DNA from: Oecophyllibacter saccharovorans
GTDB lineage: Bacteria > Pseudomonadota > Alphaproteobacteria > Acetobacterales > Acetobacteraceae
Length of the DNA: 64,000 bases
Reading direction: 5' to 3'
Assembly (NCBI RefSeq): GCF_006542375.1
Contig: NZ_CP038143.1
Span: 1,860,001-1,924,000 of the forward strand
The translations under genes and the position numbers were made by a program. Each line of letters begins with the position of its first letter. The stretch's first letter is position 1. Below the pieces are notes generated by a model, which did no database searches, had not been told where the DNA came from, and was given only the letters and a program-made list of their open reading frames with translations. Below are positions 1 through 64,000 of the stretch, piece by piece.

Positions 1-60
1 GCAAGCACCGCGTTCCGTCCGTTCATGCTGAAATTCAAGTTCCAGGACGGGTCGCGCTGA
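1..60 (+). CDS. C-terminal end of an unidentified CDS
   Basis: The first 60 bases read as 19 codons followed by TGA, ending in FQDGSR. The alternating hydrophobic/charged pattern (FMLKFKFQ) could be the last beta strand of an outer-membrane barrel, but the fragment is too short to name. The gene begins left of the window and runs convergent to the efflux operon, with only 25 bp between the stops. Confidence 0.4.
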   Translation, partial: ASTAFRPFMLKFKFQDGSR

Positions 61-85
61 CTTCCAGAGTGCTCTGAGAGCAGCT

Positions 86-1654
86 TTACCCCTTGCCTTC
101 CTTAAGCGGATAGCGCCATTCCCATCCCCCTCCGAGGGCCTGGTAAAGTCGTGCAACGGAAGCAGCCACATCAGCATTGGCGCGAACAAGGGTCTCCTGA
201 GAGGCAAGCAGGGCGTTCTGCAGGGTCAGAACATTCAGGAAGTCTCCAGATCCTTCGGCATATTGGAGCTGGGCGATGCGAACAGCCTCCTTGTTGTCTT
301 TCACCGCCGTCTGCAGGCGTTCATACTGCCGCTGAGCCGTCGCGAAATCCGCCATGGCGTCTGCAACTTCCCGCCAGGCGCTCAGAACAACATTCTGAAA
401 CTGTAATCCGGCCTGCTGGGCCTGCTTCCGTCTGAGACGAAGCTGGCCGACCAGGCGTCCCCCCTGAAAGATGGGAAGACTGAGCGTGGGCCCGAACCCG
501 TACTGGCGTGAAGCCCAGGAGCCGAGGCCGCTGAAATGCAGGGCCTGGATGTCCATGCTCCCCGAGAGAGTAACACGCGGAAAGAACTCCGCAATCGCAA
601 CGCCGACATTGGCCGTGGCAGCGTGCAGTTGAGCGGCAGCCGCCCGGATGTCAGGTCGGCGCTCGACGAGCTGGGAAGGCAGGCCAACCGGAATGTCCGC
701 CGGCACTGTGGGGACTGGTCGGAGTTTGCCCAAACGGGCTTCCAGCGCACCCGGCTCCTGGCCGATCAGATAGCTGAGCGCGTTGAGAAGATGCGCTTCC
801 TGACGATGCAGAAGGGGCAGCCGTGCTTCAAAGGTGCTGAGCTGACCTGCGGCTTCTGCCACATCGCCGCGGGTTGCCGTGCCGGCTGCGAAGCGCAGAC
901 GGGTCAGGGCCACGCTTCGCCGCGCTGTGTCGATGTTGAGTTTGACGATTTGGGTTTCATTCTGGACGCTGCGCAGGGAGATATAATCAAGCGCTGCGCG
1001 TGCCATGAGAGAGACCAGAAGATCGCGGCGCTGATTGGCACTGACCTGCACACCGGCATCTGCCGATTCCACCTGGCGGCGCACATGGCCCCACAGGTCC
1101 ACCTCCCATGAAGCGCCCAACCCGTATTGCGGCAGATTGAAAGGGGGCGAACCTTTGGCGCCGTCCATCTTGGAAGGGCCGAACTGCGGCGAGCCATTGG
1201 CGATAGTGGCGGGAGCGTCAGGTACAGTGGTTCCGAGCAGCCCGAGAACGCCGTTGGGGCTGCCGCGTTCGCGCATGTAGGAGGCATTGCCGGAAATGGC
1301 CGGAAACTGGATCGCGCCCGCAATGCGGCGCTCTGCCTGACTCTGGGCGAACCGGGCGCTTGCGATCCGCAGATCGAGGTTGCCGGCTGCCACCTGTTTC
1401 TCGAGCTCGGTCAGCAGGGGATCGTGATAGAGACGCCACCATTCTGGCCTGACCGTGCCATCGGTGACGTGTTTGGCGGCCGGTGGAACATTTTCATGAA
1501 AGACCTTCGGGACTTTCGCTTTGGGGGGATGAAAATCCGGCCCGACCGCACATCCGGCCAAGACGAAAGCCAGTACCATTATGCGCGGAAACGTCCGCAG
1601 GACAGAGACAATATACCGTAAAGATATCACGGCATGAGGGCCTGTATCTGGCAT
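86..1654 (-). CDS. RND/MFS efflux outer-membrane lipoprotein, NodT (TolC-like) family
   Basis: About 522 residues. It should form the trimeric outer-membrane channel of a tripartite drug-efflux pump. I chose the ATG at 1654 because it gives a short basic N-terminus, a hydrophobic stretch and a lipobox (LAGC, Cys35) followed by AVGPDF, the usual start of mature NodT-type lipoproteins. The frame stays open to 1834, but that would overlap the upstream adaptor gene. Family hallmarks are WEVDLWG near residue 183 and ERRPDIRAA at about 331-339, one in each of two outer-membrane efflux protein (OEP) repeats. It is last in an operon with the HlyD adaptor and the MFS pump. Substrate unknown. Confidence 0.9.
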   Translation of the reverse strand: MPDTGPHAVISLRYIVSVLRTFPRIMVLAFVLAGCAVGPDFHPPKAKVPKVFHENVPPAAKHVTDGTVRPEWWRLYHDPLLTELEKQVAAGNLDLRIASARFAQSQAERRIAGAIQFPAISGNASYMRERGSPNGVLGLLGTTVPDAPATIANGSPQFGPSKMDGAKGSPPFNLPQYGLGASWEVDLWGHVRRQVESADAGVQVSANQRRDLLVSLMARAALDYISLRSVQNETQIVKLNIDTARRSVALTRLRFAAGTATRGDVAEAAGQLSTFEARLPLLHRQEAHLLNALSYLIGQEPGALEARLGKLRPVPTVPADIPVGLPSQLVERRPDIRAAAAQLHAATANVGVAIAEFFPRVTLSGSMDIQALHFSGLGSWASRQYGFGPTLSLPIFQGGRLVGQLRLRRKQAQQAGLQFQNVVLSAWREVADAMADFATAQRQYERLQTAVKDNKEAVRIAQLQYAEGSGDFLNVLTLQNALLASQETLVRANADVAASVARLYQALGGGWEWRYPLKEGKG

Positions 1655-1745
1655 TCCCGGAAGCTGTTTTCCCGGAAAAGGCTTTCGACTGATGCGGCGC
1701 CACGCTAGGCTTTCTGACCAGACGCGGGGCGCGGGAGCGCTAAAC

Positions 1746-2834
1746 TCAATTCCAGCCATAACGCGTATCTTCAGCATGAGAGCCTTCAGGACGGCTCGAG
1801 GTATCAATGCGCACTTCCGCTGACATGCCGACACGCACGCGCTTTGTCAGAGGCTGTCCGGCATCGAAGACGAGCTTGACCGGCAGACGCTGGACAACCT
1901 TTGTGAAATTCCCGGTCGCATTGTCAGGTTGAATGGGCGCGAAGGCGACGCCTGTGGCGGGTGGGATTGAATCCACATGCGCATGAAGCGGATGGTCCGG
2001 AAAAGTGTCGATCCAGATGAGCGCTTTCTGCCCTGGCAGGACATGCGTGAGCTGGGTTTCCTGAAAATTGGCCAGAACGTAGGCTTCCTGAACCGGGACG
2101 ACAGCCATCAGGGCTGTGCCACGCATGACGTAAGCGCCCACACGCACGCCACGCGCCCCGACGACGCCGGAAAAAGGTGCCGGAATCGTGCAGTAGGACA
2201 GGTCAAGCTCAGCCTGTTTTTCTTCACCTTCCGTGCGCATGAGAACACTGCGTGCCCGTGCCAGCTGGGCAGTGATGATCCCCATCTCACGCTCAGCTGC
2301 CTTGACAGAGGCCTGATCCCGCACAAGCGTGGCCTGGGCGGTGCGCCGCTGGGTGGCGGCACTTTGCTGCTGCTCGGTCGTGGCTGCGCCGCCGATTGAA
2401 AGGGTCTGATAACGGCGCGAGTTCTGTTGGGCGAAGGTCAGGGCGGCTTCATCGGCCTGAACATTCGCCTGCGTTCCTGCGATGACAGCTTTCTGCCGTT
2501 CCAGGGCTGCCAGCAGATTGTCCACATCCGCCCGTGCCGCGCCTGTCTTGCCCTGGGCGACCATAAGGCTTGCACGGTAGTCATCATCTTCAATATGGGC
2601 GAGTTCCTCGCCTTTCCGAACGCGTTCGTTGTCCTGGGCAATGACGCGATCAATCCTCCCCGCCACTTTCGGCGCGACCAGTGTGAAATCCGCTGTCACA
2701 TAGGCATCGTTGGTTTCAACGCTGCTGGCAGGACCGAAGAGACCATCTCCGAGAATGAGGCGGTCAGCCCCCCAGGCGACGACCCCCAGAACAGTTGCGG
2801 TCGCGAGGACCGACAGAAGGCGGCTGCGGCTCAT
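1746..2834 (-). CDS. HlyD/EmrA-family membrane-fusion (periplasmic adaptor) protein
   Basis: 362 residues. The protein links an inner-membrane MFS pump to an outer-membrane channel. One N-terminal transmembrane anchor lies at residues 5-25, then a lipoyl-like half-motif (VAGRIDRV) near residue 57, a long Ala/Gln-rich coiled-coil hairpin at about 90-205, the second lipoyl half (IPAPFSGVVGARGV) near 220, and a beta-barrel domain. The start overlaps the pump stop by 4 bp (translational coupling), and the channel gene follows after about 90 bp. The arrangement matches EmrAB-TolC systems. The family is clear; the exported compound is not. Confidence 0.92.
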   Translation of the reverse strand: MSRSRLLSVLATATVLGVVAWGADRLILGDGLFGPASSVETNDAYVTADFTLVAPKVAGRIDRVIAQDNERVRKGEELAHIEDDDYRASLMVAQGKTGAARADVDNLLAALERQKAVIAGTQANVQADEAALTFAQQNSRRYQTLSIGGAATTEQQQSAATQRRTAQATLVRDQASVKAAEREMGIITAQLARARSVLMRTEGEEKQAELDLSYCTIPAPFSGVVGARGVRVGAYVMRGTALMAVVPVQEAYVLANFQETQLTHVLPGQKALIWIDTFPDHPLHAHVDSIPPATGVAFAPIQPDNATGNFTKVVQRLPVKLVFDAGQPLTKRVRVGMSAEVRIDTSSRPEGSHAEDTRYGWN

Positions 2835-4627
2835 AGGGACGTTTTCCTGATTTTTCTGAAGGGAAGATTTTTCAGCACCCTGTCGGCAAGGGCCATGCGC
2901 GCAAGCACGCCAACCGGGCGGGCCCCTGCAGGCGGCTGGAAAACGCCAGTGACCTGCTCGGGTGGACTGGAAGGCTTGCGGGCGCTCTGGTCAGGCCTGG
3001 GCGCACTCGGCGGATACACCCGCAGGGGCAGAAAGAGATTGAGCGCGAACATGGCAGCACAGATGCCAATCATGGTTACGTAAATATCGGCGCAGGTCAG
3101 GATGATGGCCTGCGTGCGGATGTCATCATGAAACAGTACGGTCGATGTATGCTTCAGGACGGCCGGATCCGGCAGGAGAGGGGCCAGCACACGCCGTGCC
3201 CCGTCATTGAGGCTCTGCAGGAGAAAGCGCTGCCCCCCATGATGATCAAGCAGCATGGTGGAGTGGTACTGTTCGCGCCGGCGCAGCAGGGCACTGAGAA
3301 GGGCCGTCGCAATGGCAGCCGCAAATCCTTTGGTCATGTTGAACATGCCGGAAATGAACGGGCCGTCCGTAGGCTGCAGGCTCAGGGTGGCCAGCATGAG
3401 AATGGGAATGACAATCATCGGCTGGCTGAAGGTCTGCAGCGCCATGGTGGGATCGAAGTTGTCCCGTACCCAGTCGAAATCGATCCAGGTGCCCAGAAAA
3501 TAGGAAAGCGCCTGCAGGCCCAGGCCCAACAGAAGCACATGGCGGCAGTCAACGCGGCGCAAATTGCAGAGAGCTGCAACCAGCGGAAGAGTGATCAGTT
3601 GCGGCAAAGCCAGCCTCAGGGCCAGAGGCGTGATCTGGATGGGGCGGTAATGATGAACATCTGTCAGGAAGACTTCCGGAACCTGCAGCGTGGCGACATC
3701 AAGGATCAGGACGCCGGTCAGGGTCAGCAAGGAATCGGATACGTTGCGTGAACTGAGAAGCTGGATGCGGAAAAACGGAAGGGGGTGATGCCATTCATTG
3801 AGCAGGAAGGCGATGAAAAGCACGCTTCCCCCTAAAAGCAGATGTGTGATGAGGGGGGAACGAAACCAGTCCAGCCGGTCTCCCTCCACCAGTCCGATAA
3901 CCAGGAAGCAGATTGCGGGCAGTCCTGTGAGCATGCCGACCCAGTCGAACTGACGGAATCGTTCCAGGCGCAGAGGATCCTGGGGCAGCCCCCATCCGAT
4001 GGCGATCATCGAAAGCACACAGAGCGGGATGATTTCCCAGAACAGCCAGTACCAGCCGGCATATTCGAAAATCACTCCGGTCAGGGGAATCCCGAGATTG
4101 GGACCGAAAGTGGAGGTGAGCGCATAAGCGCCCAGACCGTAGATTTTGATGTTGGGGGGCAGATAACGCAAAGCCACCGTCATGAGCAGGGGCGGCAGCG
4201 AGCCGCAGGCAATGCCCTGGATGCAGCGTGTCAGATAAAGCGTGCCCAGTGTCGGGCAGAAAGGCAGCCACAGGGCACTCAGGGCGGCAAGGGCAATCAT
4301 GGCCAGGGACAGGCGACGTATGGAAAACGTCACGGCAAACCAGGGGGCAAAGGCCATGGCCGCGATATTGAAAGCTTCAAAAAGCGCCGTCAGCCAGGTT
4401 GCCTCGTCATGGCCCAGATGAAGGGCGCCTCCGAGATCAGCCAATCCTCCTTCAGTTACATGTTCATTGAAGCCGGCAAGAAGGACGGCCAGCAGCACCC
4501 CACAGAGCCCGACAGCAAGACGGAGACTGAAAAGAGGCGAAGCGGGTGGCAGCGTGGGGCCAGGACCCCGGTTTTTCTCAGAACCCGAGGACAGGCCTTG
4601 TAAGGGAGAAATGGGCTTGGTGCGCAT
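2831..4627 (-). CDS. DHA2-type MFS multidrug transporter (EmrB-like)
   Basis: 598 residues, about 14 predicted membrane segments, larger than a 12-TM MFS protein and typical of drug:H+ antiporter family 2. After a Pro/Ser-rich cytoplasmic N-terminus, the first TM (about residues 35-55) leads into a loop with HDEATWL, then the second helix pair. The region CIQGIACGSLPPLLMT resembles the helix-5 motif C of antiporters. A long hydrophilic tail, rich in Pro and Arg, ends the protein. It heads the pump-adaptor-channel operon and overlaps the adaptor gene by 4 bp. No regulator gene is adjacent in this window. Confidence 0.9.
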   Translation of the reverse strand: MRTKPISPLQGLSSGSEKNRGPGPTLPPASPLFSLRLAVGLCGVLLAVLLAGFNEHVTEGGLADLGGALHLGHDEATWLTALFEAFNIAAMAFAPWFAVTFSIRRLSLAMIALAALSALWLPFCPTLGTLYLTRCIQGIACGSLPPLLMTVALRYLPPNIKIYGLGAYALTSTFGPNLGIPLTGVIFEYAGWYWLFWEIIPLCVLSMIAIGWGLPQDPLRLERFRQFDWVGMLTGLPAICFLVIGLVEGDRLDWFRSPLITHLLLGGSVLFIAFLLNEWHHPLPFFRIQLLSSRNVSDSLLTLTGVLILDVATLQVPEVFLTDVHHYRPIQITPLALRLALPQLITLPLVAALCNLRRVDCRHVLLLGLGLQALSYFLGTWIDFDWVRDNFDPTMALQTFSQPMIVIPILMLATLSLQPTDGPFISGMFNMTKGFAAAIATALLSALLRRREQYHSTMLLDHHGGQRFLLQSLNDGARRVLAPLLPDPAVLKHTSTVLFHDDIRTQAIILTCADIYVTMIGICAAMFALNLFLPLRVYPPSAPRPDQSARKPSSPPEQVTGVFQPPAGARPVGVLARMALADRVLKNLPFRKIRKTSL

Positions 4628-4765
4628 GGACGGGATGTCCTGGTGACTTCTGGCAACTGCCAGGTGCGAAAGCTCCTGCCGGTTCTGCTCTCCGGTGCCT
4701 GGAAAGAAGACAGGTAAAGTATTCGGTCAGGGACACGAGCAGGGCAGAAGCGGGGCTAGCAGGGC

Positions 4766-5833
4766 TTAAGAATTGGTAAGAACGATTTTCCCGATCGCCT
4801 TGCCGCTTTCGAGTATTTCCTGGGCCTGCCTGAGGTTTTCGGCAGTGACGCCTTCCATGTGAAGATGGTCGGTGGGTTTGAGCTCGTGGTTGTCGAGCAT
4901 CTCTGAAACGCGGTTCAGAATCCGGCCCTGGTCACGCATGTCAGCTGTGTGAAACAGCGGCCGGGTGAACATGAACTCCCAGTGAATGCCGACACTTTTG
5001 CGCTTGAAAGGCACGACGTTGAGCGTGGCCGGGTCGTCGATCAGAACGAGGCTGCCTTCAGGGGCGATCAGTTCGGCAATGGCCGCCAGATGCTTGTCCG
5101 TCTGATTGGTGGAATACACGTAACGCGGCGCTGGGACGGACAGGCAGGAAAGCTGGTCAACGAGAGATGCATGATGGTCGATGACATGCTGCGCCCCCAT
5201 GCGGGTTGCCCACTGAGCGGTTTCAGGCCTGGAAGCGGTGGCAATGACGGTAAGATCGGTAAGTGCGCGCGCCAGCTGAATGATGATTGATCCAACGCCC
5301 CCGGCGCCGCCGATAACCAGCAAGGCTTCCGGGTGCTCGGAAGGCTGCGGGGTTGAAGCACCAGAGGACTTCGGCACTATCTTCAACCGGTCGAAAAGTC
5401 CTTCCCATGCCGTGAGCGCTGTAAGCGGAATGGAGGCGGCCTGCGCCCAGGTGAGGGATTTCGGCTTGTGGCCGGTGATGCGTTCATCCACCAGTGTATA
5501 ATCGGCATATGTACCGGGGCGGCTGATATCGCCGGCAAAATAGACTTCGTCACCGGGGCGGAAAAGGCTGGTTTCTGATCCTGCTTTCACGACAATGCCT
5601 GCCGCGTCCCAACCAGGAATGCGCGTCTGGCCTTCGGGCGGCATGGCATTGGCGCGCACTTTCGTATCGGCAGGATTGACGGAAATGGCCTTGATCTGCA
5701 CCAGCAGGTCATGCGGGCCGGGTTCCGGTACAGATGTTTCAAAATCAATGAGGGAATCAGGTGCAGAAATCGGCCCTGCTTTCCTGAAGCCGACGGCATG
5801 CATGGTTTTGGGGATTTGGGTGCTCTCTGGCAT
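4766..5833 (-). CDS. Zinc-type alcohol dehydrogenase / quinone oxidoreductase family protein
   Basis: 355 residues from the ATG at 5833; a GTG at 5848 in the same frame also has a purine-rich site, so the start is uncertain by five codons. It is a medium-chain reductase: GroES-like N-terminal half (SVNPADTKVRA, PGWDAAGIV) and a Rossmann fold with VIGGAGGVGSI. The structural-zinc cysteines of classical alcohol dehydrogenases are absent, which fits the zinc-independent ZADH/QOR branch that reduces quinones or enones with NAD(P)H. It is monocistronic, about 140 bp upstream of the pump operon on the same strand. Physiological substrate unknown. Confidence 0.88.
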   Translation of the reverse strand: MPESTQIPKTMHAVGFRKAGPISAPDSLIDFETSVPEPGPHDLLVQIKAISVNPADTKVRANAMPPEGQTRIPGWDAAGIVVKAGSETSLFRPGDEVYFAGDISRPGTYADYTLVDERITGHKPKSLTWAQAASIPLTALTAWEGLFDRLKIVPKSSGASTPQPSEHPEALLVIGGAGGVGSIIIQLARALTDLTVIATASRPETAQWATRMGAQHVIDHHASLVDQLSCLSVPAPRYVYSTNQTDKHLAAIAELIAPEGSLVLIDDPATLNVVPFKRKSVGIHWEFMFTRPLFHTADMRDQGRILNRVSEMLDNHELKPTDHLHMEGVTAENLRQAQEILESGKAIGKIVLTNS

Positions 5834-5848
5834 GGCGTTCTCTTTCAC

Positions 5849-6480
5849 ATTTCCTCAATGGGCTTTCTGCAACGACAGCTGGTGGCAGAAAGACAAAGTG
5901 ATTGAGAAGATTTCCCCTCAATCGCCAGGATGATTAGAGAACGTTAAAATCAGTCTGCAATTACGCACATTATGGTCAGAGAGGACCCTGTTTGTGGGTT
6001 GGGTACAAAAACGATACCTGAAAAAACCTTGGGAAAAGGCCATTTCTGCAAATCAACTCTGAGAAGTTATTTTGAAAACCCAGGTTGAATTTTATTATTC
6101 CTGCTTTTCTGAAAGTCCCTCGAAGCCTGTAAACACCTGAGCAGGGAGGCAGAGGTTTTCAAAAGCCTCTTATGATCAGCGGTGCCATTTTGATTCTGCT
6201 TTGCCACAGGCAGTAAAATGGTTGTGAAGATTAAAAAATATCCATTTTCTGAAAGGTGTGTGAAACCGGAATTTTCTGTTCAGCCGGATAATATTAAGGG
6301 CGGCAGACAAGGAAGAAAGAGGGATTTGGCAGCGGATAACACTATTACCCTGTCCTGATTGCATGTGAGCAATGCGCTGGTATCAGATAGACAGAAGGTT
6401 ACTGATGGCTAACCTTTCGCAGGGTTCTGGTACGGATACTTGAGCCCGGAAGATTCTTCTATTTCAGAGGCCTCAGTCCC
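5849..6480. other. AT-rich intergenic region between the divergent dehydrogenase and lldD
   Basis: About 630 bp, clearly lower in G+C than the flanking genes. Only short frames exist (longest about 62 codons, on the minus strand), with no family resemblance and no convincing ribosome-binding site. It must contain the promoters of both divergent genes. An inverted repeat at 6358-6373 is listed separately. No RNA gene seen. Confidence 0.5.
6358..6373. promoter_or_regulatory. Small inverted repeat upstream of lldD, possible operator
   Basis: ATTGC-N6-GCAAT, perfect 5 bp arms, about 107 bp before the lldD start. It could bind a dimeric regulator of lactate oxidation; no adjacent regulator gene supports this, and a 5 bp repeat can occur by chance. 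Confidence 0.2.
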
Positions 6481-7626
6481 ATGATTATTTCATCAGCCAG
6501 AGATTACCGTGAAGCCGCCCGGCGCAGGCTTCCTCCTTTCCTGTTCCATTACATTGATGGCGGAGCAGGGGATGAGGAAACCATGCGCCATAACCAGACA
6601 GACCTTCGGAATCTGGCCCTGCGCCAGAGGGTATTGCAGGGGGTGGGCGACATTGATCTGTCGGTTTCTCTGCTTGACCAGACTTTTTCGATGCCGATCG
6701 GGCTGGGACCGGTCGGGCTGGCCGGCATGTATGCACGGCGCGGTGAAGTCCAGGCAGCCCGCGCTGCGGAAGGACAGGGCGTGCCGTTCACCCTTTCATC
6801 CGTCTCGGTGTGTCCCATTGAGGAAGTGCAGCGCGCCTGCCCAAAGCCGATCTGGTTTCAGCTCTACGTGCTGCGTGACCGTGCCTTCATGAAGAATGTT
6901 CTGGAACGCGCCTGGGCTGTGGGTATCCGCACCCTGATCTTCACGGTGGATATGCCCCTGCCGGGCTCGCGCTACCGTGATGCCCATTCCGGCATGTCAG
7001 GCCCCTACGCGCCGATCCGCCGCATTGCCCAGGCCATGGTTCATCCGCGCTGGGCGCTGGATGTGGGTATTTTCGGCCGTCCCCATGATCTTGGGAACGT
7101 CTCGACATATTTCGGCAAGAAAACGAAGCTTGAAGACTATGTCGGCTGGCTGGCCAAAAACTTCGATCCTTCCATCTCCTGGAAAGACCTGCAGTGGATC
7201 CGCGATTTCTGGAAAGGTTCCATGGTGATCAAGGGCATCCTGGACCCGGATGATGCCCGTGATGCCGTGCGCTTCGGGGCTGACGGAATCGTTGTCTCCA
7301 ACCACGGCGGGCGCCAGCTGGACGGCGCCCTCTCAACCGCCAAGGCGCTGCCGGTCATCGCCGATGCGGTCAAGGGAGAGCTGGCCATCCTGGTGGATTC
7401 TGGCATTCGCACCGGGCTGGATGTGGTACGCGTTCTGGCGGCCGGTGCGGACATGGCCCTGCTGGGCCGGGCCTGGGTCTATGCGCTGGGGGCTGCAGGC
7501 GGCAAGGGGGTTACCCATCTGCTGGAGCTCATGCGGCGTGAAATGGAAGTCACGATGACCCTGATCGGGGTGTCCAACATCGCCTCCATCACACCTGCCT
7601 GTCTGGCCCGTCTGGACAAGGAATAA
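6481..7626 (+). CDS. lldD: FMN-dependent L-lactate dehydrogenase / alpha-hydroxy-acid dehydrogenase
   Basis: 381 residues, full length. It oxidises L-lactate to pyruvate and passes electrons to the respiratory chain from the inner face of the membrane. Family residues are in place: Tyr24 in [10 protein letters not shown], Tyr129 in QLYV, Lys251 (FMN), catalytic His275 and Arg278 in SNHGGRQLD, and the FMN-phosphate loop [10 protein letters not shown] followed by LLGRA. It is a single gene behind a long AT-rich promoter region, with an inverted repeat after the stop. Lactate is a major substrate for acetic acid bacteria; a related 2-hydroxy-acid substrate cannot be excluded. Confidence 0.93.
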
Positions 7627-7639
7627 GCTGCCCTTCCGC

Positions 7640-7669
7640 GGCCCGGACGTTTTCAGTCATGTCCGGGCC
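7640..7669 (+). terminator. Hairpin after lldD
   Basis: GGCCCGGAC and GTCCGGGCC form a perfect 9 bp stem around a 12-base loop, 13 bp after the lldD stop. There is no T-run, so it may stall or protect the transcript end rather than act as a classical intrinsic terminator. Confidence 0.5.
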
Positions 7670-7743
7670 GACGAGATGGCCTTCATGCCCTTGGGTGGCT
7701 GATCGGCAGAAGAATCCAGAAAATGTTCTAAGATATCTCCGTA

Positions 7744-8733
7744 ATGACGGAACGTTTTCTCATTCTTCTCAACCCCCGAGCCGGCAGGCGGCGCAGAGAC
7801 CGGTTGGAACGGTTCCTGGCTGCCCTTCGCCAGACCGGAGCTTCAGTTGAACTCCGGATGACGGAACATGCCGGTCATGCAACGACTCTGACATATCGGG
7901 CGCTTTGCTCCGGGAAATACGGTTGTATCGTAGCTGCCGGGGGTGACGGCACTGTGGCAGAAGTTGCACGGGGATTTGTCCTGGCTGGCACGCATACGCC
8001 GACCCGGAAAATCCGGTTGGGGATTTGGCCCCTGGGCACGGCGAATGTCTTTGCGCGTGAACTGCACGTGCCTTTTGCGCCTCAAGCCAATGCCCGGCTT
8101 CTGATTTCAGGACAGCGTGTGAACGTCTGGCCGGGGCTGATACAGTACTGCCAGGAAACAGGCAGCTGGAAAGCGGCCCCTCACTCTCCGCCGGAACAGA
8201 CCGAAATATTCCTCCAGATGGTCGGCGCAGGTTTTGATGCTCATTGTGTGCACAATGTTTCCACTGTCCTGAAAGCGCGTTGGGGGGCGTTGGCTTATCT
8301 CATCTCAGCCGGCTCCAGCTGGAAGCAGTTCTCTTTTCGCCCCTTTGAAGTGGTTTGCGATGGCCAGTCCTACAGAGCCACTTCCGCGATCGTCACCAAA
8401 GGTGGTCTTTATGGCGGCCCGTTTCGTCTGGTGACTGGGCAGGCCCCGCAGAGCAGGAAGTTTACCGTGCTTCTGCTGCAGGGCGAGCGCTGGGATATAT
8501 TACGTCTGGTTTTCAGCCTTCTGCGGGGTGATGGGGGCCCTGCAGGAGTGGAGAAAATCCTGGCTGAGGAAATTGTTTTTCCTCAACCGGGCGTTCCGCT
8601 TCAAAGTGATGGAGACAGCCGGAACTTTACCCCCTGCCGGATCACGAATACGCCTTCTGCCTTGTCTGTGGCTGCACCTGAAGCCCGGCCGCGCAGACGG
8701 CGGGACGCAAAGCCTCATTTGCAGCAGAGCTGA
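7744..8733 (+). CDS. Diacylglycerol kinase family lipid kinase (YegS/DagK-like)
   Basis: 329 residues. These kinases phosphorylate a lipid alcohol such as diacylglycerol with ATP at the inner membrane. Markers are LLNPRAG at 8-14, the nucleotide-binding GGDGT at 66-70, and PLGTANVFARE at about 96-106, all in the conserved order of the DAGK catalytic domain. A second beta domain follows (VTKGGLYGGPF). The Arg-rich C-terminal 30 codons overlap the 3' end of the convergent amidohydrolase gene by 92 bp. Lipid substrate not determinable from sequence. Confidence 0.88.
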   Translation: MTERFLILLNPRAGRRRRDRLERFLAALRQTGASVELRMTEHAGHATTLTYRALCSGKYGCIVAAGGDGTVAEVARGFVLAGTHTPTRKIRLGIWPLGTANVFARELHVPFAPQANARLLISGQRVNVWPGLIQYCQETGSWKAAPHSPPEQTEIFLQMVGAGFDAHCVHNVSTVLKARWGALAYLISAGSSWKQFSFRPFEVVCDGQSYRATSAIVTKGGLYGGPFRLVTGQAPQSRKFTVLLLQGERWDILRLVFSLLRGDGGPAGVEKILAEEIVFPQPGVPLQSDGDSRNFTPCRITNTPSALSVAAPEARPRRRRDAKPHLQQS

Positions 8734-9682
8734 GCGTCCATTGGCCTATCTGGGCCAGGAGGGTGGTAAGAGTTTCTTTCAGGGCGCTGTAGCGGGAACT
8801 CGGTGCCAGCGTGGTTGGGTTGAGATAAAGCTTGCGGCTGATTTCGATCTGCAGCGCATGGCGCCCCTGATCCGGCTGGCCATAAGCGCGGGTGATGTAG
8901 CCGCCGGAGTAAGGGCGGTTGCGGCGGACGCGATATCCGGCCTGCTGAAAGAAAGCTTCCACCTTGTCAGCCAATTCGGGCGCGCAGCTCTGGCCGAAAG
9001 CATCGCCAAGGATAATGTCAGCGTCTGCATATTGGGGAGAAGGAGGCATTGAGTGCATATCCAGCAGCACTGACAGGCCGAAAATTTCTGTTATTTCCTG
9101 CTGCAGGGCTTGGAGCGCCTGATGATAGGGGTGCCAGTAATGGTTCAGCCGATGAAAAGCGTCGTCCGGTTCGAGGCAGTGGCGGTAGATCGGGCGACCG
9201 ACCTGCACGCAGCGAGGCACCACACCGAAACCTGCGGCAACACGCTCGCTCCATGTCAGCGCCTCAGCAACGAAGTCGGGATCAAGAGAGGGACGGAACA
9301 TGTTGGGGTCCAGCTCACGCCAGTTACGGTTCGGGTCGCAATAGCTGCGGGGAAAACGCGCATGCAGCAGGCTCATCCCATAGCCGGGAAGCTCGGCGAC
9401 CAGGTCATCGACAAACCGGTCTTCCATATGCTGCAGCGCGTAAAGAGGCAGTTGAGCCGTGCTCAGAAAGCTGCTGAGGTAATCACGCCCCGAATGAGGG
9501 GATGACAGAAGACACGGTGACAGATGGGCGGAATTTCCTTTCTGCCCTCCCAGAATATCTGGGTATGCTTTGAGAAAATGATCAAAGCGCCGCGTATCCT
9601 GGGGCCAGTTTTGCAGCCCAGTGGGGAAATGTTCGGAAAAAGGAGGGGCGGTGGATTTTTTCACCGGGATGACTTGCCACAT
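8642..9682 (-). CDS. N-formylglutamate amidohydrolase family protein
   Basis: 346 residues. The family hydrolyses N-formylglutamate to formate and glutamate at the end of histidine degradation. Visible are SSPHSGRDY (residues 60-68, metal-binding histidine), a central LLDMHSMPP, and RPYSGGYITRAYG near 255-270, where FGase proteins bind substrate. Other hut genes are absent nearby, so a role in another formyl- or acyl-amino-acid hydrolysis is possible. No strong ribosome-binding site precedes the ATG at 9682. The last 30 codons overlap the lipid kinase gene tail to tail. Confidence 0.87.
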   Translation of the reverse strand: MWQVIPVKKSTAPPFSEHFPTGLQNWPQDTRRFDHFLKAYPDILGGQKGNSAHLSPCLLSSPHSGRDYLSSFLSTAQLPLYALQHMEDRFVDDLVAELPGYGMSLLHARFPRSYCDPNRNWRELDPNMFRPSLDPDFVAEALTWSERVAAGFGVVPRCVQVGRPIYRHCLEPDDAFHRLNHYWHPYHQALQALQQEITEIFGLSVLLDMHSMPPSPQYADADIILGDAFGQSCAPELADKVEAFFQQAGYRVRRNRPYSGGYITRAYGQPDQGRHALQIEISRKLYLNPTTLAPSSRYSALKETLTTLLAQIGQWTLSSAANEALRPAVCAAGLQVQPQTRQKAYS

Positions 9683-9721
9683 CTTTCGCGCTCGGGTAAA
9701 TAATCTTCCACCAGATGGCAG

Positions 9722-9796
9722 GGGCGCATAGCTCAGCGGTAGAGCACTACCTTGACATGGTAGGGGTCACAGGTTCAATCCCTGTTGCGCCCACCA
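9722..9796 (+). tRNA. tRNA-Val (anticodon GAC)
   Basis: Complete cloverleaf with encoded CCA: acceptor GGGCGCA/TGCGCCC, D-arm GCTC/GAGC, anticodon stem CTACC/GGTAG around TTGACAT (anticodon GAC, reads GUC/GUU), T-arm ACAGG-TTCAATC-CCTGT. A short T-run follows about 5 bases after the CCA. Confidence 0.97.
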
Positions 9797-10042
9797 TCTG
9801 TTTTTAGCAAGAAAAATGCGAGCAAATACAAGCTTTTAAAGTTTCAAAAAGAGGCTTTGAAGGTTATAAATTTTGTTTAACGGAAGCACTATATTATTCT
9901 TATAACAAAATATAATATTAATTCAATCTCTGTAATTGGAACATCTTAAAGAAAAGAATAATTTTTGTGATAACCTATGAATAGTCCTGTAATCATAAAA
10001 ATGAATTCCATGTGATTAGAAAGAATAAAAAGGAGATGTTCC

Positions 10043-10255
10043 TTGTCAGGAATTCTGGCTGAAGAGATCGATCGCAAGGTTCTGGCAAGTTTCCTTGCGC
10101 GTGTTTTCCTGATCCTGAGTGAAGGGGATCCCACGGTGATCAAGCGGATTCAATCCGAGATCATGCTTTCAGCCGATACCCCGCAGGGTGTGAATTCGGC
10201 CAGTTTTTTTCAGATTATGCTGGATGTTTTTGAAACGGAATCCCGCTCGACTTGA
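10043..10255 (+). CDS. Small hypothetical protein, 70 aa
   Basis: The reading frame begins with TTG at 10043, five bases after a strong AAGGAGAT site, so translation is likely despite the rare start. The protein is mostly helical with hydrophobic faces (VLASFLARVFLIL) and mixed charge, and has no signal peptide or membrane anchor. An AT-rich 245 bp region separates it from the tRNA, which would hold its promoter; the GFOR-like gene follows after about 90 bp. I do not recognise a family. Confidence 0.6.
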   Translation: MSGILAEEIDRKVLASFLARVFLILSEGDPTVIKRIQSEIMLSADTPQGVNSASFFQIMLDVFETESRST

Positions 10256-10346
10256 AGGCATGCGTCCGGGCTTCTAGAGTCATTCCCTTTCTGCCGGCTG
10301 GACCGGTGTGGCGCCACCTCCGCCATTGGTTGAAGGACCCCAGAGC

Positions 10347-11612
10347 ATGACTGACCGTTCCGCAAAACCCGTTACTTTTCAAAATTCTGATACAGGCAGG
10401 GGTGTTTCCCGAAGGCAGGTTCTGGGTGGAATAGGGGGTGGCCTCATAGCCGGGGTCGGTGGAGAGCTTATTGCTTCCAGCTCGGCGAAAGCCGCTGCGC
10501 CGGACCTCCGTACCCACCGGGATGGAGGGCAGACACAGCCGAAAGACCAGCGGAAATTCGGTTATGCCATCGTGGGGCTGGGAAATTATGCCCTTCACCA
10601 GATTCTCCCGGCTTTCGCGGAATGCCGTTATGCCAGACTGACCGCACTGGTCAGTGGGGACCCGGTCAAGGCGCGGCGTATCGGGGCTGAATACGGCATC
10701 GGGCCGGGCCATATCTATTCCTATGAGAATTTTGACAGCATCGCCCGGGACCCGGAAGTGGATGCGGTCTATATTCTCCTGCCGACCGCCCTGCACAGCG
10801 CCATGACAGTGCGTGCCTTCAAGGCCGGCAAGCATGTCTTGTGCGAAACCCCCATGGCGACATCTGTGGGCGACTGCCAGCTCATGCTGGCTGCCAGCAA
10901 GCGCGCCCGCAAATATCTGATGATGGGCTATCGCTGCCATTTCGATCCCCTCACGCTGAAAGCCGTGGCCATGCTGAATGGCGGCGCTGTGGGGGCGAGA
11001 CAGGTGGTCACGACCGATAACAGCGACATCAACGTTCCGCTCTCCGAGGTGGCGCATAGCTGGCGTTTCGACCGCTCGCTTTCAGGCGGAGGGTCGCTGA
11101 TCAATCTGGGGCTTTATGGCGTGAATGGCACGCGCTACCTGCTTGATGAGGATCCGGTGCAGGTTCAGGCCTGCATTCTGCCCAACAAAGACCCGCTTTT
11201 TTCCAGCGTTGAAGATACGGTCGCCTGGACCCTGCTCTACAAGTCCGGTGCAGTGGCGCATGGGTCGTCCTCCTACACCATCAAAGACGCTTCGACTTTC
11301 CGCGTCCTGGGGGACAAAGGAGGGCTCCTGATGGATCCGGCCACCAGTTACTGGGCCAATCGCGTCAGTCTCATCTCGGGAGATGCCACGCAATCATGGG
11401 GCACCCCCCAGTTCACGCTGCCTGCGCTCAACCAGTTCTCGGCCGAACTTGATTACCTGGCGGAATGCGTGGCCCGGCAGCAACCGCCTGTGCGTGCCAG
11501 CGGCCAGGAAGGGCTGCAGGACATGCGGCTTATCACGGCAATGTATGAATCAGCCCATACCGGCCAGCCGGTCAATACCAGCCAGTGGGCTGACTGGCGC
11601 AAAAGCCTTTGA
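10347..11612 (+). CDS. Tat-exported glucose-fructose oxidoreductase-like protein (Gfo/Idh/MocA family), altered active site
   Basis: 421 residues from the ATG at 10347, which has AAGGA upstream. A twin-arginine signal (SRRQVLGG, residues 21-28) and a hydrophobic stretch ending in AKAAAP indicate folded export to the periplasm. The Rossmann motif VGLGNYA lies near 76-82. The rest aligns with Zymomonas GFOR, which couples glucose oxidation to fructose reduction on tightly bound NADP. Two normally conserved active-site positions differ: the EKP motif reads ETP (Thr168) and the Asp of the D-x-G-x-Y motif is Asn253, while Tyr257 remains. It may therefore have altered chemistry or be inactive. GFOR-like ancestry is firm; activity is not. 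Confidence 0.85.
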   Translation: MTDRSAKPVTFQNSDTGRGVSRRQVLGGIGGGLIAGVGGELIASSSAKAAAPDLRTHRDGGQTQPKDQRKFGYAIVGLGNYALHQILPAFAECRYARLTALVSGDPVKARRIGAEYGIGPGHIYSYENFDSIARDPEVDAVYILLPTALHSAMTVRAFKAGKHVLCETPMATSVGDCQLMLAASKRARKYLMMGYRCHFDPLTLKAVAMLNGGAVGARQVVTTDNSDINVPLSEVAHSWRFDRSLSGGGSLINLGLYGVNGTRYLLDEDPVQVQACILPNKDPLFSSVEDTVAWTLLYKSGAVAHGSSSYTIKDASTFRVLGDKGGLLMDPATSYWANRVSLISGDATQSWGTPQFTLPALNQFSAELDYLAECVARQQPPVRASGQEGLQDMRLITAMYESAHTGQPVNTSQWADWRKSL

Positions 11613-11630
11613 GGTCACTTTGGCGCCGCG

Positions 11631-11651
11631 CCTGCCCCTTTCAAGGGCAGG
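11631..11651. terminator. Hairpin between convergent GFOR-like gene and ruvX
   Basis: CCTGCCC / GGGCAGG, 7 bp stem, 7-base loop, lying in the 51 bp between two convergent stops. No T-run on either strand. Confidence 0.4.
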
Positions 11652-11663
11652 GCGTGGTTCCGC

Positions 11664-12128
11664 TCAGGAAGCGGTGGCGTCCAGCCAGCCCTGCAGGGTG
11701 TAGGCAGCCGCCATCTTGTCCACGACTTCATGGCGGCGTTTGCGCGTCATGTCCGCTTCCTGGATCAGGAAACGATTGACGGCACTTGAGGAAAGGCGCT
11801 CATCCCACATGGCGGCGGGGCATTCCAGACGGTCGGAGATATCCTTGGCCCAGTCTGAAGCCGCCCTGGCTGCGGGGCCGAAACTGCCATCCAGCGACAT
11901 GGGCAGCCCCACAACCAGCGCGCCGATCTGGAACTGCGTGCAGAGCGCGGCAAGCTCCTTGACATTGACGGCCATCTTGCCGCGCTTGAGGACAGTCAGC
12001 GGGCTGGCCAGCATGAGGGAAACATCAGACAGGGCGACCCCGATCTGGCGGCTGCCGGGGTCCAGACCCAGGACGCGGTCGGCAGGTTTAAGCAGAGCGC
12101 GAAGCTCCTTTGGATTGAACAGAGTCAT
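11664..12128 (-). CDS. ruvX: Putative pre-16S rRNA nuclease / Holliday-junction resolvase-like protein RuvX (YqgF)
   Basis: 154 residues, normal length. The RNase H-like fold is shown by LGLDPGSRQIGVALSD with catalytic Asp23, VVGLPMSLDG in the middle, and WDERLSS carrying the catalytic Glu near 109. In E. coli YqgF trims the 5' end of 16S rRNA, and the family was earlier proposed as a resolvase. It is divergent from gatCAB, with about 77 bp between starts. Confidence 0.93.
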   Translation of the reverse strand: MTLFNPKELRALLKPADRVLGLDPGSRQIGVALSDVSLMLASPLTVLKRGKMAVNVKELAALCTQFQIGALVVGLPMSLDGSFGPAARAASDWAKDISDRLECPAAMWDERLSSSAVNRFLIQEADMTRKRRHEVVDKMAAAYTLQGWLDATAS

Positions 12129-12205
12129 GTCCCAGCGTTATGATCCCATCCCGAGTTTGAATGCTAGCCTGAATTTTTTCTTTAATTTCATTCGCAGGAT
12201 GAGTC

Positions 12206-12493
12206 ATGTCGCTTGATGCGAAAACGGTGGCGCGGATCGCCAGACTGGCCCGGATCGGCCTTGAAGATGACGAAGTGGCCACCATTCAGGGACAGATGGA
12301 AGGCATCCTCGGCTGGGTGGACCAGCTGAACGAGGTGAATGTTGAAGATGTGCCGCCCATGGTCGGAACCGGGCTGGCGCAGCCCCACCTGCGGCAGGAT
12401 ATGGTAACGGATGGCGATTGCCGTGAAGCCGTGCTGTCCAACGCGCCCGATCGGGTCGGGCCCTTCTTCACTGTGCCGAAGGTGGTGGAATAA
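12206..12493 (+). CDS. gatC: Asp-tRNA(Asn)/Glu-tRNA(Gln) amidotransferase subunit C
   Basis: 95 residues. GatC wraps around GatA and stabilises the GatCAB complex that converts mischarged Glu-tRNA(Gln) or Asp-tRNA(Asn) to the cognate amide. N-terminal [16 protein letters not shown] and C-terminal [23 protein letters not shown]-type ending are characteristic. Its TAA shares one base with the gatA start. Confidence 0.96.
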
Positions 12494-13980
12494 TGGCTGA
12501 GCTGCATGATTTTACCCTGGCTTCGGCGCGCGATGCGCTGAAAGCGCGTGAGATTTCCGCCCTTGAACTGACCGAAGCCCATCTTGAGGCGATCGAAAAG
12601 CTCGACGATCGTCTCAACAGTTTCATTACCCGTACGCCTGAGCTGGCGCGCGAGCAGGCCCGGCGCGCCGATGAAGCCCTGGCTCGCGGAGAAGGGGGAA
12701 AGCTGTGCGGCATTCCTCTGGGCATCAAGGACCTGTTCGCCACCAAGGGCACGCGCACGACTGCCGCCAGCCGCATCCTGAGCAATTTCATTCCGCCTTA
12801 CGAAAGCACCGTGACAGCCAACCTGCAGAAAGATGGCGGGGTATTCCTGGGCAAGCTCAATCTCGATGAATTCGCGATGGGCTCGACCAACCTGACCTCA
12901 GCTTTCGGCGGGGTGGAAAACCCCTGGAAATACAGCGATTCAGACGCGCGCCTGGTACCGGGCGGCTCTTCAGGCGGCTCCGGCGCTGCTGTCGCGGCTG
13001 GCTTGGTGCTGGGGGCGACCGGCACGGATACAGGCGGCTCGATCCGCCAGCCCGCCGCCTTCTGCGGCATTGCCGGCATCAAGCCGACTTATGGAAGATG
13101 CTCGCGTTTCGGAACGGTGGCTTTCGCAAGCTCCCTGGACCAGGCCGGCCCCATGGCGCGCACCCTGCAGGATTGCGCCATCATGCTGGAATCCATGGCC
13201 GGTTTCGACCCCAAGGATGCCACCAGCGTGGACGTGCCGGTGCCGGACTACGAAGCGGCCCTCGGGCGCGGGGTCAAAGGCATGCGGGTGGGTATTCCCA
13301 GGGAATATCGCCTGGCCGGGCTGGACCCGGAGATTGACGCGCTGTGGGAGCAGGGCATCGCCTGGCTGAAAGAGGCCGGGGCGGAAATCGTCGATGTCTC
13401 CCTGCCACATACCCGTTACGGCCTGCCGACCTATTACATCGTGGCGCTGGCGGAAGCGTCTTCCAACCTGGCACGCTATGACGGCGTCAGGTTTGGCGAG
13501 CGCCAGACGCGCGACACGCTGGACGGCATGTATGAAGCCACGCGCGCTGCCGGCTTCGGCGATGAGGTGAAGCGGCGTATCCTGCTGGGCACTTACGTGC
13601 TGTCTTCGGGCTATTATGACGCCTATTACCTGCGGGCCCAGAAAGTGCGTACGCTTCTGCGTCAGGATTTCCAGAAGGCGTTTGAGAAGGTGGACGTGCT
13701 GCTGACCCCGACCGCGCCTTCCGGGGCGTTCGGCTGGGACGAAAAGCCCACAGATCCCATCCAGGTCTATCTGAATGACGTTTTCACGGTTCCTGCCAGC
13801 CTGGCCGGTGTGCCGGCCCTTTCAGTGCCTGCGGGGCTGAACAGCCGCGGCGTTCCATTGGGGCTGCAGCTGATCGGGCGGGACTTTGAAGAGGAAACCC
13901 TCCTGGCAGCCGGCCATGTTCTGGAACAGGCGGCCAATTTCACCCATCGTCCCACCCTGCATGCGGGAGGTGCAGCATGA
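12493..13980 (+). CDS. gatA: Asp/Glu-tRNA amidotransferase subunit A (amidase)
   Basis: 495 residues. This subunit hydrolyses glutamine and delivers ammonia to GatB. The amidase-signature Ser-cisSer-Lys triad is intact: Lys79 in GIPLGIKD, Ser159 in [10 protein letters not shown], and nucleophile Ser183 in DTGGSIRQP. It sits in the middle of gatCAB with a 1 bp overlap upstream and a 4 bp ATGA overlap with gatB downstream, which should keep subunit production equal. Confidence 0.97.
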
Positions 13981-15437
13981 GCAGCTATCGAATTACCGGT
14001 GAGACGGGTGAATGGGAAATCGTTGTCGGCCTTGAGGTGCATGCCCAGATCGTCAGCCGGTCAAAGCTCTTTTCAGGCGCTTCAGCCGAATACGGCGCTG
14101 AGCCCAACACACATGTCAGCCTGATTGATGCAGGCTTTCCCGGCATGCTGCCTACGCTGAATGAGGAATGCGTGGCCCAGGCCGTGCGCACGGGGCTGGG
14201 GCTGAAGGCGAAGATCAACCTGTTCAGCCGTTTCGACCGGAAGAACTATTTCTACGCTGACCTGCCGACCGGCTATCAGATCAGCCAGTTTGCCCATCCC
14301 ATCGTGGGGGAAGGGGTGGTCGAGACCGAACTGCCTGACGGCAGCACGGGCAGGGTGGGCATCACCCGCCTGCACATGGAGCAGGATGCCGGCAAGTCCC
14401 TCCATGACCAGGACCCGACACGCTCGTTCATCGACCTGAACCGGGCCGGTGTGGCGCTGATGGAGATCGTGAGCGAGCCTGATATCCGCTCACCTGAAGA
14501 AGCAGGGGCCTATCTGCGCAAGCTGCGACAGATCCTGCGCTATCTCGGCACCTGCGACGGCAACATGGAAGAAGGCTCCATGCGGGCGGATGTGAATGTG
14601 TCTGTCCGCAAACCCGGTGAGGAAGGGTTCCGCACCCGCTGTGAAATCAAGAACGTGAATTCCATCCGTTTCGTGATGCAGGCCATCGAGGTGGAAGCAC
14701 AGCGCCAGGTGGAGATCTGGGAAGCAGGCGGCACTGTGGACCAGGAAACCCGCCTGTTCGATCACGCAAAAGCCGAGACGCGCTCCCTGCGCAACAAGGA
14801 AGACGCGCATGATTACCGCTATTTCCCCGATCCTGATCTTCTGCCTCTGGTCCTGAAACAGGAATGGGTGAATGAACTCAAGGCCGCCCTGCCGGAGCTA
14901 CCCGAAGAAAAGCGGGCGCGCCTGGAGCGCGAGTATGGCGTGACCCGTTATGAATCCGGGGTGCTGGCTGCTGAACAGGCAGTGGCTGATTTTTACGAGG
15001 AAGTGGCGCGTGATGCAGACGCGCGCCTGGCTACCAACTGGATGCTGGGTGACTTTTTTGCCGCCCTGAACCGGACCGGCCGTTCCATTGAGGACAGCCC
15101 GGTTTCCGCCAAGGGCTTGCGGGAACTTCTGGGCCTCATCAGTGATTCCACCATCAACGGGAAAATCGCCAAGGAAGTGCTTGAAGACATGGTGGAGACC
15201 GGCGAGAGCGCCAGCGCCATCGTGGACCGCAAGGGGCTGCGTCAGGTGACCGATACCGGCGCCATTGAAAAAGCCATTGCAGACATTCTGGCAGCCAATG
15301 CCGATAAGGTGGCCGAATACAAGGGTGGCAAGGAAAAGCTTTTCGGCTTCTTTGTGGGTCAGACCATGAAAGCCATGAAAGGAAAAGCCAACCCGGCCAT
15401 GGTCAATGAGCTCCTCAAAAAGCTCCTTGCCGGCTGA
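13977..15437 (+). CDS. gatB: Asp/Glu-tRNA amidotransferase subunit B
   Basis: 486 residues. GatB phosphorylates the side chain of the misacylated amino acid and amidates it with ammonia from GatA. Seen are [12 protein letters not shown] at the N-terminus, [25 protein letters not shown], and the C-terminal YqeY-like tail ending in [18 protein letters not shown] that binds tRNA. It ends the operon; tRNA-Ser(GCT) lies about 80 bp downstream. Confidence 0.97.
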
Positions 15438-15520
15438 GGATAGCTGTTCTTGAAGGTTGACTTTAAGCGGGTTTTCCCTTAAGAACACTCCTGCAAACGC
15501 CGTGTAAACGCGTAGGACGC

Positions 15521-15612
15521 GGAGGGGTGGCCGAGAGGCTGAAGGCGGCGGTTTGCTAAATCGTTATACGTCGAAAGGCGTATCGTGGGTTCGAATCCCA
15601 TCCCCTCCGCCA
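15521..15612 (+). tRNA. tRNA-Ser (anticodon GCT)
   Basis: Class II tRNA, 92 nt with encoded CCA. Acceptor GGAGGGG/CCCCTCC, anticodon loop TTGCTAA (GCT, reads AGC/AGU), a long variable arm (TACGTCGAAAGGCGTA) and T-arm GTGGG-TTCGAAT-CCCAT. A clear terminator follows. Confidence 0.96.
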
Positions 15613-15647
15613 GCGCACCATCCGCCTACATTCGAATACGACCGAAC

Positions 15648-15673
15648 AAGCGCAGGAAACTGCGCTTTTTTTT
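15648..15673 (+). terminator. Intrinsic terminator of tRNA-Ser(GCT)
   Basis: AAGCGCAG-GAAA-CTGCGCTT with a stable GAAA tetraloop, followed by a run of eight T including the stem end. Textbook rho-independent structure 36 bp after the tRNA. Confidence 0.92.
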
Positions 15674-15773
15674 GTCCGGTAGTTCTTCAAGGCTCTTTCC
15701 GACGGTGGCTTAAATCCTTCATGGTAAGCAGCGGTTGCCTTAGGCGGCCGGCCTTCCTCTGGCGTGGAATTTC

Positions 15774-16100
15774 CTATTTGGGGAAATAATGCCCCAATGG
15801 TCCAGGGCAGTAAATCAAAGCAGAAGCCTCTGTGCAGTAGAGAAAGGTCGTCGGTTTCATCGCTGCCTCAGGATAAGCTGCAGCCCCCCGGTATTTGCCC
15901 CAGGCTCGTCTGATGACATTTTTGGCAGCGTTCAAGTGCTTCCGCTCAATAGGCCACCTTATCAGACGTATAGATTGACCGACTGCATTGGGACAGGAGG
16001 TAAAAACAGCTTTTCCTCTAGAGCCGTGCTGTACGGCAGGCTGCTTCCTATGAGGTGGCAGGAGAAGAGGGCGAGAGATTGAATTAGGGGCTGGGGTAGG
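15774..16100 (-). pseudogene. Possible transposase (TnpB-like) C-terminal remnant in a gene-poor stretch
   Basis: The interval 15674-16215 has no convincing gene. On the minus strand one frame stays open for about 100 codons to a TAG at 15774-15776, with no good start or ribosome-binding site. It contains ERKHLNAAKNVIRRAWG, which recalls the D-x-NAAKNI segment after the zinc ribbon of TnpB/OrfB transposases, and a preceding TSCPN. The zinc-binding CxxC pairs are not complete. The resemblance is short and may be accidental. A plus-strand frame at 15789-16082 overlaps it and is no more convincing. Confidence 0.22.
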
Positions 16101-16215
16101 AGTCAGTCTTCTTTAAGATTCATAAAAAATAAACCTTTTATTGAGATTATATTGGTAAATGAAATGTATGATTAAGCACTCTTAAATACCGAATAAAGCC
16201 AAAGGATTTCTCAAA

Positions 16216-16629
16216 ATGTGCGAAATTATCAACGCTCGAGGTGCGTCCGAAATTCGCAGTGTTCGTCCGGAATGGAAGCAAGGTCAGGCCGGTGACAAGC
16301 AGAGAGAGGCCATGAGCACCAATTCCTCTGCAGCCCTTACCATATCCCCCTCCTATTCAGAGGAGGAGCTCATTGCTTTGGGAAAGAGAACGGCAAGTGA
16401 GGGCGCAAACGAGTTCCTGTCCAATCGCCATCAGGCGCAAGAAGATGAAGTTATTGCCTGGGCCTTCGACATTGGTTTTGCCTCTGGCCTGAGATATGGG
16501 CTGCTCACAAAAGGCGAAGAGATAACGGAAGAAAATCCCCTGGTAAGTTTCCTCCTCACCAAAGTTGATGAGATCATGGAGGAAGCACGCGTGCTGCTTA
16601 TGGAAGGTCCCCAAGAGAGCGCCGAATGA
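16216..16629 (+). CDS. Hypothetical acidic protein, 137 aa
   Basis: The ATG at 16216 follows AAAGGA with 8-base spacing; an internal ATG at 16312 (after GAGAGG) would give 105 residues. From about residue 48 it has a predicted helical, Glu-rich body (SEEELIALGKRTASEGANE, then FDIGFASGLRYGLL and a final long amphipathic helix). There are no signal peptide, membrane segments or recognisable motifs. The gene is preceded by a very AT-rich 100 bp promoter region and followed by a terminator-like hairpin, so it appears to be a single transcription unit. Function unknown. Confidence 0.6.
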   Translation: MCEIINARGASEIRSVRPEWKQGQAGDKQREAMSTNSSAALTISPSYSEEELIALGKRTASEGANEFLSNRHQAQEDEVIAWAFDIGFASGLRYGLLTKGEEITEENPLVSFLLTKVDEIMEEARVLLMEGPQESAE

Positions 16630-16731
16630 TTCACTAGATCTGTACTGACCTCAAGCAGGATAGTGGCGAATCGCTGCAAGTCCGCTTCTGGATCTGCCTT
16701 CAGCCACAAGAAGACCCATAAGAAGACATTG

Positions 16732-16790
16732 AACCGTTTTTCCTCTTTCGGCCTTACCCGATAGGCTTGATAGAGAAAGAACGGTTTTTT
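16732..16790 (+). terminator. Terminator-like long hairpin with T-run
   Basis: AACCGTT at 16732-16738 pairs with AACGGTT at 16780-16786, extended by imperfect pyrimidine/purine pairing (TTTCcTCT with AGAGAAA), and the 3' arm runs into six T. It lies about 100 bp after the 137-aa gene. Confidence 0.6.
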
Positions 16791-16932
16791 ATGTGGCGCT
16801 CAGCTCTTTTCAGGTCTTTTATAGAGGCTTCCATATCCCTGCATGGCTGATTGGGATATGAATAAAAAGAGAGATATTTCAGCTGGCGGGCCGGGTGAGG
16901 GCTGGCTGATGGTGGAGGAAGAGGGGCGGATC

Positions 16933-17556
16933 ATGTGGAAACCGAATTTCAGGGCTGTAGGCACGCTGGCGCTGGGAAGCGCTTTAATAGGGGGCGTGTT
17001 GCTGGCTTCTTCCGCCTGGGCGCAGCTGGCCGTGCCGATCAATCCCACCCGCGTTGACCCCGCCTGGATCGACAGTGTCACGCATACGAAGCTGCTTGAA
17101 TATGGCGGCAACTGGTATTGTGCCCTCAGCCAGGAAGGGCGCTATGGGTGTGATAGCATGCAGAAGGCCCCTGGTCTTTCACTCTTCCTGGGAAAAGACC
17201 ACACCTTGAGTGTAGGCGTGTTGTTCGCCTTCGGGCCGGGAACGCCACATGATACGCAGGTTGTCAGTCTTTCCTTTCCGAGCGGCTACACCCTGGGCTT
17301 TCATGATTCTCCCTTTCATGTCCTGAGCTCTTCAGAGATCGGACCTTTCGTCAAAGCCCTGACTTCCAACAAGGTCGTTATTATTCACACGGCTGACGGA
17401 CATGACTGGCCCATCTCCCTGCTGGGCATAGACAAGGCCGTAGAGGCGACCCGCTTTTACGTCCGCGAGCACAATATTCCCGTTCCCTCTGAATTCATGG
17501 CCTCAGCGCATTTGAAGCCAGGTGACCGCAAGGTAAGCGTCAGCGTTTCACAGTAA
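16933..17556 (+). CDS. Secreted hypothetical protein, 207 aa (possibly IalB-like)
   Basis: Starting at ATG 16933 (AGAGGGG 7 bases upstream), the first 31 residues form a classical signal peptide ending ASSAWAQ, so the product should be periplasmic or exported. The mature part has a Cys pair (WYCALSQEGRYGCD) suited to a disulfide and alternating beta-type sequence. The C-terminal part (FVKALTSNKVVIIHTADG...ISLLGIDKAVEATRFYV) loosely resembles the ending of invasion-associated locus B proteins. I do not regard that as proven. Longer frames up to 16843 exist but would hide the signal peptide. Confidence 0.65.
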   Translation: MWKPNFRAVGTLALGSALIGGVLLASSAWAQLAVPINPTRVDPAWIDSVTHTKLLEYGGNWYCALSQEGRYGCDSMQKAPGLSLFLGKDHTLSVGVLFAFGPGTPHDTQVVSLSFPSGYTLGFHDSPFHVLSSSEIGPFVKALTSNKVVIIHTADGHDWPISLLGIDKAVEATRFYVREHNIPVPSEFMASAHLKPGDRKVSVSVSQ

Positions 17557-17680
17557 GGCGGCAAAGGTAGGAAAACGGCCAGGACTGCTTGTGGCTTTTC
17601 TCAGAGAAGCGCTACGCTCTTTCAGGGAGGAATCAGTCCTCCTTGTCGCGTTAACGCGCTTAATTTGAAGGGAAGATCCA

Positions 17681-17917
17681 ATGACATTAGAGGACTTCAA
17701 AGCAATCCTGGCTGAATTCCTGACTTCAGGTAGCGATATGATGAATATCTGGCGCCGTAACGGGTACCATTCTGTCGTGTGCAAGGAACATGAAGATCTG
17801 AAGATCGTGGGTGAAAATCTGGTTATTTCTCCCAAATCCGGTCCGGCCCGCAAGGTATACACGTCTATTGACGCTATTGAATGCATTTCCTTTGCTGAAC
17901 GAGGCAGCTGCAAATAA
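17681..17917 (+). CDS. Small hypothetical protein upstream of the secreted nuclease, 78 aa
   Basis: ATG at 17681 with AAGGGAAG upstream. The 78 residues contain a helical start (LEDFKAILAEFLTSG), then NIWRRNGYHSVVCKEHEDLKI and a beta-like second half with two further cysteines. It has no signal peptide, so it is cytoplasmic. The stop lies only 22 bp before the endonuclease start, suggesting one transcript. No family recognised. A role linked to the nuclease is a guess from position only. Confidence 0.55.
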   Translation: MTLEDFKAILAEFLTSGSDMMNIWRRNGYHSVVCKEHEDLKIVGENLVISPKSGPARKVYTSIDAIECISFAERGSCK

Positions 17918-17939
17918 CGTCTTCAATTCCTCAATAGGG

Positions 17940-18782
17940 ATGAAGAGGTCTGTTTACTGGATTTTCTCCAGAATTTCTCTTGCAGGCCTCTTTGCTTTAA
18001 TGGCTGCGCCAGCTGTGGCGGCCCCGCAGGATAATTGCAGCTGGCTCGGACCGGGACAGCTTCTGCCCCAATCCGGCCAGCTGCTTTGCAGTGATGAATT
18101 CGCCGTTGGTTATTCAGCGTCTGACCGGGAACCGCTTTGGTCAGCTGAGCATCTGACAGCAGAAACGCTGCAACAGGCCGAGGCCTTGCATCATCGCCCT
18201 GACGGTTTTCACGCCGATAAGCGCCTGCCTGAGACAGAACGGTCCGAGCTGGATGACTATGCCCGTTCAGGCTGGGGGCGGGGACATCTGGCACCAAGCG
18301 GCGACATGTCGTCCTGGGCGGCACGAAAGCAGAGTTTCACGCTCAGTAATGTCATCCCCCAGAATGAAACCCTGAATTCAGGCAGGTGGGAAAAGATCGA
18401 AGCTGCAACCAGGCGTCTGGCCTGGAGGGATGGGGAACTTTATGTCGTGACAGGACCTGCCTTCCGGGAAGCACGTGGCTTCATAGGGCCTGATCGGGTG
18501 CGCGTTCCTTCCTCGATATGGAAAGCGGTTTATGATCCCCGCCGAAGGGCAACGAGCGTGGTCGTCTGCCGCAATGAAACGCGTACCCATTGCGCTCAGG
18601 GTCCCGTCAACGGCTTGGAGCGTATCACGGGGATTGATCCCTTTCCCGGGTTGCCGCTCCAGATCCGGGACCATTATGTGCCTTTACCGTTGCTGCCCGT
18701 CCGAACCACCGAAGACAGGTGGCCTGTTTACCGACACCGGAAACAGAAAATAGCCAGCTGGTTTGAAAGACTGCTTCAGTAA
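17940..18782 (+). CDS. Secreted DNA/RNA non-specific endonuclease (NucA/NUC1 family)
   Basis: 280 residues. The signal peptide (KRSVYWIFSR plus hydrophobic core, cleavage after APAVAA near 28) indicates export. The His-Me finger active site is present as GRGHLAPSGDM at 113-123, the counterpart of DRGH(L)AP, with general-base His116, and the Mg2+ ligand region NVIPQNETLNSGRWEKIE at 138-154. Two cysteine pairs fit an oxidised periplasmic fold. Such enzymes degrade DNA and RNA for nutrient recovery or defence. It is preceded by a 78-aa gene 22 bp upstream. No NuiA-like inhibitor is visible. Confidence 0.9.
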   Translation: MKRSVYWIFSRISLAGLFALMAAPAVAAPQDNCSWLGPGQLLPQSGQLLCSDEFAVGYSASDREPLWSAEHLTAETLQQAEALHHRPDGFHADKRLPETERSELDDYARSGWGRGHLAPSGDMSSWAARKQSFTLSNVIPQNETLNSGRWEKIEAATRRLAWRDGELYVVTGPAFREARGFIGPDRVRVPSSIWKAVYDPRRRATSVVVCRNETRTHCAQGPVNGLERITGIDPFPGLPLQIRDHYVPLPLLPVRTTEDRWPVYRHRKQKIASWFERLLQ

Positions 18783-18883
18783 ATGTCAGCACACCCTGCG
18801 TAGAGGCAACCAGATAAGGTAAGGTAATCCTGCAACCCCGTCGTTCCGACGCAAGGACCCTCATCAGGGAAAGGTGTTTTCTC

Positions 18884-19567
18884 GTGGAAAATTCCACCTC
18901 TCGTGTTTTCGAAGATTTTCCGGGCCAGTACCATCTCATTTCCGCTCCAGGCACTGCGGGGCTGACGCCCCACATCATCCTGCAGATGAGTGGCCAGCCT
19001 TATCAGCTGACCCTGCTCAATCTGCGTGCAGGTGAGCAGAAAACACCGGCTTATCTGCGCCTTAACCCTAACGGGCGCGTTCCGACCCTGATTCTGCCGG
19101 ACGAAACAAAAATTTTCGAGGCAGCGGCCATCACCATGGTGCTGGCACGTGCTTTCCCGGAACTTGGGCTCTGCCCTGACTTGCCTGACGATAGAGCGCT
19201 TTACGACCAATGGCTGGTTTTTCTAACCAATACATTTCAGGCCAACTACATGCTTTTCAGGCATCCTGAACGTCTGGTCGGGGAGAATACAGCTACTCAG
19301 GTAGCTGTGGCCCAGGGGGCGGCAAAGCGCTGCGAGGCCTGCCTGCAGATCCTGGCCAAGGCCCTTGAGCAGAAGGGGCCTTATCTGCTGGGCGAGAAAC
19401 TGTCAGCAGCTGACCTTTACCTGGCCATGATCTGCCGCTGGGCAGCGCGTCTCCCGCAGCCACCAAGAGCTTTTCCAGCCCTTGCGGCCCTGCTTGACCG
19501 CATCAATGCCCTTCCCGCCGTCCGGGAAGTGCTTCTGCAGGAACAGATCGAAGGCCCCTTGGCCTGA
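18884..19567 (+). CDS. Glutathione S-transferase family protein
   Basis: 227 residues, GTG start with AAAGG nine bases upstream. The N-terminal thioredoxin-like domain (residues 17-90) includes NPNGRVPTLIL with the cis-Pro and IFEAAAITMVLA where the GSH-binding Glu/Ser usually sits (here Glu-Ala). The C-terminal all-helical domain ends with LLGEKLSAADLYLAMICRW, the usual N-capping box. It is a single gene; substrate cannot be inferred. Confidence 0.87.
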   Translation: MENSTSRVFEDFPGQYHLISAPGTAGLTPHIILQMSGQPYQLTLLNLRAGEQKTPAYLRLNPNGRVPTLILPDETKIFEAAAITMVLARAFPELGLCPDLPDDRALYDQWLVFLTNTFQANYMLFRHPERLVGENTATQVAVAQGAAKRCEACLQILAKALEQKGPYLLGEKLSAADLYLAMICRWAARLPQPPRAFPALAALLDRINALPAVREVLLQEQIEGPLA

Positions 19568-19669
19568 ATCCTGGCCAGCGGGCCGGCAACTGAAAGCCTG
19601 TGAGTGAAGAGGTCTCTCCCGCCTGGGCCAGGTCAGGCGAGAGAGGGGCACACAGTTGAGAACCGGGTC

Positions 19670-20473
19670 TTAGAAGATGATGCCCGCTGTCTGGCCGCCA
19701 TCGACCGTAACCGTGGTGCCTGTCATGAAGCTGTTCCAGGGGGCGCACATGCTGACAACGGTTTCAGCCATTTCACCCGGTTGACCCACGCGCCCGTCCG
19801 GCTGATGGGCCAGGATCTTTTCCCGGCCGTCCGGCATGGAGAGGAACTTGTCGAGCAGCGGCGTTTCCACAGGGCCCGGGCAGAGGGCGTTGATGCAGAC
19901 ATTGTGACGGGCATAATCCAGCGCGGCGGCCTTTGTCAGTCCGATCACGCCCCATTTGGAAGCGCAGTAGGCGCTGACGCCGGCAAAGCCGATCTCTCCG
20001 GCCACGGAAGAAGTATTGACAATGCGCCCGCCGCCCGATTTGAGCATGAGCGGGATCTCATACTTCATGGAGAAAAAGACCCCGCGCAGATTGACGTCCA
20101 GGACGCGGTTCCATTCTTCAGCTGAAATATCCGCCATGCCTGCAGCGACACTCTGCGCCATGCCGGCGTTGTTGAAAGCCGCGTCCAGCCGCCCGAAACG
20201 GCTTTCAACCTCTTTGAGCGCATCAGCAACATGGCTTTCCACGCTGACATCACACCCGCTGATGCAGAGGGGCTTTTTGCCGCCCGCAGCCTCGATCTCC
20301 TGCTGCGTTTTGAGCAGCGGCGCTTCCGCACGCCCGACCAGGATCAGCTGCGCCCCCAGACGAGCGAAAGCCAGCGCAGAGGCCTGGCCGATCCCGCTGC
20401 TGGCGCCGGTGATGAAGACAACCTTGTCATTCCAGTAATCAGCCTGGCTGACGGATGGATGAACCTGGGTCAT
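19670..20473 (-). CDS. SDR-family oxidoreductase (classical short-chain dehydrogenase)
   Basis: 267 residues. All classical SDR elements are present: coenzyme motif TGASSGIG at 22-29, NNAG at 101-104, catalytic Ser155/156 in NTSSV, and Tyr169-x3-Lys173 in SAYCASKWG, followed by CPGPVETPL. The Arg48 after the second beta strand (LVGR) hints at NADP preference. It could act on a ketone, sugar or polyol; the substrate is open. It lies about 100 bp downstream of the AI-2E transporter gene on the same strand. Confidence 0.92.
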   Translation of the reverse strand: MTQVHPSVSQADYWNDKVVFITGASSGIGQASALAFARLGAQLILVGRAEAPLLKTQQEIEAAGGKKPLCISGCDVSVESHVADALKEVESRFGRLDAAFNNAGMAQSVAAGMADISAEEWNRVLDVNLRGVFFSMKYEIPLMLKSGGGRIVNTSSVAGEIGFAGVSAYCASKWGVIGLTKAAALDYARHNVCINALCPGPVETPLLDKFLSMPDGREKILAHQPDGRVGQPGEMAETVVSMCAPWNSFMTGTTVTVDGGQTAGIIF

Positions 20474-20569
20474 TGATGAGCCCTCCGGAAAGAATGAAAA
20501 TCTCTCAGACGTGCAAGAACGCTGAAATTCCCATCATCATGAAGGGTGGCGCCCGGTCGAACAACCCCT

Positions 20570-21784
20570 TCAGGAGGAGGAAGATCCCTCCACCTGTGAG
20601 GGGCTGCTGGCGGATCTGACCGGGTTGAAGGTCTGGAAGGAAAGCGTGGCATGCGCATCCGCCATCCAGGAGCGCCAGAGACTGTTCATGCAGGCCATGA
20701 CAGCAGGGCCGATGAAGAGCCCCAGTAGGCCGAAACAGGCGATGCCCCCCAGAATGCCGAACAGCGCCCACAGGAAGGGAAGGTTGGTCTTGCCCCCCAC
20801 CAGCATCGGCCGAAGGAACTGCCCGGCCAGGGACATGATGGTATAGCCGCCGATATACACGCCGATCCCCCACCACAGTGAATGAAAGGAGATGATGAGA
20901 CAGCAGATCGCAAGCACGATCCCGCCCAGGAAGGGGATCATCGAGCCGATGCCGGTCATGAAAGCCAGGGCGAGGGGCTGGGGAGCGCCGGCCATGATGT
21001 AAAGAACGCCGATCAACGCGCCTTCGCCCAAGCCCACAACCACCAGCCCCATCAGGGTGCCATAAACGGATTCAATGACCTGGCGGCCAAACACCTCTCC
21101 CTGCTGGCCGAACAGGCAGTTGGTCAGAGCACTCAGTTCCTTGATGAGGCTGTCACCGTATTTCAGCACGAAATAAAGCGCTGTGGTCGCAAAGGAGAAT
21201 TCAATGCCCAGGTTCAGAAAGGACATCGCCACATATTGCGTGACACTGATGGCAGGCTTGAAATTGAGGGTGGAGAGCAGGTGCTCCAACGCATGGGGCG
21301 TTTCAAGATTGTTGTGCCACCAATGCGCCAGCTTGTGGCCGATGACAGGCACATGCGCCACCCAGTCCGGCATGGGTAGGCCGGATTTCAGCACTTCTTG
21401 CAGATAAGGCAGGCCGACCATCGCTTCCTGCGCCGCCTTGACGGCGATGTAACACAAGGGGGCGATGAGGACGATCGTGATGACCGTCGTCGCCAGGGTC
21501 GGCAGGATCGTGCTGTTCCATTTTCCGTTCTGGGGCCACCATTTCTGCATGCGCCGGTAAAGCGGCCAGGCGCAGATGGCAAAGATCCCAGCCCAGGCCA
21601 ATGCACCCAGAAAGGACCACAGGATGTAGAGCGACGCCGCCACGATGAAGAGCGACAGCCAGAACCTGGCTTTCTTCTGCCGCCGTTCCGTCGCGGAGGG
21701 TTGGGGTTGAGAGTCTGGAGAAGGGGCAGAAGAGGAAGGCAAACGCGGAACTCCCGAAAATTCAAATGCTTGGCTTCGCGTCAA
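20570..21784 (-). CDS. AI-2E family transporter (PerM/TqsA-like)
   Basis: 404 residues with about 8 membrane segments. After a Ser/Pro-rich N-terminal tail, TM1 and TM2 lie at about 42-75, a large soluble segment spans roughly 100-200, and the conserved part reads VVVGLGEGALIGVLY, GIGSMIPFLGGIVLA and FLRPMLVGGKTNLPFLWALFGILGG, signature sequences of the family. Members are linked to autoinducer-2 export or Na+/H+ antiport; the family name alone does not prove AI-2 transport. The start lies about 280 bp from the divergent alcohol dehydrogenase. Confidence 0.9.
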   Translation of the reverse strand: MTRSQAFEFSGVPRLPSSSAPSPDSQPQPSATERRQKKARFWLSLFIVAASLYILWSFLGALAWAGIFAICAWPLYRRMQKWWPQNGKWNSTILPTLATTVITIVLIAPLCYIAVKAAQEAMVGLPYLQEVLKSGLPMPDWVAHVPVIGHKLAHWWHNNLETPHALEHLLSTLNFKPAISVTQYVAMSFLNLGIEFSFATTALYFVLKYGDSLIKELSALTNCLFGQQGEVFGRQVIESVYGTLMGLVVVGLGEGALIGVLYIMAGAPQPLALAFMTGIGSMIPFLGGIVLAICCLIISFHSLWWGIGVYIGGYTIMSLAGQFLRPMLVGGKTNLPFLWALFGILGGIACFGLLGLFIGPAVMACMNSLWRSWMADAHATLSFQTFNPVRSASSPSQVEGSSSS

Positions 21785-22065
21785 TGCGGAAGAGACGGAA
21801 ATGGAAACCTGTCAACGAGGACGGGGGGCAGACCTGCAGAACTAACGGCCCACGCCAGGGTTGCAGGGAGCGGGGCCAGACTACATCTAGACTCTAGTGG
21901 CTCCTGGAACCCTCCTGTGAAGCGCTGACGGGGCCTGAGAAAGCCCGGCTCTGGCGTGCTCACCTGGAGGATACCTTCGCGCGGCGGCTGAAAGCGCTGC
22001 GGTCGGCCCGGGACCTGAAGAATGAAGCTTTACCGGGCTTCTTCACCGATACAAGGAATTTCTGC
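21785..22065. other. Intergenic region between AI-2E transporter and alcohol dehydrogenase, with an unexplained open frame
   Basis: It holds the divergent promoters. From 21898 to the dehydrogenase start, the plus strand is open in the same frame as that gene for 56 codons, with a coding-like, helix-forming sequence (EKARLWRAHLEDTFARRLKA) but no ATG, GTG or TTG start. It may be a decayed gene end or a chance frame. Confidence 0.35.
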
Positions 22066-23121
22066 ATGAAAACCACGGCCTACGGCGCCCAGACGGCTGA
22101 ATCCGCCCTGAAACCCCTCGAAATCGAGCGGCGTGATCTGCGTGATAATGACGTAGAGATGGAAGTCCTCTATTGCGGGGTCTGCCACTCCGACCTGCAC
22201 CAGGTCCGCGATGACTGGGGCGGAAGCGTGTATCCGGTCGTTCCGGGCCATGAAATCATCGGACGTGTCACTGCCACGGGCCCGAAAGCGAAGAAATACA
22301 AACCCGGGGATCTCGTGGCCGTCGGGTGCATGGTGGATTCCTGCCAGCATTGTGACCAGTGTGAGGAGGGTGACGAGCAGTATTGCCGCGAAAGGCCCAC
22401 CCTGACCTACAATTCCCCTGACCGCATTGACGGGCGCAACACGCATGGCGGCTATTCCAAGCATCTCGTGGCGCGGGAGGATTTCGTGCTGCGCATGCCT
22501 GAAGGGCTAGATGCCTCACGGGCCGCGCCCATTCTCTGCGCCGGCATCACCACCTATTCCCCCCTGCGGCACTGGGGGGTTAAAAAAGGCAGCCGGGTCG
22601 GCGTGATCGGCCTGGGCGGTCTGGGCCATATGGCTGTCAAGCTGGCAGCGGGGATGGGCGCGGAAGTGACCCTGATCACCCGTTCAGCCAGCAAGGCCAA
22701 GGATGCTGCCGAGCTCGGCGCACAGCACAGCCTGATCTCAACCGATCCTGTGGCCATGGAAGCGGCCAAGAACAGCTTTGACCTGATCATCGATACCGTG
22801 CCGGTCGAGCATGATCTCAAGCCTTACGTGCCCCTGCTGGACATCAATGGCGCGCTGGTCATGGTCGGCCAGATCGGCCCCATGGGCGAGATGGACAGCG
22901 TGCCGATGGTCATGGGGCGGCGCCAGATTGCCGGTTCGGTCATCGGAGGGATTGAGGAGACGCAGGAGCTACTCGACCTCTGCGCCGAGAAGAACATCCT
23001 GCCTGACTGCGAGATCATCCGCATGGATGAAATCAACGATGCTTTTGCGAGGATGGAACGCGGTGATGTCCATTACCGCTTCGTCATTGACATGAGCACG
23101 CTGCCTGGCCCGCGCGCCTGA
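22066..23121 (+). CDS. NAD(P)-dependent zinc alcohol dehydrogenase, cinnamyl-alcohol-dehydrogenase-like
   Basis: 351 residues. Catalytic zinc ligands Cys40 (GVCHSD), His62/Glu63 (GHE) and the Cys in PILCAG are intact, as are the four structural-zinc cysteines at 93, 96, 99 and 107. The Rossmann motif is GLGGLGH. Length and motifs match the YahK/CAD subgroup of medium-chain dehydrogenases, which reduce aldehydes with NADPH. An aldehyde/alcohol role suits an acetic acid bacterium. The gene is a single unit facing the polyol permease gene tail to tail, 17 bp apart. Confidence 0.93.
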   Translation: MKTTAYGAQTAESALKPLEIERRDLRDNDVEMEVLYCGVCHSDLHQVRDDWGGSVYPVVPGHEIIGRVTATGPKAKKYKPGDLVAVGCMVDSCQHCDQCEEGDEQYCRERPTLTYNSPDRIDGRNTHGGYSKHLVAREDFVLRMPEGLDASRAAPILCAGITTYSPLRHWGVKKGSRVGVIGLGGLGHMAVKLAAGMGAEVTLITRSASKAKDAAELGAQHSLISTDPVAMEAAKNSFDLIIDTVPVEHDLKPYVPLLDINGALVMVGQIGPMGEMDSVPMVMGRRQIAGSVIGGIEETQELLDLCAEKNILPDCEIIRMDEINDAFARMERGDVHYRFVIDMSTLPGPRA

Positions 23122-23138
23122 AGCGGCAAGGTCTTCCG

Positions 23139-24482
23139 TCAGTTCTCAGGCACTTCGCCTGCAGAACGGGCGGAGACCTGCTCTTGCATAGCAATGTAGC
23201 GGCGTGCAGCCGGGGAGACCGTCAGGCCCATGGTAAGACCAGCTGAGAGCAGATAAAGCAGCGCGAAGGTCCATATCACATAGATCATGCCCCCTCCGAA
23301 AACAGCTGCACACAGGCTGACGATCGCAGGGCCGATCCAGGTCGAAGCGCCAGCACCCAGCCCCAGGATAGAGAGGGCGGCGGCTTTTTCCTTCGGGCAG
23401 ATCTGAGGCATCAGCCCCGAAAGGGGCACGAAAGCGGCAATCGTTGCGCCGTAGAAGATGCCTGCCGCTGCAGCGAGCCAGAAATTCCCCGGGAACCAGA
23501 GAGGCACATAATAAAACAGCGGGATGGAGACAAAGCCGCCCACGCCCCCGAAGAGGGCGACCACTTTGCGGCTTCCCAGTCGGTCGGCCACCATGCCGGC
23601 GATCAGGTTAAAAAGAATATTGCTCAGGAAGATCAGCGAGAGCAGATTGAGCCATTCCCCCAGTGAAAACCCCAGCCGGTCGACAAAGAAGGCCGGCATA
23701 ATGGCCAGGAAGGCGTATTCCGAAGACGTATCGATCGTGCGGACGATGCCGGCGATGAGCGTTTTCGGCTCACGCCACATGATGCTGAGCGAGCCGAGAA
23801 AAACCTGGCTTGCAGGGATGTGGGCAGGCAGCAGGCGCTTTCTGCCGGTCGGCTCATGGGTGAACAGCAGGGCGATAAGACCACCGGCGACGACCAGCAC
23901 AAGAGAGCACCAGAAAGTGTTGAGCTCGCCGATCTGGGGAATGGCCAGACGGGCGAACTGCGAACCCAAGGTCGGCAGACCGGCCGAAAAGGAAAACCAG
24001 AACCACCCGGCTGCCGAGCCCAGCATCGCTGTAGGTGTCGCAGCGGCGATCCAGACGAGCAGCGCATAGGCAAAAAGCGGATACGCAAAGCCGCGCAACG
24101 TGTAGAAGAGCAGGATCATGGCGCTGTTGTTGGGGCCCAGACCCAGCACGAGAAAACCGATTTCAAACACCGCCCAGAGAATGAGCCCGATCCACATGAC
24201 CTTTTTCGGCCCCCAGAGATCGGAAAGCGGCCCGGCCAGCCACGCCGAGACCATGACGGCGATGCCGTAAAAGGTGAACAGCTCGTTCACGAAGGCCTGG
24301 GAGTGACCGTTATGGAGCATGTAGGTATCGAGATACCCGGCCTCGACACCATCTCCGATCATGAAAAGAAGCTGACCGACAAAAGCCCAGAACAGGGCCC
24401 GGGGAATGCCGATACGTTCAATGAAGCTGTGTTTTTCTACCATCACATCAGGCCAGGCCGGCCTGCCTCTCCGGTTGGGCAC
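23139..24482 (-). CDS. MFS transporter of the polyol permease family (RbtT/DalT/CsbX-like)
   Basis: 447 residues, 12 predicted membrane segments. The first helix contains GQLLFMIGDGVEAGYL, and helices 4-5 read LRGFAYPLFAYALLVW and GSAAGWFWFSFSAGLPTLG, which match ribitol/D-arabinitol permeases closely from memory. The GTG at 24482 has GGGAG upstream and is my preferred start; ATG 24443 is the alternative. Polyols feed periplasmic and cytoplasmic dehydrogenases in acetic acid bacteria; the exact sugar alcohol is not determined. No polyol dehydrogenase is directly adjacent. Confidence 0.85.
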   Translation of the reverse strand: MPNRRGRPAWPDVMVEKHSFIERIGIPRALFWAFVGQLLFMIGDGVEAGYLDTYMLHNGHSQAFVNELFTFYGIAVMVSAWLAGPLSDLWGPKKVMWIGLILWAVFEIGFLVLGLGPNNSAMILLFYTLRGFAYPLFAYALLVWIAAATPTAMLGSAAGWFWFSFSAGLPTLGSQFARLAIPQIGELNTFWCSLVLVVAGGLIALLFTHEPTGRKRLLPAHIPASQVFLGSLSIMWREPKTLIAGIVRTIDTSSEYAFLAIMPAFFVDRLGFSLGEWLNLLSLIFLSNILFNLIAGMVADRLGSRKVVALFGGVGGFVSIPLFYYVPLWFPGNFWLAAAAGIFYGATIAAFVPLSGLMPQICPKEKAAALSILGLGAGASTWIGPAIVSLCAAVFGGGMIYVIWTFALLYLLSAGLTMGLTVSPAARRYIAMQEQVSARSAGEVPEN

Positions 24483-24644
24483 CAGCTCTCCCTGTCGCTT
24501 ACACTATCAATCGCCACGTCATGACAGGAGATACCCAGAAGAGCGGGCCGGGGGGATGAGCCTGCATGGAGGCTCAGCTCAGCTGAAACAGACGTTTCCG
24601 CTTCCGGCCACCAGCAACTGATACGAAATCAGGAAAGAACGAGG

Positions 24645-24660
24645 CCTCACCCAGGTGAGG
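24645..24660 (-). terminator. Short GC hairpin downstream of the epimerase gene
   Basis: CCTCAC-CCAG-GTGAGG, 6 bp stem with 4-base loop, in the 300 bp without genes between 24483 and 24784. On the minus strand it is followed by a pyrimidine-rich stretch (CCTCGTTCTTTCC). Nothing else is recognised in this interval. Confidence 0.4.
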
Positions 24661-24784
24661 GGCCAGGCAGAGTGGCGCTGAAAACAGCTGGGCAACGACC
24701 TGCCGGAAGAGAACGTTTGTGCGGGACGCCATCATAACGTTCCCGCTGGCAGAAACCAAATGCCCGCCTCAGGCAAGCTGCCGC

Positions 24785-25693
24785 TCAGGCCAGCCAGGGC
24801 GCCTTTCGGGGTGCAAAGCCCAGCACGGTCCGGGCTTTCGTATTGTCAGCGCCGCTCAGCTCATTTTCATAATAAACCGTTTCCTCGCCGTATTTCTCGC
24901 GCCCTTCCTCAAGCCCCACGACCGGCGGGGGAGGGGCGTGCACCCAGGCTGCAAACCTGTTCAGCCATTCCGCATAAGGGAGCGGGGTGGAATCCGTGAT
25001 GTCATAAATGCCGCCCGGTGCCGTAAGAGCACGCGCTGTCGCCTCAGCGGCATCCTCCACATCCACAAAAGACCAGACGCCATCAGCCTTGCCGATAAGC
25101 GCTACCGCCTTGTCGGCAAGATGCCGGGCGAATACCCCCTCCCGGGTGTACCAGGTCCCCGGACCATAGAGAAAGCCATACCGCAAGGCCGTGGTTTCAA
25201 GGTCCTTCACCGCCAGGAGGCGTTCTTCCAGCGTGGCATACATGCGCGCGCTTTCCCCGACGGAACCGGGGCCATCAACACGGAAAGGGGATTGTTCTGT
25301 TGCCAGCTGCCCTGCAGGCCCCAACAGATAGAAGCCGCTTGACTGCTGCAGGTATCTCCGCGCCCCACAGGCCCTAGCAGCTGCCAGCAAGGCCGCACTC
25401 CCCGTCAGGCGCAGATGCGCATCGGCTGGCAAAGCTTCCACCAGCTGGAAAGGATCAGCCGGCAGGGCGCTGAGCAGGTTGATGATCGCTTCAGGCTGCA
25501 CCTGGCGGCAAAGCGTTTCCACCTCGGCCGCATCCAGCACATTGCACGCAGCGACATGCGCCCCCTGTTCCCGCAACCAGGCCAGCCCCTCAGGCTTCCG
25601 CCCAAGCCCCCAGACTTCATGCCCTTTGGCGACAAGCTTGCGCACAAGAGGGCGGCCAAGAGCACCGGTTGCACCTGCGATGAGAACTTTCAT
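24785..25693 (-). CDS. NAD-dependent epimerase/dehydratase family protein
   Basis: 302 residues. An extended-SDR Rossmann fold starts at once with GATGALG (residues 7-13). The active-site region reads QQSSGFYLLGP, then ARMYATLEERLL where Tyr-x3-Lys would be expected, but Lys is replaced (YATLE), so classical epimerase catalysis is doubtful. C-terminal EDAAEATARAL and GIYDITDSTP fit NAD-binding 'atypical' members. It is a single gene. Substrate unknown. Confidence 0.82.
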   Translation of the reverse strand: MKVLIAGATGALGRPLVRKLVAKGHEVWGLGRKPEGLAWLREQGAHVAACNVLDAAEVETLCRQVQPEAIINLLSALPADPFQLVEALPADAHLRLTGSAALLAAARACGARRYLQQSSGFYLLGPAGQLATEQSPFRVDGPGSVGESARMYATLEERLLAVKDLETTALRYGFLYGPGTWYTREGVFARHLADKAVALIGKADGVWSFVDVEDAAEATARALTAPGGIYDITDSTPLPYAEWLNRFAAWVHAPPPPVVGLEEGREKYGEETVYYENELSGADNTKARTVLGFAPRKAPWLA

Positions 25694-25992
25694 GAATACC
25701 CAGTCCCCTCAGGTACGGGAATGACCAGCTGTCCGCAGAATCAGAATGACTTGGTGGAAAGCTATTTTTCTGACCATTAGCGTTTCAGATCGAGTTTTAT
25801 AAAGACTACAGAACGAAGGAGACTAAGATCAAAAACTGGTCTTGGTAATTATTGCCAAAGAAAAAAGCTGTACAGTAATCTGTATATCAATAACTGCATG
25901 CCAAGTTTCTGAACTTATTTTGGAGCTTGAGTAAGAGAGCAGTAGATTTTTCAGGATTTCTGGGAAGCAGGAGCTGAATGCGGAAGCGATTA
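25694..25992. other. AT-rich gene-free spacer
   Basis: About 300 bp between the epimerase start and tRNA-Ser(GGA). It should carry the epimerase promoter. A minus-strand frame of 63 codons runs out of the tRNA and is not credible as a gene. No hairpin with a T-run identified. Confidence 0.5.
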
Positions 25993-26083
25993 TGGCGGAG
26001 AGAGTGGGATTCGAACCCACGGTACGCTATTAACGCACACACGCTTTCCAAGCGTGCGCCTTAAGCCGCTCGGCCATCTCTCC
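25993..26083 (-). tRNA. tRNA-Ser (anticodon GGA)
   Basis: Class II tRNA with encoded CCA. Acceptor GGAGAGA/TCTCTCC, anticodon stem CACGC/GCGTG around TTGGAAA (GGA, reads UCC/UCU), long variable arm, T-arm GTGGG-TTCGAAT-CCCAC. It begins 17 bp after the trpF stop on the same strand. Confidence 0.96.
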
Positions 26084-26100
26084 GGCGCAGGGAATAGATA

Positions 26101-26802
26101 TCATGATCCTGCAGAAGTGCAAGACTTTGCGCGGACATTGCGGACAAAATTTTCCATCCGCGCCAGCGATTTCCGGCCGGGACTTTCCTCCACCCCTGAA
26201 GAGACATCCACAGCTCTGGCCCCGCTGAGCTTCAGGGCGGTCTGGACATTTTCCGGCGTCAGACCGCCTGCCAGCATCCACGGCCGTGGTGAGTGCCAGT
26301 CCTGTGTCAGGGCCCAGTCAAAGCTGCGCCCCAAGCCGCCTGGGCGCGTGTCCTGGGCAGTGGCGCGCGCTTCAATGACATAACCGTCAATCTGGTCCGC
26401 GCTGCTGGTTGAAGGCAGATGCGCTTTATCGGCAATACCCTGCGCCAGCCAGACCGGTAGCTGGAAATGGCGGCGGATTGCCTGGGCATTTTCCAGGGAG
26501 GTGTAAAGCTGAAGCCCGTCAAGCGGCAGGTGCTCGAGAACCTGTTCGATGACCCTCAGGGTGGGTTTGACGAAAAGCCCGATACGTTCCGGCTCATCTG
26601 CCTGGGCGGGGGAGGTGGCCTCGTGAAGGCGGCGCGCTTCACCAGGTGTCAGGAAACGGGGCGAGGCGGGGTGAAAAACCAGACCGACCCAGCGAACCTT
26701 CAAAGCCTGGCACAGTTCCATCTCAGCCGGACCGCGAAGGCCGCAGATCTTGATATCCGCTACCCTGGCAGCCTGATGCGCGTAAGGAGAAGAGGGGCTC
26801 AC
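26101..26802 (-). CDS. trpF: Phosphoribosylanthranilate isomerase
   Basis: 233 residues. TrpF catalyses the Amadori rearrangement of phosphoribosylanthranilate in tryptophan synthesis. The TIM barrel starts with DIKICGLRG (catalytic Cys20), continues with VGLVFHPASPRFL, VFVKPT-like GLFVKPT, LQLYTS, and ends with LAGGLTPENV and AVDVSSGVEESPGRK carrying the phosphate site. The start overlaps the pyrF stop by 4 bp. Unlike the common alphaproteobacterial order, trpB and trpA do not follow; a tRNA gene does. Confidence 0.94.
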   Translation of the reverse strand: MSPSSPYAHQAARVADIKICGLRGPAEMELCQALKVRWVGLVFHPASPRFLTPGEARRLHEATSPAQADEPERIGLFVKPTLRVIEQVLEHLPLDGLQLYTSLENAQAIRRHFQLPVWLAQGIADKAHLPSTSSADQIDGYVIEARATAQDTRPGGLGRSFDWALTQDWHSPRPWMLAGGLTPENVQTALKLSGARAVDVSSGVEESPGRKSLARMENFVRNVRAKSCTSAGS

Positions 26803-27551
26803 GCGGAAGCGAGTTCTTCCTGAATGAGGGTGGCCGCGCGGGCCGGGTCCTCGGCCTGGGTGATGGGCCGGCCGACCACGATCCAGCTGGCCCCCGCACG
26901 CGCTGCCTGGGCCGGGGTCATGACGCGTTTCTGGTCATTGGCCACGCTGCCTGCCGGGCGGATGCCAGGCACCACCAGCTCCACCTGCGGGCCGAGGGCC
27001 TCACGCAAAGCGGTGATTTCATGCGCTGAGCACACCAGCCCGTCCGCGCCGGCCTCCACAGCCATTTTTCCCAGCCGGATAACCTGCTCCAGGGGCGAGG
27101 CCGGAACGCCGATCTCGTTCAGCCCAGCTGCATCCATGCTGGTCAGCACAGTCACAGCCAGCAGACGGGGCCGGTCAGGGCTGTCACCGAACGCTTCCTG
27201 CAGCACATCGCGGGAGCGGGCGATCATCTCGCGCCCCCCGCTTGCGTGAATGGTTGTCAGAACAGGCTTGAGGGGGCAGAGCGCTTTCAGCCCGGCAGCG
27301 ACGGTATTGGGAATGTCATGCAGCTTGAGGTCAAGGAAGACCGGATGGCGGGCTGCAATCTCCCTTACCGCGTCAAAACCGCAGGCATAGGTGAATTCCA
27401 GCCCGAGCTTGATGGCATCCACTTTGCCCTCAAGTACCTCGATCAGCTGGCGTCCGCGCTGCGGATCAGCCGTGTCGATCGCAGCGATCAGCCGGGTGCG
27501 GGCGGGCGCTACCCCTTTTATGCCCGGACCGCTTTCCTGAGGCAGGGCCAT
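26799..27551 (-). CDS. pyrF: Orotidine 5'-phosphate decarboxylase
   Basis: 250 residues from ATG 27551; the frame is open further upstream but only through lapA. PyrF makes UMP from OMP. Catalytic residues are visible: Asp26 (AAIDT), Lys48 (IKLG) and the Asp-Lys-x-x-Asp signature at 74-79 (DLKLHD), plus VPGIRPAG and the phosphate-binding VVGRPIT near the C-terminus. It sits between lapA (4 bp gap) and trpF (4 bp overlap). Confidence 0.95.
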   Translation of the reverse strand: MALPQESGPGIKGVAPARTRLIAAIDTADPQRGRQLIEVLEGKVDAIKLGLEFTYACGFDAVREIAARHPVFLDLKLHDIPNTVAAGLKALCPLKPVLTTIHASGGREMIARSRDVLQEAFGDSPDRPRLLAVTVLTSMDAAGLNEIGVPASPLEQVIRLGKMAVEAGADGLVCSAHEITALREALGPQVELVVPGIRPAGSVANDQKRVMTPAQAARAGASWIVVGRPITQAEDPARAATLIQEELASA

Positions 27552-27555
27552 CCGT

Positions 27556-27894
27556 TCAGTCAGCCACCTTGTCTTCAACTTTCTGCATGGCGGCTGCCGG
27601 GTTCTGGCTCTGCGCACGGTCAAGGCGCTGGTGCAGCTCGACCACCTGCTTTTCAGCTTCACGCAGCTTGCTTTCAGCCAAGCGTGCGCGGCGGCGCTGG
27701 CGGAACTCACCCAGCCAGCCGATCAGAAGGCCGACCAGGAAGGAAAGGCTGGCCAGCACGATGGAGAACATGCCGATCGTGACCTTGATGCCCTTCCAGC
27801 CGATCCAGACGGAAATCGGGTCCGTGTTGTTGTTGCTGTAGCCCATGACCAGCAGGCCAGCGAGAAACAGGATGAAGATAAACAGACGAATCAT
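27556..27894 (-). CDS. lapA: LapA (lipopolysaccharide assembly protein A) domain protein
   Basis: 112 residues from ATG 27894, which has AAGAGG nine bases upstream; an in-frame ATG at 27915 lacks a site. Two membrane helices (about 3-19 and 42-63) flank a short periplasmic loop, followed by a cytoplasmic basic coiled coil (RQRRRARLAESKLREAEKQ). In E. coli LapA works with LapB in controlling LpxC and LPS export, and this layout matches the family. First gene of the lapA-pyrF-trpF operon, divergent from secB. Confidence 0.83.
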   Translation of the reverse strand: MIRLFIFILFLAGLLVMGYSNNNTDPISVWIGWKGIKVTIGMFSIVLASLSFLVGLLIGWLGEFRQRRRARLAESKLREAEKQVVELHQRLDRAQSQNPAAAMQKVEDKVAD

Positions 27895-28030
27895 GTAAGA
27901 AAACCTCTTTTCCATCCGGGATCTTGAGCCCAGGATCCTGGGCAGAGTGGAACAGGAAGACTTGACGCTGCCCCTTCTTTCTCCTGAAGATGCGGGCATT
28001 TCCCCCAAGCCTTAAGGAACCCGACCGACC

Positions 28031-28582
28031 ATGAGCAGCCGCAGCAAGGATACCAAGAAAAACAGCTCTGACATAAAGGCTGGATCGCCAGAAGGCAAAC
28101 GCTCCTCGCTCCGGCTGGAACACGGCACTCAGTATCTGTGCCAGGCCCGGTTGGATGTGGCCGGGCAGCCCGGCATTCTGCAGGTTCTCCAGGGCGTGCC
28201 GCACCTGCATCTGCGCGTTGATGTGGCAATCGAGCCACTGGCGCCTGAAAAAGGACTTTACGAAGTGCGCCTCACCCTGCAGGGACAGGGCACAATCGCG
28301 GGCCCTGAAGGCCAGGAGCCGCAGACCATCTACGCGGCTTCAGTCGTTTATGGCGGCCTTTTCGGTGTGGAAGGCACTGGTAGTGAGGAAGCGCGTCAAA
28401 AACTCCTGAGCCAGGAAGCGCCCGCCGCCCTTTTCCACGGGGCCCGCCATACCCTGCTGACCCTGATCCGTGATGCCGGCTTCCCGGTCGGCGCGCCGCA
28501 GCCCATTGATTTCCGCACTTTCTGGGACCAGAAAAAAGCCGCTGTGGCCCGCGACCAGGCAGCGCTGCAGGAAGGGCGCTGA
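28031..28582 (+). CDS. secB: Protein-export chaperone SecB
   Basis: 183 residues. SecB keeps preproteins unfolded and delivers them to SecA. The C-terminal half is diagnostic: VVYGGLFGVEG (usual YAGLFTIE), EAPAALFHGARHTLLTLIRDAGFP (usual ECPRLLFPFARRI...RDGGFP) and PIDFRTFW (usual PIDFxALY). The N-terminal 40 residues are charged and divergent, and FP-ARRI residues are changed, so this is a diverged member. It starts 136 bp from divergent lapA. The large glycosyltransferase-like gene follows after only 5 bp. Confidence 0.85.
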   Translation: MSSRSKDTKKNSSDIKAGSPEGKRSSLRLEHGTQYLCQARLDVAGQPGILQVLQGVPHLHLRVDVAIEPLAPEKGLYEVRLTLQGQGTIAGPEGQEPQTIYAASVVYGGLFGVEGTGSEEARQKLLSQEAPAALFHGARHTLLTLIRDAGFPVGAPQPIDFRTFWDQKKAAVARDQAALQEGR

Positions 28583-28587
28583 AGGAA

Positions 28588-31500
28588 ATGGCTGCCTGCC
28601 TTCCGGATCTCTCCGCTTCACCCCCGCTCTGGGAGACATTTGATGGCGGCTGGTTTCGCGCGCGTTACCGGCCTGGGCTCAGCCCAAGTGAGGCGCAGGA
28701 GAGTGATGAGGGCCTGCAGGCAGCCTGGCAGCGCGAGCCGGCGCGCTCACCCAACCGTTATTTTGATGAGGAATGGTACCTGCGCCGTTATCCGAACGTA
28801 CGCAGGGAAGTGGGCAAAGACCGGATCTTTGAAAGCGGCTTCCAGCATTATCGGGAAGTAGGCTACCAACGCTGCGCTCCGCACTGGCTCTTTTCCGAGG
28901 CCGATTATTGGGGCCGCAATCCCGACCTGGTGCCCCTGCAGCTGGCAAAAGAGGGGTGGCGGAACGGCTATGACCATTTTCTCAAACTCGGAGACTTCCA
29001 GGAACGCAGCGGGCACGCTTTCTTCTCGCCGCAGATTTTCCTGCAGGATTGCCTGAAACACGGCGTCACGATTGACCTGGAGCAGGGGCTGTTCACCCAG
29101 TTCCTGGCCTGGCCCTCTCAGGAGGAAGCGGGCGGGAAAGCAGGGGCTGAACTCTCACAGCGGCGCACCTCATGGTATTTCAATCCGCAATGGTATCTGG
29201 AACGTTATCCGGAAGTCGCCCAGCTGATCGCTGAAGGTCGCTACCATTCTCCCCTGCATCATTATCTGACCAACGAAACGCCGGCAGCTTTCGATCCGGA
29301 CCCTGATTTTTCGGAAAAATGGTATCTGGAGACTTTTCCTGACGTTCAGGAAGCGATCTTCCAGGGCGCCTTCCGCAACGGGTTTGCTCATTTCCTGCAG
29401 GCCGGCGTCAGAGAAGGGCGGCCGCCATGCCCGGCGGTTGATCTGCAGGCTTTCATACAGCAGCCATCTTTCCCAGCCCGTCTTGCCCGTTCCGGCCTGG
29501 CAGATGCCTTCGCCCTGTGGGTGCGTGAGCGCGAAGAAGGGAGCGTGCCCGACACCCGGGTGGAAATATCCCCAGCTGCGGCCCAGGCGCTGGCGGTAAG
29601 ACAGGCCGAAGTCCTGATGCCGACTGTGGCGCGCAGTCCGCTCGTCTTTCGGGACTGGTCCCCATCCCATGGCGCCAGACCGGCCCTGAGTGTGATTGTT
29701 CTCTCACAAGGCGATTACCTGTCCACCGTGGCAAGCCTGGCAGCGCTGAAAGAGCAGGACCTGCGGAATGTGCAGGTCATCGTGGCGAGTGCCGGCAACC
29801 GGGCGGAAAAAGAAGTGCTGGCCGCAACCACCCGGGGGGTCACTCTGGTTTATCCCCCTGTGGGCGGCGTGCATTCCCCGCTTGGTCTGATCAAGGCAGG
29901 CACGGAGCAGGCGCTGAGTGACAACCTCGTTCTGCTGCAGGCAGGCTACAGATTCTTTCCAGATGCGCTGGCACCGGTTTTCAGGGCGCTTGAACGCGGG
30001 GAAAGCGGAGGTGGCCGTGTCCTGGGGCCGGATCTGCAGGTTCTGGAGGCCGGAGCTTCTTTATGGCGCGATGGGCATATAACCCCGCGCAATCGGGAGA
30101 CACTGCCTGAAGAAGAACTGACCCTGCCAGGTACGGTGGACCTGTTCTGCCAGGGCGTCATGTTCGCCCCCAAAGCCCGGCTCAGCCAGGCCCTGGAGCG
30201 TGTGGGCCAGGTGCGGGCTGATGAATATCCTTTCCCGGTCCTGTCTGCAGCGCTTGCTGAAAGCGGCCAGGCGCTCAGCTATGTGGCTGATGGCGTGGTA
30301 CAGGCCATGGTGCCCCCGCCTGAAAATCTGCCGGCTGAGGCCTCGGAAGCCATCAGGGCGCATTTTCCGCTTTTCCTGAGCCGCCAGCCGCTTCAACCTG
30401 CTGCTCGGGATTCATCGCCCCCAACCGGGGCCCACCACCCTCACGCGCGCAAACAGCGATCCATGTTGATCCTGTGCGAGCAGCTGCCCCAGTCCCTGAA
30501 AGGGGGGAGCAGCCGGAAACTCCTGCGTCGCCTGCGCCTGCTGCAGGCAGATGGCTGGGCGGTGGAAGTGGCCGGGTTGAATCCCGTTACGGGACAGGGA
30601 CTTGCCAAAGCGCTGGATTTTCCGGGGAATGTGCGCCTTCACGACGGTATCGGTTCCGTGCACGACTTCCTGCAGAGCCGCAAGGACGTATCCCTTGTCT
30701 GGTTCTGTGGAACAGCTGCCCTGGAGAGAACTGCGCCGGCCCTGCAGGCGCTGGGGCTGGAAGCACGCTGCGTATTGGAGACCGAAAACCTGAAAGGCCA
30801 GGGCCTGCAGGCCATGGAGGATTACCTGCGCCGGCGCGTCGGCCTGCAGGATGACCGTGCCCGGCTGGCAGTGGAAACGCGGGCAGAGCTTCACAATGCC
30901 TGGCTGTGTCAGGCAGTGGTCTGCTCTGACCGGGAACAGACCACGCTTCTGCAACAGCTGGGCTATGATGCCTTCCAGCTTGAAGATGTGCCGTCAGAAA
31001 CAGAAGTCAGCCCAGCCCAGCCGGTTGGCTGGGAGCCGCGTGACGGCCTGCTGTTCGCGCTACCCGTGCATGAGGCGGGAGATGCAGGCCATGACGCGCT
31101 CAACTGGTTCTGTCTGGAAGTCCTGCCGCATCTGCAGAAAGTGCTGGGCAGGGAGGTGCCCGTTTATATCGGCAGCTACCGCAATCCAACTGTGGCGCTT
31201 GAAGATTACGGACGTTTTGGCGCCATAACGGGCCTGCAGGGCAGCGCATTGCCTGAGGAACTGCTGAAACGATGCCGGGTGGTGATCGCGCCAGGCCGGG
31301 TGGTCAGCGCCCAGGTCGGGGAACTTGTCGAGGCCGCGAGCGCGGGCGTGCCGATCGTGACCACCCCGCAGCTTGCCCAGAGAATGGGTTGGGAAGCGGA
31401 ACGGGAATGCAAGATCGGCAGCCAGGACGAGGGCGCGGATTTTGCCCGCAAGATCCTGGCCCTTTATCAGGATGAGCGTGAGTGGCAGGCGCTTTCTGCA

Positions 31501-31842
31501 GGCGCACGCCGCTGGGCAAGGGACAGGCAGGCTTCTCAAACCGTCACCCGGCAGCTGGAAACTGTTCTGGCCACTGTTATGGAGCAGAAACCCTCGCCGC
31601 GCTGCGCTCTAGCTGTCACGCCGTCCCCCGCTGAGCGGGCATTCGCGCCAGCTCCCCTGCGCCTGGGTAAAAAACAGCCTTCCGCCCCTGCCGAAAGCCA
31701 GGCGCTTGCCGCAGAACTGCCGGGTGAGCAGGAGGAGGAAATTGAAGAGGAAGTCGAGATCATTCCGCCGCGGCGCCTGGGCGTTTCCCTGGCTGAAGGA
31801 TGGCAGAACGGGCGCGCTGCAGGAAAGAAAAAGCCCTCTTGA
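28588..31842 (+). CDS. Large multidomain protein: W-Y repeats, GT-A-like and GT-B glycosyltransferase domains
   Basis: 1084 residues, no signal peptide or membrane helix. Residues 20-285 hold divergent W-Y repeats (FDEEWYLRRYPNV, FNPQWYLERYPEV, FSEKWYLETFPDV), each ending in a G-x-x-HYL/HFL element. Residues 365-600 resemble a GT2 GT-A fold (ALSVIVLSQGDYL) but the DXD site reads LLQAGYRF, with no acidic residue. Residues 625-1000 resemble a GT4 GT-B domain with SAQVGELVEAASAGVPIVTTP. A Pro/Ala linker and Glu-rich segment (EQEEEIEEEVE) close the protein. It starts 5 bp after secB. Likely role: surface polysaccharide synthesis in the cytoplasm; target unknown. Confidence 0.75.
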   Translation: MAACLPDLSASPPLWETFDGGWFRARYRPGLSPSEAQESDEGLQAAWQREPARSPNRYFDEEWYLRRYPNVRREVGKDRIFESGFQHYREVGYQRCAPHWLFSEADYWGRNPDLVPLQLAKEGWRNGYDHFLKLGDFQERSGHAFFSPQIFLQDCLKHGVTIDLEQGLFTQFLAWPSQEEAGGKAGAELSQRRTSWYFNPQWYLERYPEVAQLIAEGRYHSPLHHYLTNETPAAFDPDPDFSEKWYLETFPDVQEAIFQGAFRNGFAHFLQAGVREGRPPCPAVDLQAFIQQPSFPARLARSGLADAFALWVREREEGSVPDTRVEISPAAAQALAVRQAEVLMPTVARSPLVFRDWSPSHGARPALSVIVLSQGDYLSTVASLAALKEQDLRNVQVIVASAGNRAEKEVLAATTRGVTLVYPPVGGVHSPLGLIKAGTEQALSDNLVLLQAGYRFFPDALAPVFRALERGESGGGRVLGPDLQVLEAGASLWRDGHITPRNRETLPEEELTLPGTVDLFCQGVMFAPKARLSQALERVGQVRADEYPFPVLSAALAESGQALSYVADGVVQAMVPPPENLPAEASEAIRAHFPLFLSRQPLQPAARDSSPPTGAHHPHARKQRSMLILCEQLPQSLKGGSSRKLLRRLRLLQADGWAVEVAGLNPVTGQGLAKALDFPGNVRLHDGIGSVHDFLQSRKDVSLVWFCGTAALERTAPALQALGLEARCVLETENLKGQGLQAMEDYLRRRVGLQDDRARLAVETRAELHNAWLCQAVVCSDREQTTLLQQLGYDAFQLEDVPSETEVSPAQPVGWEPRDGLLFALPVHEAGDAGHDALNWFCLEVLPHLQKVLGREVPVYIGSYRNPTVALEDYGRFGAITGLQGSALPEELLKRCRVVIAPGRVVSAQVGELVEAASAGVPIVTTPQLAQRMGWEAERECKIGSQDEGADFARKILALYQDEREWQALSAGARRWARDRQASQTVTRQLETVLATVMEQKPSPRCALAVTPSPAERAFAPAPLRLGKKQPSAPAESQALAAELPGEQEEEIEEEVEIIPPRRLGVSLAEGWQNGRAAGKKKPS
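28645..29430 (+). repeat. Protein-level W-Y repeat block
   Basis: Four to five diverged copies of a roughly 45-60 residue unit: (F)(D/N)xxW(Y/F)Lxx(Y/F)P(D/E/N)V followed by 15-20 residues and a G(F/Y)xH(Y/F)L element. Nucleotide identity between copies is low, so this is an old duplication, not an assembly artefact. Similar units occur in large glycosyltransferases and secreted repeat proteins. Confidence 0.7.
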
Positions 31843-31886
31843 AGGTGTAAGCATGTTTCCGACCAGGCCGTGAAAGGAGACCTCAA

Positions 31887-33326
31887 ATGACGCACTCCAC
31901 CGCTCCCCATGACACAGAAGCCGTCGAGGCGGTTCTGACTGAAGTCGATCGCAGCTTTGACCAGGCGCTCGAGCGTCTTTTTGCATTGTTGCGCATTCCC
32001 AGCGTTTCCACCCAGCCTGACCATGCGGCCGACTGTCGGCGCGCCGCACAATGGTTATGTGAGGACATGCGTCAGTCAGGTCTGACGGCCGATATCAGGG
32101 ATGTAAACTGGGCGCCGCCTGGCAATCCCATGGTGGTGGGCCGCTCGCCAGAGCTGAAAAAAGCGGACGGTCAGCCGGCACGACGGGTGTTGTTCTACGG
32201 TCATTATGATGTTCAGCCGACAGATCCGGACAATCTGTGGCATTCCGCTCCTTTTGAGCCCCATATCGTGACAGAACCGGATGGTCGGCGGGTCATCGTG
32301 GCGCGCGGGGCCAGTGATGACAAAGGCCAGGTCATGACCTTTCTGGAAGCCTGCCGGGCCTGGAAGAAAGTCCACGGGACCCTGCCGGTTGCCGTGACCG
32401 TTCTGCTGGAAGGCGAGGAGGAATGCGGTGGCGAAAACCTTCTGCCTTTCATGAAGGACAATGCCGGCACCCTGCAGGCTGATCTGGCGCTGATCTGCGA
32501 CACGGCCATGGCAGGACGGCAGATTCCGGCCATCACGACGCGCTTGCGCGGTATGGTGGCGGAAGGGGTGGAGATCACCTGTGCGACCCAGGACCTGCAT
32601 TCCGGCATTTATGGCAATGCCGCAGCCAATCCGATCGCTTTGCTGTGCCGCGCTCTGGCCGATCTGCGCGACGGAGAGGGACGGGTCACGCTGCCGGGCT
32701 TTTATGACGGGGTGAAAATCCCTGATGACCAGACGCGGACCCAGTGGCGTAGCCTCTATCCGGATGATGCAACCCTTCTGAAGGAGGTTGGGCTTTCAGA
32801 AGCGCAGGGCGAGAAAGGGTTTACGGCCCTGGAGCAGACCTGGTGCCGGCCAAGCTGTGAAATCAATGGCATTTCAGGCGGTTATGAGAGAGAGGGGATC
32901 AAGACCGTTCTTCCCGCCCGCGCCCAGGCCAAAGTCTCCTTCCGGCTGGTACCGGGCCAGTCACCAGAGAAAATCCGCGCTGCCTTCCGCGACCATATGC
33001 GCCGGTACCTGCCGTCTGACGCTGAGATCCGGTTCACGTCTTACGGTGGTTCACCGGGGTTTGAGGTAACCGGAGAGGGCAGTGCCGATCTGACAGCCGC
33101 CCTGACAGCTTTGGAGGAGGAATGGGGGAACAAAGCGCTTACCATCGGCTGTGGTGGCTCCATTCCCGTAGCCAATGAGGTGAAGGAGGCCCTCGGTCTG
33201 GACGCGCTTCTGGTCGGTTTCGCGCAGGCCGATGACCGGGTGCATTCCCCCAACGAGCAATACGGGCTGGACTCCTTCAGGCACGGCATCCGCTCCTGGG
33301 TGCGCATTCTGGCAGCCCTGGCCTGA
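31887..33326 (+). CDS. M20 family metallopeptidase (CNDP-like dipeptidase)
   Basis: 479 residues. The di-zinc site is complete: His106 and Asp108 in GHYDVQP, bridging Asp144 in GASDDKG, Glu177/Glu178 in EGEEECGG, Asp204 in ICDTAM, and a C-terminal His in DDRVHSPNE. The inserted dimerisation domain lies about residues 220-400. Length and GASDDKG place it with carnosinase-like dipeptidases. The stop overlaps the pdxA start (TGATG), so the three genes form one operon. Confidence 0.92.
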
Positions 33327-34402
33327 TGTCCCCAAAGAGGTCCAGGGCTGCCGAAGGCGCAGCTGATCTGCCGATCGCCCTGACAATGGGCGACCCTGCC
33401 GGTATCGGGCCTGAGCTTACAGCCCGTGCCTGGCAGCATCTGCACCGGGGAGACAGGGCATTTTTCTGGAGCGGTGATGCACGCCTCCTGCAAGCGGTCA
33501 TCCCGGTGCAGCAGATTGCTTCTCCCGCTGAAGCACGGGAGGTGTTTCCCCACGCTCTGCCGGTTCTGCAGGTCAGCTGTCCTGCGCCTGTGCAGCCAGG
33601 CCAGCCGGACAGCCACAATGCCCCGGCGGTCATCAGCAGCATCGAGCAGGCGGTTCAGCTTACCCGGGCCGGCAAGGCAGGGGCGGTCGTGACCAATCCC
33701 ATTGCCAAACACGTGCTGGCCAGTGCCGGGTTTCCCCATCCCGGTCACACGGAGTTTCTGGCCGCCTTGTGCGGCGTTGAGGGGCAGGAAGTGATGATGC
33801 TGGCCAGCCCGCAGTTGAAAGTGGTGCTGACCAGCATTCATGTTTCCCTGCGTCAGGCCCTGGAGGATCTGAACGCAGGGCAGGTTGAGAAGGTCCTGAA
33901 AACCGCTCACGCCGCCCTGAAACGGGATTTCGCGATCGCTCATCCCCGCCTCGTGCTGGCAGGCCTCAATCCGCATGCCGGTGAAAACGGGCTCATGGGC
34001 CTGGAGGAGCGGACAATCCTGCAGCCAGTGGTGGAAAAACTGCGCGCGCAGGGACTGGATATCCAGGGACCGCTGCCTCCTGACACAATGTTCACAACCC
34101 GGTGGCGTTCACGTTACGATGCGGCGATCTGTCTCTACCACGACCAGGGTCTCATTCCCCTCAAGACCCTTGCCATGGAGGAAGGCGTCAACGTCACGCT
34201 CGGCCTGCCCATCATCCGCACTTCGCCCGATCATGGAACGGCCTTTGACATCGCTCTTGGCCCACGCGCGGCGCTGGCCGGAGAAGGGAAGGCTGATCCT
34301 GGCAGTCTGCTGGCGGCCTTGGAGATGGCCGCTTCCATGGCCGCCAACCGCCGCGTGGCTGCAGCGTCAGAAGCACCAGCGGGAAAGGAGAGTCTGGTAT
34401 GA
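33326..34402 (+). CDS. pdxA: 4-hydroxythreonine-4-phosphate dehydrogenase
   Basis: 358 residues. PdxA oxidises 4-phosphohydroxy-L-threonine in the DXP-dependent pyridoxal-phosphate pathway. [11 protein letters not shown] at 20-30, PGHTEFLA with a zinc-binding His, GLNPHAGE, and [15 protein letters not shown] plus [13 protein letters not shown] near the C-terminus are the usual motifs. The start overlaps the peptidase stop by one base; the end overlaps pdxJ by 4 bp. Confidence 0.96.
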
Positions 34403-35103
34403 GACTGGGTGTGAATGTTGACCATATCGCAACCCTGCGAAATGCCCGCGGCGAAGCGTATCCGGACCCCGTTGAAGGCGCAAAAATTGCCCTGCAGGCC
34501 GGGGCGGACGGCATTACCGCTCATCTGCGCGAAGACAGGCGGCACATCCGTGACCAGGACCTGCAGCGTCTGCGCCAGTTGCCCGCACCGCTGAATTTTG
34601 AAATGGCTGCCACTGACGAAATGGTGGAACTGGCCACGACCCTGCGCCCCCATGCCTGCTGCCTGGTGCCTGAACGCCGCGAAGAGCTGACAACTGAAGG
34701 CGGCTTGGATGTAGTTAGGGGGCTGGCGAAGCTGCAGCCGAAAATCGACCGGCTGAAAGAAGCCGGGATCCGGGTCTCCCTCTTTATTGACCCTACCCCG
34801 CAAGCCCTGGAGGCCGCGCAGAAGCTGGGCGCTCCTGTTGTGGAGCTCCACACCGGCGCTTACGCCGGCAACCATCCCGGAGAGCTGGAACGTCTGGCAC
34901 ACGCAGCCGCGCTGGGCAGAGATCTCGGGTTGGAGATCCATGCCGGCCATGGCCTGACTTACGAAAATGTGCAGCCGATTGCGGCCATACCGGAAATCGC
35001 GGAACTGAATATCGGCCATTTCCTGATCAGCCAGGCCCTGTTTGTAGGGCTGGGATCCGCTGTAACGCGGATGAAAGACCTTATGCTTTCAGCACGCTCG
35101 TAA
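34399..35103 (+). CDS. pdxJ: Pyridoxine 5'-phosphate synthase
   Basis: 234 residues. PdxJ condenses the PdxA product with deoxyxylulose phosphate. [14 protein letters not shown] at the N-terminus, [14 protein letters not shown], and the C-terminal GHGLTYENV and [14 protein letters not shown] motifs are clear. ATGA overlap with pdxA. The pdxA-pdxJ pair gives consecutive steps of vitamin B6 synthesis in one transcript. Confidence 0.97.
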
Positions 35104-35168
35104 AGGGCGTGGCTCAAGAGGCAGTACAGGAGAGCAGTAAGCTCCCTGACCATCCTGGAATATCAGTT

Positions 35169-35861
35169 CTACTTGTGGGCTGGCTGGCTGCCGCCTGTCT
35201 TAGCGCCGTTCTTTGCTTTGTCTGTCGGCGCGGGAACAGGCGGGCTGCCAGGCGGAGGAGCGGGCCGGATCACAGGCAGGTAAGGATCATTGTCGAAGAC
35301 CGGAATATACTTACCCGATTCCGCCGAATAGGTCGCGCTGGTGCTCTGTGGAGGCGTGGGCACTGAAGAGAAGGCGTTGATGGGACCGGACGGCCAGTAG
35401 GGAGCCGGTTTGCGCATGGTCGATTCACGCTGGCGGGCACAGCCGCGCGTAATCAGCGAGCAGATCCCGTCATCACCGATATATTCATCATCATTGCCGG
35501 AATAATGCACTTCGGAAACACGGTCATGATCGAGCCGGATAATCATGCGGCAGGTTGAGCCGGGACCGCCGAAAAATGCCTGATAGATATTAATGATGGA
35601 GCCGACCGGGATCAGGGTTGAATCCTGCGGTGTAGGAATGGTGCGCGTAATGTCATACTGCCAGATCGCAGTGGTGCCGTTCAGCTGTTTCGTGCTGCCC
35701 GGAACCCCCGCACAGGCCTGCAGATCGTAGCTGGTGGTGCCGATCAGTGAATACTGCGCCTCATGAGCGGCCTGGGAATCAAAATAGCCGCAGCTGCCCA
35801 GAAAGAGCAGGGCCATGAGGGGAAGCGGGTGAAGGGATGAGAAACCTGAACGTATGCTCAT
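35169..35861 (-). CDS. Hypothetical lipoprotein with Pro-rich tail, 230 aa
   Basis: The N-terminus carries a lipoprotein signal with lipobox LGSC (Cys24). The mature domain includes YDLQACAGVPGSTKQL and WQYDITRTIP, followed by a segment with several Cys (GSTCRMIIRL, GICSLITRGC), perhaps disulfide bonded, and a Pro/Ala-rich C-terminus from about residue 195. The region around residues 36-120 vaguely recalls SmpA/BamE-like small lipoproteins (binding-energy motif 'ACAGxP'), but I do not assign it. It is monocistronic and convergent with pdxJ. Confidence 0.72.
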   Translation of the reverse strand: MSIRSGFSSLHPLPLMALLFLGSCGYFDSQAAHEAQYSLIGTTSYDLQACAGVPGSTKQLNGTTAIWQYDITRTIPTPQDSTLIPVGSIINIYQAFFGGPGSTCRMIIRLDHDRVSEVHYSGNDDEYIGDDGICSLITRGCARQRESTMRKPAPYWPSGPINAFSSVPTPPQSTSATYSAESGKYIPVFDNDPYLPVIRPAPPPGSPPVPAPTDKAKNGAKTGGSQPAHK

Positions 35862-36002
35862 GTGGCCTCTCTAGAAAAAAGCAGGGCGGAAATAAAGTGG
35901 CCCGCCCCTGCTGAAAGCCAGAAAAGCAAAATGGGTTCCAGCAGTGACGCAGATGGGATACAGGTGGAACATCCCTGAACCGCTCTGAGAGGAACAGTCC
36001 AG

Positions 36003-36227
36003 ATGGCTGATATCACCCCTTCGGAAATCGAGCGTCTGCAGAAATCACTCCAGCGCCTGCTGGGCTCGAGCAAACTGACTGTCAACCCGCCCCTTCGGAA
36101 AGGAATGAGCGTGGAAATCGCCGTGGCGGGCGAAGTGATCGGAACCGTTTACCGTGACGAGGATGATGGAGAAGTTTCCTACGCCGTCAACATCACGGTC
36201 CTTGAAGAAGACCTGCCACCTGCCTGA
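36003..36227 (+). CDS. DUF3126 family protein
   Basis: 74 residues, GAGGAA upstream. The pattern I-x-x-L-x-x-x-L-x-x-x-(F/L)G, then a central VEIAVAGEVIGTVYRDEDDGEVSYAVNI and ILD/VLEEDL ending matches the short alphaproteobacterial DUF3126 family. No function is established. It precedes the MoeB/ThiF-like gene by about 35 bp and probably shares its transcript. Confidence 0.85.
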   Translation: MADITPSEIERLQKSLQRLLGSSKLTVNPPLRKGMSVEIAVAGEVIGTVYRDEDDGEVSYAVNITVLEEDLPPA

Positions 36228-36261
36228 AGGGCCAGATTCAACAGGAGCTCCGCTGACTTCC

Positions 36262-37077
36262 ATGTCCCTGCACGGGCAAGAAATGCACTTCTCCCCTGAA
36301 GAGCTGGAGCGTTATTCAAGGCAGATCCTCCTACCGCAGGTCGGCGCTGCCGGCCAGGCGCGGTTGCGGAATGCCTCCGTGCTGGTGATTGGGGCGGGCG
36401 GGCTGGGCGCGCCCCTGCTTGGGCAACTGGCCGGTGCGGGCATCGGCCAGCTGGGCATTGTGGACCCTGATGAGGTCTCGCTCAGCAACCTGCACCGCCA
36501 GACGCTCTATAGTATGGACGATATCGGACGCCCGAAAGTCGCTGCTGCTGAGCAACGCCTCAGACAGATCAATCCGCTTGTTTCCGTCTCAACCTGGCAG
36601 GCACAGGCCAGCCCTGAGCAACTGGCCTCTTTGCTGGGCCCTGACAGCCCCCATTCCTGGACGGTGGTATGTGACGGCACAGACAACGCGACGGCACGCG
36701 TGGCGATTTCAGATGCCTGTCTTCGCTACGGGGTGCCGCTGGTGTCAGGCTCGGCCCAGGGGTTTTCCGGTCAGCTGATCGTCTTTCACAATCAGGCAGG
36801 TTCTCCGTGTTACCGCTGCCTTTACCCTGAAGTGGAAGAAGCACCGGTAACCGGTTGCGCCGCCGCAGGTGTCATGGGGGCCGTTACCTCTGTCATGGCC
36901 GGCTTCATGGCCCTTGAAGTCTACCGGCTCATAATCGGAACAGGCGACAGGACCCACGAGCCTGCTACAGAGATCATGCTCTGGGAAGGGCTGGACGGTT
37001 CGATACGCCGTTTTCCCCTCACCAAGGTCCCGACCTGCCGTGGACCCCACGGCCGCGTGTTGAAGAGCGAGGCTTGA
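36262..37077 (+). CDS. moeB: MoeB/ThiF/HesA-family adenylyltransferase
   Basis: 271 residues. These E1-like enzymes adenylate the C-terminal Gly-Gly of MoaD or ThiS for sulfur transfer. ATP site GAGGLG at 44-49, DPDEVSLSNLHRQ at 68-80 with the Arg finger, and CDGTDNATAR at 137-145 are intact. One zinc pair (Cys183, Cys186) is clear; the second CxxC is reduced to PTCRGPHG. There is no C-terminal rhodanese domain. The start at 36262 is not well supported by a ribosome site; 36283 is possible. A DsrE-like gene follows 19 bp downstream. Confidence 0.85.
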   Translation: MSLHGQEMHFSPEELERYSRQILLPQVGAAGQARLRNASVLVIGAGGLGAPLLGQLAGAGIGQLGIVDPDEVSLSNLHRQTLYSMDDIGRPKVAAAEQRLRQINPLVSVSTWQAQASPEQLASLLGPDSPHSWTVVCDGTDNATARVAISDACLRYGVPLVSGSAQGFSGQLIVFHNQAGSPCYRCLYPEVEEAPVTGCAAAGVMGAVTSVMAGFMALEVYRLIIGTGDRTHEPATEIMLWEGLDGSIRRFPLTKVPTCRGPHGRVLKSEA

Positions 37078-37096
37078 AAGCAACTACTGGAGCCTC

Positions 37097-37486
37097 ATGA
37101 CAGACACGCAGTCACCGCCTCTTTTCCTGACCCTGGCTGATGACAGCTGGCAGCGGGCTTATCATGCTTTTGTCCTAGCCGCGGGGGCTCTGGCACTGGA
37201 GAGGGAAGTCGTTCTTTTCGCCGGTGGAAAATCAGTTCTTGCCCTGACCCGAACAGCTGACAGGCTGCAGGATCAACCTGCGGAAGAGGAAATGCGCCGC
37301 AAAGCCCTGCCCACCCTGCTGGAACTCAGGACGGCGTGTCTGGACCTGGGGATGCGGCTTCTGGCGTGCGAAAGCGGCATGCGCCTTGCCGGGCTGAGTC
37401 CGGGCGATCTGTGCGAAAGCGTGGAGGTGGGTGGCGTGGTGGAATTCCTGGTCCTGGCAGGCACACGGCCCATCACAGCTCTCTGA
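37097..37486 (+). CDS. DsrE/DsrF-like protein, 129 aa
   Basis: The Rossmann-like start (FLTLADDSWQRAYHAFVLAAGALALEREVVLFAGG) and LACESGMRLAGL with a conserved Cys91 are typical of DsrE-like proteins, several of which carry sulfur as a cysteine persulfide. It lies just after the MoeB/ThiF-like gene, so a part in sulfur relay to thiamine or molybdopterin is reasonable but inferred. No partner DsrF/DsrH genes adjacent. Confidence 0.72.
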   Translation: MTDTQSPPLFLTLADDSWQRAYHAFVLAAGALALEREVVLFAGGKSVLALTRTADRLQDQPAEEEMRRKALPTLLELRTACLDLGMRLLACESGMRLAGLSPGDLCESVEVGGVVEFLVLAGTRPITAL

Positions 37487-37515
37487 TCGCCTGGCCCAGG
37501 CAAGATCCCTGCCGG

Positions 37516-39318
37516 TCAGAGCGGGGCACAGGCAGTTTCCAGCCACTGGCGCTCTTTACCTTCCAGATGTGGGCTCACCCGCCGCCATGTTTCAGCATGA
37601 TAAGCGTCAACCCAGCGCCGTTCTTGGGGCGTGAGCAATGCGGTGTCGATCAGTTGGCGGTCAATGGGTGTGTAGCTCAGCGTCTCGAACTCCAGAAAAG
37701 GTCCCCGCGGGCCTTTGACATCATTTTCACGCACGAGCAGCAGATTTTCTATCCGGATGCCGAACGCGCCGGGTTCGTAATAGGCCGGCTCATTGGAAAG
37801 AATCATACCGGCCTGCAAGGCGGTCGGCCGTGGCGCAGGCGAGATTGATTGCGGCCCTTCATGCACCGAGAGATAACTGCCAATCCCGTGCCCGGTGCCA
37901 TGATCATAATCCAGCCCGGCTTCCCACAGGGCAGCCCGGGCCAGTGTATCAAGCCGGTAGCCGGGCGTGCCGGCGGGAAAGCGCGCCCGTGCCAGGGCGA
38001 TATGGCCTTTGAGAACGCGTGTGAAAGCGTTTCTGACATGCTGCGGCGGCTGCGCGCCCGCTTCACCAAGCCAGACCGTACGCGTGATATCGGTCGTGCC
38101 GAAATGATATTGCCCGCCACTGTCCACCAGATAGACAGAATTGGGCGTCAGAACACGGTCTTTGCCCGCTTCGGCCCGGTAATGGGGTGAAGCGCCATTG
38201 GGTCCAACGCCAGAAATGGTTTCAAAACTGAGCCCGGCGCATTCCGGGGCAGCCCGACGAAAATCATTCAGTTGTGCTGCCAGCGCAGTTTCGCTTTCGC
38301 CGATCCCATGCTGCGTCAGCCAGCTCAGGAAGCGGGCCATGGCAATGCCGTCTAGGGCCTGGGCTTTCCTGTGGCCTTCCTGCTCGACGGGATTTTTCAG
38401 GGCTTTCGGCAATGTGCACAGGTCAGGGGCCAGCACCGGCGTCACTCCACCTGCTTCAAGCTGTTCGACAAACCAGGCGGGAGTGGTGGCGGGGTCAAGC
38501 CGGACCTTCTGGCCCGTGAAAGCATGAAGGTGCTTTTTCAGCTCCTGGGGCGGATAAACCTCTATTCCCTCTTCAAGCCAATCGCCCCCCTGGCTGAAAC
38601 GCGTCGGATCCATGAAAAGAGCTGCCTGTCCGTCAGCCATCAGCAGAGCGTAGCCTTGGGCCACTGGCAGCATTTCGAGGTCCTGACCACGCAGGTTGAA
38701 AAGCCAGGCGATTGAGGTGCAGTCAGCCAGAATCATGGCTGCCTGGCCAGCATTGCGCAGCTCACGGGCAATTTTCTGGCGTTTGCCGGCACTGCTTTCT
38801 CCCGCCAGCTCGAGCGGCTGCGGGGTGACGATTGAAGCAGGCGGGGTGGGGCGATCCTGCCAGACCAGGTCAACGGGATTCATCTCCACCGCAACGAAAC
38901 GGGTCTGGGCTTCCGGTGCCTGTTCCCGCGGCTGCCACGCGGCCAGCTGGTCCGGGCTGACCAGCCTGGGGTCATAACCGATCCGCTTTCCGGCGGCGTG
39001 ATCGCCCAGCCACTGCTGCGGCGGATCAAGGGTGATGTGACGGCGCTCCCACAAATCATGGGGCACCTGTTCCTCCATCTGGGCTGTATAGCGACCATCT
39101 GAAAAGACACACGCCTTGTCTTCAAGCACAATGGCCAGACCGGCACTTCCCGTAAAGCCAGTCAGCCAGGCCAGGCGTTCATCAGAGGGAGCCACATATT
39201 CCCCCAGGTAGCCGTCACCACGCGGCAGGATGAACCCATCCAGGGATTGGTCACGAAGGGCTTTCCTTACTGCGACAGGGCGTTCACGGAGTGGGAGGGA
39301 AGAGGACGGCATGGGCAA
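37516..39318 (-). CDS. pepP: Xaa-Pro aminopeptidase (M24B, aminopeptidase P)
   Basis: 600 residues, the long three-domain form. Two creatinase-like N-terminal domains (about 10-155 and 165-310) precede the pita-bread catalytic domain. Metal ligands are Asp399 (VDSGGQY), Asp410 (TTDITRT), His near 476 (GTGHGIGSYLSVHEGP), and two Glu (SNEPAYYEPG, EFETLSYTPID). It releases N-terminal residues next to proline. Last gene of the pcrA-prmA-pepP run, about 50 bp after prmA. Confidence 0.95.
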   Translation of the reverse strand: MPMPSSSLPLRERPVAVRKALRDQSLDGFILPRGDGYLGEYVAPSDERLAWLTGFTGSAGLAIVLEDKACVFSDGRYTAQMEEQVPHDLWERRHITLDPPQQWLGDHAAGKRIGYDPRLVSPDQLAAWQPREQAPEAQTRFVAVEMNPVDLVWQDRPTPPASIVTPQPLELAGESSAGKRQKIARELRNAGQAAMILADCTSIAWLFNLRGQDLEMLPVAQGYALLMADGQAALFMDPTRFSQGGDWLEEGIEVYPPQELKKHLHAFTGQKVRLDPATTPAWFVEQLEAGGVTPVLAPDLCTLPKALKNPVEQEGHRKAQALDGIAMARFLSWLTQHGIGESETALAAQLNDFRRAAPECAGLSFETISGVGPNGASPHYRAEAGKDRVLTPNSVYLVDSGGQYHFGTTDITRTVWLGEAGAQPPQHVRNAFTRVLKGHIALARARFPAGTPGYRLDTLARAALWEAGLDYDHGTGHGIGSYLSVHEGPQSISPAPRPTALQAGMILSNEPAYYEPGAFGIRIENLLLVRENDVKGPRGPFLEFETLSYTPIDRQLIDTALLTPQERRWVDAYHAETWRRVSPHLEGKERQWLETACAPL

Positions 39319-39369
39319 AGAGCCTCCACAAAAAAAATGCGTCAGCAGGACGGCGCAGACCGGGCAGGT

Positions 39370-40332
39370 TCAGGCGCGTTTGCGCAGGATCAGCGTACTC
39401 CATGGACCTTCCTGCAGCCGGTGTTCCAGAACGAGGCCCTGGCGGCGATGGGCAGCCAGCACCATTCGCACTTGAGTGTCCAGCAGGCCGGCCAGAATGG
39501 CTGTCCCGCCCGGGCGCAGTGCCTGTGCAAGCGAGCGGGCCATGCGGCAGAGGGGGCGGGCGAGGATATTGGCGAAGACGAGGTCATAAGGTGCATTGGC
39601 GCGCACGGCAGCCGTGTGCCAGCCATTGCCGAAACGACAGTCGAGCTGCGGGCCCAGATTGTTCAGGCGTGCATTGGCGGCAGCCACCCGAACCGACCAC
39701 GGCTCGATATCAACAGCCAGAACGGGTTTGCCGAGCAGCTTGGCTGCGGCCATGGCCAGGATGCCGGAGCCGCATCCCATATCGAGAATCTTCCGGGGCC
39801 GGCGATAAGCGATCTTTTCAAGCGCGCGCAGACAGCCACGTGTCGAGCCGTGCTCACCGGAACCGAAGGCAATGCCGGCGTCCAGCCTGATATTCAGGCG
39901 GTGATCCTGTGGTCGGGGCGGCAGATGCGTGCCGAGAATCGTGAAGCGCTGCCCGACCTGCTGGGGCGGAAACGCCTCCTGGGTACGGTGGAGCCACCCT
40001 TCGGCTTCCGTCGCAACCCGGGTCAGGGGCGCCTCCTCACCGGTCAGGAGGCGCGCAATATCGAGGGCAGCCTCAAGTTCACCGTCATTCTGCCCGCTTT
40101 CCCTGACTCCTTCCAGACGCCAGTATTTCTGCGCGTCATCCTCCTCGAAAATGCCGACAGTCTGGCAACAGGACAGCAGGGCCTGTTCAAAGAGAGGAGC
40201 ATGCGCTTCCTCCACCACCACGCTGACGGTTTCAAGCGGGCGTGCATAACGCGCCCCGATATGGCGTGGGGCGATTGTTGAAGGGCTGGCGCTTCGGGAA
40301 GCGACCGCACCTGCAGGAACAGAAGCTTTCAC
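39370..40332 (-). CDS. prmA: Ribosomal protein L11 methyltransferase
   Basis: 320 residues. SAM-dependent N-methylation of ribosomal protein L11. The N-terminal substrate-recognition domain is followed by RLDAGIAFGSGEHGSTRGCL (usual PGxAFGTGxHxTT), the SAM motif LDMGCGSGILAMAA, and VFANILARPL (usual ANIL-x-x-PL). It overlaps the pcrA stop by 4 bp. Confidence 0.94.
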   Translation of the reverse strand: MKASVPAGAVASRSASPSTIAPRHIGARYARPLETVSVVVEEAHAPLFEQALLSCCQTVGIFEEDDAQKYWRLEGVRESGQNDGELEAALDIARLLTGEEAPLTRVATEAEGWLHRTQEAFPPQQVGQRFTILGTHLPPRPQDHRLNIRLDAGIAFGSGEHGSTRGCLRALEKIAYRRPRKILDMGCGSGILAMAAAKLLGKPVLAVDIEPWSVRVAAANARLNNLGPQLDCRFGNGWHTAAVRANAPYDLVFANILARPLCRMARSLAQALRPGGTAILAGLLDTQVRMVLAAHRRQGLVLEHRLQEGPWSTLILRKRA

Positions 40333-42554
40333 GGAAGGATCTCCACGAAATCAGCCATGATGTGTTTCTGCCCTGCCTCTTCGAACTCGATGGTGAGACG
40401 ATTGCGCTCAATGTCTGTCACAACCCCCACGCCGAAACGGGGATGTCTTACCGTAGCGCCCAGTTCTGGAGCTGGGCCGGTGCGGGTGGGAGGACGGGTG
40501 GCCTTCAGTTCTGCCAGCATCTCCTGGCCAAGCCGGTTCCGGCGACCGAAGGCAGGGGCACCGAAAGAGCTTTGGGGCCGTTTCAGGCGCGTGCGATTGA
40601 CATGTTCATCAGGCAGCTCCTCCAGAAAGCGGCTCGGCAGGGATTCCTGCCATCCCGCATAAAGGCGCCGACTGTCGGCATGGAGAATAATGGCACGTTT
40701 GCGGGCACGGGTCAGGCCGACATAAGCGAGCCTTCTTTCCTCTTCCAGAGCGCGGTTTCCGCCTTCATCGAGCGAGCGCTGCGAGGGGAAAAGCCCTTCT
40801 TCCCAGCCGGGCAGGAAGACCGTATCGAACTCCAGGCCTTTGGCGGCGTGAAGGGTCATGAGGCTGATACGGTCCACTTGGCCCTGCAGCTGGTCGCTGT
40901 CCATCACCAGGGCGATGTGCTCCAGGAATTCAGGCAGGGTGGGAAACTCACCGATGGCCCGCAGCAGCTCGCGCAGGTTGTCCAGCCGGCCCGGTGCTTC
41001 GATCGAGGTGTCATCACGCCACATCTGCAGGTAACCGCTGTCTTCGAGCAGCTGTTCCACCGCCACGACATGCCCCTGGGTAGCCAGGGTTTCACGGGCA
41101 CGGTCAAAGGCGTCGAGCAGGCGCTGCAGTTCATCGGCTGCCTTGCCCTTGAGCTCCTTGCGCTCCAGCATCTGGCGGATGGTGGCCTGCAGGGGCAGCT
41201 GTCGCTCGCGGCCTACGGCACGCAGGCGCTCGAGCGATTTGGGTCCGATGCCGCGCTTTGGGGTATTGATGATCCGCTCAAAGGCGAGGTCGTCAGCGGG
41301 TTGGACAAGGGCGCGCATATAGGCCGTGCCATCGCGGATTTCCGCACGCTCATAAAAACGCAGGCCGCCGATGACCTGATAGGGGATCCCGAGGCGAATC
41401 AGGCTCTCCTCGAAAGGCCGGGTCTGGAAACCGGCCCGCATCAGGACTGCCATTTCCGCCAGCGACTGCCCCTCCTGGTGGAAGCGCTGCACCATTCCAC
41501 CTACCGTGCGGGCTTCATCATCGGAATCAGGTGTGTTGATGACAGTCACCGGCTCGCCTTCAAGCGCCTGCTGACCGGCATGCAGGGTTTTGCCCAGACG
41601 TTCTTCATTATGGGCGATAATGCCTGCAGCAGCCCCCAGGATACGTGGGGTAGAGCGGTAGTTGCGTTCCAGCCGGACAATATGCGCGCCCGGAAAATCC
41701 TTCTCAAAGCGCAGGATGTTCTCGATATCCGCTCCACGCCATGAATAGATGGACTGATCGTCATCGCCGACACAGGCGATATTGGCCGGGCGGTTGTCAG
41801 GGCGCTTGGCCAGGAGGCGCAGCCACAGATACTGAATGGTGTTGGTATCCTGGTACTCGTCCACCAGGATGTAGTGAAACCGTTTGTGATAATATTCCAG
41901 GATATCTGGATGCGTGCGGAAAATCGTCACCATGTGAAGCATGAGGTCGCCGAAGTCACAGGCATTCAGTTCACGCAGCCGGTTCTGGTAGGCGGTATAC
42001 ACCGCACGCGCATGGCCGTTGGCAACCTGTGCTTCATCATGGGCAGGCGTAATGGCGTCAGGCAGGAGGCCACGGTCTTTCCAGGTCTGGATCTGGTTGA
42101 GAATCTGTGCCGCCGGCCAGCGTTTGAGGTCAATCCGGAAAGGCGCCATGACCTGTTTGAGCAGCCGGATCTGGTCGTCCGTATCCAGAATGGTGAAGTC
42201 CCGCTCCAGCCCTGCCAGGTCAGCATGACGGCGCAGCATGCGGGCGCAAAGCGAGTGAAAGGTGCCCAACCACAGGGAATCGACAGGTTTGCCCAGAAGC
42301 GTGCCAATGCGTTCACGCATTTCGCGCGCCGCTTTGTTGGTGAAGGTGACCGCCAGGATCTGTTCAGGCCATGCATGGCCCTGCAGGAGAATATGTGCAA
42401 AGCGTGTTGTCAGGACGCGCGTCTTGCCTGTGCCGGCACCGGCCAGGATAAGAAGCGGTCCTTCCGTGGTTTCCACGGCCTGGCGTTGCTCATCATTGAG
42501 CGCGGAAAGATACGCGCCCTGGGGAGAGGGGGGAAAGAGATCATCAGCCACCAT
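40329..42554 (-). CDS. pcrA: ATP-dependent DNA helicase, UvrD/PcrA type
   Basis: 741 residues from ATG 42554. A 3'-5' SF1A helicase for repair and replication-fork upkeep. LNDEQRQAV (Q motif), Walker A GAGTGKT at 39-45, VDEYQDTN, GDDDQSIYSWRGA, TLHAAKGLEF and VGLTRARKRA are all present. The C-terminal 45 residues (GATVRHPRFGVGVV...) form the Tudor-like domain that in PcrA binds RNA polymerase. Only 25 bp separate its start from the divergent RadC-family gene. Confidence 0.96.
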   Translation of the reverse strand: MVADDLFPPSPQGAYLSALNDEQRQAVETTEGPLLILAGAGTGKTRVLTTRFAHILLQGHAWPEQILAVTFTNKAAREMRERIGTLLGKPVDSLWLGTFHSLCARMLRRHADLAGLERDFTILDTDDQIRLLKQVMAPFRIDLKRWPAAQILNQIQTWKDRGLLPDAITPAHDEAQVANGHARAVYTAYQNRLRELNACDFGDLMLHMVTIFRTHPDILEYYHKRFHYILVDEYQDTNTIQYLWLRLLAKRPDNRPANIACVGDDDQSIYSWRGADIENILRFEKDFPGAHIVRLERNYRSTPRILGAAAGIIAHNEERLGKTLHAGQQALEGEPVTVINTPDSDDEARTVGGMVQRFHQEGQSLAEMAVLMRAGFQTRPFEESLIRLGIPYQVIGGLRFYERAEIRDGTAYMRALVQPADDLAFERIINTPKRGIGPKSLERLRAVGRERQLPLQATIRQMLERKELKGKAADELQRLLDAFDRARETLATQGHVVAVEQLLEDSGYLQMWRDDTSIEAPGRLDNLRELLRAIGEFPTLPEFLEHIALVMDSDQLQGQVDRISLMTLHAAKGLEFDTVFLPGWEEGLFPSQRSLDEGGNRALEEERRLAYVGLTRARKRAIILHADSRRLYAGWQESLPSRFLEELPDEHVNRTRLKRPQSSFGAPAFGRRNRLGQEMLAELKATRPPTRTGPAPELGATVRHPRFGVGVVTDIERNRLTIEFEEAGQKHIMADFVEILP

Positions 42555-42579
42555 ATGAACATACTGCCAGGCCACGTGG

Positions 42580-43299
42580 ATGGCCAAGCCTAAACCTGCT
42601 TCTGCTGCAGGCGCGCCTGGCAGGGCTGAAATATCCGTCACTTCAGGACACCGCAGCCGCATGCGCAGGCGGGTGCTGGAGCACGGGGCCGCGTCTCTGG
42701 CGGATTATGAATTGCTGGAAATGCTGCTGTTCTGCGGGATTCCGCGCCGGGACACCAAACCGGTGGCCAAAAAGCTTCTGCAGAAATTCGGCTCTCTTGC
42801 CGGCGTGTTTCAGGCCTCCCGCAGAGAGCTTATGGAGAGCGGGCTTAATCAGCGCTCAGCAGAGCTGCTGGAGTTCCCGCGACTGGGCGCAAAATCTCTG
42901 GCGGCCAGCACCGGACCGGTGATGCCGGTCCTGGGAGATTGGCAGGCATTGGTTGCTTATCTGGAGCAGCATTGTCAGCCGGGTATCTTCTGCAGGCTGC
43001 TTTATCTCGACAACCGCAACCGCTTGCTGGGTGACAGAATACTGAGCGAAACACCTCAACCCCTGGTCGGTCTGCTCAGGCAAGCGGCTGGGCAGGGCCT
43101 GGTTCTGCAGGCAACCGCCCTGATCGTTGTCCTGTGCGCACCACGCGGCACGGCTGTGGGACTGGCGCAAGGCGTGCGTGGACTGACCCTGGCGCTTAAA
43201 CCGCTCTCTCTTATCATTCACGATGCCGTTCTGGTGGACTATGTCCACAAAGACAGGCTGGCCTGGATGATGAGTTTCTCTCAGGAAAACCTTTTATAA
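42580..43299 (+). CDS. RadC-family protein with degenerate JAMM domain (paralogue 1)
   Basis: 239 residues. The N-terminal UPF0758 part is well kept: GHRSRMRRR at 23-31, LADYELLEMLLFCGIPRRDTKPVAKKLL at 40-67, and a helix-hairpin-helix-like region. The JPN/JAMM half keeps the fold pattern (FCRLLYLDNRNRLLGD, LTLALKPLSLIIHDAVLV) but not the metal site: the Glu is Arg153 and the HxHPSG loop reads CAPRGTA (186-192). It should lack metalloprotease activity. It stands 31 bp before an intact-JAMM paralogue. Confidence 0.85.
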   Translation: MAKPKPASAAGAPGRAEISVTSGHRSRMRRRVLEHGAASLADYELLEMLLFCGIPRRDTKPVAKKLLQKFGSLAGVFQASRRELMESGLNQRSAELLEFPRLGAKSLAASTGPVMPVLGDWQALVAYLEQHCQPGIFCRLLYLDNRNRLLGDRILSETPQPLVGLLRQAAGQGLVLQATALIVVLCAPRGTAVGLAQGVRGLTLALKPLSLIIHDAVLVDYVHKDRLAWMMSFSQENLL

Positions 43300-43330
43300 A
43301 ACTATAAGGATCTCCGAGAGCTTCCAACCG

Positions 43331-43987
43331 ATGACCGACATGCCTCAATCCTTGCCGCTTCCCGATCCGCCAGAAACCTCCCTGCTGTTCAGGCGGCTGG
43401 CTGAACTGCTGAAAGGGGGAAGCGACGCAGCCGAACTGACCCAATACCTGACAGAAACTTTCCCCGATCTCGGCTCTCTTCTCAGCGCCTCGCCGGAAAG
43501 CTGGGCTCAGATGCCCCTGGCGGGAAAACAGTTTCCTGTCATGCTGCAGGTGATACGGGAGTGCGCTCTGCGCTATAATCGCGCCTGCCTGGCAGCAGGC
43601 AACCTTCTGGCAGATGAAAGCGGCTTGCTTGACTACCTGACCGCACGCCTGGGGTGGGAGCAGATCGAGAATTTCCACCTGCTGTTCCTGGACAGAAAAA
43701 ACCGTCTGATTGCTGACGAAATTCAGGGGTCCGGAACCGTCAATCACGCGCCCGTTTATCCACGTGAAGTCGCCCGGAAATGTCTGCTTCTGAACGCCAA
43801 CGGGCTGATCATGGCCCATAACCATCCCTCGGGGGACGCTACACCTTCACCGCAGGACGTGGTGATGACCCAGCAGGTAGAGGCGGCACTCAAAGTCATC
43901 GGGGTCAGGCTGATCAACCACTATATCATCGGGCGAGGAAGCCGGAGCAGCTTCCGCAATCTGGGGCTGCTGGAACCCGCAGGCTGA
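43331..43987 (+). CDS. radC: RadC-family JAMM protein (paralogue 2)
   Basis: 218 residues. The JAMM+ site is complete: Glu130 (LIADEIQ), His163 and His165 with Ser167 in HNHPSGD, and Asp176. TVNHAPVYPREV and RLINHYIIG are standard RadC. The N-terminal part is shortened and has lost the DYELLELLLF/IPR-DTKPLAK segment found in paralogue 1. RadC functions remain unclear despite the name. The pair is probably one transcript and ends at a hairpin with TTTT. Confidence 0.88.
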   Translation: MTDMPQSLPLPDPPETSLLFRRLAELLKGGSDAAELTQYLTETFPDLGSLLSASPESWAQMPLAGKQFPVMLQVIRECALRYNRACLAAGNLLADESGLLDYLTARLGWEQIENFHLLFLDRKNRLIADEIQGSGTVNHAPVYPREVARKCLLLNANGLIMAHNHPSGDATPSPQDVVMTQQVEAALKVIGVRLINHYIIGRGSRSSFRNLGLLEPAG

Positions 43988-44017
43988 GGCCGGCTTCTTG
44001 GCAGGCCGCTCAGTTTT
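43984..44017 (+). terminator. Imperfect hairpin with TTTT after radC
   Basis: CTGAG-(GCCGGCTTCTTGGCAGGCCG)-CTCAG followed by TTTT. It starts in the radC stop codon and overlaps the end of convergent purK by about 8 bp. Confidence 0.5.
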
Positions 44018-45155
44018 GGATGGATTCGGCTTCCAGCGGCGAAAGTGATGACAGTGTCAGGGGACCCGGCAGCGCCCCGAAAGGGTAAAGGCGGTTGACA
44101 TGGCCCATTTTCCGTCCTGGTCTGGCTTCCTCCTTGCCGTAGAGATGCACGCAGGCCGCATTCTCCTCCAGCAGTTCCGGAACGCAGGCCATGCCTTCAG
44201 GTCCGATCAGATTGTGCATGAAGACATCGGAATGTCGCCTGGTCTCGGGCAGGGGCAGGCCGGCGACAGCACGAATATGCATTTCAAACTGGTCGACAGG
44301 GCAGCCATCCATAGTCCAATGCCCGGAATTATGCGGGCGAGGGGCAATCTCATTGATGAGCAGGTTTCCTCGGGCATCCTCAAACATTTCGACCCCCAGC
44401 AGACCGATCAGCCCGAGATCACGGGCAAGCTTCTCGGCCATCTCCTGTGCCTTGCGGGCAAGCTCCGGGGAAATCGGGGCTGGGGCGATGCAAACGCGCA
44501 GGATACCGTCCCGATGATGGTTTTCCGTCGGGGTGAAAGAACGCATTTCGCCCTTTTCATTGCGCGCCACCATGACGCTCAGCTCCCGGGCGAAATCAAT
44601 CTTCTTCTCGGCAACAAGAGGATAAGGGAGATCTGTGTTTTCAAGAGCCGCCAGCTCTTCAGCGGCGTTGACGCGGAATTGGCCCTTACCGTCATAACCG
44701 AAGCACGTGGTTTTCAGGATGAGGGGGAAACCGAATTCCACCAAGGAGGCCAGGGCAGCCTGATCGGGCACCGACCGCCAGGGGGCGACCGGAAAGCCGA
44801 GTTTCCCAAGCCGTGTTTTTTCGGTGACGCGGTCCTGGCTGGTTTCCAGAATATGCCTGGAAGGCCGCACCGGGCAGAAGGCTTCAAGCTGTTTCAAACC
44901 CTGCAGGCTGATGTTTTCGAACTCGAAGGTGATCACGTCGCAATTGCGGGCAAATTCTTCAAGAACAGTCGGGTCATCATAGGCGCCGACAGTCAGCTCA
45001 TTTGCTGTCTGCGCTGCCGGTGCCTGGGCCGTATCGCTGAGGATGTGCGTCCTGAAACCCAGCCGTGCCGCTGCCATCGCTGACATACGGCCCAGCTGTC
45101 CGCCGCCGATGATGCCGATGGTGGCGCCTGGAAGAAGAGAAAAGGGGGTCGACAT
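44010..45155 (-). CDS. purK: 5-(carboxyamino)imidazole ribonucleotide synthase
   Basis: 381 residues, ATP-grasp enzyme that carboxylates AIR in purine synthesis. IGIIGGGQLGRMSAMAA at the N-terminus, LKTTCFGYDGKGQ, LLGVEMFEDARGNLLINEIAPRPHNSGHWTMD and the C-terminal HLYGKEEARPGRKMGHVN are typical. It follows purE by 52 bp, forming trcR-purE-purK. Confidence 0.96.
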   Translation of the reverse strand: MSTPFSLLPGATIGIIGGGQLGRMSAMAAARLGFRTHILSDTAQAPAAQTANELTVGAYDDPTVLEEFARNCDVITFEFENISLQGLKQLEAFCPVRPSRHILETSQDRVTEKTRLGKLGFPVAPWRSVPDQAALASLVEFGFPLILKTTCFGYDGKGQFRVNAAEELAALENTDLPYPLVAEKKIDFARELSVMVARNEKGEMRSFTPTENHHRDGILRVCIAPAPISPELARKAQEMAEKLARDLGLIGLLGVEMFEDARGNLLINEIAPRPHNSGHWTMDGCPVDQFEMHIRAVAGLPLPETRRHSDVFMHNLIGPEGMACVPELLEENAACVHLYGKEEARPGRKMGHVNRLYPFGALPGPLTLSSLSPLEAESIQN

Positions 45156-45207
45156 CGGTACGGGATCCTCCCTGGCGAAACGGGCGGGAACTCATGGAAA
45201 GGAGCGG

Positions 45208-45729
45208 TCAGGCCGCTGGGGTTTCAGCCACGTTTTCGGTCTGCTGCGTCCGCCACGCCTCAAGGCGCTGGTGAAGGGCGGGATCTGAAAGGGAGAGGAT
45301 GGAGGCAGCCAGCAGACCGGCATTGATGGCACCTGCCTTGCCAATGGCCAGCGTGCCGACAGGCACCCCACCCGGCATCTGAACGATCGAGAGAAGACTG
45401 TCCTGGCCCTTGAGCACCCGGCTTTCCACCGGCACTCCCAGAACGGGCAGCGTGGTCCAGGCTGCACACATGCCGGGTAGGTGTGCAGCCCCCCCAGCCC
45501 CAGCAATGATCGTTTTCAGACCCCGCTCACGTGCCGTCCGGGCATATTCAGCCAGGCGGTCAGGGGTCCTGTGAGCTGATACAATGCGCGTCTCAAAGGG
45601 AATGCCGAGTTTTTTCAGGATATCACAGGCATGACGCATGGTTTCCCAGTCAGACTGGCTGCCCATGATCACGCCAACCTGCGCCGGTGCCGGCTCAGAA
45701 GGGGAAGGAGGGCGCTGTCCGTCCGGCAT
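45208..45729 (-). CDS. purE: N5-carboxyaminoimidazole ribonucleotide mutase
   Basis: 173 residues from ATG 45729. Class I PurE moves the carboxylate from N5 to C4. GSQSDWETM at 23-31, SAHRTPDR at 51-58 with catalytic His, and [11 protein letters not shown] at 77-87 are intact. The N-terminal 15 residues are Pro-rich and extra. It starts 10 bp after trcR. Confidence 0.95.
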
Positions 45730-45739
45730 AGGGTGGCCG

Positions 45740-46327
45740 TTACTGCTCAGAATGGGCAGACAGGTTTTCACCAGCCGTCTGGCCCGGCACGAGCTGTCCT
45801 TCACGGGCCAGGCGTTCATTGGCTGCCGAGACGGCTGTATTGAGATCCATCTGCGTGCACAGGCCCAGAATGACGGGGTCACGCGGCTTGATGTTGGCGC
45901 TGTTCCAGTGCTGGCGCGTCCGGATCTTGGCAATCGTGTCTTTTGTAGTGCCCAGAAGGCGCACGATCTGCGCATCTGCCAGCTGGGGGAACTGGCGCAG
46001 CAGGAAGGCGATGGCATCAGGGCGATCATTGCGCTTGGCGACCGGCGTATAACGCGCACCTTTGGCGCGACGTGCCACGGGATTGGTCGCCGCTGTCTTT
46101 TTCAGACGCGCTGCCGGATCAGCTTCACAACGCTTGATCTCCGCTTCAGTGACCTGATTGTTTGCGATCGGGTCATAGCCATTGATGCCAGCTGCCACTT
46201 CACCATCGGCGATGGCCTGGACTTCCAGGGGATGCATCCCGCAGAATTCGGCGATCTGGGTGAAGGTCAGACCGGTCTTGTCGATCAGCCACACTGCAGT
46301 GGCCTTGGGCATCAGCGGAAGGGACAT
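45740..46327 (-). CDS. trcR: Cell-cycle transcriptional regulator TrcR-like (DUF1013)
   Basis: 195 residues. [22 protein letters not shown] and the following [21 protein letters not shown] match DUF1013 proteins closely; the second half ([25 protein letters not shown]) looks like a helix-turn-helix. In Caulobacter TrcR is tied to CtrA-controlled cell-cycle transcription. It heads an operon with purE and purK, and an inverted repeat lies 57-91 bp upstream. Confidence 0.88.
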
Positions 46328-46383
46328 AACAGCAGGGTCTTTCGTAGCAGAACGAAGGGAAGAACGACGGTACGTCCTTCGGA

Positions 46384-46418
46384 AACCTTACCTTGGAAAC
46401 GGTGCTTTCAGTAAGGTT
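46384..46418. promoter_or_regulatory. Inverted repeat upstream of trcR
   Basis: AACCTTAC at 46384-46391 and GTAAGGTT at 46411-46418, perfect 8 bp arms with a 19-base loop, within the 315 bp gene-free stretch between trcR and rpmE. It may be an operator or a leader hairpin of the trcR-purE-purK transcript. Confidence 0.35.
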
Positions 46419-46607
46419 GAAAAAGCAAAGGAAGATCAGGGACCAGCCGGATCACGCCGAAATCTACCCGCGCTCAGGGGGAAAAGCCGCCTAGCCGCCT
46501 GGAACAGACTTCAAACATGGGCAGGAGACTGCAGGAGGTCAAGGCGACGTGGGGGCCTGGAACCAGCAACTGGCTACATGAAGCGCAGACCTCAACTTCC
46601 GGCCGCT

Positions 46608-46634
46608 CAGGCGGAAAGACATGCCATCCGCCTG
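46608..46634 (-). terminator. Hairpin downstream of rpmE
   Basis: CAGGCGG and CCGCCTG, 7 bp stem with 13-base loop, 10 bp after the rpmE stop on the minus strand. No T-run follows. Confidence 0.42.
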
Positions 46635-46643
46635 TCGAATCCT

Positions 46644-46874
46644 TTACTTCTTCTTGATATTACCGATGCCGCCAAAGCGCTTGTTGAACTTGGCAACCTG
46701 GCCGCCCGTATCCAGCATACGCTGCACGCCGGTCCAGGCCGGATGGGTTTTGGGATCGATGTCCAGACGCAGCGTGTCACCAGCCTTGCCGTAGCAGGAA
46801 CGCGTCTTGTATTCGCTGCCATCAGCCATGATGACAGTGATTTCATGGTAGTCGGGGTGGATGCCGGATTTCAT
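46644..46874 (-). CDS. rpmE: 50S ribosomal protein L31
   Basis: 76 residues. [45 protein letters not shown] and the Lys-rich end are characteristic. The zinc CxxC pair is missing (single Cys), so this is the zinc-free type. Single gene with its own leader hairpin and terminator-like repeat. Confidence 0.97.
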
Positions 46875-46897
46875 GTGTAGGTAACCTCAGAACGGAT

Positions 46898-46917
46898 GCT
46901 CCGATACCGACCGGAGC
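46898..46917 (-). promoter_or_regulatory. Possible 5' leader hairpin of rpmE
   Basis: GCTCCG-ATACCGAC-CGGAGC, 6 bp stem, 24-43 bases upstream of the rpmE ATG. L31 is known to control its own translation through its leader in E. coli; whether this hairpin does so is inference. Confidence 0.3.
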
Positions 46918-47155
46918 GGAAAGCCGCCCTATAGCCAATTTCTGCCTGGGAGAAAACCCGTCTGGCCAAGAAAGAAACTATGTTCTTCCATATCCCTCAG
47001 TCCGGCCGGTGCCGAAATGATCTCCAAAATGATCCTTGTGAAGAAGGCTCGACCGCAAAGAGCGCGAAGCTTATATTTGCCGGACAGACCGTGTGGGAAG
47101 TTCTTATAAACCACGTCCTTTCCCGCCAGCGCTCCAACCTAGGGTGAAAATCTAT

Positions 47156-47632
47156 ATGGCTTCCCTCAAGAACTCCCATCTGAAAACGCCGCAATGGATT
47201 CAGGATTTCCGTAAATTCATCATGCGCGGCAATGTCGTTGACATGGCTGTGGGCGTGGTGGTCGGCGCGGCATTCACCGCCATCGTCAACAGCGCCGTCA
47301 AGGATATCCTGACCCCGCTTCTGGGTCTGCTAACAGGAGGGGTGGACTTCACCAACCTGTTTGTCACCCTGAAGGGCCCTGTTAAATCCACCTTGGCGGA
47401 AGCCCAGAAAGCCGGGGCGGTCACGCTGAATTTCGGCCTTTTTCTCAACGCCGTTCTGCAGTTCCTGATCATCGCTTTCTTCATTTTCTGGCTCGTCCGC
47501 ATTCTTTCCCGCCTGATGCATGAGCAGAAACAGGACACGCCCCCAGCTCCCAGCCAGGAGGAAGTGCTTCTGACCCAGATCCGCGATCTGCTGGCAGCCA
47601 GGGAAGGGGTAAAGGAAGAAGCACCGAAATGA
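47156..47632 (+). CDS. mscL: Large-conductance mechanosensitive channel
   Basis: 158 residues from ATG 47156 (AGGGTGA upstream). MscL opens under membrane tension to release osmolytes. RKFIMRGNVVDMAVGVVVGAAFTAIVNSAVKDILTPLLG is the pore helix TM1 region; the second membrane helix (FGLFLNAVLQFLIIAFFIFWLVRIL) and a C-terminal amphipathic helix complete the family layout. The 281 bp before it, to rpmE, hold only promoters. Overlaps the next gene by 4 bp. Confidence 0.95.
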   Translation: MASLKNSHLKTPQWIQDFRKFIMRGNVVDMAVGVVVGAAFTAIVNSAVKDILTPLLGLLTGGVDFTNLFVTLKGPVKSTLAEAQKAGAVTLNFGLFLNAVLQFLIIAFFIFWLVRILSRLMHEQKQDTPPAPSQEEVLLTQIRDLLAAREGVKEEAPK

Positions 47633-48099
47633 GCTTTTCCCTTTTCCGCACTTCTTTCAAAAGGCCTGCAGGTGCAGAGAGGAGAAGCCTTTCTGCACCT
47701 GCCTTCTGCCGGAAAGATGTGACTGCCTGCACCGCTCTATCCCCGGCCTGCAAGCTGCAGCAGAGAGTGCTTCGGGCGGGCGTGATCGGGACAATCGTCC
47801 TTTTCATGGGCGCTTCCATCGGCTGCACCACGGCCCAGGAGCGTGGGGAGGAGGGCATTCCGATGTCGCCCAACGCACGCGCTTATGCCTATTTCATCGT
47901 GAACGGCATGGTGCGTGGCTCCATGGTGTCAGGCTATCTGACCCACCAGGAATTACCGGCCCTTCTGCAGGCTGACCGTGAAGCGCGTGAAGCCATCGAA
48001 CGCAATCTTCGCAATCCGTCCGAGAAATCCGATTTCCGGGCCGATCAGCTCCTGGCCCATTATATCGGCCTCATCCCCAAAGGGCCGGCTTCTCAGTAA
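47629..48099 (+). CDS. Hypothetical membrane-anchored or lipoprotein, 156 aa
   Basis: ATGA overlap with mscL. The first 45 residues are basic and Cys-containing, then one hydrophobic stretch (VLRAGVIGTIVLFMGASIGCTT, about 47-68) ends in a lipobox-like SIGC. If a GTG near 47767 is the real start, this would be a standard lipoprotein. The rest is soluble and helical (SPNARAYAYFIVNGMVRGSMVSGYL). Function unknown; the shared transcript suggests an envelope role. Confidence 0.6.
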   Translation: MSFSLFRTSFKRPAGAERRSLSAPAFCRKDVTACTALSPACKLQQRVLRAGVIGTIVLFMGASIGCTTAQERGEEGIPMSPNARAYAYFIVNGMVRGSMVSGYLTHQELPALLQADREAREAIERNLRNPSEKSDFRADQLLAHYIGLIPKGPASQ

Positions 48100-48144
48100 A
48101 ACCGGCTGATCTGAATATCCCCTGTCCGCCAAGCTCAGCTGGGA

Positions 48145-49086
48145 TCAGTTCCGCTTTTCCACTTCAGGCCGGAGCCGCTTGCGCCCGAGCAGCAACAGAA
48201 GTGGCGCTGCGATGAAGATGGATGAGGACGTACCGACCACGATGCCGAACAGCATGACGGTCGCAAATCCGGTCAGCGTGCTGCCTCCGAACAGGGCCAG
48301 GGGAAGGGCGGCCAGAAAAACGGTTGATGACGTCGCCAGGGTTCGGTTCAGGGTCTCATTGATGGAAAGATTGAGAACTTCCGCCAAGGGCATCTTGCGG
48401 TATTTGCGCAGGTTTTCGCGGATCCGGTCATAGACGACGACCTTGTCATTGGTGGAATAGCCCAGGATCGTCAGAATGGCCGCGATCATGACAGCATCGA
48501 ACTCGAAGCGCGTGATCACCAGAAAACCGATGGTCTTCGTCAGGTCCAGCACCAGGGTGATCACGGCGCTGAGGGCGAATTCGCGCTCGAAGCGGATCCA
48601 GATATAGATCATGATCATGGCCAGACTGAAGACCAGCGCCAGGATCCCGTTGCGCAGCAATTCCTTGGAGACCGAAGCGCCTACCGCATCCGCCTGCTCG
48701 ATCTGCACCCCGGCAATGGAAGTGGTCACGACCTGGCGCAGGTAATCAATGGTCTGGTTGGTCTGCCCGGGCTGCTGGGGGCCGCGGGGCAGATTGATGG
48801 CAATCCGCAGGTCCTGCGGGGAGCCGAAAGTCTGCACGGAGGCCGTGTCAATATGGGCCTTGTCCAGAATGGCGCGGACTTCAGCGGGCGTTTCCGGGCG
48901 GGGCGTATGGATTTCCATGACCACACCGCCCCGGAAGTCCAGGCCCAGGTTGAGACCGGGATAGAAGAACAGGCAGATCGACAGCAGCGACAGCACGGCC
49001 GATGTCATCAGGCCGATCTTGCCCCCTTTCAGGAAGGGGATGTTGTGATCGTCGCGGGCGAAACGGAAAAGCGGGCGGGAAAGCAT
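48145..49086 (-). CDS. secF: Protein translocase subunit SecF
   Basis: 313 residues from ATG 49086, 4 bp after secD; an upstream ATG at 49125 would overlap secD. Six membrane helices. LGLDFRGGVVMEI near the N-terminus, VGASVSKELLRNGILALV, SINETLNRTLATSSTVFLAALPLALFGG and the helix pair after it are typical. With SecD it uses the proton gradient to complete export. Confidence 0.95.
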   Translation of the reverse strand: MLSRPLFRFARDDHNIPFLKGGKIGLMTSAVLSLLSICLFFYPGLNLGLDFRGGVVMEIHTPRPETPAEVRAILDKAHIDTASVQTFGSPQDLRIAINLPRGPQQPGQTNQTIDYLRQVVTTSIAGVQIEQADAVGASVSKELLRNGILALVFSLAMIMIYIWIRFEREFALSAVITLVLDLTKTIGFLVITRFEFDAVMIAAILTILGYSTNDKVVVYDRIRENLRKYRKMPLAEVLNLSINETLNRTLATSSTVFLAALPLALFGGSTLTGFATVMLFGIVVGTSSSIFIAAPLLLLLGRKRLRPEVEKRN

Positions 49087-49090
49087 GGTG

Positions 49091-50632
49091 TCAGACCGGA
49101 AGTTTCTGGGGGCGGGTATGCGCATACCAGCGGATGATCAGCATCCGTGAGAGCACCAGGGTGGTAAAGAGCGTCGTGCCGATGCCGATCGTGATCGTCA
49201 GGGCAAAGTTCTTGACCGGCCCCGTGCCGAAGACAAAGAGCATGACATGCGCCAGAAAGGCAGTGGCATTGCTGTCTATGATCGTTCCGGTCGCCCGTTC
49301 GAACCCCGTCTGCAGGGCCTGCAGGGGCTTACGGCCCAACCTGACTTCTTCACGGATACGCTCATTGATGAGAATGTTGGCGTCCACGGCCATGCCGAGG
49401 GTCAGAAGTATGCCCGCCATGCCGGGCAGGGTGAGGGTGGCCTCAAACAGCGACAGCACGGCCAGGATCATGATCAGATTCACCAGCAGCGCGATATCGG
49501 CATAAAACCCGAACCGGCCGTAAAACAGCAGCATGAAGGTGACGACCAGCAGGAAACCTGTTCCCAGGCTCAGGAGACCGGCACGGATTGAGGCTTCACC
49601 CAGGCTCGGACCGATACTGCGCTGCTCGACGACCGTGAGAGGGGCAGGCAGGGCGCCGGCGCGCAGCAGAACAGCCAGGTCTGCTGCGGACTGGGCGCTG
49701 AAATTGCCGGAAATCTCACCCTGGCCAGCCGTGATGGGCGAGTTGATGACCGGATAGGTAATGACGCGCCCGTCCAGAACGATGGCAAAGGGTTTGCCGA
49801 CATTGGCTGTGGTGATGCGGGCGAAATCTTCCGCCCCCTTGGTGTCGAACTTCAGGTGAACGGCCCATTTGCCGTCGCTCATTGTGGCATTCGCATCCGC
49901 CAGGTCCGCCCCGTCCACTTCCACCGGATCGAGCACAGCCAGTTTCCGTCCATCCTGCGTGGGAAGCATGGTCGCCCCCGGAACTTCCTGGGTCGGATTG
50001 GGCGCCAGGAGATGGAAGGTCATATGGGCGGTGGTGCCCAGAAGGGCCTTGATGCGTTCAGGATCGCTGATGCCCGGCAGCTCGACGATGATCCGGTCTT
50101 CACCCTGGCGGGCGATCGTTGGATCCAGAGCGCCGGTGCTGTCGATACGGCGGCGGACGATCTCGATAGACCTTGTGACCGCCTCACGGGCGCGGGCTAC
50201 CAACGCCTCATGACGCAGGCGCACCACCACATGTCCTTCCGGGGAGATGGAAATGTCGAATTCATGGGAAACGTCCTGCGTCAGGGCGTTCAAGGTTTTG
50301 AGCACGCCCGCACGCTCGCTGGGGGCACGCAGGTCGAAGCTCACCTCAGCCGAAGCCGGATTGGCCTGCATGCCAACATAACCCAGACCCTCTGCCACCA
50401 GCGCCTGTCGGATCTGGTGTTCAAGCGATTGCAGGCGATCCTTTTCAAGCGCCTTGAGATCCACCTGCAGCAGCAGGAAAGAACCGCCGCGCAGATCCAG
50501 CCCCAGATGGACCTGATGCCAGGGCAGCCACCTTGGAAAAGGGTCCTTCATGAAGTTGGGAAGGCAGAGAAGAACGCTGAGCAGACAGAGCGCCATCACA
50601 CCCAGCATTCTGAGACGACTGTAATACATCAT
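49091..50632 (-). CDS. secD: Protein translocase subunit SecD
   Basis: 513 residues; start at one of two adjacent ATGs (50632 or 50629). LGLDLRGGSFLLLQVD, the large periplasmic P1 domain (about 60-330), GQGEISGNFSAQSAADLAVLLRAGALPAPL, and six-helix core with GMAVDANILINERIREE are present. It precedes secF on the same transcript; yajC is not within the window. Confidence 0.96.
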   Translation of the reverse strand: MMYYSRLRMLGVMALCLLSVLLCLPNFMKDPFPRWLPWHQVHLGLDLRGGSFLLLQVDLKALEKDRLQSLEHQIRQALVAEGLGYVGMQANPASAEVSFDLRAPSERAGVLKTLNALTQDVSHEFDISISPEGHVVVRLRHEALVARAREAVTRSIEIVRRRIDSTGALDPTIARQGEDRIIVELPGISDPERIKALLGTTAHMTFHLLAPNPTQEVPGATMLPTQDGRKLAVLDPVEVDGADLADANATMSDGKWAVHLKFDTKGAEDFARITTANVGKPFAIVLDGRVITYPVINSPITAGQGEISGNFSAQSAADLAVLLRAGALPAPLTVVEQRSIGPSLGEASIRAGLLSLGTGFLLVVTFMLLFYGRFGFYADIALLVNLIMILAVLSLFEATLTLPGMAGILLTLGMAVDANILINERIREEVRLGRKPLQALQTGFERATGTIIDSNATAFLAHVMLFVFGTGPVKNFALTITIGIGTTLFTTLVLSRMLIIRWYAHTRPQKLPV

Positions 50633-50835
50633 GAGCAGGACAACATGGGGAAAGTGGAGACCCTCGGCAGGTGGCAGCAAAGGTTCTGGAGAAATAAGCG
50701 CCTGAACATGCCTTTTCCTCTCCTTGTATGCAACCTGCCCCGCGACATTGAAGACGCATTGAAGGCGACGGCTGAGCGCCCTAAGGTCTTGATCATCCGC
50801 CGTGTTATCCGCTGTGACCTTGTGAAGGAGCCGTC

Positions 50836-51861
50836 ATGCCGTCTTCCCGCCCTGCCAGTGCTTTTCCCGGGCAGGACGCACCCCTGCAGGTCGGCATCGC
50901 AGGCGCAGGCTATTTCGGGCGGTTGCATGCCCTGAAAACCACCGCGCATGCCGGGCAGAACCTGGTCGGCGTTTTCGACCCCGATCACGGACGTGCAGCA
51001 CAGATAGCCGCTGAAACAGGCAGTCGGGCTTTCGGCGCCTTTGCCAGGTTGCTGGAAAAAGTGGAAGCGGTCATCATCGCCGCCCCAGCCGAGCACCACT
51101 TCACCCTGGCGCGCCAAGCGCTTGAGGCTGGTCGGCATGTCCTGGTGGAAAAGCCGATTGCCGCCACTCTTGAGGAAGCCCGCTTTCTGGCCGCTCTGGC
51201 GCAGGAGAAAAAGCTGGTGCTGCAGGTAGGTCACCTGCTGCGTTACTCAGCTGAGCACCGCGCGATCACAGCCAGAATCACCCACCCCCTTTATATCGAG
51301 GCCACACGGATCGCTCCCTACAAGACCCGTGGCACGGACGTGTCGGTGATACTGGATCTGATGATCCATGACCTTGATCTCATCCTGGCCGTGGTGGACA
51401 GCCCGATCGCGGAAATAGATGCGCTGGGAGCGGCTGTCTCCAGTCCTTCCGAGGACATCGCCAATGCCCGCGTGCGCTTTGCCAATGGCTGCGTGGCCTC
51501 GCTTACCGCCAGCCGCATCTCGCTTAAGACGGAGCGCAAGATGCGGGTCTTCTCCCAGGAAGGCTACCTGTCAGCCGATTTCATGGCGCGCGAACTCGTC
51601 CATATCAATCGCCGCGAAGGAATCGTTCTGCCGGGCACAGGCGGCTTCAGGCGCAAGACCGTCCAGTGGGGTCCGCATGACAGCATCGCTGCCGAACACG
51701 ATGCCTTCGTGGCCTCGTGCTGCAAAGGCGCGCCGGTCCTGGTCGATGCTCAGGCCGGTATCCGGGCGCTGGATGCGGCCTTGCGGGTCAGCGCCAGCAT
51801 GGCCCAGGCGCGCGACACCATGAAGGCAGCCGGCCTGCTTCGCAGCCTGCCTGCCGATTGA
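50836..51861 (+). CDS. Gfo/Idh/MocA-family oxidoreductase
   Basis: 341 residues. Rossmann motif GIAGAGYFGRLH at 20-31, intact EKP motif at 105-107 and a downstream ILDLMIHDLDLIL with the metal/substrate His-Asp. This last motif is shared with nucleotide-sugar dehydrogenases of the GnnA/WlbA kind, so a role in LPS sugar formation is possible. No signal peptide, unlike the GFOR-like protein at 10.3 kb. It stands alone between secDF and uup. Substrate not assignable. Confidence 0.87.
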   Translation: MPSSRPASAFPGQDAPLQVGIAGAGYFGRLHALKTTAHAGQNLVGVFDPDHGRAAQIAAETGSRAFGAFARLLEKVEAVIIAAPAEHHFTLARQALEAGRHVLVEKPIAATLEEARFLAALAQEKKLVLQVGHLLRYSAEHRAITARITHPLYIEATRIAPYKTRGTDVSVILDLMIHDLDLILAVVDSPIAEIDALGAAVSSPSEDIANARVRFANGCVASLTASRISLKTERKMRVFSQEGYLSADFMARELVHINRREGIVLPGTGGFRRKTVQWGPHDSIAAEHDAFVASCCKGAPVLVDAQAGIRALDAALRVSASMAQARDTMKAAGLLRSLPAD

Positions 51862-51877
51862 ACCCAGCTGCCTGGGT
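51862..51877. terminator. Hairpin after the Gfo/Idh gene, between convergent stops
   Basis: ACCCAG-CTGC-CTGGGT directly after the stop, 6 bp stem, 4-base loop, no T-run. It sits in the 39 bp separating this gene from convergent uup. Confidence 0.4.
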
Positions 51878-51900
51878 AAGAGAGGGGCCCCTGGGATCGC

Positions 51901-53760
51901 TCAGCCTTCCAGGCTTTCACGCAACGTCTCGAGTTCAAGCCATTTCTCCTCATGCTGGCCCAGCTCGGTCTCCAGCTTCTGCAGGAGCTCCGTAACCTTG
52001 GTGAAACGTGCCGGATCACGCCCGTAAAGTTCCGGGTCCTCAAGCGCCTTACGACAGACAGCCACATCCTTTTCAAGGGCTGCGATTTTTGCCGGCAATG
52101 ATTCCAGAAGGAGGCGGTCGCGGTAGCTCATCCTGGCAGAGGTTTTTGAGGGAGTTCCGGCGGCAGGCTCCTGGGTATTTTTCGACCGTGAAACCGTCTG
52201 GCCGGTTCTCTGGCCAGCGCTGGCTGCCTGTGCGTCTGCCTGCTGATCACGCAGGCGGCACATGTCGGAATAACCTCCGGCATATTCCGTCCATTTCCCG
52301 TCTCCTTCAGCCACCAGGGTGGAAGTGGCCAGGCGGTCGAGAAAGTCACGGTCATGGCTGACCAGCAGCACCGTGCCCTGATAATCGGCAAGCAGTTCCT
52401 GCAGAAGATCCAGGGTTTCCAGGTCCAGATCATTCGTGGGTTCGTCAAGAACCAGAAGATTGGAGGGGCGCGCCAGCGCACGTGCCAGGGCCAGCCGCCC
52501 CCGCTCGCCGCCTGAAAGCTGGCTGACCGGCGTGCGGGCCTGTTCAGGGCGGAAGAGAAAGTCCTTCATATACCCGATGACATGGCGGGTCTCATTGCCG
52601 ATCCGGACCATATCTCCATGACCGTCAGTCAGAATATCGGCAACCGTGCGCGCCCCTTCACGGGGATGACCCAGCAGGCTGCGGTGCTGATCCAGCGTGA
52701 CCATCTGCAGGGAAGGGCTGAGCCGGACAGAGCCCTGCTGGGGCGCTATCTGGCCGGTAAGGAGGCGGAGCAGGGTGGTCTTGCCCACCCCGTTCGGTCC
52801 GCAGATGCCCAGGCGCTCCCCCCGGCACAGCTTGAGATCAAGCTGCCCGATCAGGGGTGGCTGATCCGCATTCCAGCGCCAGCCAAGCTGTTCCGCATCA
52901 ATGAGAAGGCGGCTGGTATTGGCCGCTTCAGCGGCTTCCATTCTGAGGGTCCCGCGATTGCGGCTGGCAAGGTCACGTTTGCGGTCCCGCAAGCCCTGAA
53001 GCTCCGCGACACGGCGGACATTGCGCTTGCGGCGTGCCGTGACCCCGTAACGCATCCAGTCCTCTTCACGCGAGATCTGGCGGTCCAGCTTGTGGGCTGC
53101 CCGTTCCTCCAGTTCCAGCTGTTCGTCACGCCACGCCTCAAACCGTGAGAAATTCATCTCCACCCTGCGTGTGCGGCCCTGTTCAAGCCAGACCACAGAT
53201 TCGCAGAGCGTCTCCAGAAAGCGCCGGTCATGGCTGATAAGCGCCATGGCAGCACCTGAAGCCAGAAGTTCACGCTCAAGCCAGGCAATGCAGTCGAGGT
53301 CCAGGTGATTGGTGGGCTCATCGAGAAGAAGCAGGTCAGGCTCACTGGCGAGTGCGCGGGCCAGGGCGGCACGACGGGCCTCACCGCCTGAAAGGTCCCC
53401 GCAACGTTCATCGCCCCTCAGGCCGAGTTCCTTCAACATGCCCCGCGCCCTGTAGGCGGCCGTCTCGCTCAGATCAGCCATGACGGAATCAAGAGCTGTT
53501 TCCCAGCGCGAGAGATCGGGTTCCTGCGGCAGGTAATGCACTTTCAGCCCGGGCTGCACAAAACGCGTCCCGCCATCACTCACCAACTCACCGGCGGCAA
53601 GACGGAGCAGGGTGGATTTTCCGCTTCCGTTCCGTCCCACCAGGCACAGGCGCTCGCCGGCACTGAGGGTCAGGTCAGCCTGCTCGAGAAGGGGCCGACC
53701 CCCCAGAGTATAGGACAGGTTCTGCAGATTGAGAATCGGGGCTGAGGATGAGGCTGCCAT
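51901..53760 (-). CDS. uup: ABC-F family ATPase (Uup-like)
   Basis: 619 residues. Two soluble ABC cassettes with Walker A GRNGSGKST (about 38-46) and GPNGVGKTT (about 329-337), signature LSGGEARRAAL and LSGGERGRLAL, and Walker B LLLLDEPTNHLDL / LLVLDEPTNDLDL, joined by the charged ABC-F linker (about 235-275). A C-terminal coiled coil (about 540-619) identifies the Uup branch, implicated in ribosome rescue and DNA-related phenotypes. No membrane domain. Confidence 0.93.
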   Translation of the reverse strand: MAASSSAPILNLQNLSYTLGGRPLLEQADLTLSAGERLCLVGRNGSGKSTLLRLAAGELVSDGGTRFVQPGLKVHYLPQEPDLSRWETALDSVMADLSETAAYRARGMLKELGLRGDERCGDLSGGEARRAALARALASEPDLLLLDEPTNHLDLDCIAWLERELLASGAAMALISHDRRFLETLCESVVWLEQGRTRRVEMNFSRFEAWRDEQLELEERAAHKLDRQISREEDWMRYGVTARRKRNVRRVAELQGLRDRKRDLASRNRGTLRMEAAEAANTSRLLIDAEQLGWRWNADQPPLIGQLDLKLCRGERLGICGPNGVGKTTLLRLLTGQIAPQQGSVRLSPSLQMVTLDQHRSLLGHPREGARTVADILTDGHGDMVRIGNETRHVIGYMKDFLFRPEQARTPVSQLSGGERGRLALARALARPSNLLVLDEPTNDLDLETLDLLQELLADYQGTVLLVSHDRDFLDRLATSTLVAEGDGKWTEYAGGYSDMCRLRDQQADAQAASAGQRTGQTVSRSKNTQEPAAGTPSKTSARMSYRDRLLLESLPAKIAALEKDVAVCRKALEDPELYGRDPARFTKVTELLQKLETELGQHEEKWLELETLRESLEG

Positions 53761-53893
53761 GGTGCCGATGTGGAAGGTCCATGCGGAGATGACAAGAGGA
53801 GGAGCTCAGCTGGCCGTGTAAGTTATGCCCAGGCAACAAGACCCAGCCCACAAGACCAAGACAATGCGTGGAGAAAATGCGTATAGAAGGCGG

Positions 53894-55681
53894 ATGATAA
53901 AAGATGAGACGCGTGAAACTGCTGCCCCGAACCGGAAGAGCACCCCTGACCGCGGCCAGATAAAAGCCTGGCACCGCGCGCAGGGACGGGAAAACAGGCT
54001 GGCCATCGGGTGCAACATTCTTGCGGGCCTGGCAGATACATTGGCAATGCTCTGGCAGGGGTGGGAACTGGCCCTTTTTGTTGCAGCCCTTCTGAACCGT
54101 ACGGCTGCAGACCATCTGGAAGCCCTGCTGGGATTCCTGGCAGCCAGTGTGCTGCGCATCTTTCTGGGCTGGCTGCAGGACAGAAGCACCGTGCACGGTG
54201 GCCAGCAGGCCAGGCGTCGCCTGCGCAGCAGCCTTCTGAAGCGTCTGCAGCAGGAAGGGCCGGCCCTGCTGCGCTGGCAGCACAGCGCCATGCTCGGAAC
54301 CCTGCTGGGCGAACGGATTGAAGCTCTGGAGGGCTACTACACCCAATGGCGACCTGCCTCAGCCAGCTGGATTGTGGCCCAGGGGCTCATTCTGGCCGCG
54401 GTTATATGGGTCGCGCCACGGGCCGGACTTGTTCTGACGGGGTTCTGTCTGACCCTACCGGCTTTCCAGGCATTTTTCGGTATTGCAACCGCCCGGGCCT
54501 CACGGCGTGAATTCCTGGCCATGGCCAGGTTGCAGACGCGTTTTCTCGATCGCATGCAGGGCCTGGCAACCATCGTGCTGGCCGGCAGGATCGAAAGTGA
54601 AGCTCAGGTCATGGAACAGGCCATGACCTCCCTGCGCCGTCGTACGGTCAAGGTCCTCAGACTCGCCTTTCTGACCTCGGCTGCAACGGATTTTGCCATG
54701 GTCGGCGCACTGGTGACGATTGTTATCAGCGAAAGCCACGTGCTGATGCATCACCAGGATCTCTCCCGAACGTCAGCAGCGCTGTTTGCTGTTTTCATGG
54801 TTCCGGAAGCGTTCGGACCGGTGCGGCGGATGGCAGCCGCCTATCAGGATCGCGCCCGTGGCAAGGCCATGGCTGAAGCGGTGATAGAACTCGGCCCCCT
54901 TCCTCCACCCCCACCGCTGGTGGAAGAGGGGGCAGAATCCTCCCAGCTGCCGCTGCCGGAAGCCTGGGGCATCAGCGTGGATTTCAAAAATGTCAGTTAC
55001 CGATGGGCAGAAGGGCAGCCGGAAGTTCTTGATGATGTCACCTTGCACGTGCAGCCAGGCGGAATCCTGATCATCGAAGGTACATCGGGGGTCGGCAAAA
55101 CAACCCTTCTGGAGTTGCTGATCGGCTTCATCCAGCCACAGAGCGGAAAAATCCTGCTGGGCGGGGCCGATATCGCCCTGCTTTCGCCCACCTCCCTGAC
55201 CGAGCTGATCGCCTGGATAGGCCAGAAACCGGTTCTGTTCTCGGGCTCTCTGGAGGAAAATATCCTGTTCGGCAATCCGCAGGCCACGCCCGAGACCCTG
55301 GCAGAGGCCCTGCAGGCTTCGGGCGTTGCAGCCTTTCTGGATCAGCTGCCGGCCGGACTGCAAACACGCGTTGGAGAGGGAGGTTACGGCCTGTCAGGAG
55401 GGCAGGCACAACGGGTTGCCATCGCCCGTGCATGGCTGAAGAACGCCCCGCTCCTGGTCCTTGACGAACCGACAGCCCATCTGGACGCAGAAGCGGAAGC
55501 CGGCATTGTGCAGGCGCTCGAAGCTCTGATGCACAGCCGGACAGTCGTGCTGGCCACCCATTCAACGGCTTTCAGGCAACTCTCGCACGCCCAGTGCATT
55601 TCCCTGCAACACGGAAAGGTCGTTTTTCTGCAGGACGGCAGCCGCTCGGGGACGGACCACAGAAAGGGAGCGCAGGCATGA
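53894..55681 (+). CDS. cydD: Thiol reductant ABC exporter subunit CydD
   Basis: 595 residues from ATG 53894; the frame also holds earlier ATGs at 53825 and 53864. Six membrane helices, then an ABC cassette with Walker A EGTSGVGKTT, signature GLSGGQAQRVAIARA and Walker B LLVLDEPTAHLD. RFLDRMQGLATIVLAGR and FMVPEAFGPVRRMAAAYQDRA are CydD-type. CydDC exports cysteine/glutathione needed for cytochrome bd assembly. Translationally coupled to cydC by ATGA. Confidence 0.93.
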   Translation: MIKDETRETAAPNRKSTPDRGQIKAWHRAQGRENRLAIGCNILAGLADTLAMLWQGWELALFVAALLNRTAADHLEALLGFLAASVLRIFLGWLQDRSTVHGGQQARRRLRSSLLKRLQQEGPALLRWQHSAMLGTLLGERIEALEGYYTQWRPASASWIVAQGLILAAVIWVAPRAGLVLTGFCLTLPAFQAFFGIATARASRREFLAMARLQTRFLDRMQGLATIVLAGRIESEAQVMEQAMTSLRRRTVKVLRLAFLTSAATDFAMVGALVTIVISESHVLMHHQDLSRTSAALFAVFMVPEAFGPVRRMAAAYQDRARGKAMAEAVIELGPLPPPPPLVEEGAESSQLPLPEAWGISVDFKNVSYRWAEGQPEVLDDVTLHVQPGGILIIEGTSGVGKTTLLELLIGFIQPQSGKILLGGADIALLSPTSLTELIAWIGQKPVLFSGSLEENILFGNPQATPETLAEALQASGVAAFLDQLPAGLQTRVGEGGYGLSGGQAQRVAIARAWLKNAPLLVLDEPTAHLDAEAEAGIVQALEALMHSRTVVLATHSTAFRQLSHAQCISLQHGKVVFLQDGSRSGTDHRKGAQA

Positions 55682-57387
55682 AAGCGCTTTCAGAAATCCT
55701 GTTAACACTTCTGCAGGTCTGGCACCCCCAGAGAGGGCGCCTGCTTGCCGGGCTGGGGGTGGCACTGGGCGCGGCCCTGGCAGGCCTGCTCCTGATGAGC
55801 CAGGCCGGGCAGCGTCTGGGACAGGCAGTTCTGGCGACAGGGGGAGCTGGCGCTGGTTATCTTCTGCTGCGTTTCAGCGGGGTCGGCAGAATACTCCTGC
55901 GTTACTTCGAGCGATTGCTGAGCCATGATGCAATGTTCCGCGCGCTGGCTGATCTGCGTCTCTGGTTCTACAGGCGACTGGCTTTCGGCAGTGCGGCAGG
56001 GTTGGGTTTCCGGCGCTCAGGCGATCTCATGGCACGCCTGGTACAGGACGTGCAGACCCTGGACGGACTCTACCTGCGGGTCACTCTGCCGTTTGGCGTG
56101 GCTTACCTGACCTTTCCCGTGCTGGTCTGGTTCTGCTGGCAGGTCTCAGCGGCCTTGGTCTGTCTTGAAGCCGGGATCTTTCTGATCGTCGCAGCCGGGC
56201 TGCCTTTTCTGGCCGCCAGAATGACCTGGAAAAGCGAAGGGCAGCTGCTGCAGCTGATGGGCGCGCTGCAGGCTGATATTCTCGAGCTGACCGGGGGCCT
56301 GCGAGAAATCCGCATATTTGGCGGCGAAAAGAGGTTTAACGAACGTATAAAACAGCAGCAGGAGGAGCTTTATGCCCTTCAGGCCCGCCTGGCCCATCGG
56401 CTTTCCCTGATCCGGGCGCTGACCGCAGCGTTTGAAAGTGCGGGCATTGCCGGTGTGCTGCTCGCCGCTGCCGGACTGATGGACGGCCAACCGAACGGCA
56501 TGCGCAGCATGACGGCGCTCTTCATCTGTCTGGCGCAGTTCGGGAGCATCCGTGCTCTCCCTCAGGCAGGCGCCGTCGTGGCACGCAGTCTGCAGGCGGC
56601 ACGGCGCGTCGTGTCTGCAGCCGCCCAACCGAACGCGGTGCCGCCCGGCACGGTCAACACCCCGGCGCAGTATGATTTTCACTTTAAAAACGTCACCTTC
56701 GGATGGGTTGCAGGCCATCCGGTTCTGAAAGGGATCACCTTTCAGCTGCCTGAAGGAAGCAGGACCGCTCTGCTGGGAGCGAGCGGGGCTGGGAAGTCAA
56801 CGGTGGCTGCGCTGAGCCTCAAAGTGGTCATGCCCTGGCAGGGTCAGGTGAAGCTGGGGGACGTGGCCCTTGACACCATAAGGGATGAAAGCCTGCGCCA
56901 TGAAATCGGCTGGCTTTCCCAAAACACCCATCTTTTTGCCGATACCATCCGCAACAACCTTCTCCTGGGCCAGCAGGACATTGCCGACCGACAGCTCTGG
57001 GAAGCCCTGGAACAGGCACAGCTGGCCGAATTTGTCCGCGGCCTGCCGGATGGGCTTGAAACCTGGATCGGCGAGAACGGCTCCCGGCTCTCAGGCGGGC
57101 AGGGGCGGCGCCTGGCACTGGCACGGGTTCTGCTGGCGCGGGCCAGAATCCTGATTTTCGATGAGCCTACGAGCGGGCTGGATCCCGAGACCGCCCGCGC
57201 TTTTCTTCATACCCTGAACAACCTGCCCGCAAGGGACGGCCTTACCGGGCAACAGCCCCGGACGATCCTGCTGATCCTGCACGCCCTGACCGGTATTGAA
57301 GGGCTTGACCAGGTCCTGGAACTGACTGACGGTCATCTCAGCACGAGACCCTGCCAGAACCACGGCTCCGGAAAATCCACCCCCTAA
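55678..57387 (+). CDS. cydC: Thiol reductant ABC exporter subunit CydC
   Basis: 569 residues. Six-helix domain with GRILLRYFERLLSHDAMFRALADLRLWFYRRL, the typical CydC intracellular loop, then the ATPase with LLGASGAGKST, SRLSGGQGRRLALARVLL and ILIFDEPTSGLDPETA. It forms the heterodimer with CydD. No cydAB (or cioAB) gene is in the remaining window, so the quinol oxidase is encoded elsewhere. Confidence 0.93.
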   Translation: MKALSEILLTLLQVWHPQRGRLLAGLGVALGAALAGLLLMSQAGQRLGQAVLATGGAGAGYLLLRFSGVGRILLRYFERLLSHDAMFRALADLRLWFYRRLAFGSAAGLGFRRSGDLMARLVQDVQTLDGLYLRVTLPFGVAYLTFPVLVWFCWQVSAALVCLEAGIFLIVAAGLPFLAARMTWKSEGQLLQLMGALQADILELTGGLREIRIFGGEKRFNERIKQQQEELYALQARLAHRLSLIRALTAAFESAGIAGVLLAAAGLMDGQPNGMRSMTALFICLAQFGSIRALPQAGAVVARSLQAARRVVSAAAQPNAVPPGTVNTPAQYDFHFKNVTFGWVAGHPVLKGITFQLPEGSRTALLGASGAGKSTVAALSLKVVMPWQGQVKLGDVALDTIRDESLRHEIGWLSQNTHLFADTIRNNLLLGQQDIADRQLWEALEQAQLAEFVRGLPDGLETWIGENGSRLSGGQGRRLALARVLLARARILIFDEPTSGLDPETARAFLHTLNNLPARDGLTGQQPRTILLILHALTGIEGLDQVLELTDGHLSTRPCQNHGSGKSTP

Positions 57388-57590
57388 CCAGGTCCTGAGG
57401 GCAAGCCGGAATCTTTGAAAAACCGGGCGCGAAAGTCTCTTCAGGAAATACCTGCTATAGAATGCTGCAAGAATACGGCTCCTCTGTTGACCGCCCGAAC
57501 AGGGCAGGGCAGTTAAGACCTGAAATCCACCGGGGGCTACGCATGCTGGTGCACACTGGTCCCCGCTTCATGTTGCAAGGAAGAAAACCC

Positions 57591-58007
57591 ATGTCCCGCC
57601 TTTCAATCCTTCTCCGGCGTTTGTGCACGTTGACAGCTCTGCCAGTGGCAATTGCCGGCAGTCTGGCAGGCTGCACTAACGGGCCGGCGCGCAATGACTA
57701 TGTCGTTTTCTTCCAACGTGATTCAGTCACCCTGGACCCGACAGACCTGGAAGTCATCCGGGAAGCGGCTGACGCAGCCCACCGCCGGGACATCCATCAC
57801 CTCGTTGTTTCAGGCTCGGCCGGTCGGTACGGTGACCCGTATGTGCTGAAGGAACTGGCCGACACGCGCGCGAAAGCCGTGGCCACCATGCTCCAGCAGG
57901 ACGGCATTCCTGCCCAGGACATCACCATGGGCGCTTTCGCCCCGACCCAGCTGGAAGCCTCCCGAGTGGCACTGCGTCGCGTCACCATCCAGCTCGATCC
58001 CCGCTGA
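57591..58007 (+). CDS. OmpA-like domain lipoprotein, 138 aa
   Basis: ATG at 57591 with AAGGAAG upstream. A lipoprotein signal with AGC lipobox (SLAGC, Cys28) precedes a compact OmpA C-terminal-like domain: YVVFFQRDSVTLDPTDLEVIREAA, VSGSAGRYGDPYVLKELADTRAKAVATML and RRVTIQLD. This domain binds peptidoglycan in Pal-type proteins, but the usual second Arg and Asp pattern (TDxxGxxxYNxxLSxxRA) is weakened. Gap of about 200 bp after cydC. Confidence 0.8.
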   Translation: MSRLSILLRRLCTLTALPVAIAGSLAGCTNGPARNDYVVFFQRDSVTLDPTDLEVIREAADAAHRRDIHHLVVSGSAGRYGDPYVLKELADTRAKAVATMLQQDGIPAQDITMGAFAPTQLEASRVALRRVTIQLDPR

Positions 58008-58080
58008 GCCACTGCATATAGGGCTATGGGCAACGGGGGGCAGGTTCTCCTTTACCGTAAACCGGCATGAAGAACAGGTG

Positions 58081-59955
58081 ATGACTGATCCAGTTGCCGC
58101 TTTTGCTGCGCCCACCCCGACGGCGCCCCTGAAGGTTCTGAAAGACGTTTTCGGCTTTGAGAACTTCCGGGGGCTGCAGGAAGATGTCATCTCCGCGCTC
58201 ATGGCCGGCGAGGACGCCCTCGTTCTCATGCCGACGGGTGGCGGCAAGAGCCTCTGTTACCAGATTCCCGCTCTCTGCCGCGAAGGCATGGGGATTGTTG
58301 TTTCACCCCTTATCGCCCTGATGGACGATCAAGTGGCCGCTCTCAAGCAGTTGGGCGTTAAAGCGGCTGCCCTGCATTCGGAGCTGGAACTTCACGAAAA
58401 AGATCAGTTGTGGGATGACCTGCGCAATCGCAGGCTTGATCTCCTCTATATTTCTCCCGAACGCCTTCTGTCGCCTGGAACCCTGGATTTTCTGCGCCAG
58501 CACCGACCTTCTCTCATTGCCATTGATGAAGCACATTGCGTATCGGCCTGGGGGCATGAATTCCGGCCGGAATACCGCGCTCTTTCCTGTCTGAGCGACG
58601 CTTTCCCCGGTGTGCCGCGCATTGCCCTGACCGCCACGGCTGACCCCCGCACCCGAGACGATATCGTCGCCAGCCTGGCCATGCCCCAGGCACGGGTTTT
58701 CACCGCCAGTTTCCACCGCCCCAATCTTGTGCTGGAGGCCCGGCCGAAACTGTCAGAAAGTCGCCAGCTTCTGGAAGCGCTTGAGCGTTACCGCGGTGAG
58801 GGGGCAGCGATCGTCTATTGTGGCAGCCGTCGGCGCACGGAACGCCTGGCGGCCACATTGCGCGAAAAGGGCCAGACTGCTCTTGCTTTTCATGCAGGCC
58901 TCTCAGCTCTGGAAAAACGTGCCGTCCTGCACCGTTTCAGGTCAGGCGAGCCCATGACAGTGGTCGCCACGATCGCTTTTGGAATGGGGATCGACCGGCC
59001 TGATGTGCGGCTGGTGGTGCATGTGGACATGCCTGCTTCTCCTGAGGCGTATTACCAGCAGATCGGTCGCGCCGGGCGCGATGGTGAAACAGCCCATACC
59101 CTGCTGCTCTATGGGGGAGAGGACATGGCGCGCGCGCGCTACTGGCTGGAGCAGTCACAGGCGCCGGAAAGCGAAAAACGGGTCATGCAGGGGCGGCTGG
59201 AAAACATGATTGCTCTGAGTGAAACCACAGGCTGTCGCACGGAAGCCATCCTGGAATGTTTCGGTGAAAAACTGCCGGAAAAATGCGGCCATTGCGACAA
59301 TTGCCGCCACCCGGTGCTGACATTTGACGGACGCGTGGCCGCCCAGAAAGTCCTTTCAGCCGTATACCGGACAGGTGAACGCTTCGGCGCTGTGGTCGTC
59401 ACCAATGTCCTGCGCGGCAAAAAGAATGAAATGATAGAGCGCCATGCCCTCGATAAACTGTCTGTTTTCGGAATTGGCGCCGATCACGGAGAAAACTGGT
59501 GGCGCACGGTCATCCGCCAGCTGATCGCACGCGGGGCCCTGAAAATGCATGGTGATTATGGCGCCCTGGGCCTTGACCGGACAACAGCACGCCCCTTGCT
59601 GCAGGGACAGATGCCTTTGCCTCTGCGGGAAGACGTGCATTCGGCTCTTCGTTCAAAAGGTTTCCGGGCAAAAGAAGGCGTGTCCCGGGAAGGAGAGGGG
59701 ATAATCCTTTCGGCTGCAGAAGAGGAACGGTTCCAGCGCCTGAAACAGTGGCGATTGGCAGAAGCGCGGGAGCAGGAAATTCCGCCCTATGTCATCTTTC
59801 ATGATGCTGTTCTGAAAGATGTTGCCCGCCTTGTACCGACGGACCTGCAAGCCTTGGGCTCAATCAAGGGGGTCGGGAGCAGCAAGCTCGAACGTTATGG
59901 AAAAGCTGTTCTGACCGTCCTGACTGAAGCTTCAGCGGCGCGTCCCCAAAGCTGA
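58081..59955 (+). CDS. recQ: ATP-dependent DNA helicase RecQ
   Basis: 624 residues. SF2 helicase: GLQEDVISALMAGEDALVLMPTGGGKSLCYQ (motifs 0 and I), DEAHCVSAWGHEFRPEY (II), TATADPRTR, FGMGIDRPDVR and QIGRAGRDG. The RQC zinc site is present as CGHCDNC after a preceding Cys, and a C-terminal HRDC-like region (about 545-620, LQALGSIKGVGSSKLERYG). Repairs and restarts replication forks. The ATG at 58081 is preceded by in-frame GTG at 58078. Confidence 0.95.
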   Translation: MTDPVAAFAAPTPTAPLKVLKDVFGFENFRGLQEDVISALMAGEDALVLMPTGGGKSLCYQIPALCREGMGIVVSPLIALMDDQVAALKQLGVKAAALHSELELHEKDQLWDDLRNRRLDLLYISPERLLSPGTLDFLRQHRPSLIAIDEAHCVSAWGHEFRPEYRALSCLSDAFPGVPRIALTATADPRTRDDIVASLAMPQARVFTASFHRPNLVLEARPKLSESRQLLEALERYRGEGAAIVYCGSRRRTERLAATLREKGQTALAFHAGLSALEKRAVLHRFRSGEPMTVVATIAFGMGIDRPDVRLVVHVDMPASPEAYYQQIGRAGRDGETAHTLLLYGGEDMARARYWLEQSQAPESEKRVMQGRLENMIALSETTGCRTEAILECFGEKLPEKCGHCDNCRHPVLTFDGRVAAQKVLSAVYRTGERFGAVVVTNVLRGKKNEMIERHALDKLSVFGIGADHGENWWRTVIRQLIARGALKMHGDYGALGLDRTTARPLLQGQMPLPLREDVHSALRSKGFRAKEGVSREGEGIILSAAEEERFQRLKQWRLAEAREQEIPPYVIFHDAVLKDVARLVPTDLQALGSIKGVGSSKLERYGKAVLTVLTEASAARPQS

Positions 59956-60004
59956 GCACGCCGCCAGCGCTCTGACTGACGTTCTCCCAGACGACCGGAA
60001 AATA

Positions 60005-60538
60005 TTATTGCGTTTTGGAACTGGCAGGAGCCGGGGCAGAGGAAGCTTCTGCTGCAAGCCTGAAACTGGCTGTGACATCCGGCCGGCCCCGGAAATGAAA
60101 GATGAAAGGCACTTCAGCACCGCTCCTGAGATCTTTGCGGTAGCCGTAGCAGAGCAGGTGATAGCCTTCATGAGGGAAAACCAGCGTCGCCTGATGGGGA
60201 ATGGCGAGATGATGGAAGATGTCCAGGCTGGGGTCCCCCGTCTCCTGGGCTTCCTGATTGCTGTGATTGACCGTGACCTGCTGGCAGAAAGGTGAGGTGA
60301 TCCCTTCAAGCAGCTGATCTGTCATGCCGTTGTTCTGAAGAACGAAAAAACCCGCCAGCCTGTCACCCGGAGTCCCGGCCGGATGCGGATAACGCGGCGG
60401 CTGCAGAACGCCGTCGCGGATCACGATCTCCGGTGCTGCCGCCGCCTGAGCAGGGCTGCTGCCCGTCCCGATCAAGGCCAGCCCGATCCCAAGGCTCCCA
60501 AAAAAGACCTGGCTGAAAAGACGTGTGGAAGAGGACAT
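60005..60538 (-). CDS. PCuAC-type copper chaperone with altered metal motif
   Basis: 177 residues from ATG 60538 (AGGAG upstream). Signal peptide ending in SPAQAAA. The domain follows PCuAC: GFFVLQNNGMTDQLLEGITSP, IPHQATLVFPHEGYHLLCYGYRKDLRSGAEVPFIFHF. In canonical copper proteins the motif is H(M)x10Mx21HxM. Here both His are kept (VNHSN and GYHLL) but the Met positions are lost, with Cys residues nearby (SPFCQQ, LLCYG). Copper delivery to cytochrome oxidase is the family role; here it may be altered. It is convergent with recQ. Confidence 0.82.
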   Translation of the reverse strand: MSSSTRLFSQVFFGSLGIGLALIGTGSSPAQAAAAPEIVIRDGVLQPPRYPHPAGTPGDRLAGFFVLQNNGMTDQLLEGITSPFCQQVTVNHSNQEAQETGDPSLDIFHHLAIPHQATLVFPHEGYHLLCYGYRKDLRSGAEVPFIFHFRGRPDVTASFRLAAEASSAPAPASSKTQ

Positions 60539-60716
60539 ATTCGCTCCTGAGGAGAGACGCTGTCTGGCAAGGCTGGCAAAAACAGCCATTCGAGCGCCTG
60601 GGGGACATTCCGCAAACGGGATTTTTTCGATAGACTTGCCGCCTGGAGCGGTCAAGCCGTGACACCTGGGCGGCCCTCTCTTCTCATCTTTCTTGCAGGA
60701 TGTCCGGAACAGCATA

Positions 60717-61199
60717 ATGCATTGTCCTTTTTGCGGTCATCACGAAACGCAGGTCAAAGATAGCCGTTCCAGCGAAGATGGCGCGGCGATCAGAAGGCGG
60801 CGTGGCTGCTGTGGGTGCGGTCAGCGGTTCACGACTGTGGAACGCATTCAGCTGCGTGAGCTGACAGTCATCAAGAACGATGGGCGGAAGATTCCCTTTG
60901 ACCGCGAGAAACTGGTTCAGTCCCTCCGGACGGCGCTCAGAAAAAGACCGGTTGACGAAGTCAGGCAGGAACTCCTGGTAAACGGGCTGGTCCGCCAGCT
61001 TGAAGCCTCGGGCGAGCAGGAAATTTCGTCGCAGCGCATCGGAGAATTGGCTATGGATGCATTGCGCGAAGTAGACGGTGTGGCTTATGTCCGGTTCGCG
61101 AGCGTTTACCGGGATTTCAGAGAGGTGGAAGCCTTCTCGAAGATTCTCTCTGACATGAATTGTCCACCTTCTTCCGAACTCGGGAAAGACGGACCTTAG
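60717..61199 (+). CDS. nrdR: Transcriptional repressor NrdR
   Basis: 160 residues. NrdR represses ribonucleotide reductase genes in response to ATP/dATP. The zinc ribbon MHCPFCGHHETQVKDSRSSEDG...RRGCCGCGQRFTT is complete (CxxC twice), and the ATP-cone follows (VIKNDGRKIPFDREKLVQSLRTAL). The start shown is ATG 60717. It is followed 10 bp later by nusB. Confidence 0.96.
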   Translation: MHCPFCGHHETQVKDSRSSEDGAAIRRRRGCCGCGQRFTTVERIQLRELTVIKNDGRKIPFDREKLVQSLRTALRKRPVDEVRQELLVNGLVRQLEASGEQEISSQRIGELAMDALREVDGVAYVRFASVYRDFREVEAFSKILSDMNCPPSSELGKDGP

Positions 61200-61209
61200 G
61201 AGCTATTTT

Positions 61210-61746
61210 ATGACATCGTCCACGATCCCGTCTTCTCCAAAAGAAACTTCAGCGCCTGGAAAGACCCCCAAGGATATGCCCGGAAATGAAAAGAAGGATC
61301 CCGGCGCGCGCAGCCGTACCATTGCCCGTGTGGCAGCAGTACAGGCACTCTTTCAGTGTGAGCAAAGCGGGCAGAATGCTGAAACGGTGCTGAGGGAATT
61401 CACCCACCATCGCCGCATTGCTCCCAACTCGCACTTTGATGAAGGGGATATCCCGCAGGCAGATCTGAAGCTGCTGGAAGAAGTGGTACATGTCGCAACG
61501 CGGGAACAGGAGGAGAATGACCGCCTGCTCTCCAGCCTTCTGCCCGAAGCCTGGCCACTGGAACGCCTTGACCCGGTGCTGCGCGCTCTGCTTCGGGCAG
61601 CCATTGCCGAATTGAGAAGCGGACGGCCACCGCAAGTTGTCATCAACGAATACATGGACGTCGCTCACGGCTTCTTCAGTGGGGAAGAACCCAAAATGGT
61701 CAATGGCATTCTTGATGCTGCCCGCAGGAAGCTTGCCGCTTCCTGA
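61210..61746 (+). CDS. nusB: Transcription antitermination factor NusB
   Basis: 178 residues. Binds boxA RNA with NusE. SRTIARVAAVQALFQCEQSG, LDPVLRALLRAAIAELRSGRPPQVVINEYMDVAHGFFSGEEPKMVNGILDAA is the full family ending. A 35-residue charged N-terminal extension is present. Located between nrdR and thiL without the riboflavin genes common here in alphaproteobacteria. Confidence 0.95.
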   Translation: MTSSTIPSSPKETSAPGKTPKDMPGNEKKDPGARSRTIARVAAVQALFQCEQSGQNAETVLREFTHHRRIAPNSHFDEGDIPQADLKLLEEVVHVATREQEENDRLLSSLLPEAWPLERLDPVLRALLRAAIAELRSGRPPQVVINEYMDVAHGFFSGEEPKMVNGILDAARRKLAAS

Positions 61747-61799
61747 AAATCCCTGGGACTGCTGCGCGCAAAACCCATAGGAAGAGGGGCTAGAAGATC

Positions 61800-62744
61800 A
61801 TGGGAGAATTCGATTTTATCGGTCGCCATTTCCGCCCCCTTTCGGGTGAAGGGGCTTATGATCTTCGCAATGACGGCGCCATCCTACGCCCGGCAAGCGG
61901 ACATGAACTGGTCGTCTCAAGCGACACAATGGTGGAAAACCGACATTTTCTTCCCGGTGATCCCCCTGAAACGGTCGGGCAGAAACTGCTGCGCTGCAAT
62001 CTTTCAGACCTCGCGGCCATGGGGGCAAAGCCGGTCGGCTATACGCTGAATGTCACGCTGGACCCGCAAGGCCCATACGGGGAGAAATGGTTCTCGGAAT
62101 TCGCACGGGGCCTGCAGAAGGACCAGTCCCTGTATGGGCTGAGTCTGCTGGGCGGCGATACGACCAGCACCACAGGTCCCCTGGTGCTCAGCATGACGGT
62201 TTTCGGAGAAGTGCCGGTCGGTCAGGCTCTGCGCCGTGACAGGGCTCAGCCTGGGGATGAGGTGTGGGTTACAGGGCAGCTGGGCAATGGGGCTCTTGGC
62301 CTGCAGGTTCGCACGGGAAAGCTGAATGACCCAAGCGGGGAGCTGGTACGCGCCTATCAGCTGCCGACCCCACGACTGGGCTTGGATCTGTTCGGGATCG
62401 TCACCACGGCCATGGATATTTCTGATGGTGTTATTCAGGATGCCGGCCATATTGCTGAAGAATCAGGCGTCAAACTCGTTCTGGATGAGCGACGTTTCCC
62501 CTACAGCCCGGCTGGGCAGGCGGCAGGGGAAGCCTGGCATGAGACGCGTCTGCTGGGGGGAGATGATTACGAGCTTCTCATGACCGTTCCGCCCCACCGG
62601 ATTTCTGCACTGAAAAAAATCTGTGCTGCTCAGGGAATTCCCGTCACTTCCATTGGAAAAGTAGAGCAGGGCACAGGGGTTGATGTGCTGGGCACAGACG
62701 GCTTTCCCCTGAAACTGACACGCACAGGTTGGCAGCATTTTTAA
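61800..62744 (+). CDS. thiL: Thiamine-monophosphate kinase
   Basis: 314 residues. ThiL phosphorylates thiamine monophosphate to the diphosphate cofactor. GEFDFIGRHFRPL, NDGAIL, VSSDTMVENRHFLPGDPPETVGQKLLRCNLSDLAAMGAKP, LLGGDTTST, AMDISDGVIQD and LLGGDDYELLMT are all canonical; the usual GDDAA motif is replaced by NDGAI. It follows nusB by about 50 bp. Confidence 0.95.
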   Translation: MGEFDFIGRHFRPLSGEGAYDLRNDGAILRPASGHELVVSSDTMVENRHFLPGDPPETVGQKLLRCNLSDLAAMGAKPVGYTLNVTLDPQGPYGEKWFSEFARGLQKDQSLYGLSLLGGDTTSTTGPLVLSMTVFGEVPVGQALRRDRAQPGDEVWVTGQLGNGALGLQVRTGKLNDPSGELVRAYQLPTPRLGLDLFGIVTTAMDISDGVIQDAGHIAEESGVKLVLDERRFPYSPAGQAAGEAWHETRLLGGDDYELLMTVPPHRISALKKICAAQGIPVTSIGKVEQGTGVDVLGTDGFPLKLTRTGWQHF

Positions 62745-62755
62745 GTCTTTGACTG

Positions 62756-62775
62756 CCTGATTGTAATAAATCAGG
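62756..62775. terminator. Hairpin between thiL and the following convergent gene
   Basis: CCTGATT-GTAATA-AATCAGG, 7 bp perfect stem, 11 bp after the thiL stop. No strong T-run, but it is AT-rich on both sides. Confidence 0.45.
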
Positions 62776-62838
62776 TCATCTCAACAGGTAATTCTTATCC
62801 CCGTCAGCGTTTGGACAGAAATACTTAAATATGTTGAC

Positions 62839-64000
62839 TTAAGCCTCGGGGGAAGGGGACAGTGTCTTTTCATAGAGGCGATGACGCTTGTGGGGATGAG
62901 GCACAAGCGATTCAGCCAGATTACGCATAGCTGTATCGGTTTCAAGGATCCAGCCCAGCTCCACCCATTTATATGGGAGCGACTGCCCGCGACGCATGAG
63001 TTCAGTTATCGCCAGAGAAGGAAGAAGGGCACCGAGCAACGTTCCCCGCAACTTGCTGGTCACCCCAAGAAGGATGACCCTGGCTGATTTGAAGCGGTGA
63101 AAAGCGAGACGCCAGGCAAAACGTGCCCAGCCCAAGGGGGTGGGGGTTCCGCCCAGATCACCGGTGATGTCGTAAAGATTAGGCAGTACCATCGCCATAG
63201 CGACCGGCTCCCCGTTCTGGTCAATCTGAACGTAATGCTCCGGTCGCAGAAGCGGCTTGATGTCCTTGATCATGGCGGCCATTTCGTAGTCCTGCATAGG
63301 AACGAAATTGAACTTGTGTGCCCAGGCATCATTGTAAAGACGGCGCAGAGTTTCACCCTGGGTCACGATTTCCTTTTTGGAGAGTGACCGGGTGGTGATA
63401 TCCTTGAGTTTCCCAGCCCCCAGCTTCAGGCCCTCTGGCACTTTGAAGCGCTCCCGTGTTTCAGGGGTCAGTTCCAGTCGGTAACTCAACAGATTTGCGA
63501 CGGTTTCATAACCGCAGCGCTGAATGAAGCCGTCCAGTTCAGGCGGATGCCAGGGCATGGCAATCATGGGGGCAGAAAGCTGTCCTTCGACCATCGTTCC
63601 GCTTTCCCCGTTTCCGCTCAAGGTGACAGGGCCGCGGATACGGGTGACCTGGCGGGCCTTGAGCCATTCTTCAGCCGTCTGAAGCAGGGCCGCTACAATT
63701 TCCGGCTGGGGCAGGGCGTCCAGTGCGCCGAACTGTCCGATACGCTCCTGCCAGTGCTCAACAGCACGATGGTCGAGGATGGCTGCGATGCGGCCGACCG
63801 GCCTGTTACCCTGCCAGGCAAGGAAATACTGAATTTCAGCATGGCGGTAAACGGAGGCTTTTTTCGGATCAAGAAGCGTTCGCTGCTCCAGATCGAAGGG
63901 CGCAACATAACCCGGCAGCCCGGCATAGAGATGGCGGGGCAGGGTAATGAAGCGTTGCAGATCCCGCTGACTGGTGACAGGGCGAACCTCAATTGGGGGG
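62839..64000 (-). CDS. GNAT-like hypothetical protein (YghO-type), N-terminus cut by the window end
   Basis: The frame is open from the window edge to 62839, at least 387 codons, so only the first few residues are missing. IEVRPVTSQRDLQRFITLPRHLYAG, LEQRTLLDPKKASVYRHAEIQYFLAW and RPVGRIAAILDHRAVEHW form the N-terminal part; VTLSGNGESGTMVEG and YVQIDQNGEPVAMAMVLPN are later landmarks. It belongs to a family of about 380-residue GNAT-fold proteins often annotated only as hypothetical or N-acetyltransferase. Catalytic role not established. An internal ATG at 63621 is not the true start. Confidence 0.8.
   Translation of the reverse strand, partial: PPIEVRPVTSQRDLQRFITLPRHLYAGLPGYVAPFDLEQRTLLDPKKASVYRHAEIQYFLAWQGNRPVGRIAAILDHRAVEHWQERIGQFGALDALPQPEIVAALLQTAEEWLKARQVTRIRGPVTLSGNGESGTMVEGQLSAPMIAMPWHPPELDGFIQRCGYETVANLLSYRLELTPETRERFKVPEGLKLGAGKLKDITTRSLSKKEIVTQGETLRRLYNDAWAHKFNFVPMQDYEMAAMIKDIKPLLRPEHYVQIDQNGEPVAMAMVLPNLYDITGDLGGTPTPLGWARFAWRLAFHRFKSARVILLGVTSKLRGTLLGALLPSLAITELMRRGQSLPYKWVELGWILETDTAMRNLAESLVPHPHKRHRLYEKTLSPSPEA

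Follow-up and report, generated by a model that had tools for sequence, protein, structure and literature searches.

Two RadC paralogues with complementary domain loss in acetic acid bacteria: a candidate division of RadC between two genes

The window analysed here is a stretch of 64,000 nucleotides of Oecophyllibacter saccharovorans DNA (contig NZ_CP038143.1). It contains two tandem paralogues of RadC, referred to below as A and B, whose positions and domains are given in Table 1. Both are intact open reading frames, coding for 239 and 218 amino acids, respectively, and 31 bp separate the stop codon of A from the start codon of B. An open reading frame on the opposite strand is placed head to head with A; from its sequence we take it to be a uvrD/pcrA-type helicase gene, and its true start is probably near 42554. 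A further open reading frame (36154–37077) is located about 5.5 kb from the A–B pair and presumably codes for a ThiF/MoeB-like adenylating enzyme, an assignment made by eye from its motifs. E1-like enzymes are linked to JAMM proteins in other systems.

Table 1. Coordinates of the features of the A–B locus in the window.
Feature	Coordinates	Strand	Basis
Gene A, RadC paralogue; intact UPF0758_N module, JAMM domain without metal ligands	42580..43299	+	ORF, Pfam, AF2 model
A residues 23–64, GHRxRMR...LADYELLE...RRDTKPxAK module, retained by A and decayed in B	42646..42771	+	Column table, 49 A versus 41 B rows
A residues 117–239, JAMM-fold domain; two His, Ser and Asp of the metal site all missing	42928..43296	+	Column table, AF2 model, structure alignment
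Spacer between A and B, 31 bp	43300..43330	+	
Gene B, RadC paralogue; JAMM domain intact, N-terminal module decayed	43331..43987	+	ORF, Pfam, column table, AF2 model
B residues 97–212, JAMM domain with H163, H165, S173, D176 and invariant E113	43619..43966	+	Pfam, column table, structure alignment to 2qlc
Presumed helicase gene, uvrD/pcrA-type, head to head with A	40329..42662	−	ORF as listed, overlapping A

Domain assignments were made using Pfam. A matches UPF0758_N with 36.6 bits (cut-off 27.1) and PF04002 with 11.9 bits, below the cut-off of 22.1, whereas B matches PF04002 with 128.4 bits and gave no UPF0758_N match at E ≤ 1. The two proteins share 37% identity across 62 residues (BLASTP). 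Of the whole-family models, TIGR00608 is passed by B (145.4 bits against a cut-off of 133.85), with A scoring 55.9 bits, and NF000642, which calls for a whole-protein score above 180 bits, is reached by neither (58.9 bits for A and 153.3 bits for B). Searches of the window genome (1.94 Mb, 100% complete) matched B alone with PF04002 and A alone with PF20582, and recovered only A itself when A was the query; no further RadC was found with these three queries. The original prediction held that the two genes had decayed in complementary ways, A keeping the N-terminal domain and B the JAMM metal site. Both Pfam and the residue comparison below bear this out, and the motifs that it quoted are all present: GHRSRMRRR, DYELLE and IPRRDTKPVAK in A, where CAPRG stands in place of the canonical HNHPSG and the metal-site pattern HxHPSG...S..D is lost, and H163, H165 and D176 in B.

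Residue conservation was tabulated by alignment column for 49 A, 41 B and 28 canonical RadC rows (21 from Acetobacteraceae and seven from other Alphaproteobacteria); the rows L162, L163 and L178, which lack the N-terminal module (N-less), were removed beforehand. Twelve residues of the N-terminal module (G1, H2, R3, R5, R7, D20, E22, E25, D36, K38, P39 and A41) are conserved in 94–100% of the A rows, and the same canonical residues (GHRxRxR...D.E..E...D.KP.A) are found in only 5–66% of the B rows. The metal-site residues H163, H165, S173 and D176 are invariant (100%) in both the B and the canonical rows; among the A rows they occur in 14, 12, 2 and 24%, respectively. The glutamate that had been proposed to distinguish the copies, Glu130 of B (Arg153 in A), was probably a wrong choice: Glu fills its column in 80% of the A and 83% of the B rows, so that this column does not discriminate A from B. 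Glu113 of B is the better candidate for the catalytic Glu, as presumed from MPN topology; its column is Glu in every canonical and B row and in 8% of A rows. The B-type proteins of genomes G059 and G101 look intermediate, with N-domain scores of 28.5 bits (over the cut-off) and 25.2 bits (under it), respectively, yet with the GHR and DYELLE motifs gone in both. L096 and L132 do not have the strict JAMM pattern and score best as canonical.

The distribution of the pair was surveyed by crossing PF04002 and PF20582 matches in 150 Acetobacteraceae genomes from 102 genera, with individual reading of ambiguous cases and of many pairs. Among the matches listed, A and B are found together in 44 of the 150 genomes, and since the pattern recurs to this extent the domain split in the window is real and not a product of chance. 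A full-length RadC was not found in 39 of these 44 carriers among the matches listed and was present in the other five (G012, G017, G043, G079 and G101). By the same count, 91 genomes have only full-length RadC in one to three copies, seven have odd or fragmentary sets (G016, G067, G074, G077, G089, G092 and G096, set aside after reading) and eight have no RadC, some of these being incomplete (G138 and G144, 66–72%). No RadC at all was found in G029, G115, G076 and G143, which belong to two genera. Among the matches listed, no genome of the survey has A without B. N-less RadC without A occurs in G089 and G096, beside a canonical RadC, and extra N-less copies accompany an A–B pair in G131, G107 and G059, the third RadC of G059 being of this kind. 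The proteins concerned include L163 (G096), L178 (G131), L162 (G089) and L283 (G059).

Several assignments in the survey rest on reading of the sequence. The A proteins of G072 and G125 fall below the domain threshold and were accepted from their sequence, that of G009 is interrupted by two contig ends, and the B proteins of G059 and G101, with their weak N-domain scores, were reassigned from canonical to B. In G125 (L030) B contains one in-frame TGA and in G017 (L149) it is split over two frames, with A intact in both genomes; a true change and an assembly error are both possible for these broken copies. A sample of named genomes, chosen for carrying A and partly overlapping with the survey, provided at least 16 loci with A (Saccharibacter, Gluconobacter, Acidomonas, Neokomagataea, three Bombella, two Asaia, Tanticharoenia, Lichenicoccus and five Acetobacter). 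All 16 have exactly one strong (B) and one weak (A) PF04002 match among the matches listed. RadC is widespread in general, PF04002 being matched in eight of 14 control genomes.

The original prediction named a full-length RadC elsewhere in the genome as evidence against a divided RadC. None was found in the window genome, but the five carriers listed above do have one among the matches listed, which weakens the idea of two halves of one RadC job for those five; there the pair may serve another role. That A and B replace canonical RadC must be qualified in the same way, as five of 44 carriers retain the canonical copy.

Gene order is less uniform than gene content. In 12 of the 16 named genomes A and B are within 5 kb of each other among the matches listed, the two genes of Lichenicoccus are separated by about 5 kb, and different contigs carry them in Acetobacter sacchari, A. 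estunensis and Acetobacter sp. AN02. In G121, G013 and G040 they lie at least 78 kb apart on one contig, and in G043 and G079 they are divergent. An opposite-strand HAD hydrolase gene, absent from the A/B interval in the window, separates them in several genera [L156:4265-5116 (−) and equivalents]; it was confirmed by Pfam in one genome, that of Acidomonas. Co-transcription need not hold where this gene splits the pair, and an operon as the general arrangement is ruled out by the HAD gene, the divergent pairs and the dispersal. Thus, the co-occurrence that had been suggested stands, in 44 of 150 genomes among the matches listed, whereas constant adjacency does not, and the 31 bp spacing holds for the window and not as a general rule. 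The neighbourhood of A with uvrD is steadier. Of 21 pair-bearing genomes compared, all without a full-length RadC, 20 have A (or, in G066, the fusion described below) head to head with uvrD at 400 bp or less; these include G013, G040 and G121, where B is elsewhere. In G059, the best UvrD match is an incomplete one on a different contig. Among the other pair carriers, uvrD is likewise on a different contig in G017 and far from A in G101.

In a quick RadC tree, with SH-aLRT as the only support measure, A forms one clade (SH-aLRT 100), as does B with the exception of L162 (SH-aLRT 96), and both fall among or beside the RadC proteins of Acetobacteraceae. The N-less copy L163 from G096 is inside the B clade on a long branch. 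The placement of the long rows, namely both halves of the G066 fusion, L145, L146, L163 and L178, is unsure. A and B are not sisters in the free quick tree, but constraining A+B to one clade improved the fit by 57 log units (AU p = 0.976). A common origin of A and B is favoured by this sequence comparison, with a single duplication still unproven. In a UvrD tree, which served alone as the species tree, G017, G059 and G101 diverge immediately outside the group that has only the pair; the G059 row is long and partial, and a long branch leads to G029 and G115. Two of these three outside-branching genomes have the canonical copy, which fits an order of events in which the pair arose beside canonical RadC and the latter was lost afterwards, although canonical RadC may instead have been regained.

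Selection was estimated in Asaia, where A was found in nine of nine species. The median ω for A is 0.075 in the N-half (19 of 36 pairs usable) and 0.065 in the metal-less half (26 of 36), and for B it is 0.157 in the N-half (15 of 28) and 0.056 in the JAMM half (22 of 28); for most of the species pairs dS is close to saturation. In Asaia the half of A that lacks the metal site is under purifying selection and, by the values of 0.065 and 0.075, is constrained as tightly as the N-half, as would be expected for an interaction surface. AF2 models of both proteins were obtained with a mean pLDDT of 90.9 and a pTM of 0.63 for A and a mean pLDDT of 91.1 and a pTM of 0.84 for B. Alignment to 2qlc, a structure of the RadC JAMM domain, gave Z-scores of 16.2 for the C-terminal domain of A and 17.6 for the JAMM domain of B. 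The N-terminal helices of A align with the HhH domains of Hef, XPF and FANCM–FAAP24 with middling Z-scores of 6.6 to 7.3. Structural matches to BRCC36 are modest for B (Z-score of 8.8) and lower for A (Z-score of 6.0).

Three further observations bear on a possible joint role of the two proteins. In G066, A and B are joined in one frame of 626 amino acids [L142:2818-4695 (−)], in which about 200 residues without an assigned domain separate an A-like half (136.0 bits with the A profile versus 79.2 with the canonical profile) from a B-like half (164.9 bits with the B profile versus 133.3). The N-module of this fusion scores 19.7 bits, below the Pfam cut-off of 27.1, and no break of the reading frame is indicated by its base composition, which is not proof of its integrity. 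The fusion was found in one genome, its genus being sampled through one species, and none of 24 other genomes examined carries a fusion of this type. A second one-frame fusion, of 523 amino acids with two JAMM stretches, is present in G107 [L172:1316-2884 (+)], which also holds a separate A–B pair. The JAMM half that comes first is metal-less and has no GHR motif; the second JAMM half carries HNHPSGDPTPSQDD. Its first half scores 117.0 bits with the A profile versus 100.9 with the canonical profile, and its second half barely favours B (263.2 versus 259.9 bits).

The second observation is of loss. G029 and G115, which represent one genus and are 98–99% complete, have neither A nor B, and by UvrD they nest, on a long branch, within the pair-bearing lineages; A and B were evidently lost together in this genus. 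The third is of rates. Pairwise distances of A and B correlate beyond what they share with UvrD (partial r = 0.66, permutation p = 0.0004, n = 18, with no unrelated-protein control pair), the corresponding partial r values being 0.37 for A with UvrD given B and 0.32 for B with UvrD given A. The calculation used 18 of the 21 pair-only genomes (G059, G060 and G066 were excluded), with three of the B rows partial, and rate habits common to the paralogues may be the source of the correlation. The two one-frame fusions, the shared loss and the correlated rates together make an A–B heterodimer more likely, the contact being predicted from these sequence patterns.

The reading that we prefer, with a probability of about 0.6, is that in acetic acid bacteria A and B each contribute one part of a single function derived from RadC. 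In this reading A and B would stem from one duplication, after which A kept the N-terminal module and B the JAMM metal site, and contact between their JAMM folds would make them an unequal dimer. A would support the active site of B and would direct the dimer, probably to repair or replication structures on DNA. B is a putative zinc JAMM hydrolase, its substrate probably being a peptide or isopeptide bond. Besides the fusions, the shared loss and the correlated rates, the reading draws on the complementary domain loss, the co-occurrence of the pair, its retention where the genes are far apart, the tree and the selection on A in Asaia. Against it count the full-length RadC of five pair carriers, the HAD gene between A and B, the broken B copies beside an intact A in G125 and G017 and the N-less copies without A in G089 and G096. 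A more specific form, for which we consider the odds to be even, is a bacterial JAMM pseudo-enzyme/enzyme heterodimer derived from RadC, whose uvrD-linked, metal-less subunit would target and activate a zinc JAMM subunit, in convergence with BRCC36–KIAA0157 and XPF–ERCC1.

That A and B are both functional but separate, A being a factor without metal that binds DNA or protein and is linked to UvrD, and B a stand-alone JAMM hydrolase, with shared descent alone behind their co-occurrence, appears rather doubtful to us. Such independence would be in keeping with the opposite-strand HAD gene that splits the pair in several genera, with the position of A by uvrD while B is elsewhere (G013, G040 and G121), with the canonical RadC kept besides in five pair genomes among the matches listed and with the B-like N-less copies without A in G089 and G096. 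It is harder to reconcile with the absence of A without B among the matches listed, where B without A is confined to two odd cases, and with the shared loss in G029 and G115, the one-frame fusions in G066 and G107 and the A–B rate correlation beyond UvrD. An arrangement in which A binds B, or the substrate of B, as an inhibitor or decoy and not as a supporting subunit seems improbable; although the modelled A does keep the JAMM fold without metal ligands, the module that it retains is the one lost in B, pointing to shared work.

We give scarcely any credence to A being a decaying pseudogene that is still open in some genomes. The metal site is indeed gone from A, but there is no stop within the A-type matches listed, the median ω of the metal-less half in Asaia is low (0.065, with dS near saturation in most pairs) and A is one clade across many genera. 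The narrower case of a local pseudogene is ruled out by the single clade, the low ω and the open frame in the window; a lineage-specific frameshifted pseudogene, which the original prediction had raised against itself, is not what was found.

If A and B do act as two parts of one function, the pair offers a natural dissection of RadC in which each half can be removed singly, and the two unknown activities of RadC would have been separated into two genes. The selected metal-less half indicates which RadC surfaces still matter, and the pair would be a bacterial parallel to the pseudo-enzyme pairs of eukaryotes. RadC itself, its two domains and its JAMM sites are already known; what seems to be new is the division of its two halves between two genes. 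A literature search of open-licence titles and abstract openings, which is weak evidence of absence, returned no description of a two-gene RadC split. Whether RadC acts in DNA repair at all is contested in the literature, and its role is unsettled.

Several known systems resemble the pair in part, those nearest to the proposed mechanism being BRCC36–KIAA0157 and XPF–ERCC1. In the RadC-like DinG proteins a RadC-type JAMM domain is joined to a DNA helicase (PMC11981726); there the domain is fused to DinG, whereas A is simply a chromosomal neighbour of uvrD. In BRCC36–KIAA0157 and Rpn11–Rpn8 a metal-bearing and a metal-less JAMM fold are partners, and A and B likewise occur together. For BRCC36, the pseudo-enzyme partner is described as essential for activity (PMC4579573), with contacts that support the catalytic-Glu loop. 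Both complexes differ from the present pair in being eukaryotic and ubiquitin-linked, with other substrates, and the A–B contact is a predicted one. XPF–ERCC1 and FANCM–FAAP24 are paralogue pairs in which one subunit is catalytic and the other is mainly DNA-binding and structural. It is with their HhH domains that the N-terminal helices of A align at middling Z-scores, but these proteins are nucleases or helicase relatives and not JAMM hydrolases, and their catalytic domains are unrelated. Canonical RadC/UPF0758 (TIGR00608 and NF000642) shares with A and B its two domains and their order; it holds both functional halves in one chain, whereas here they are spread over two.
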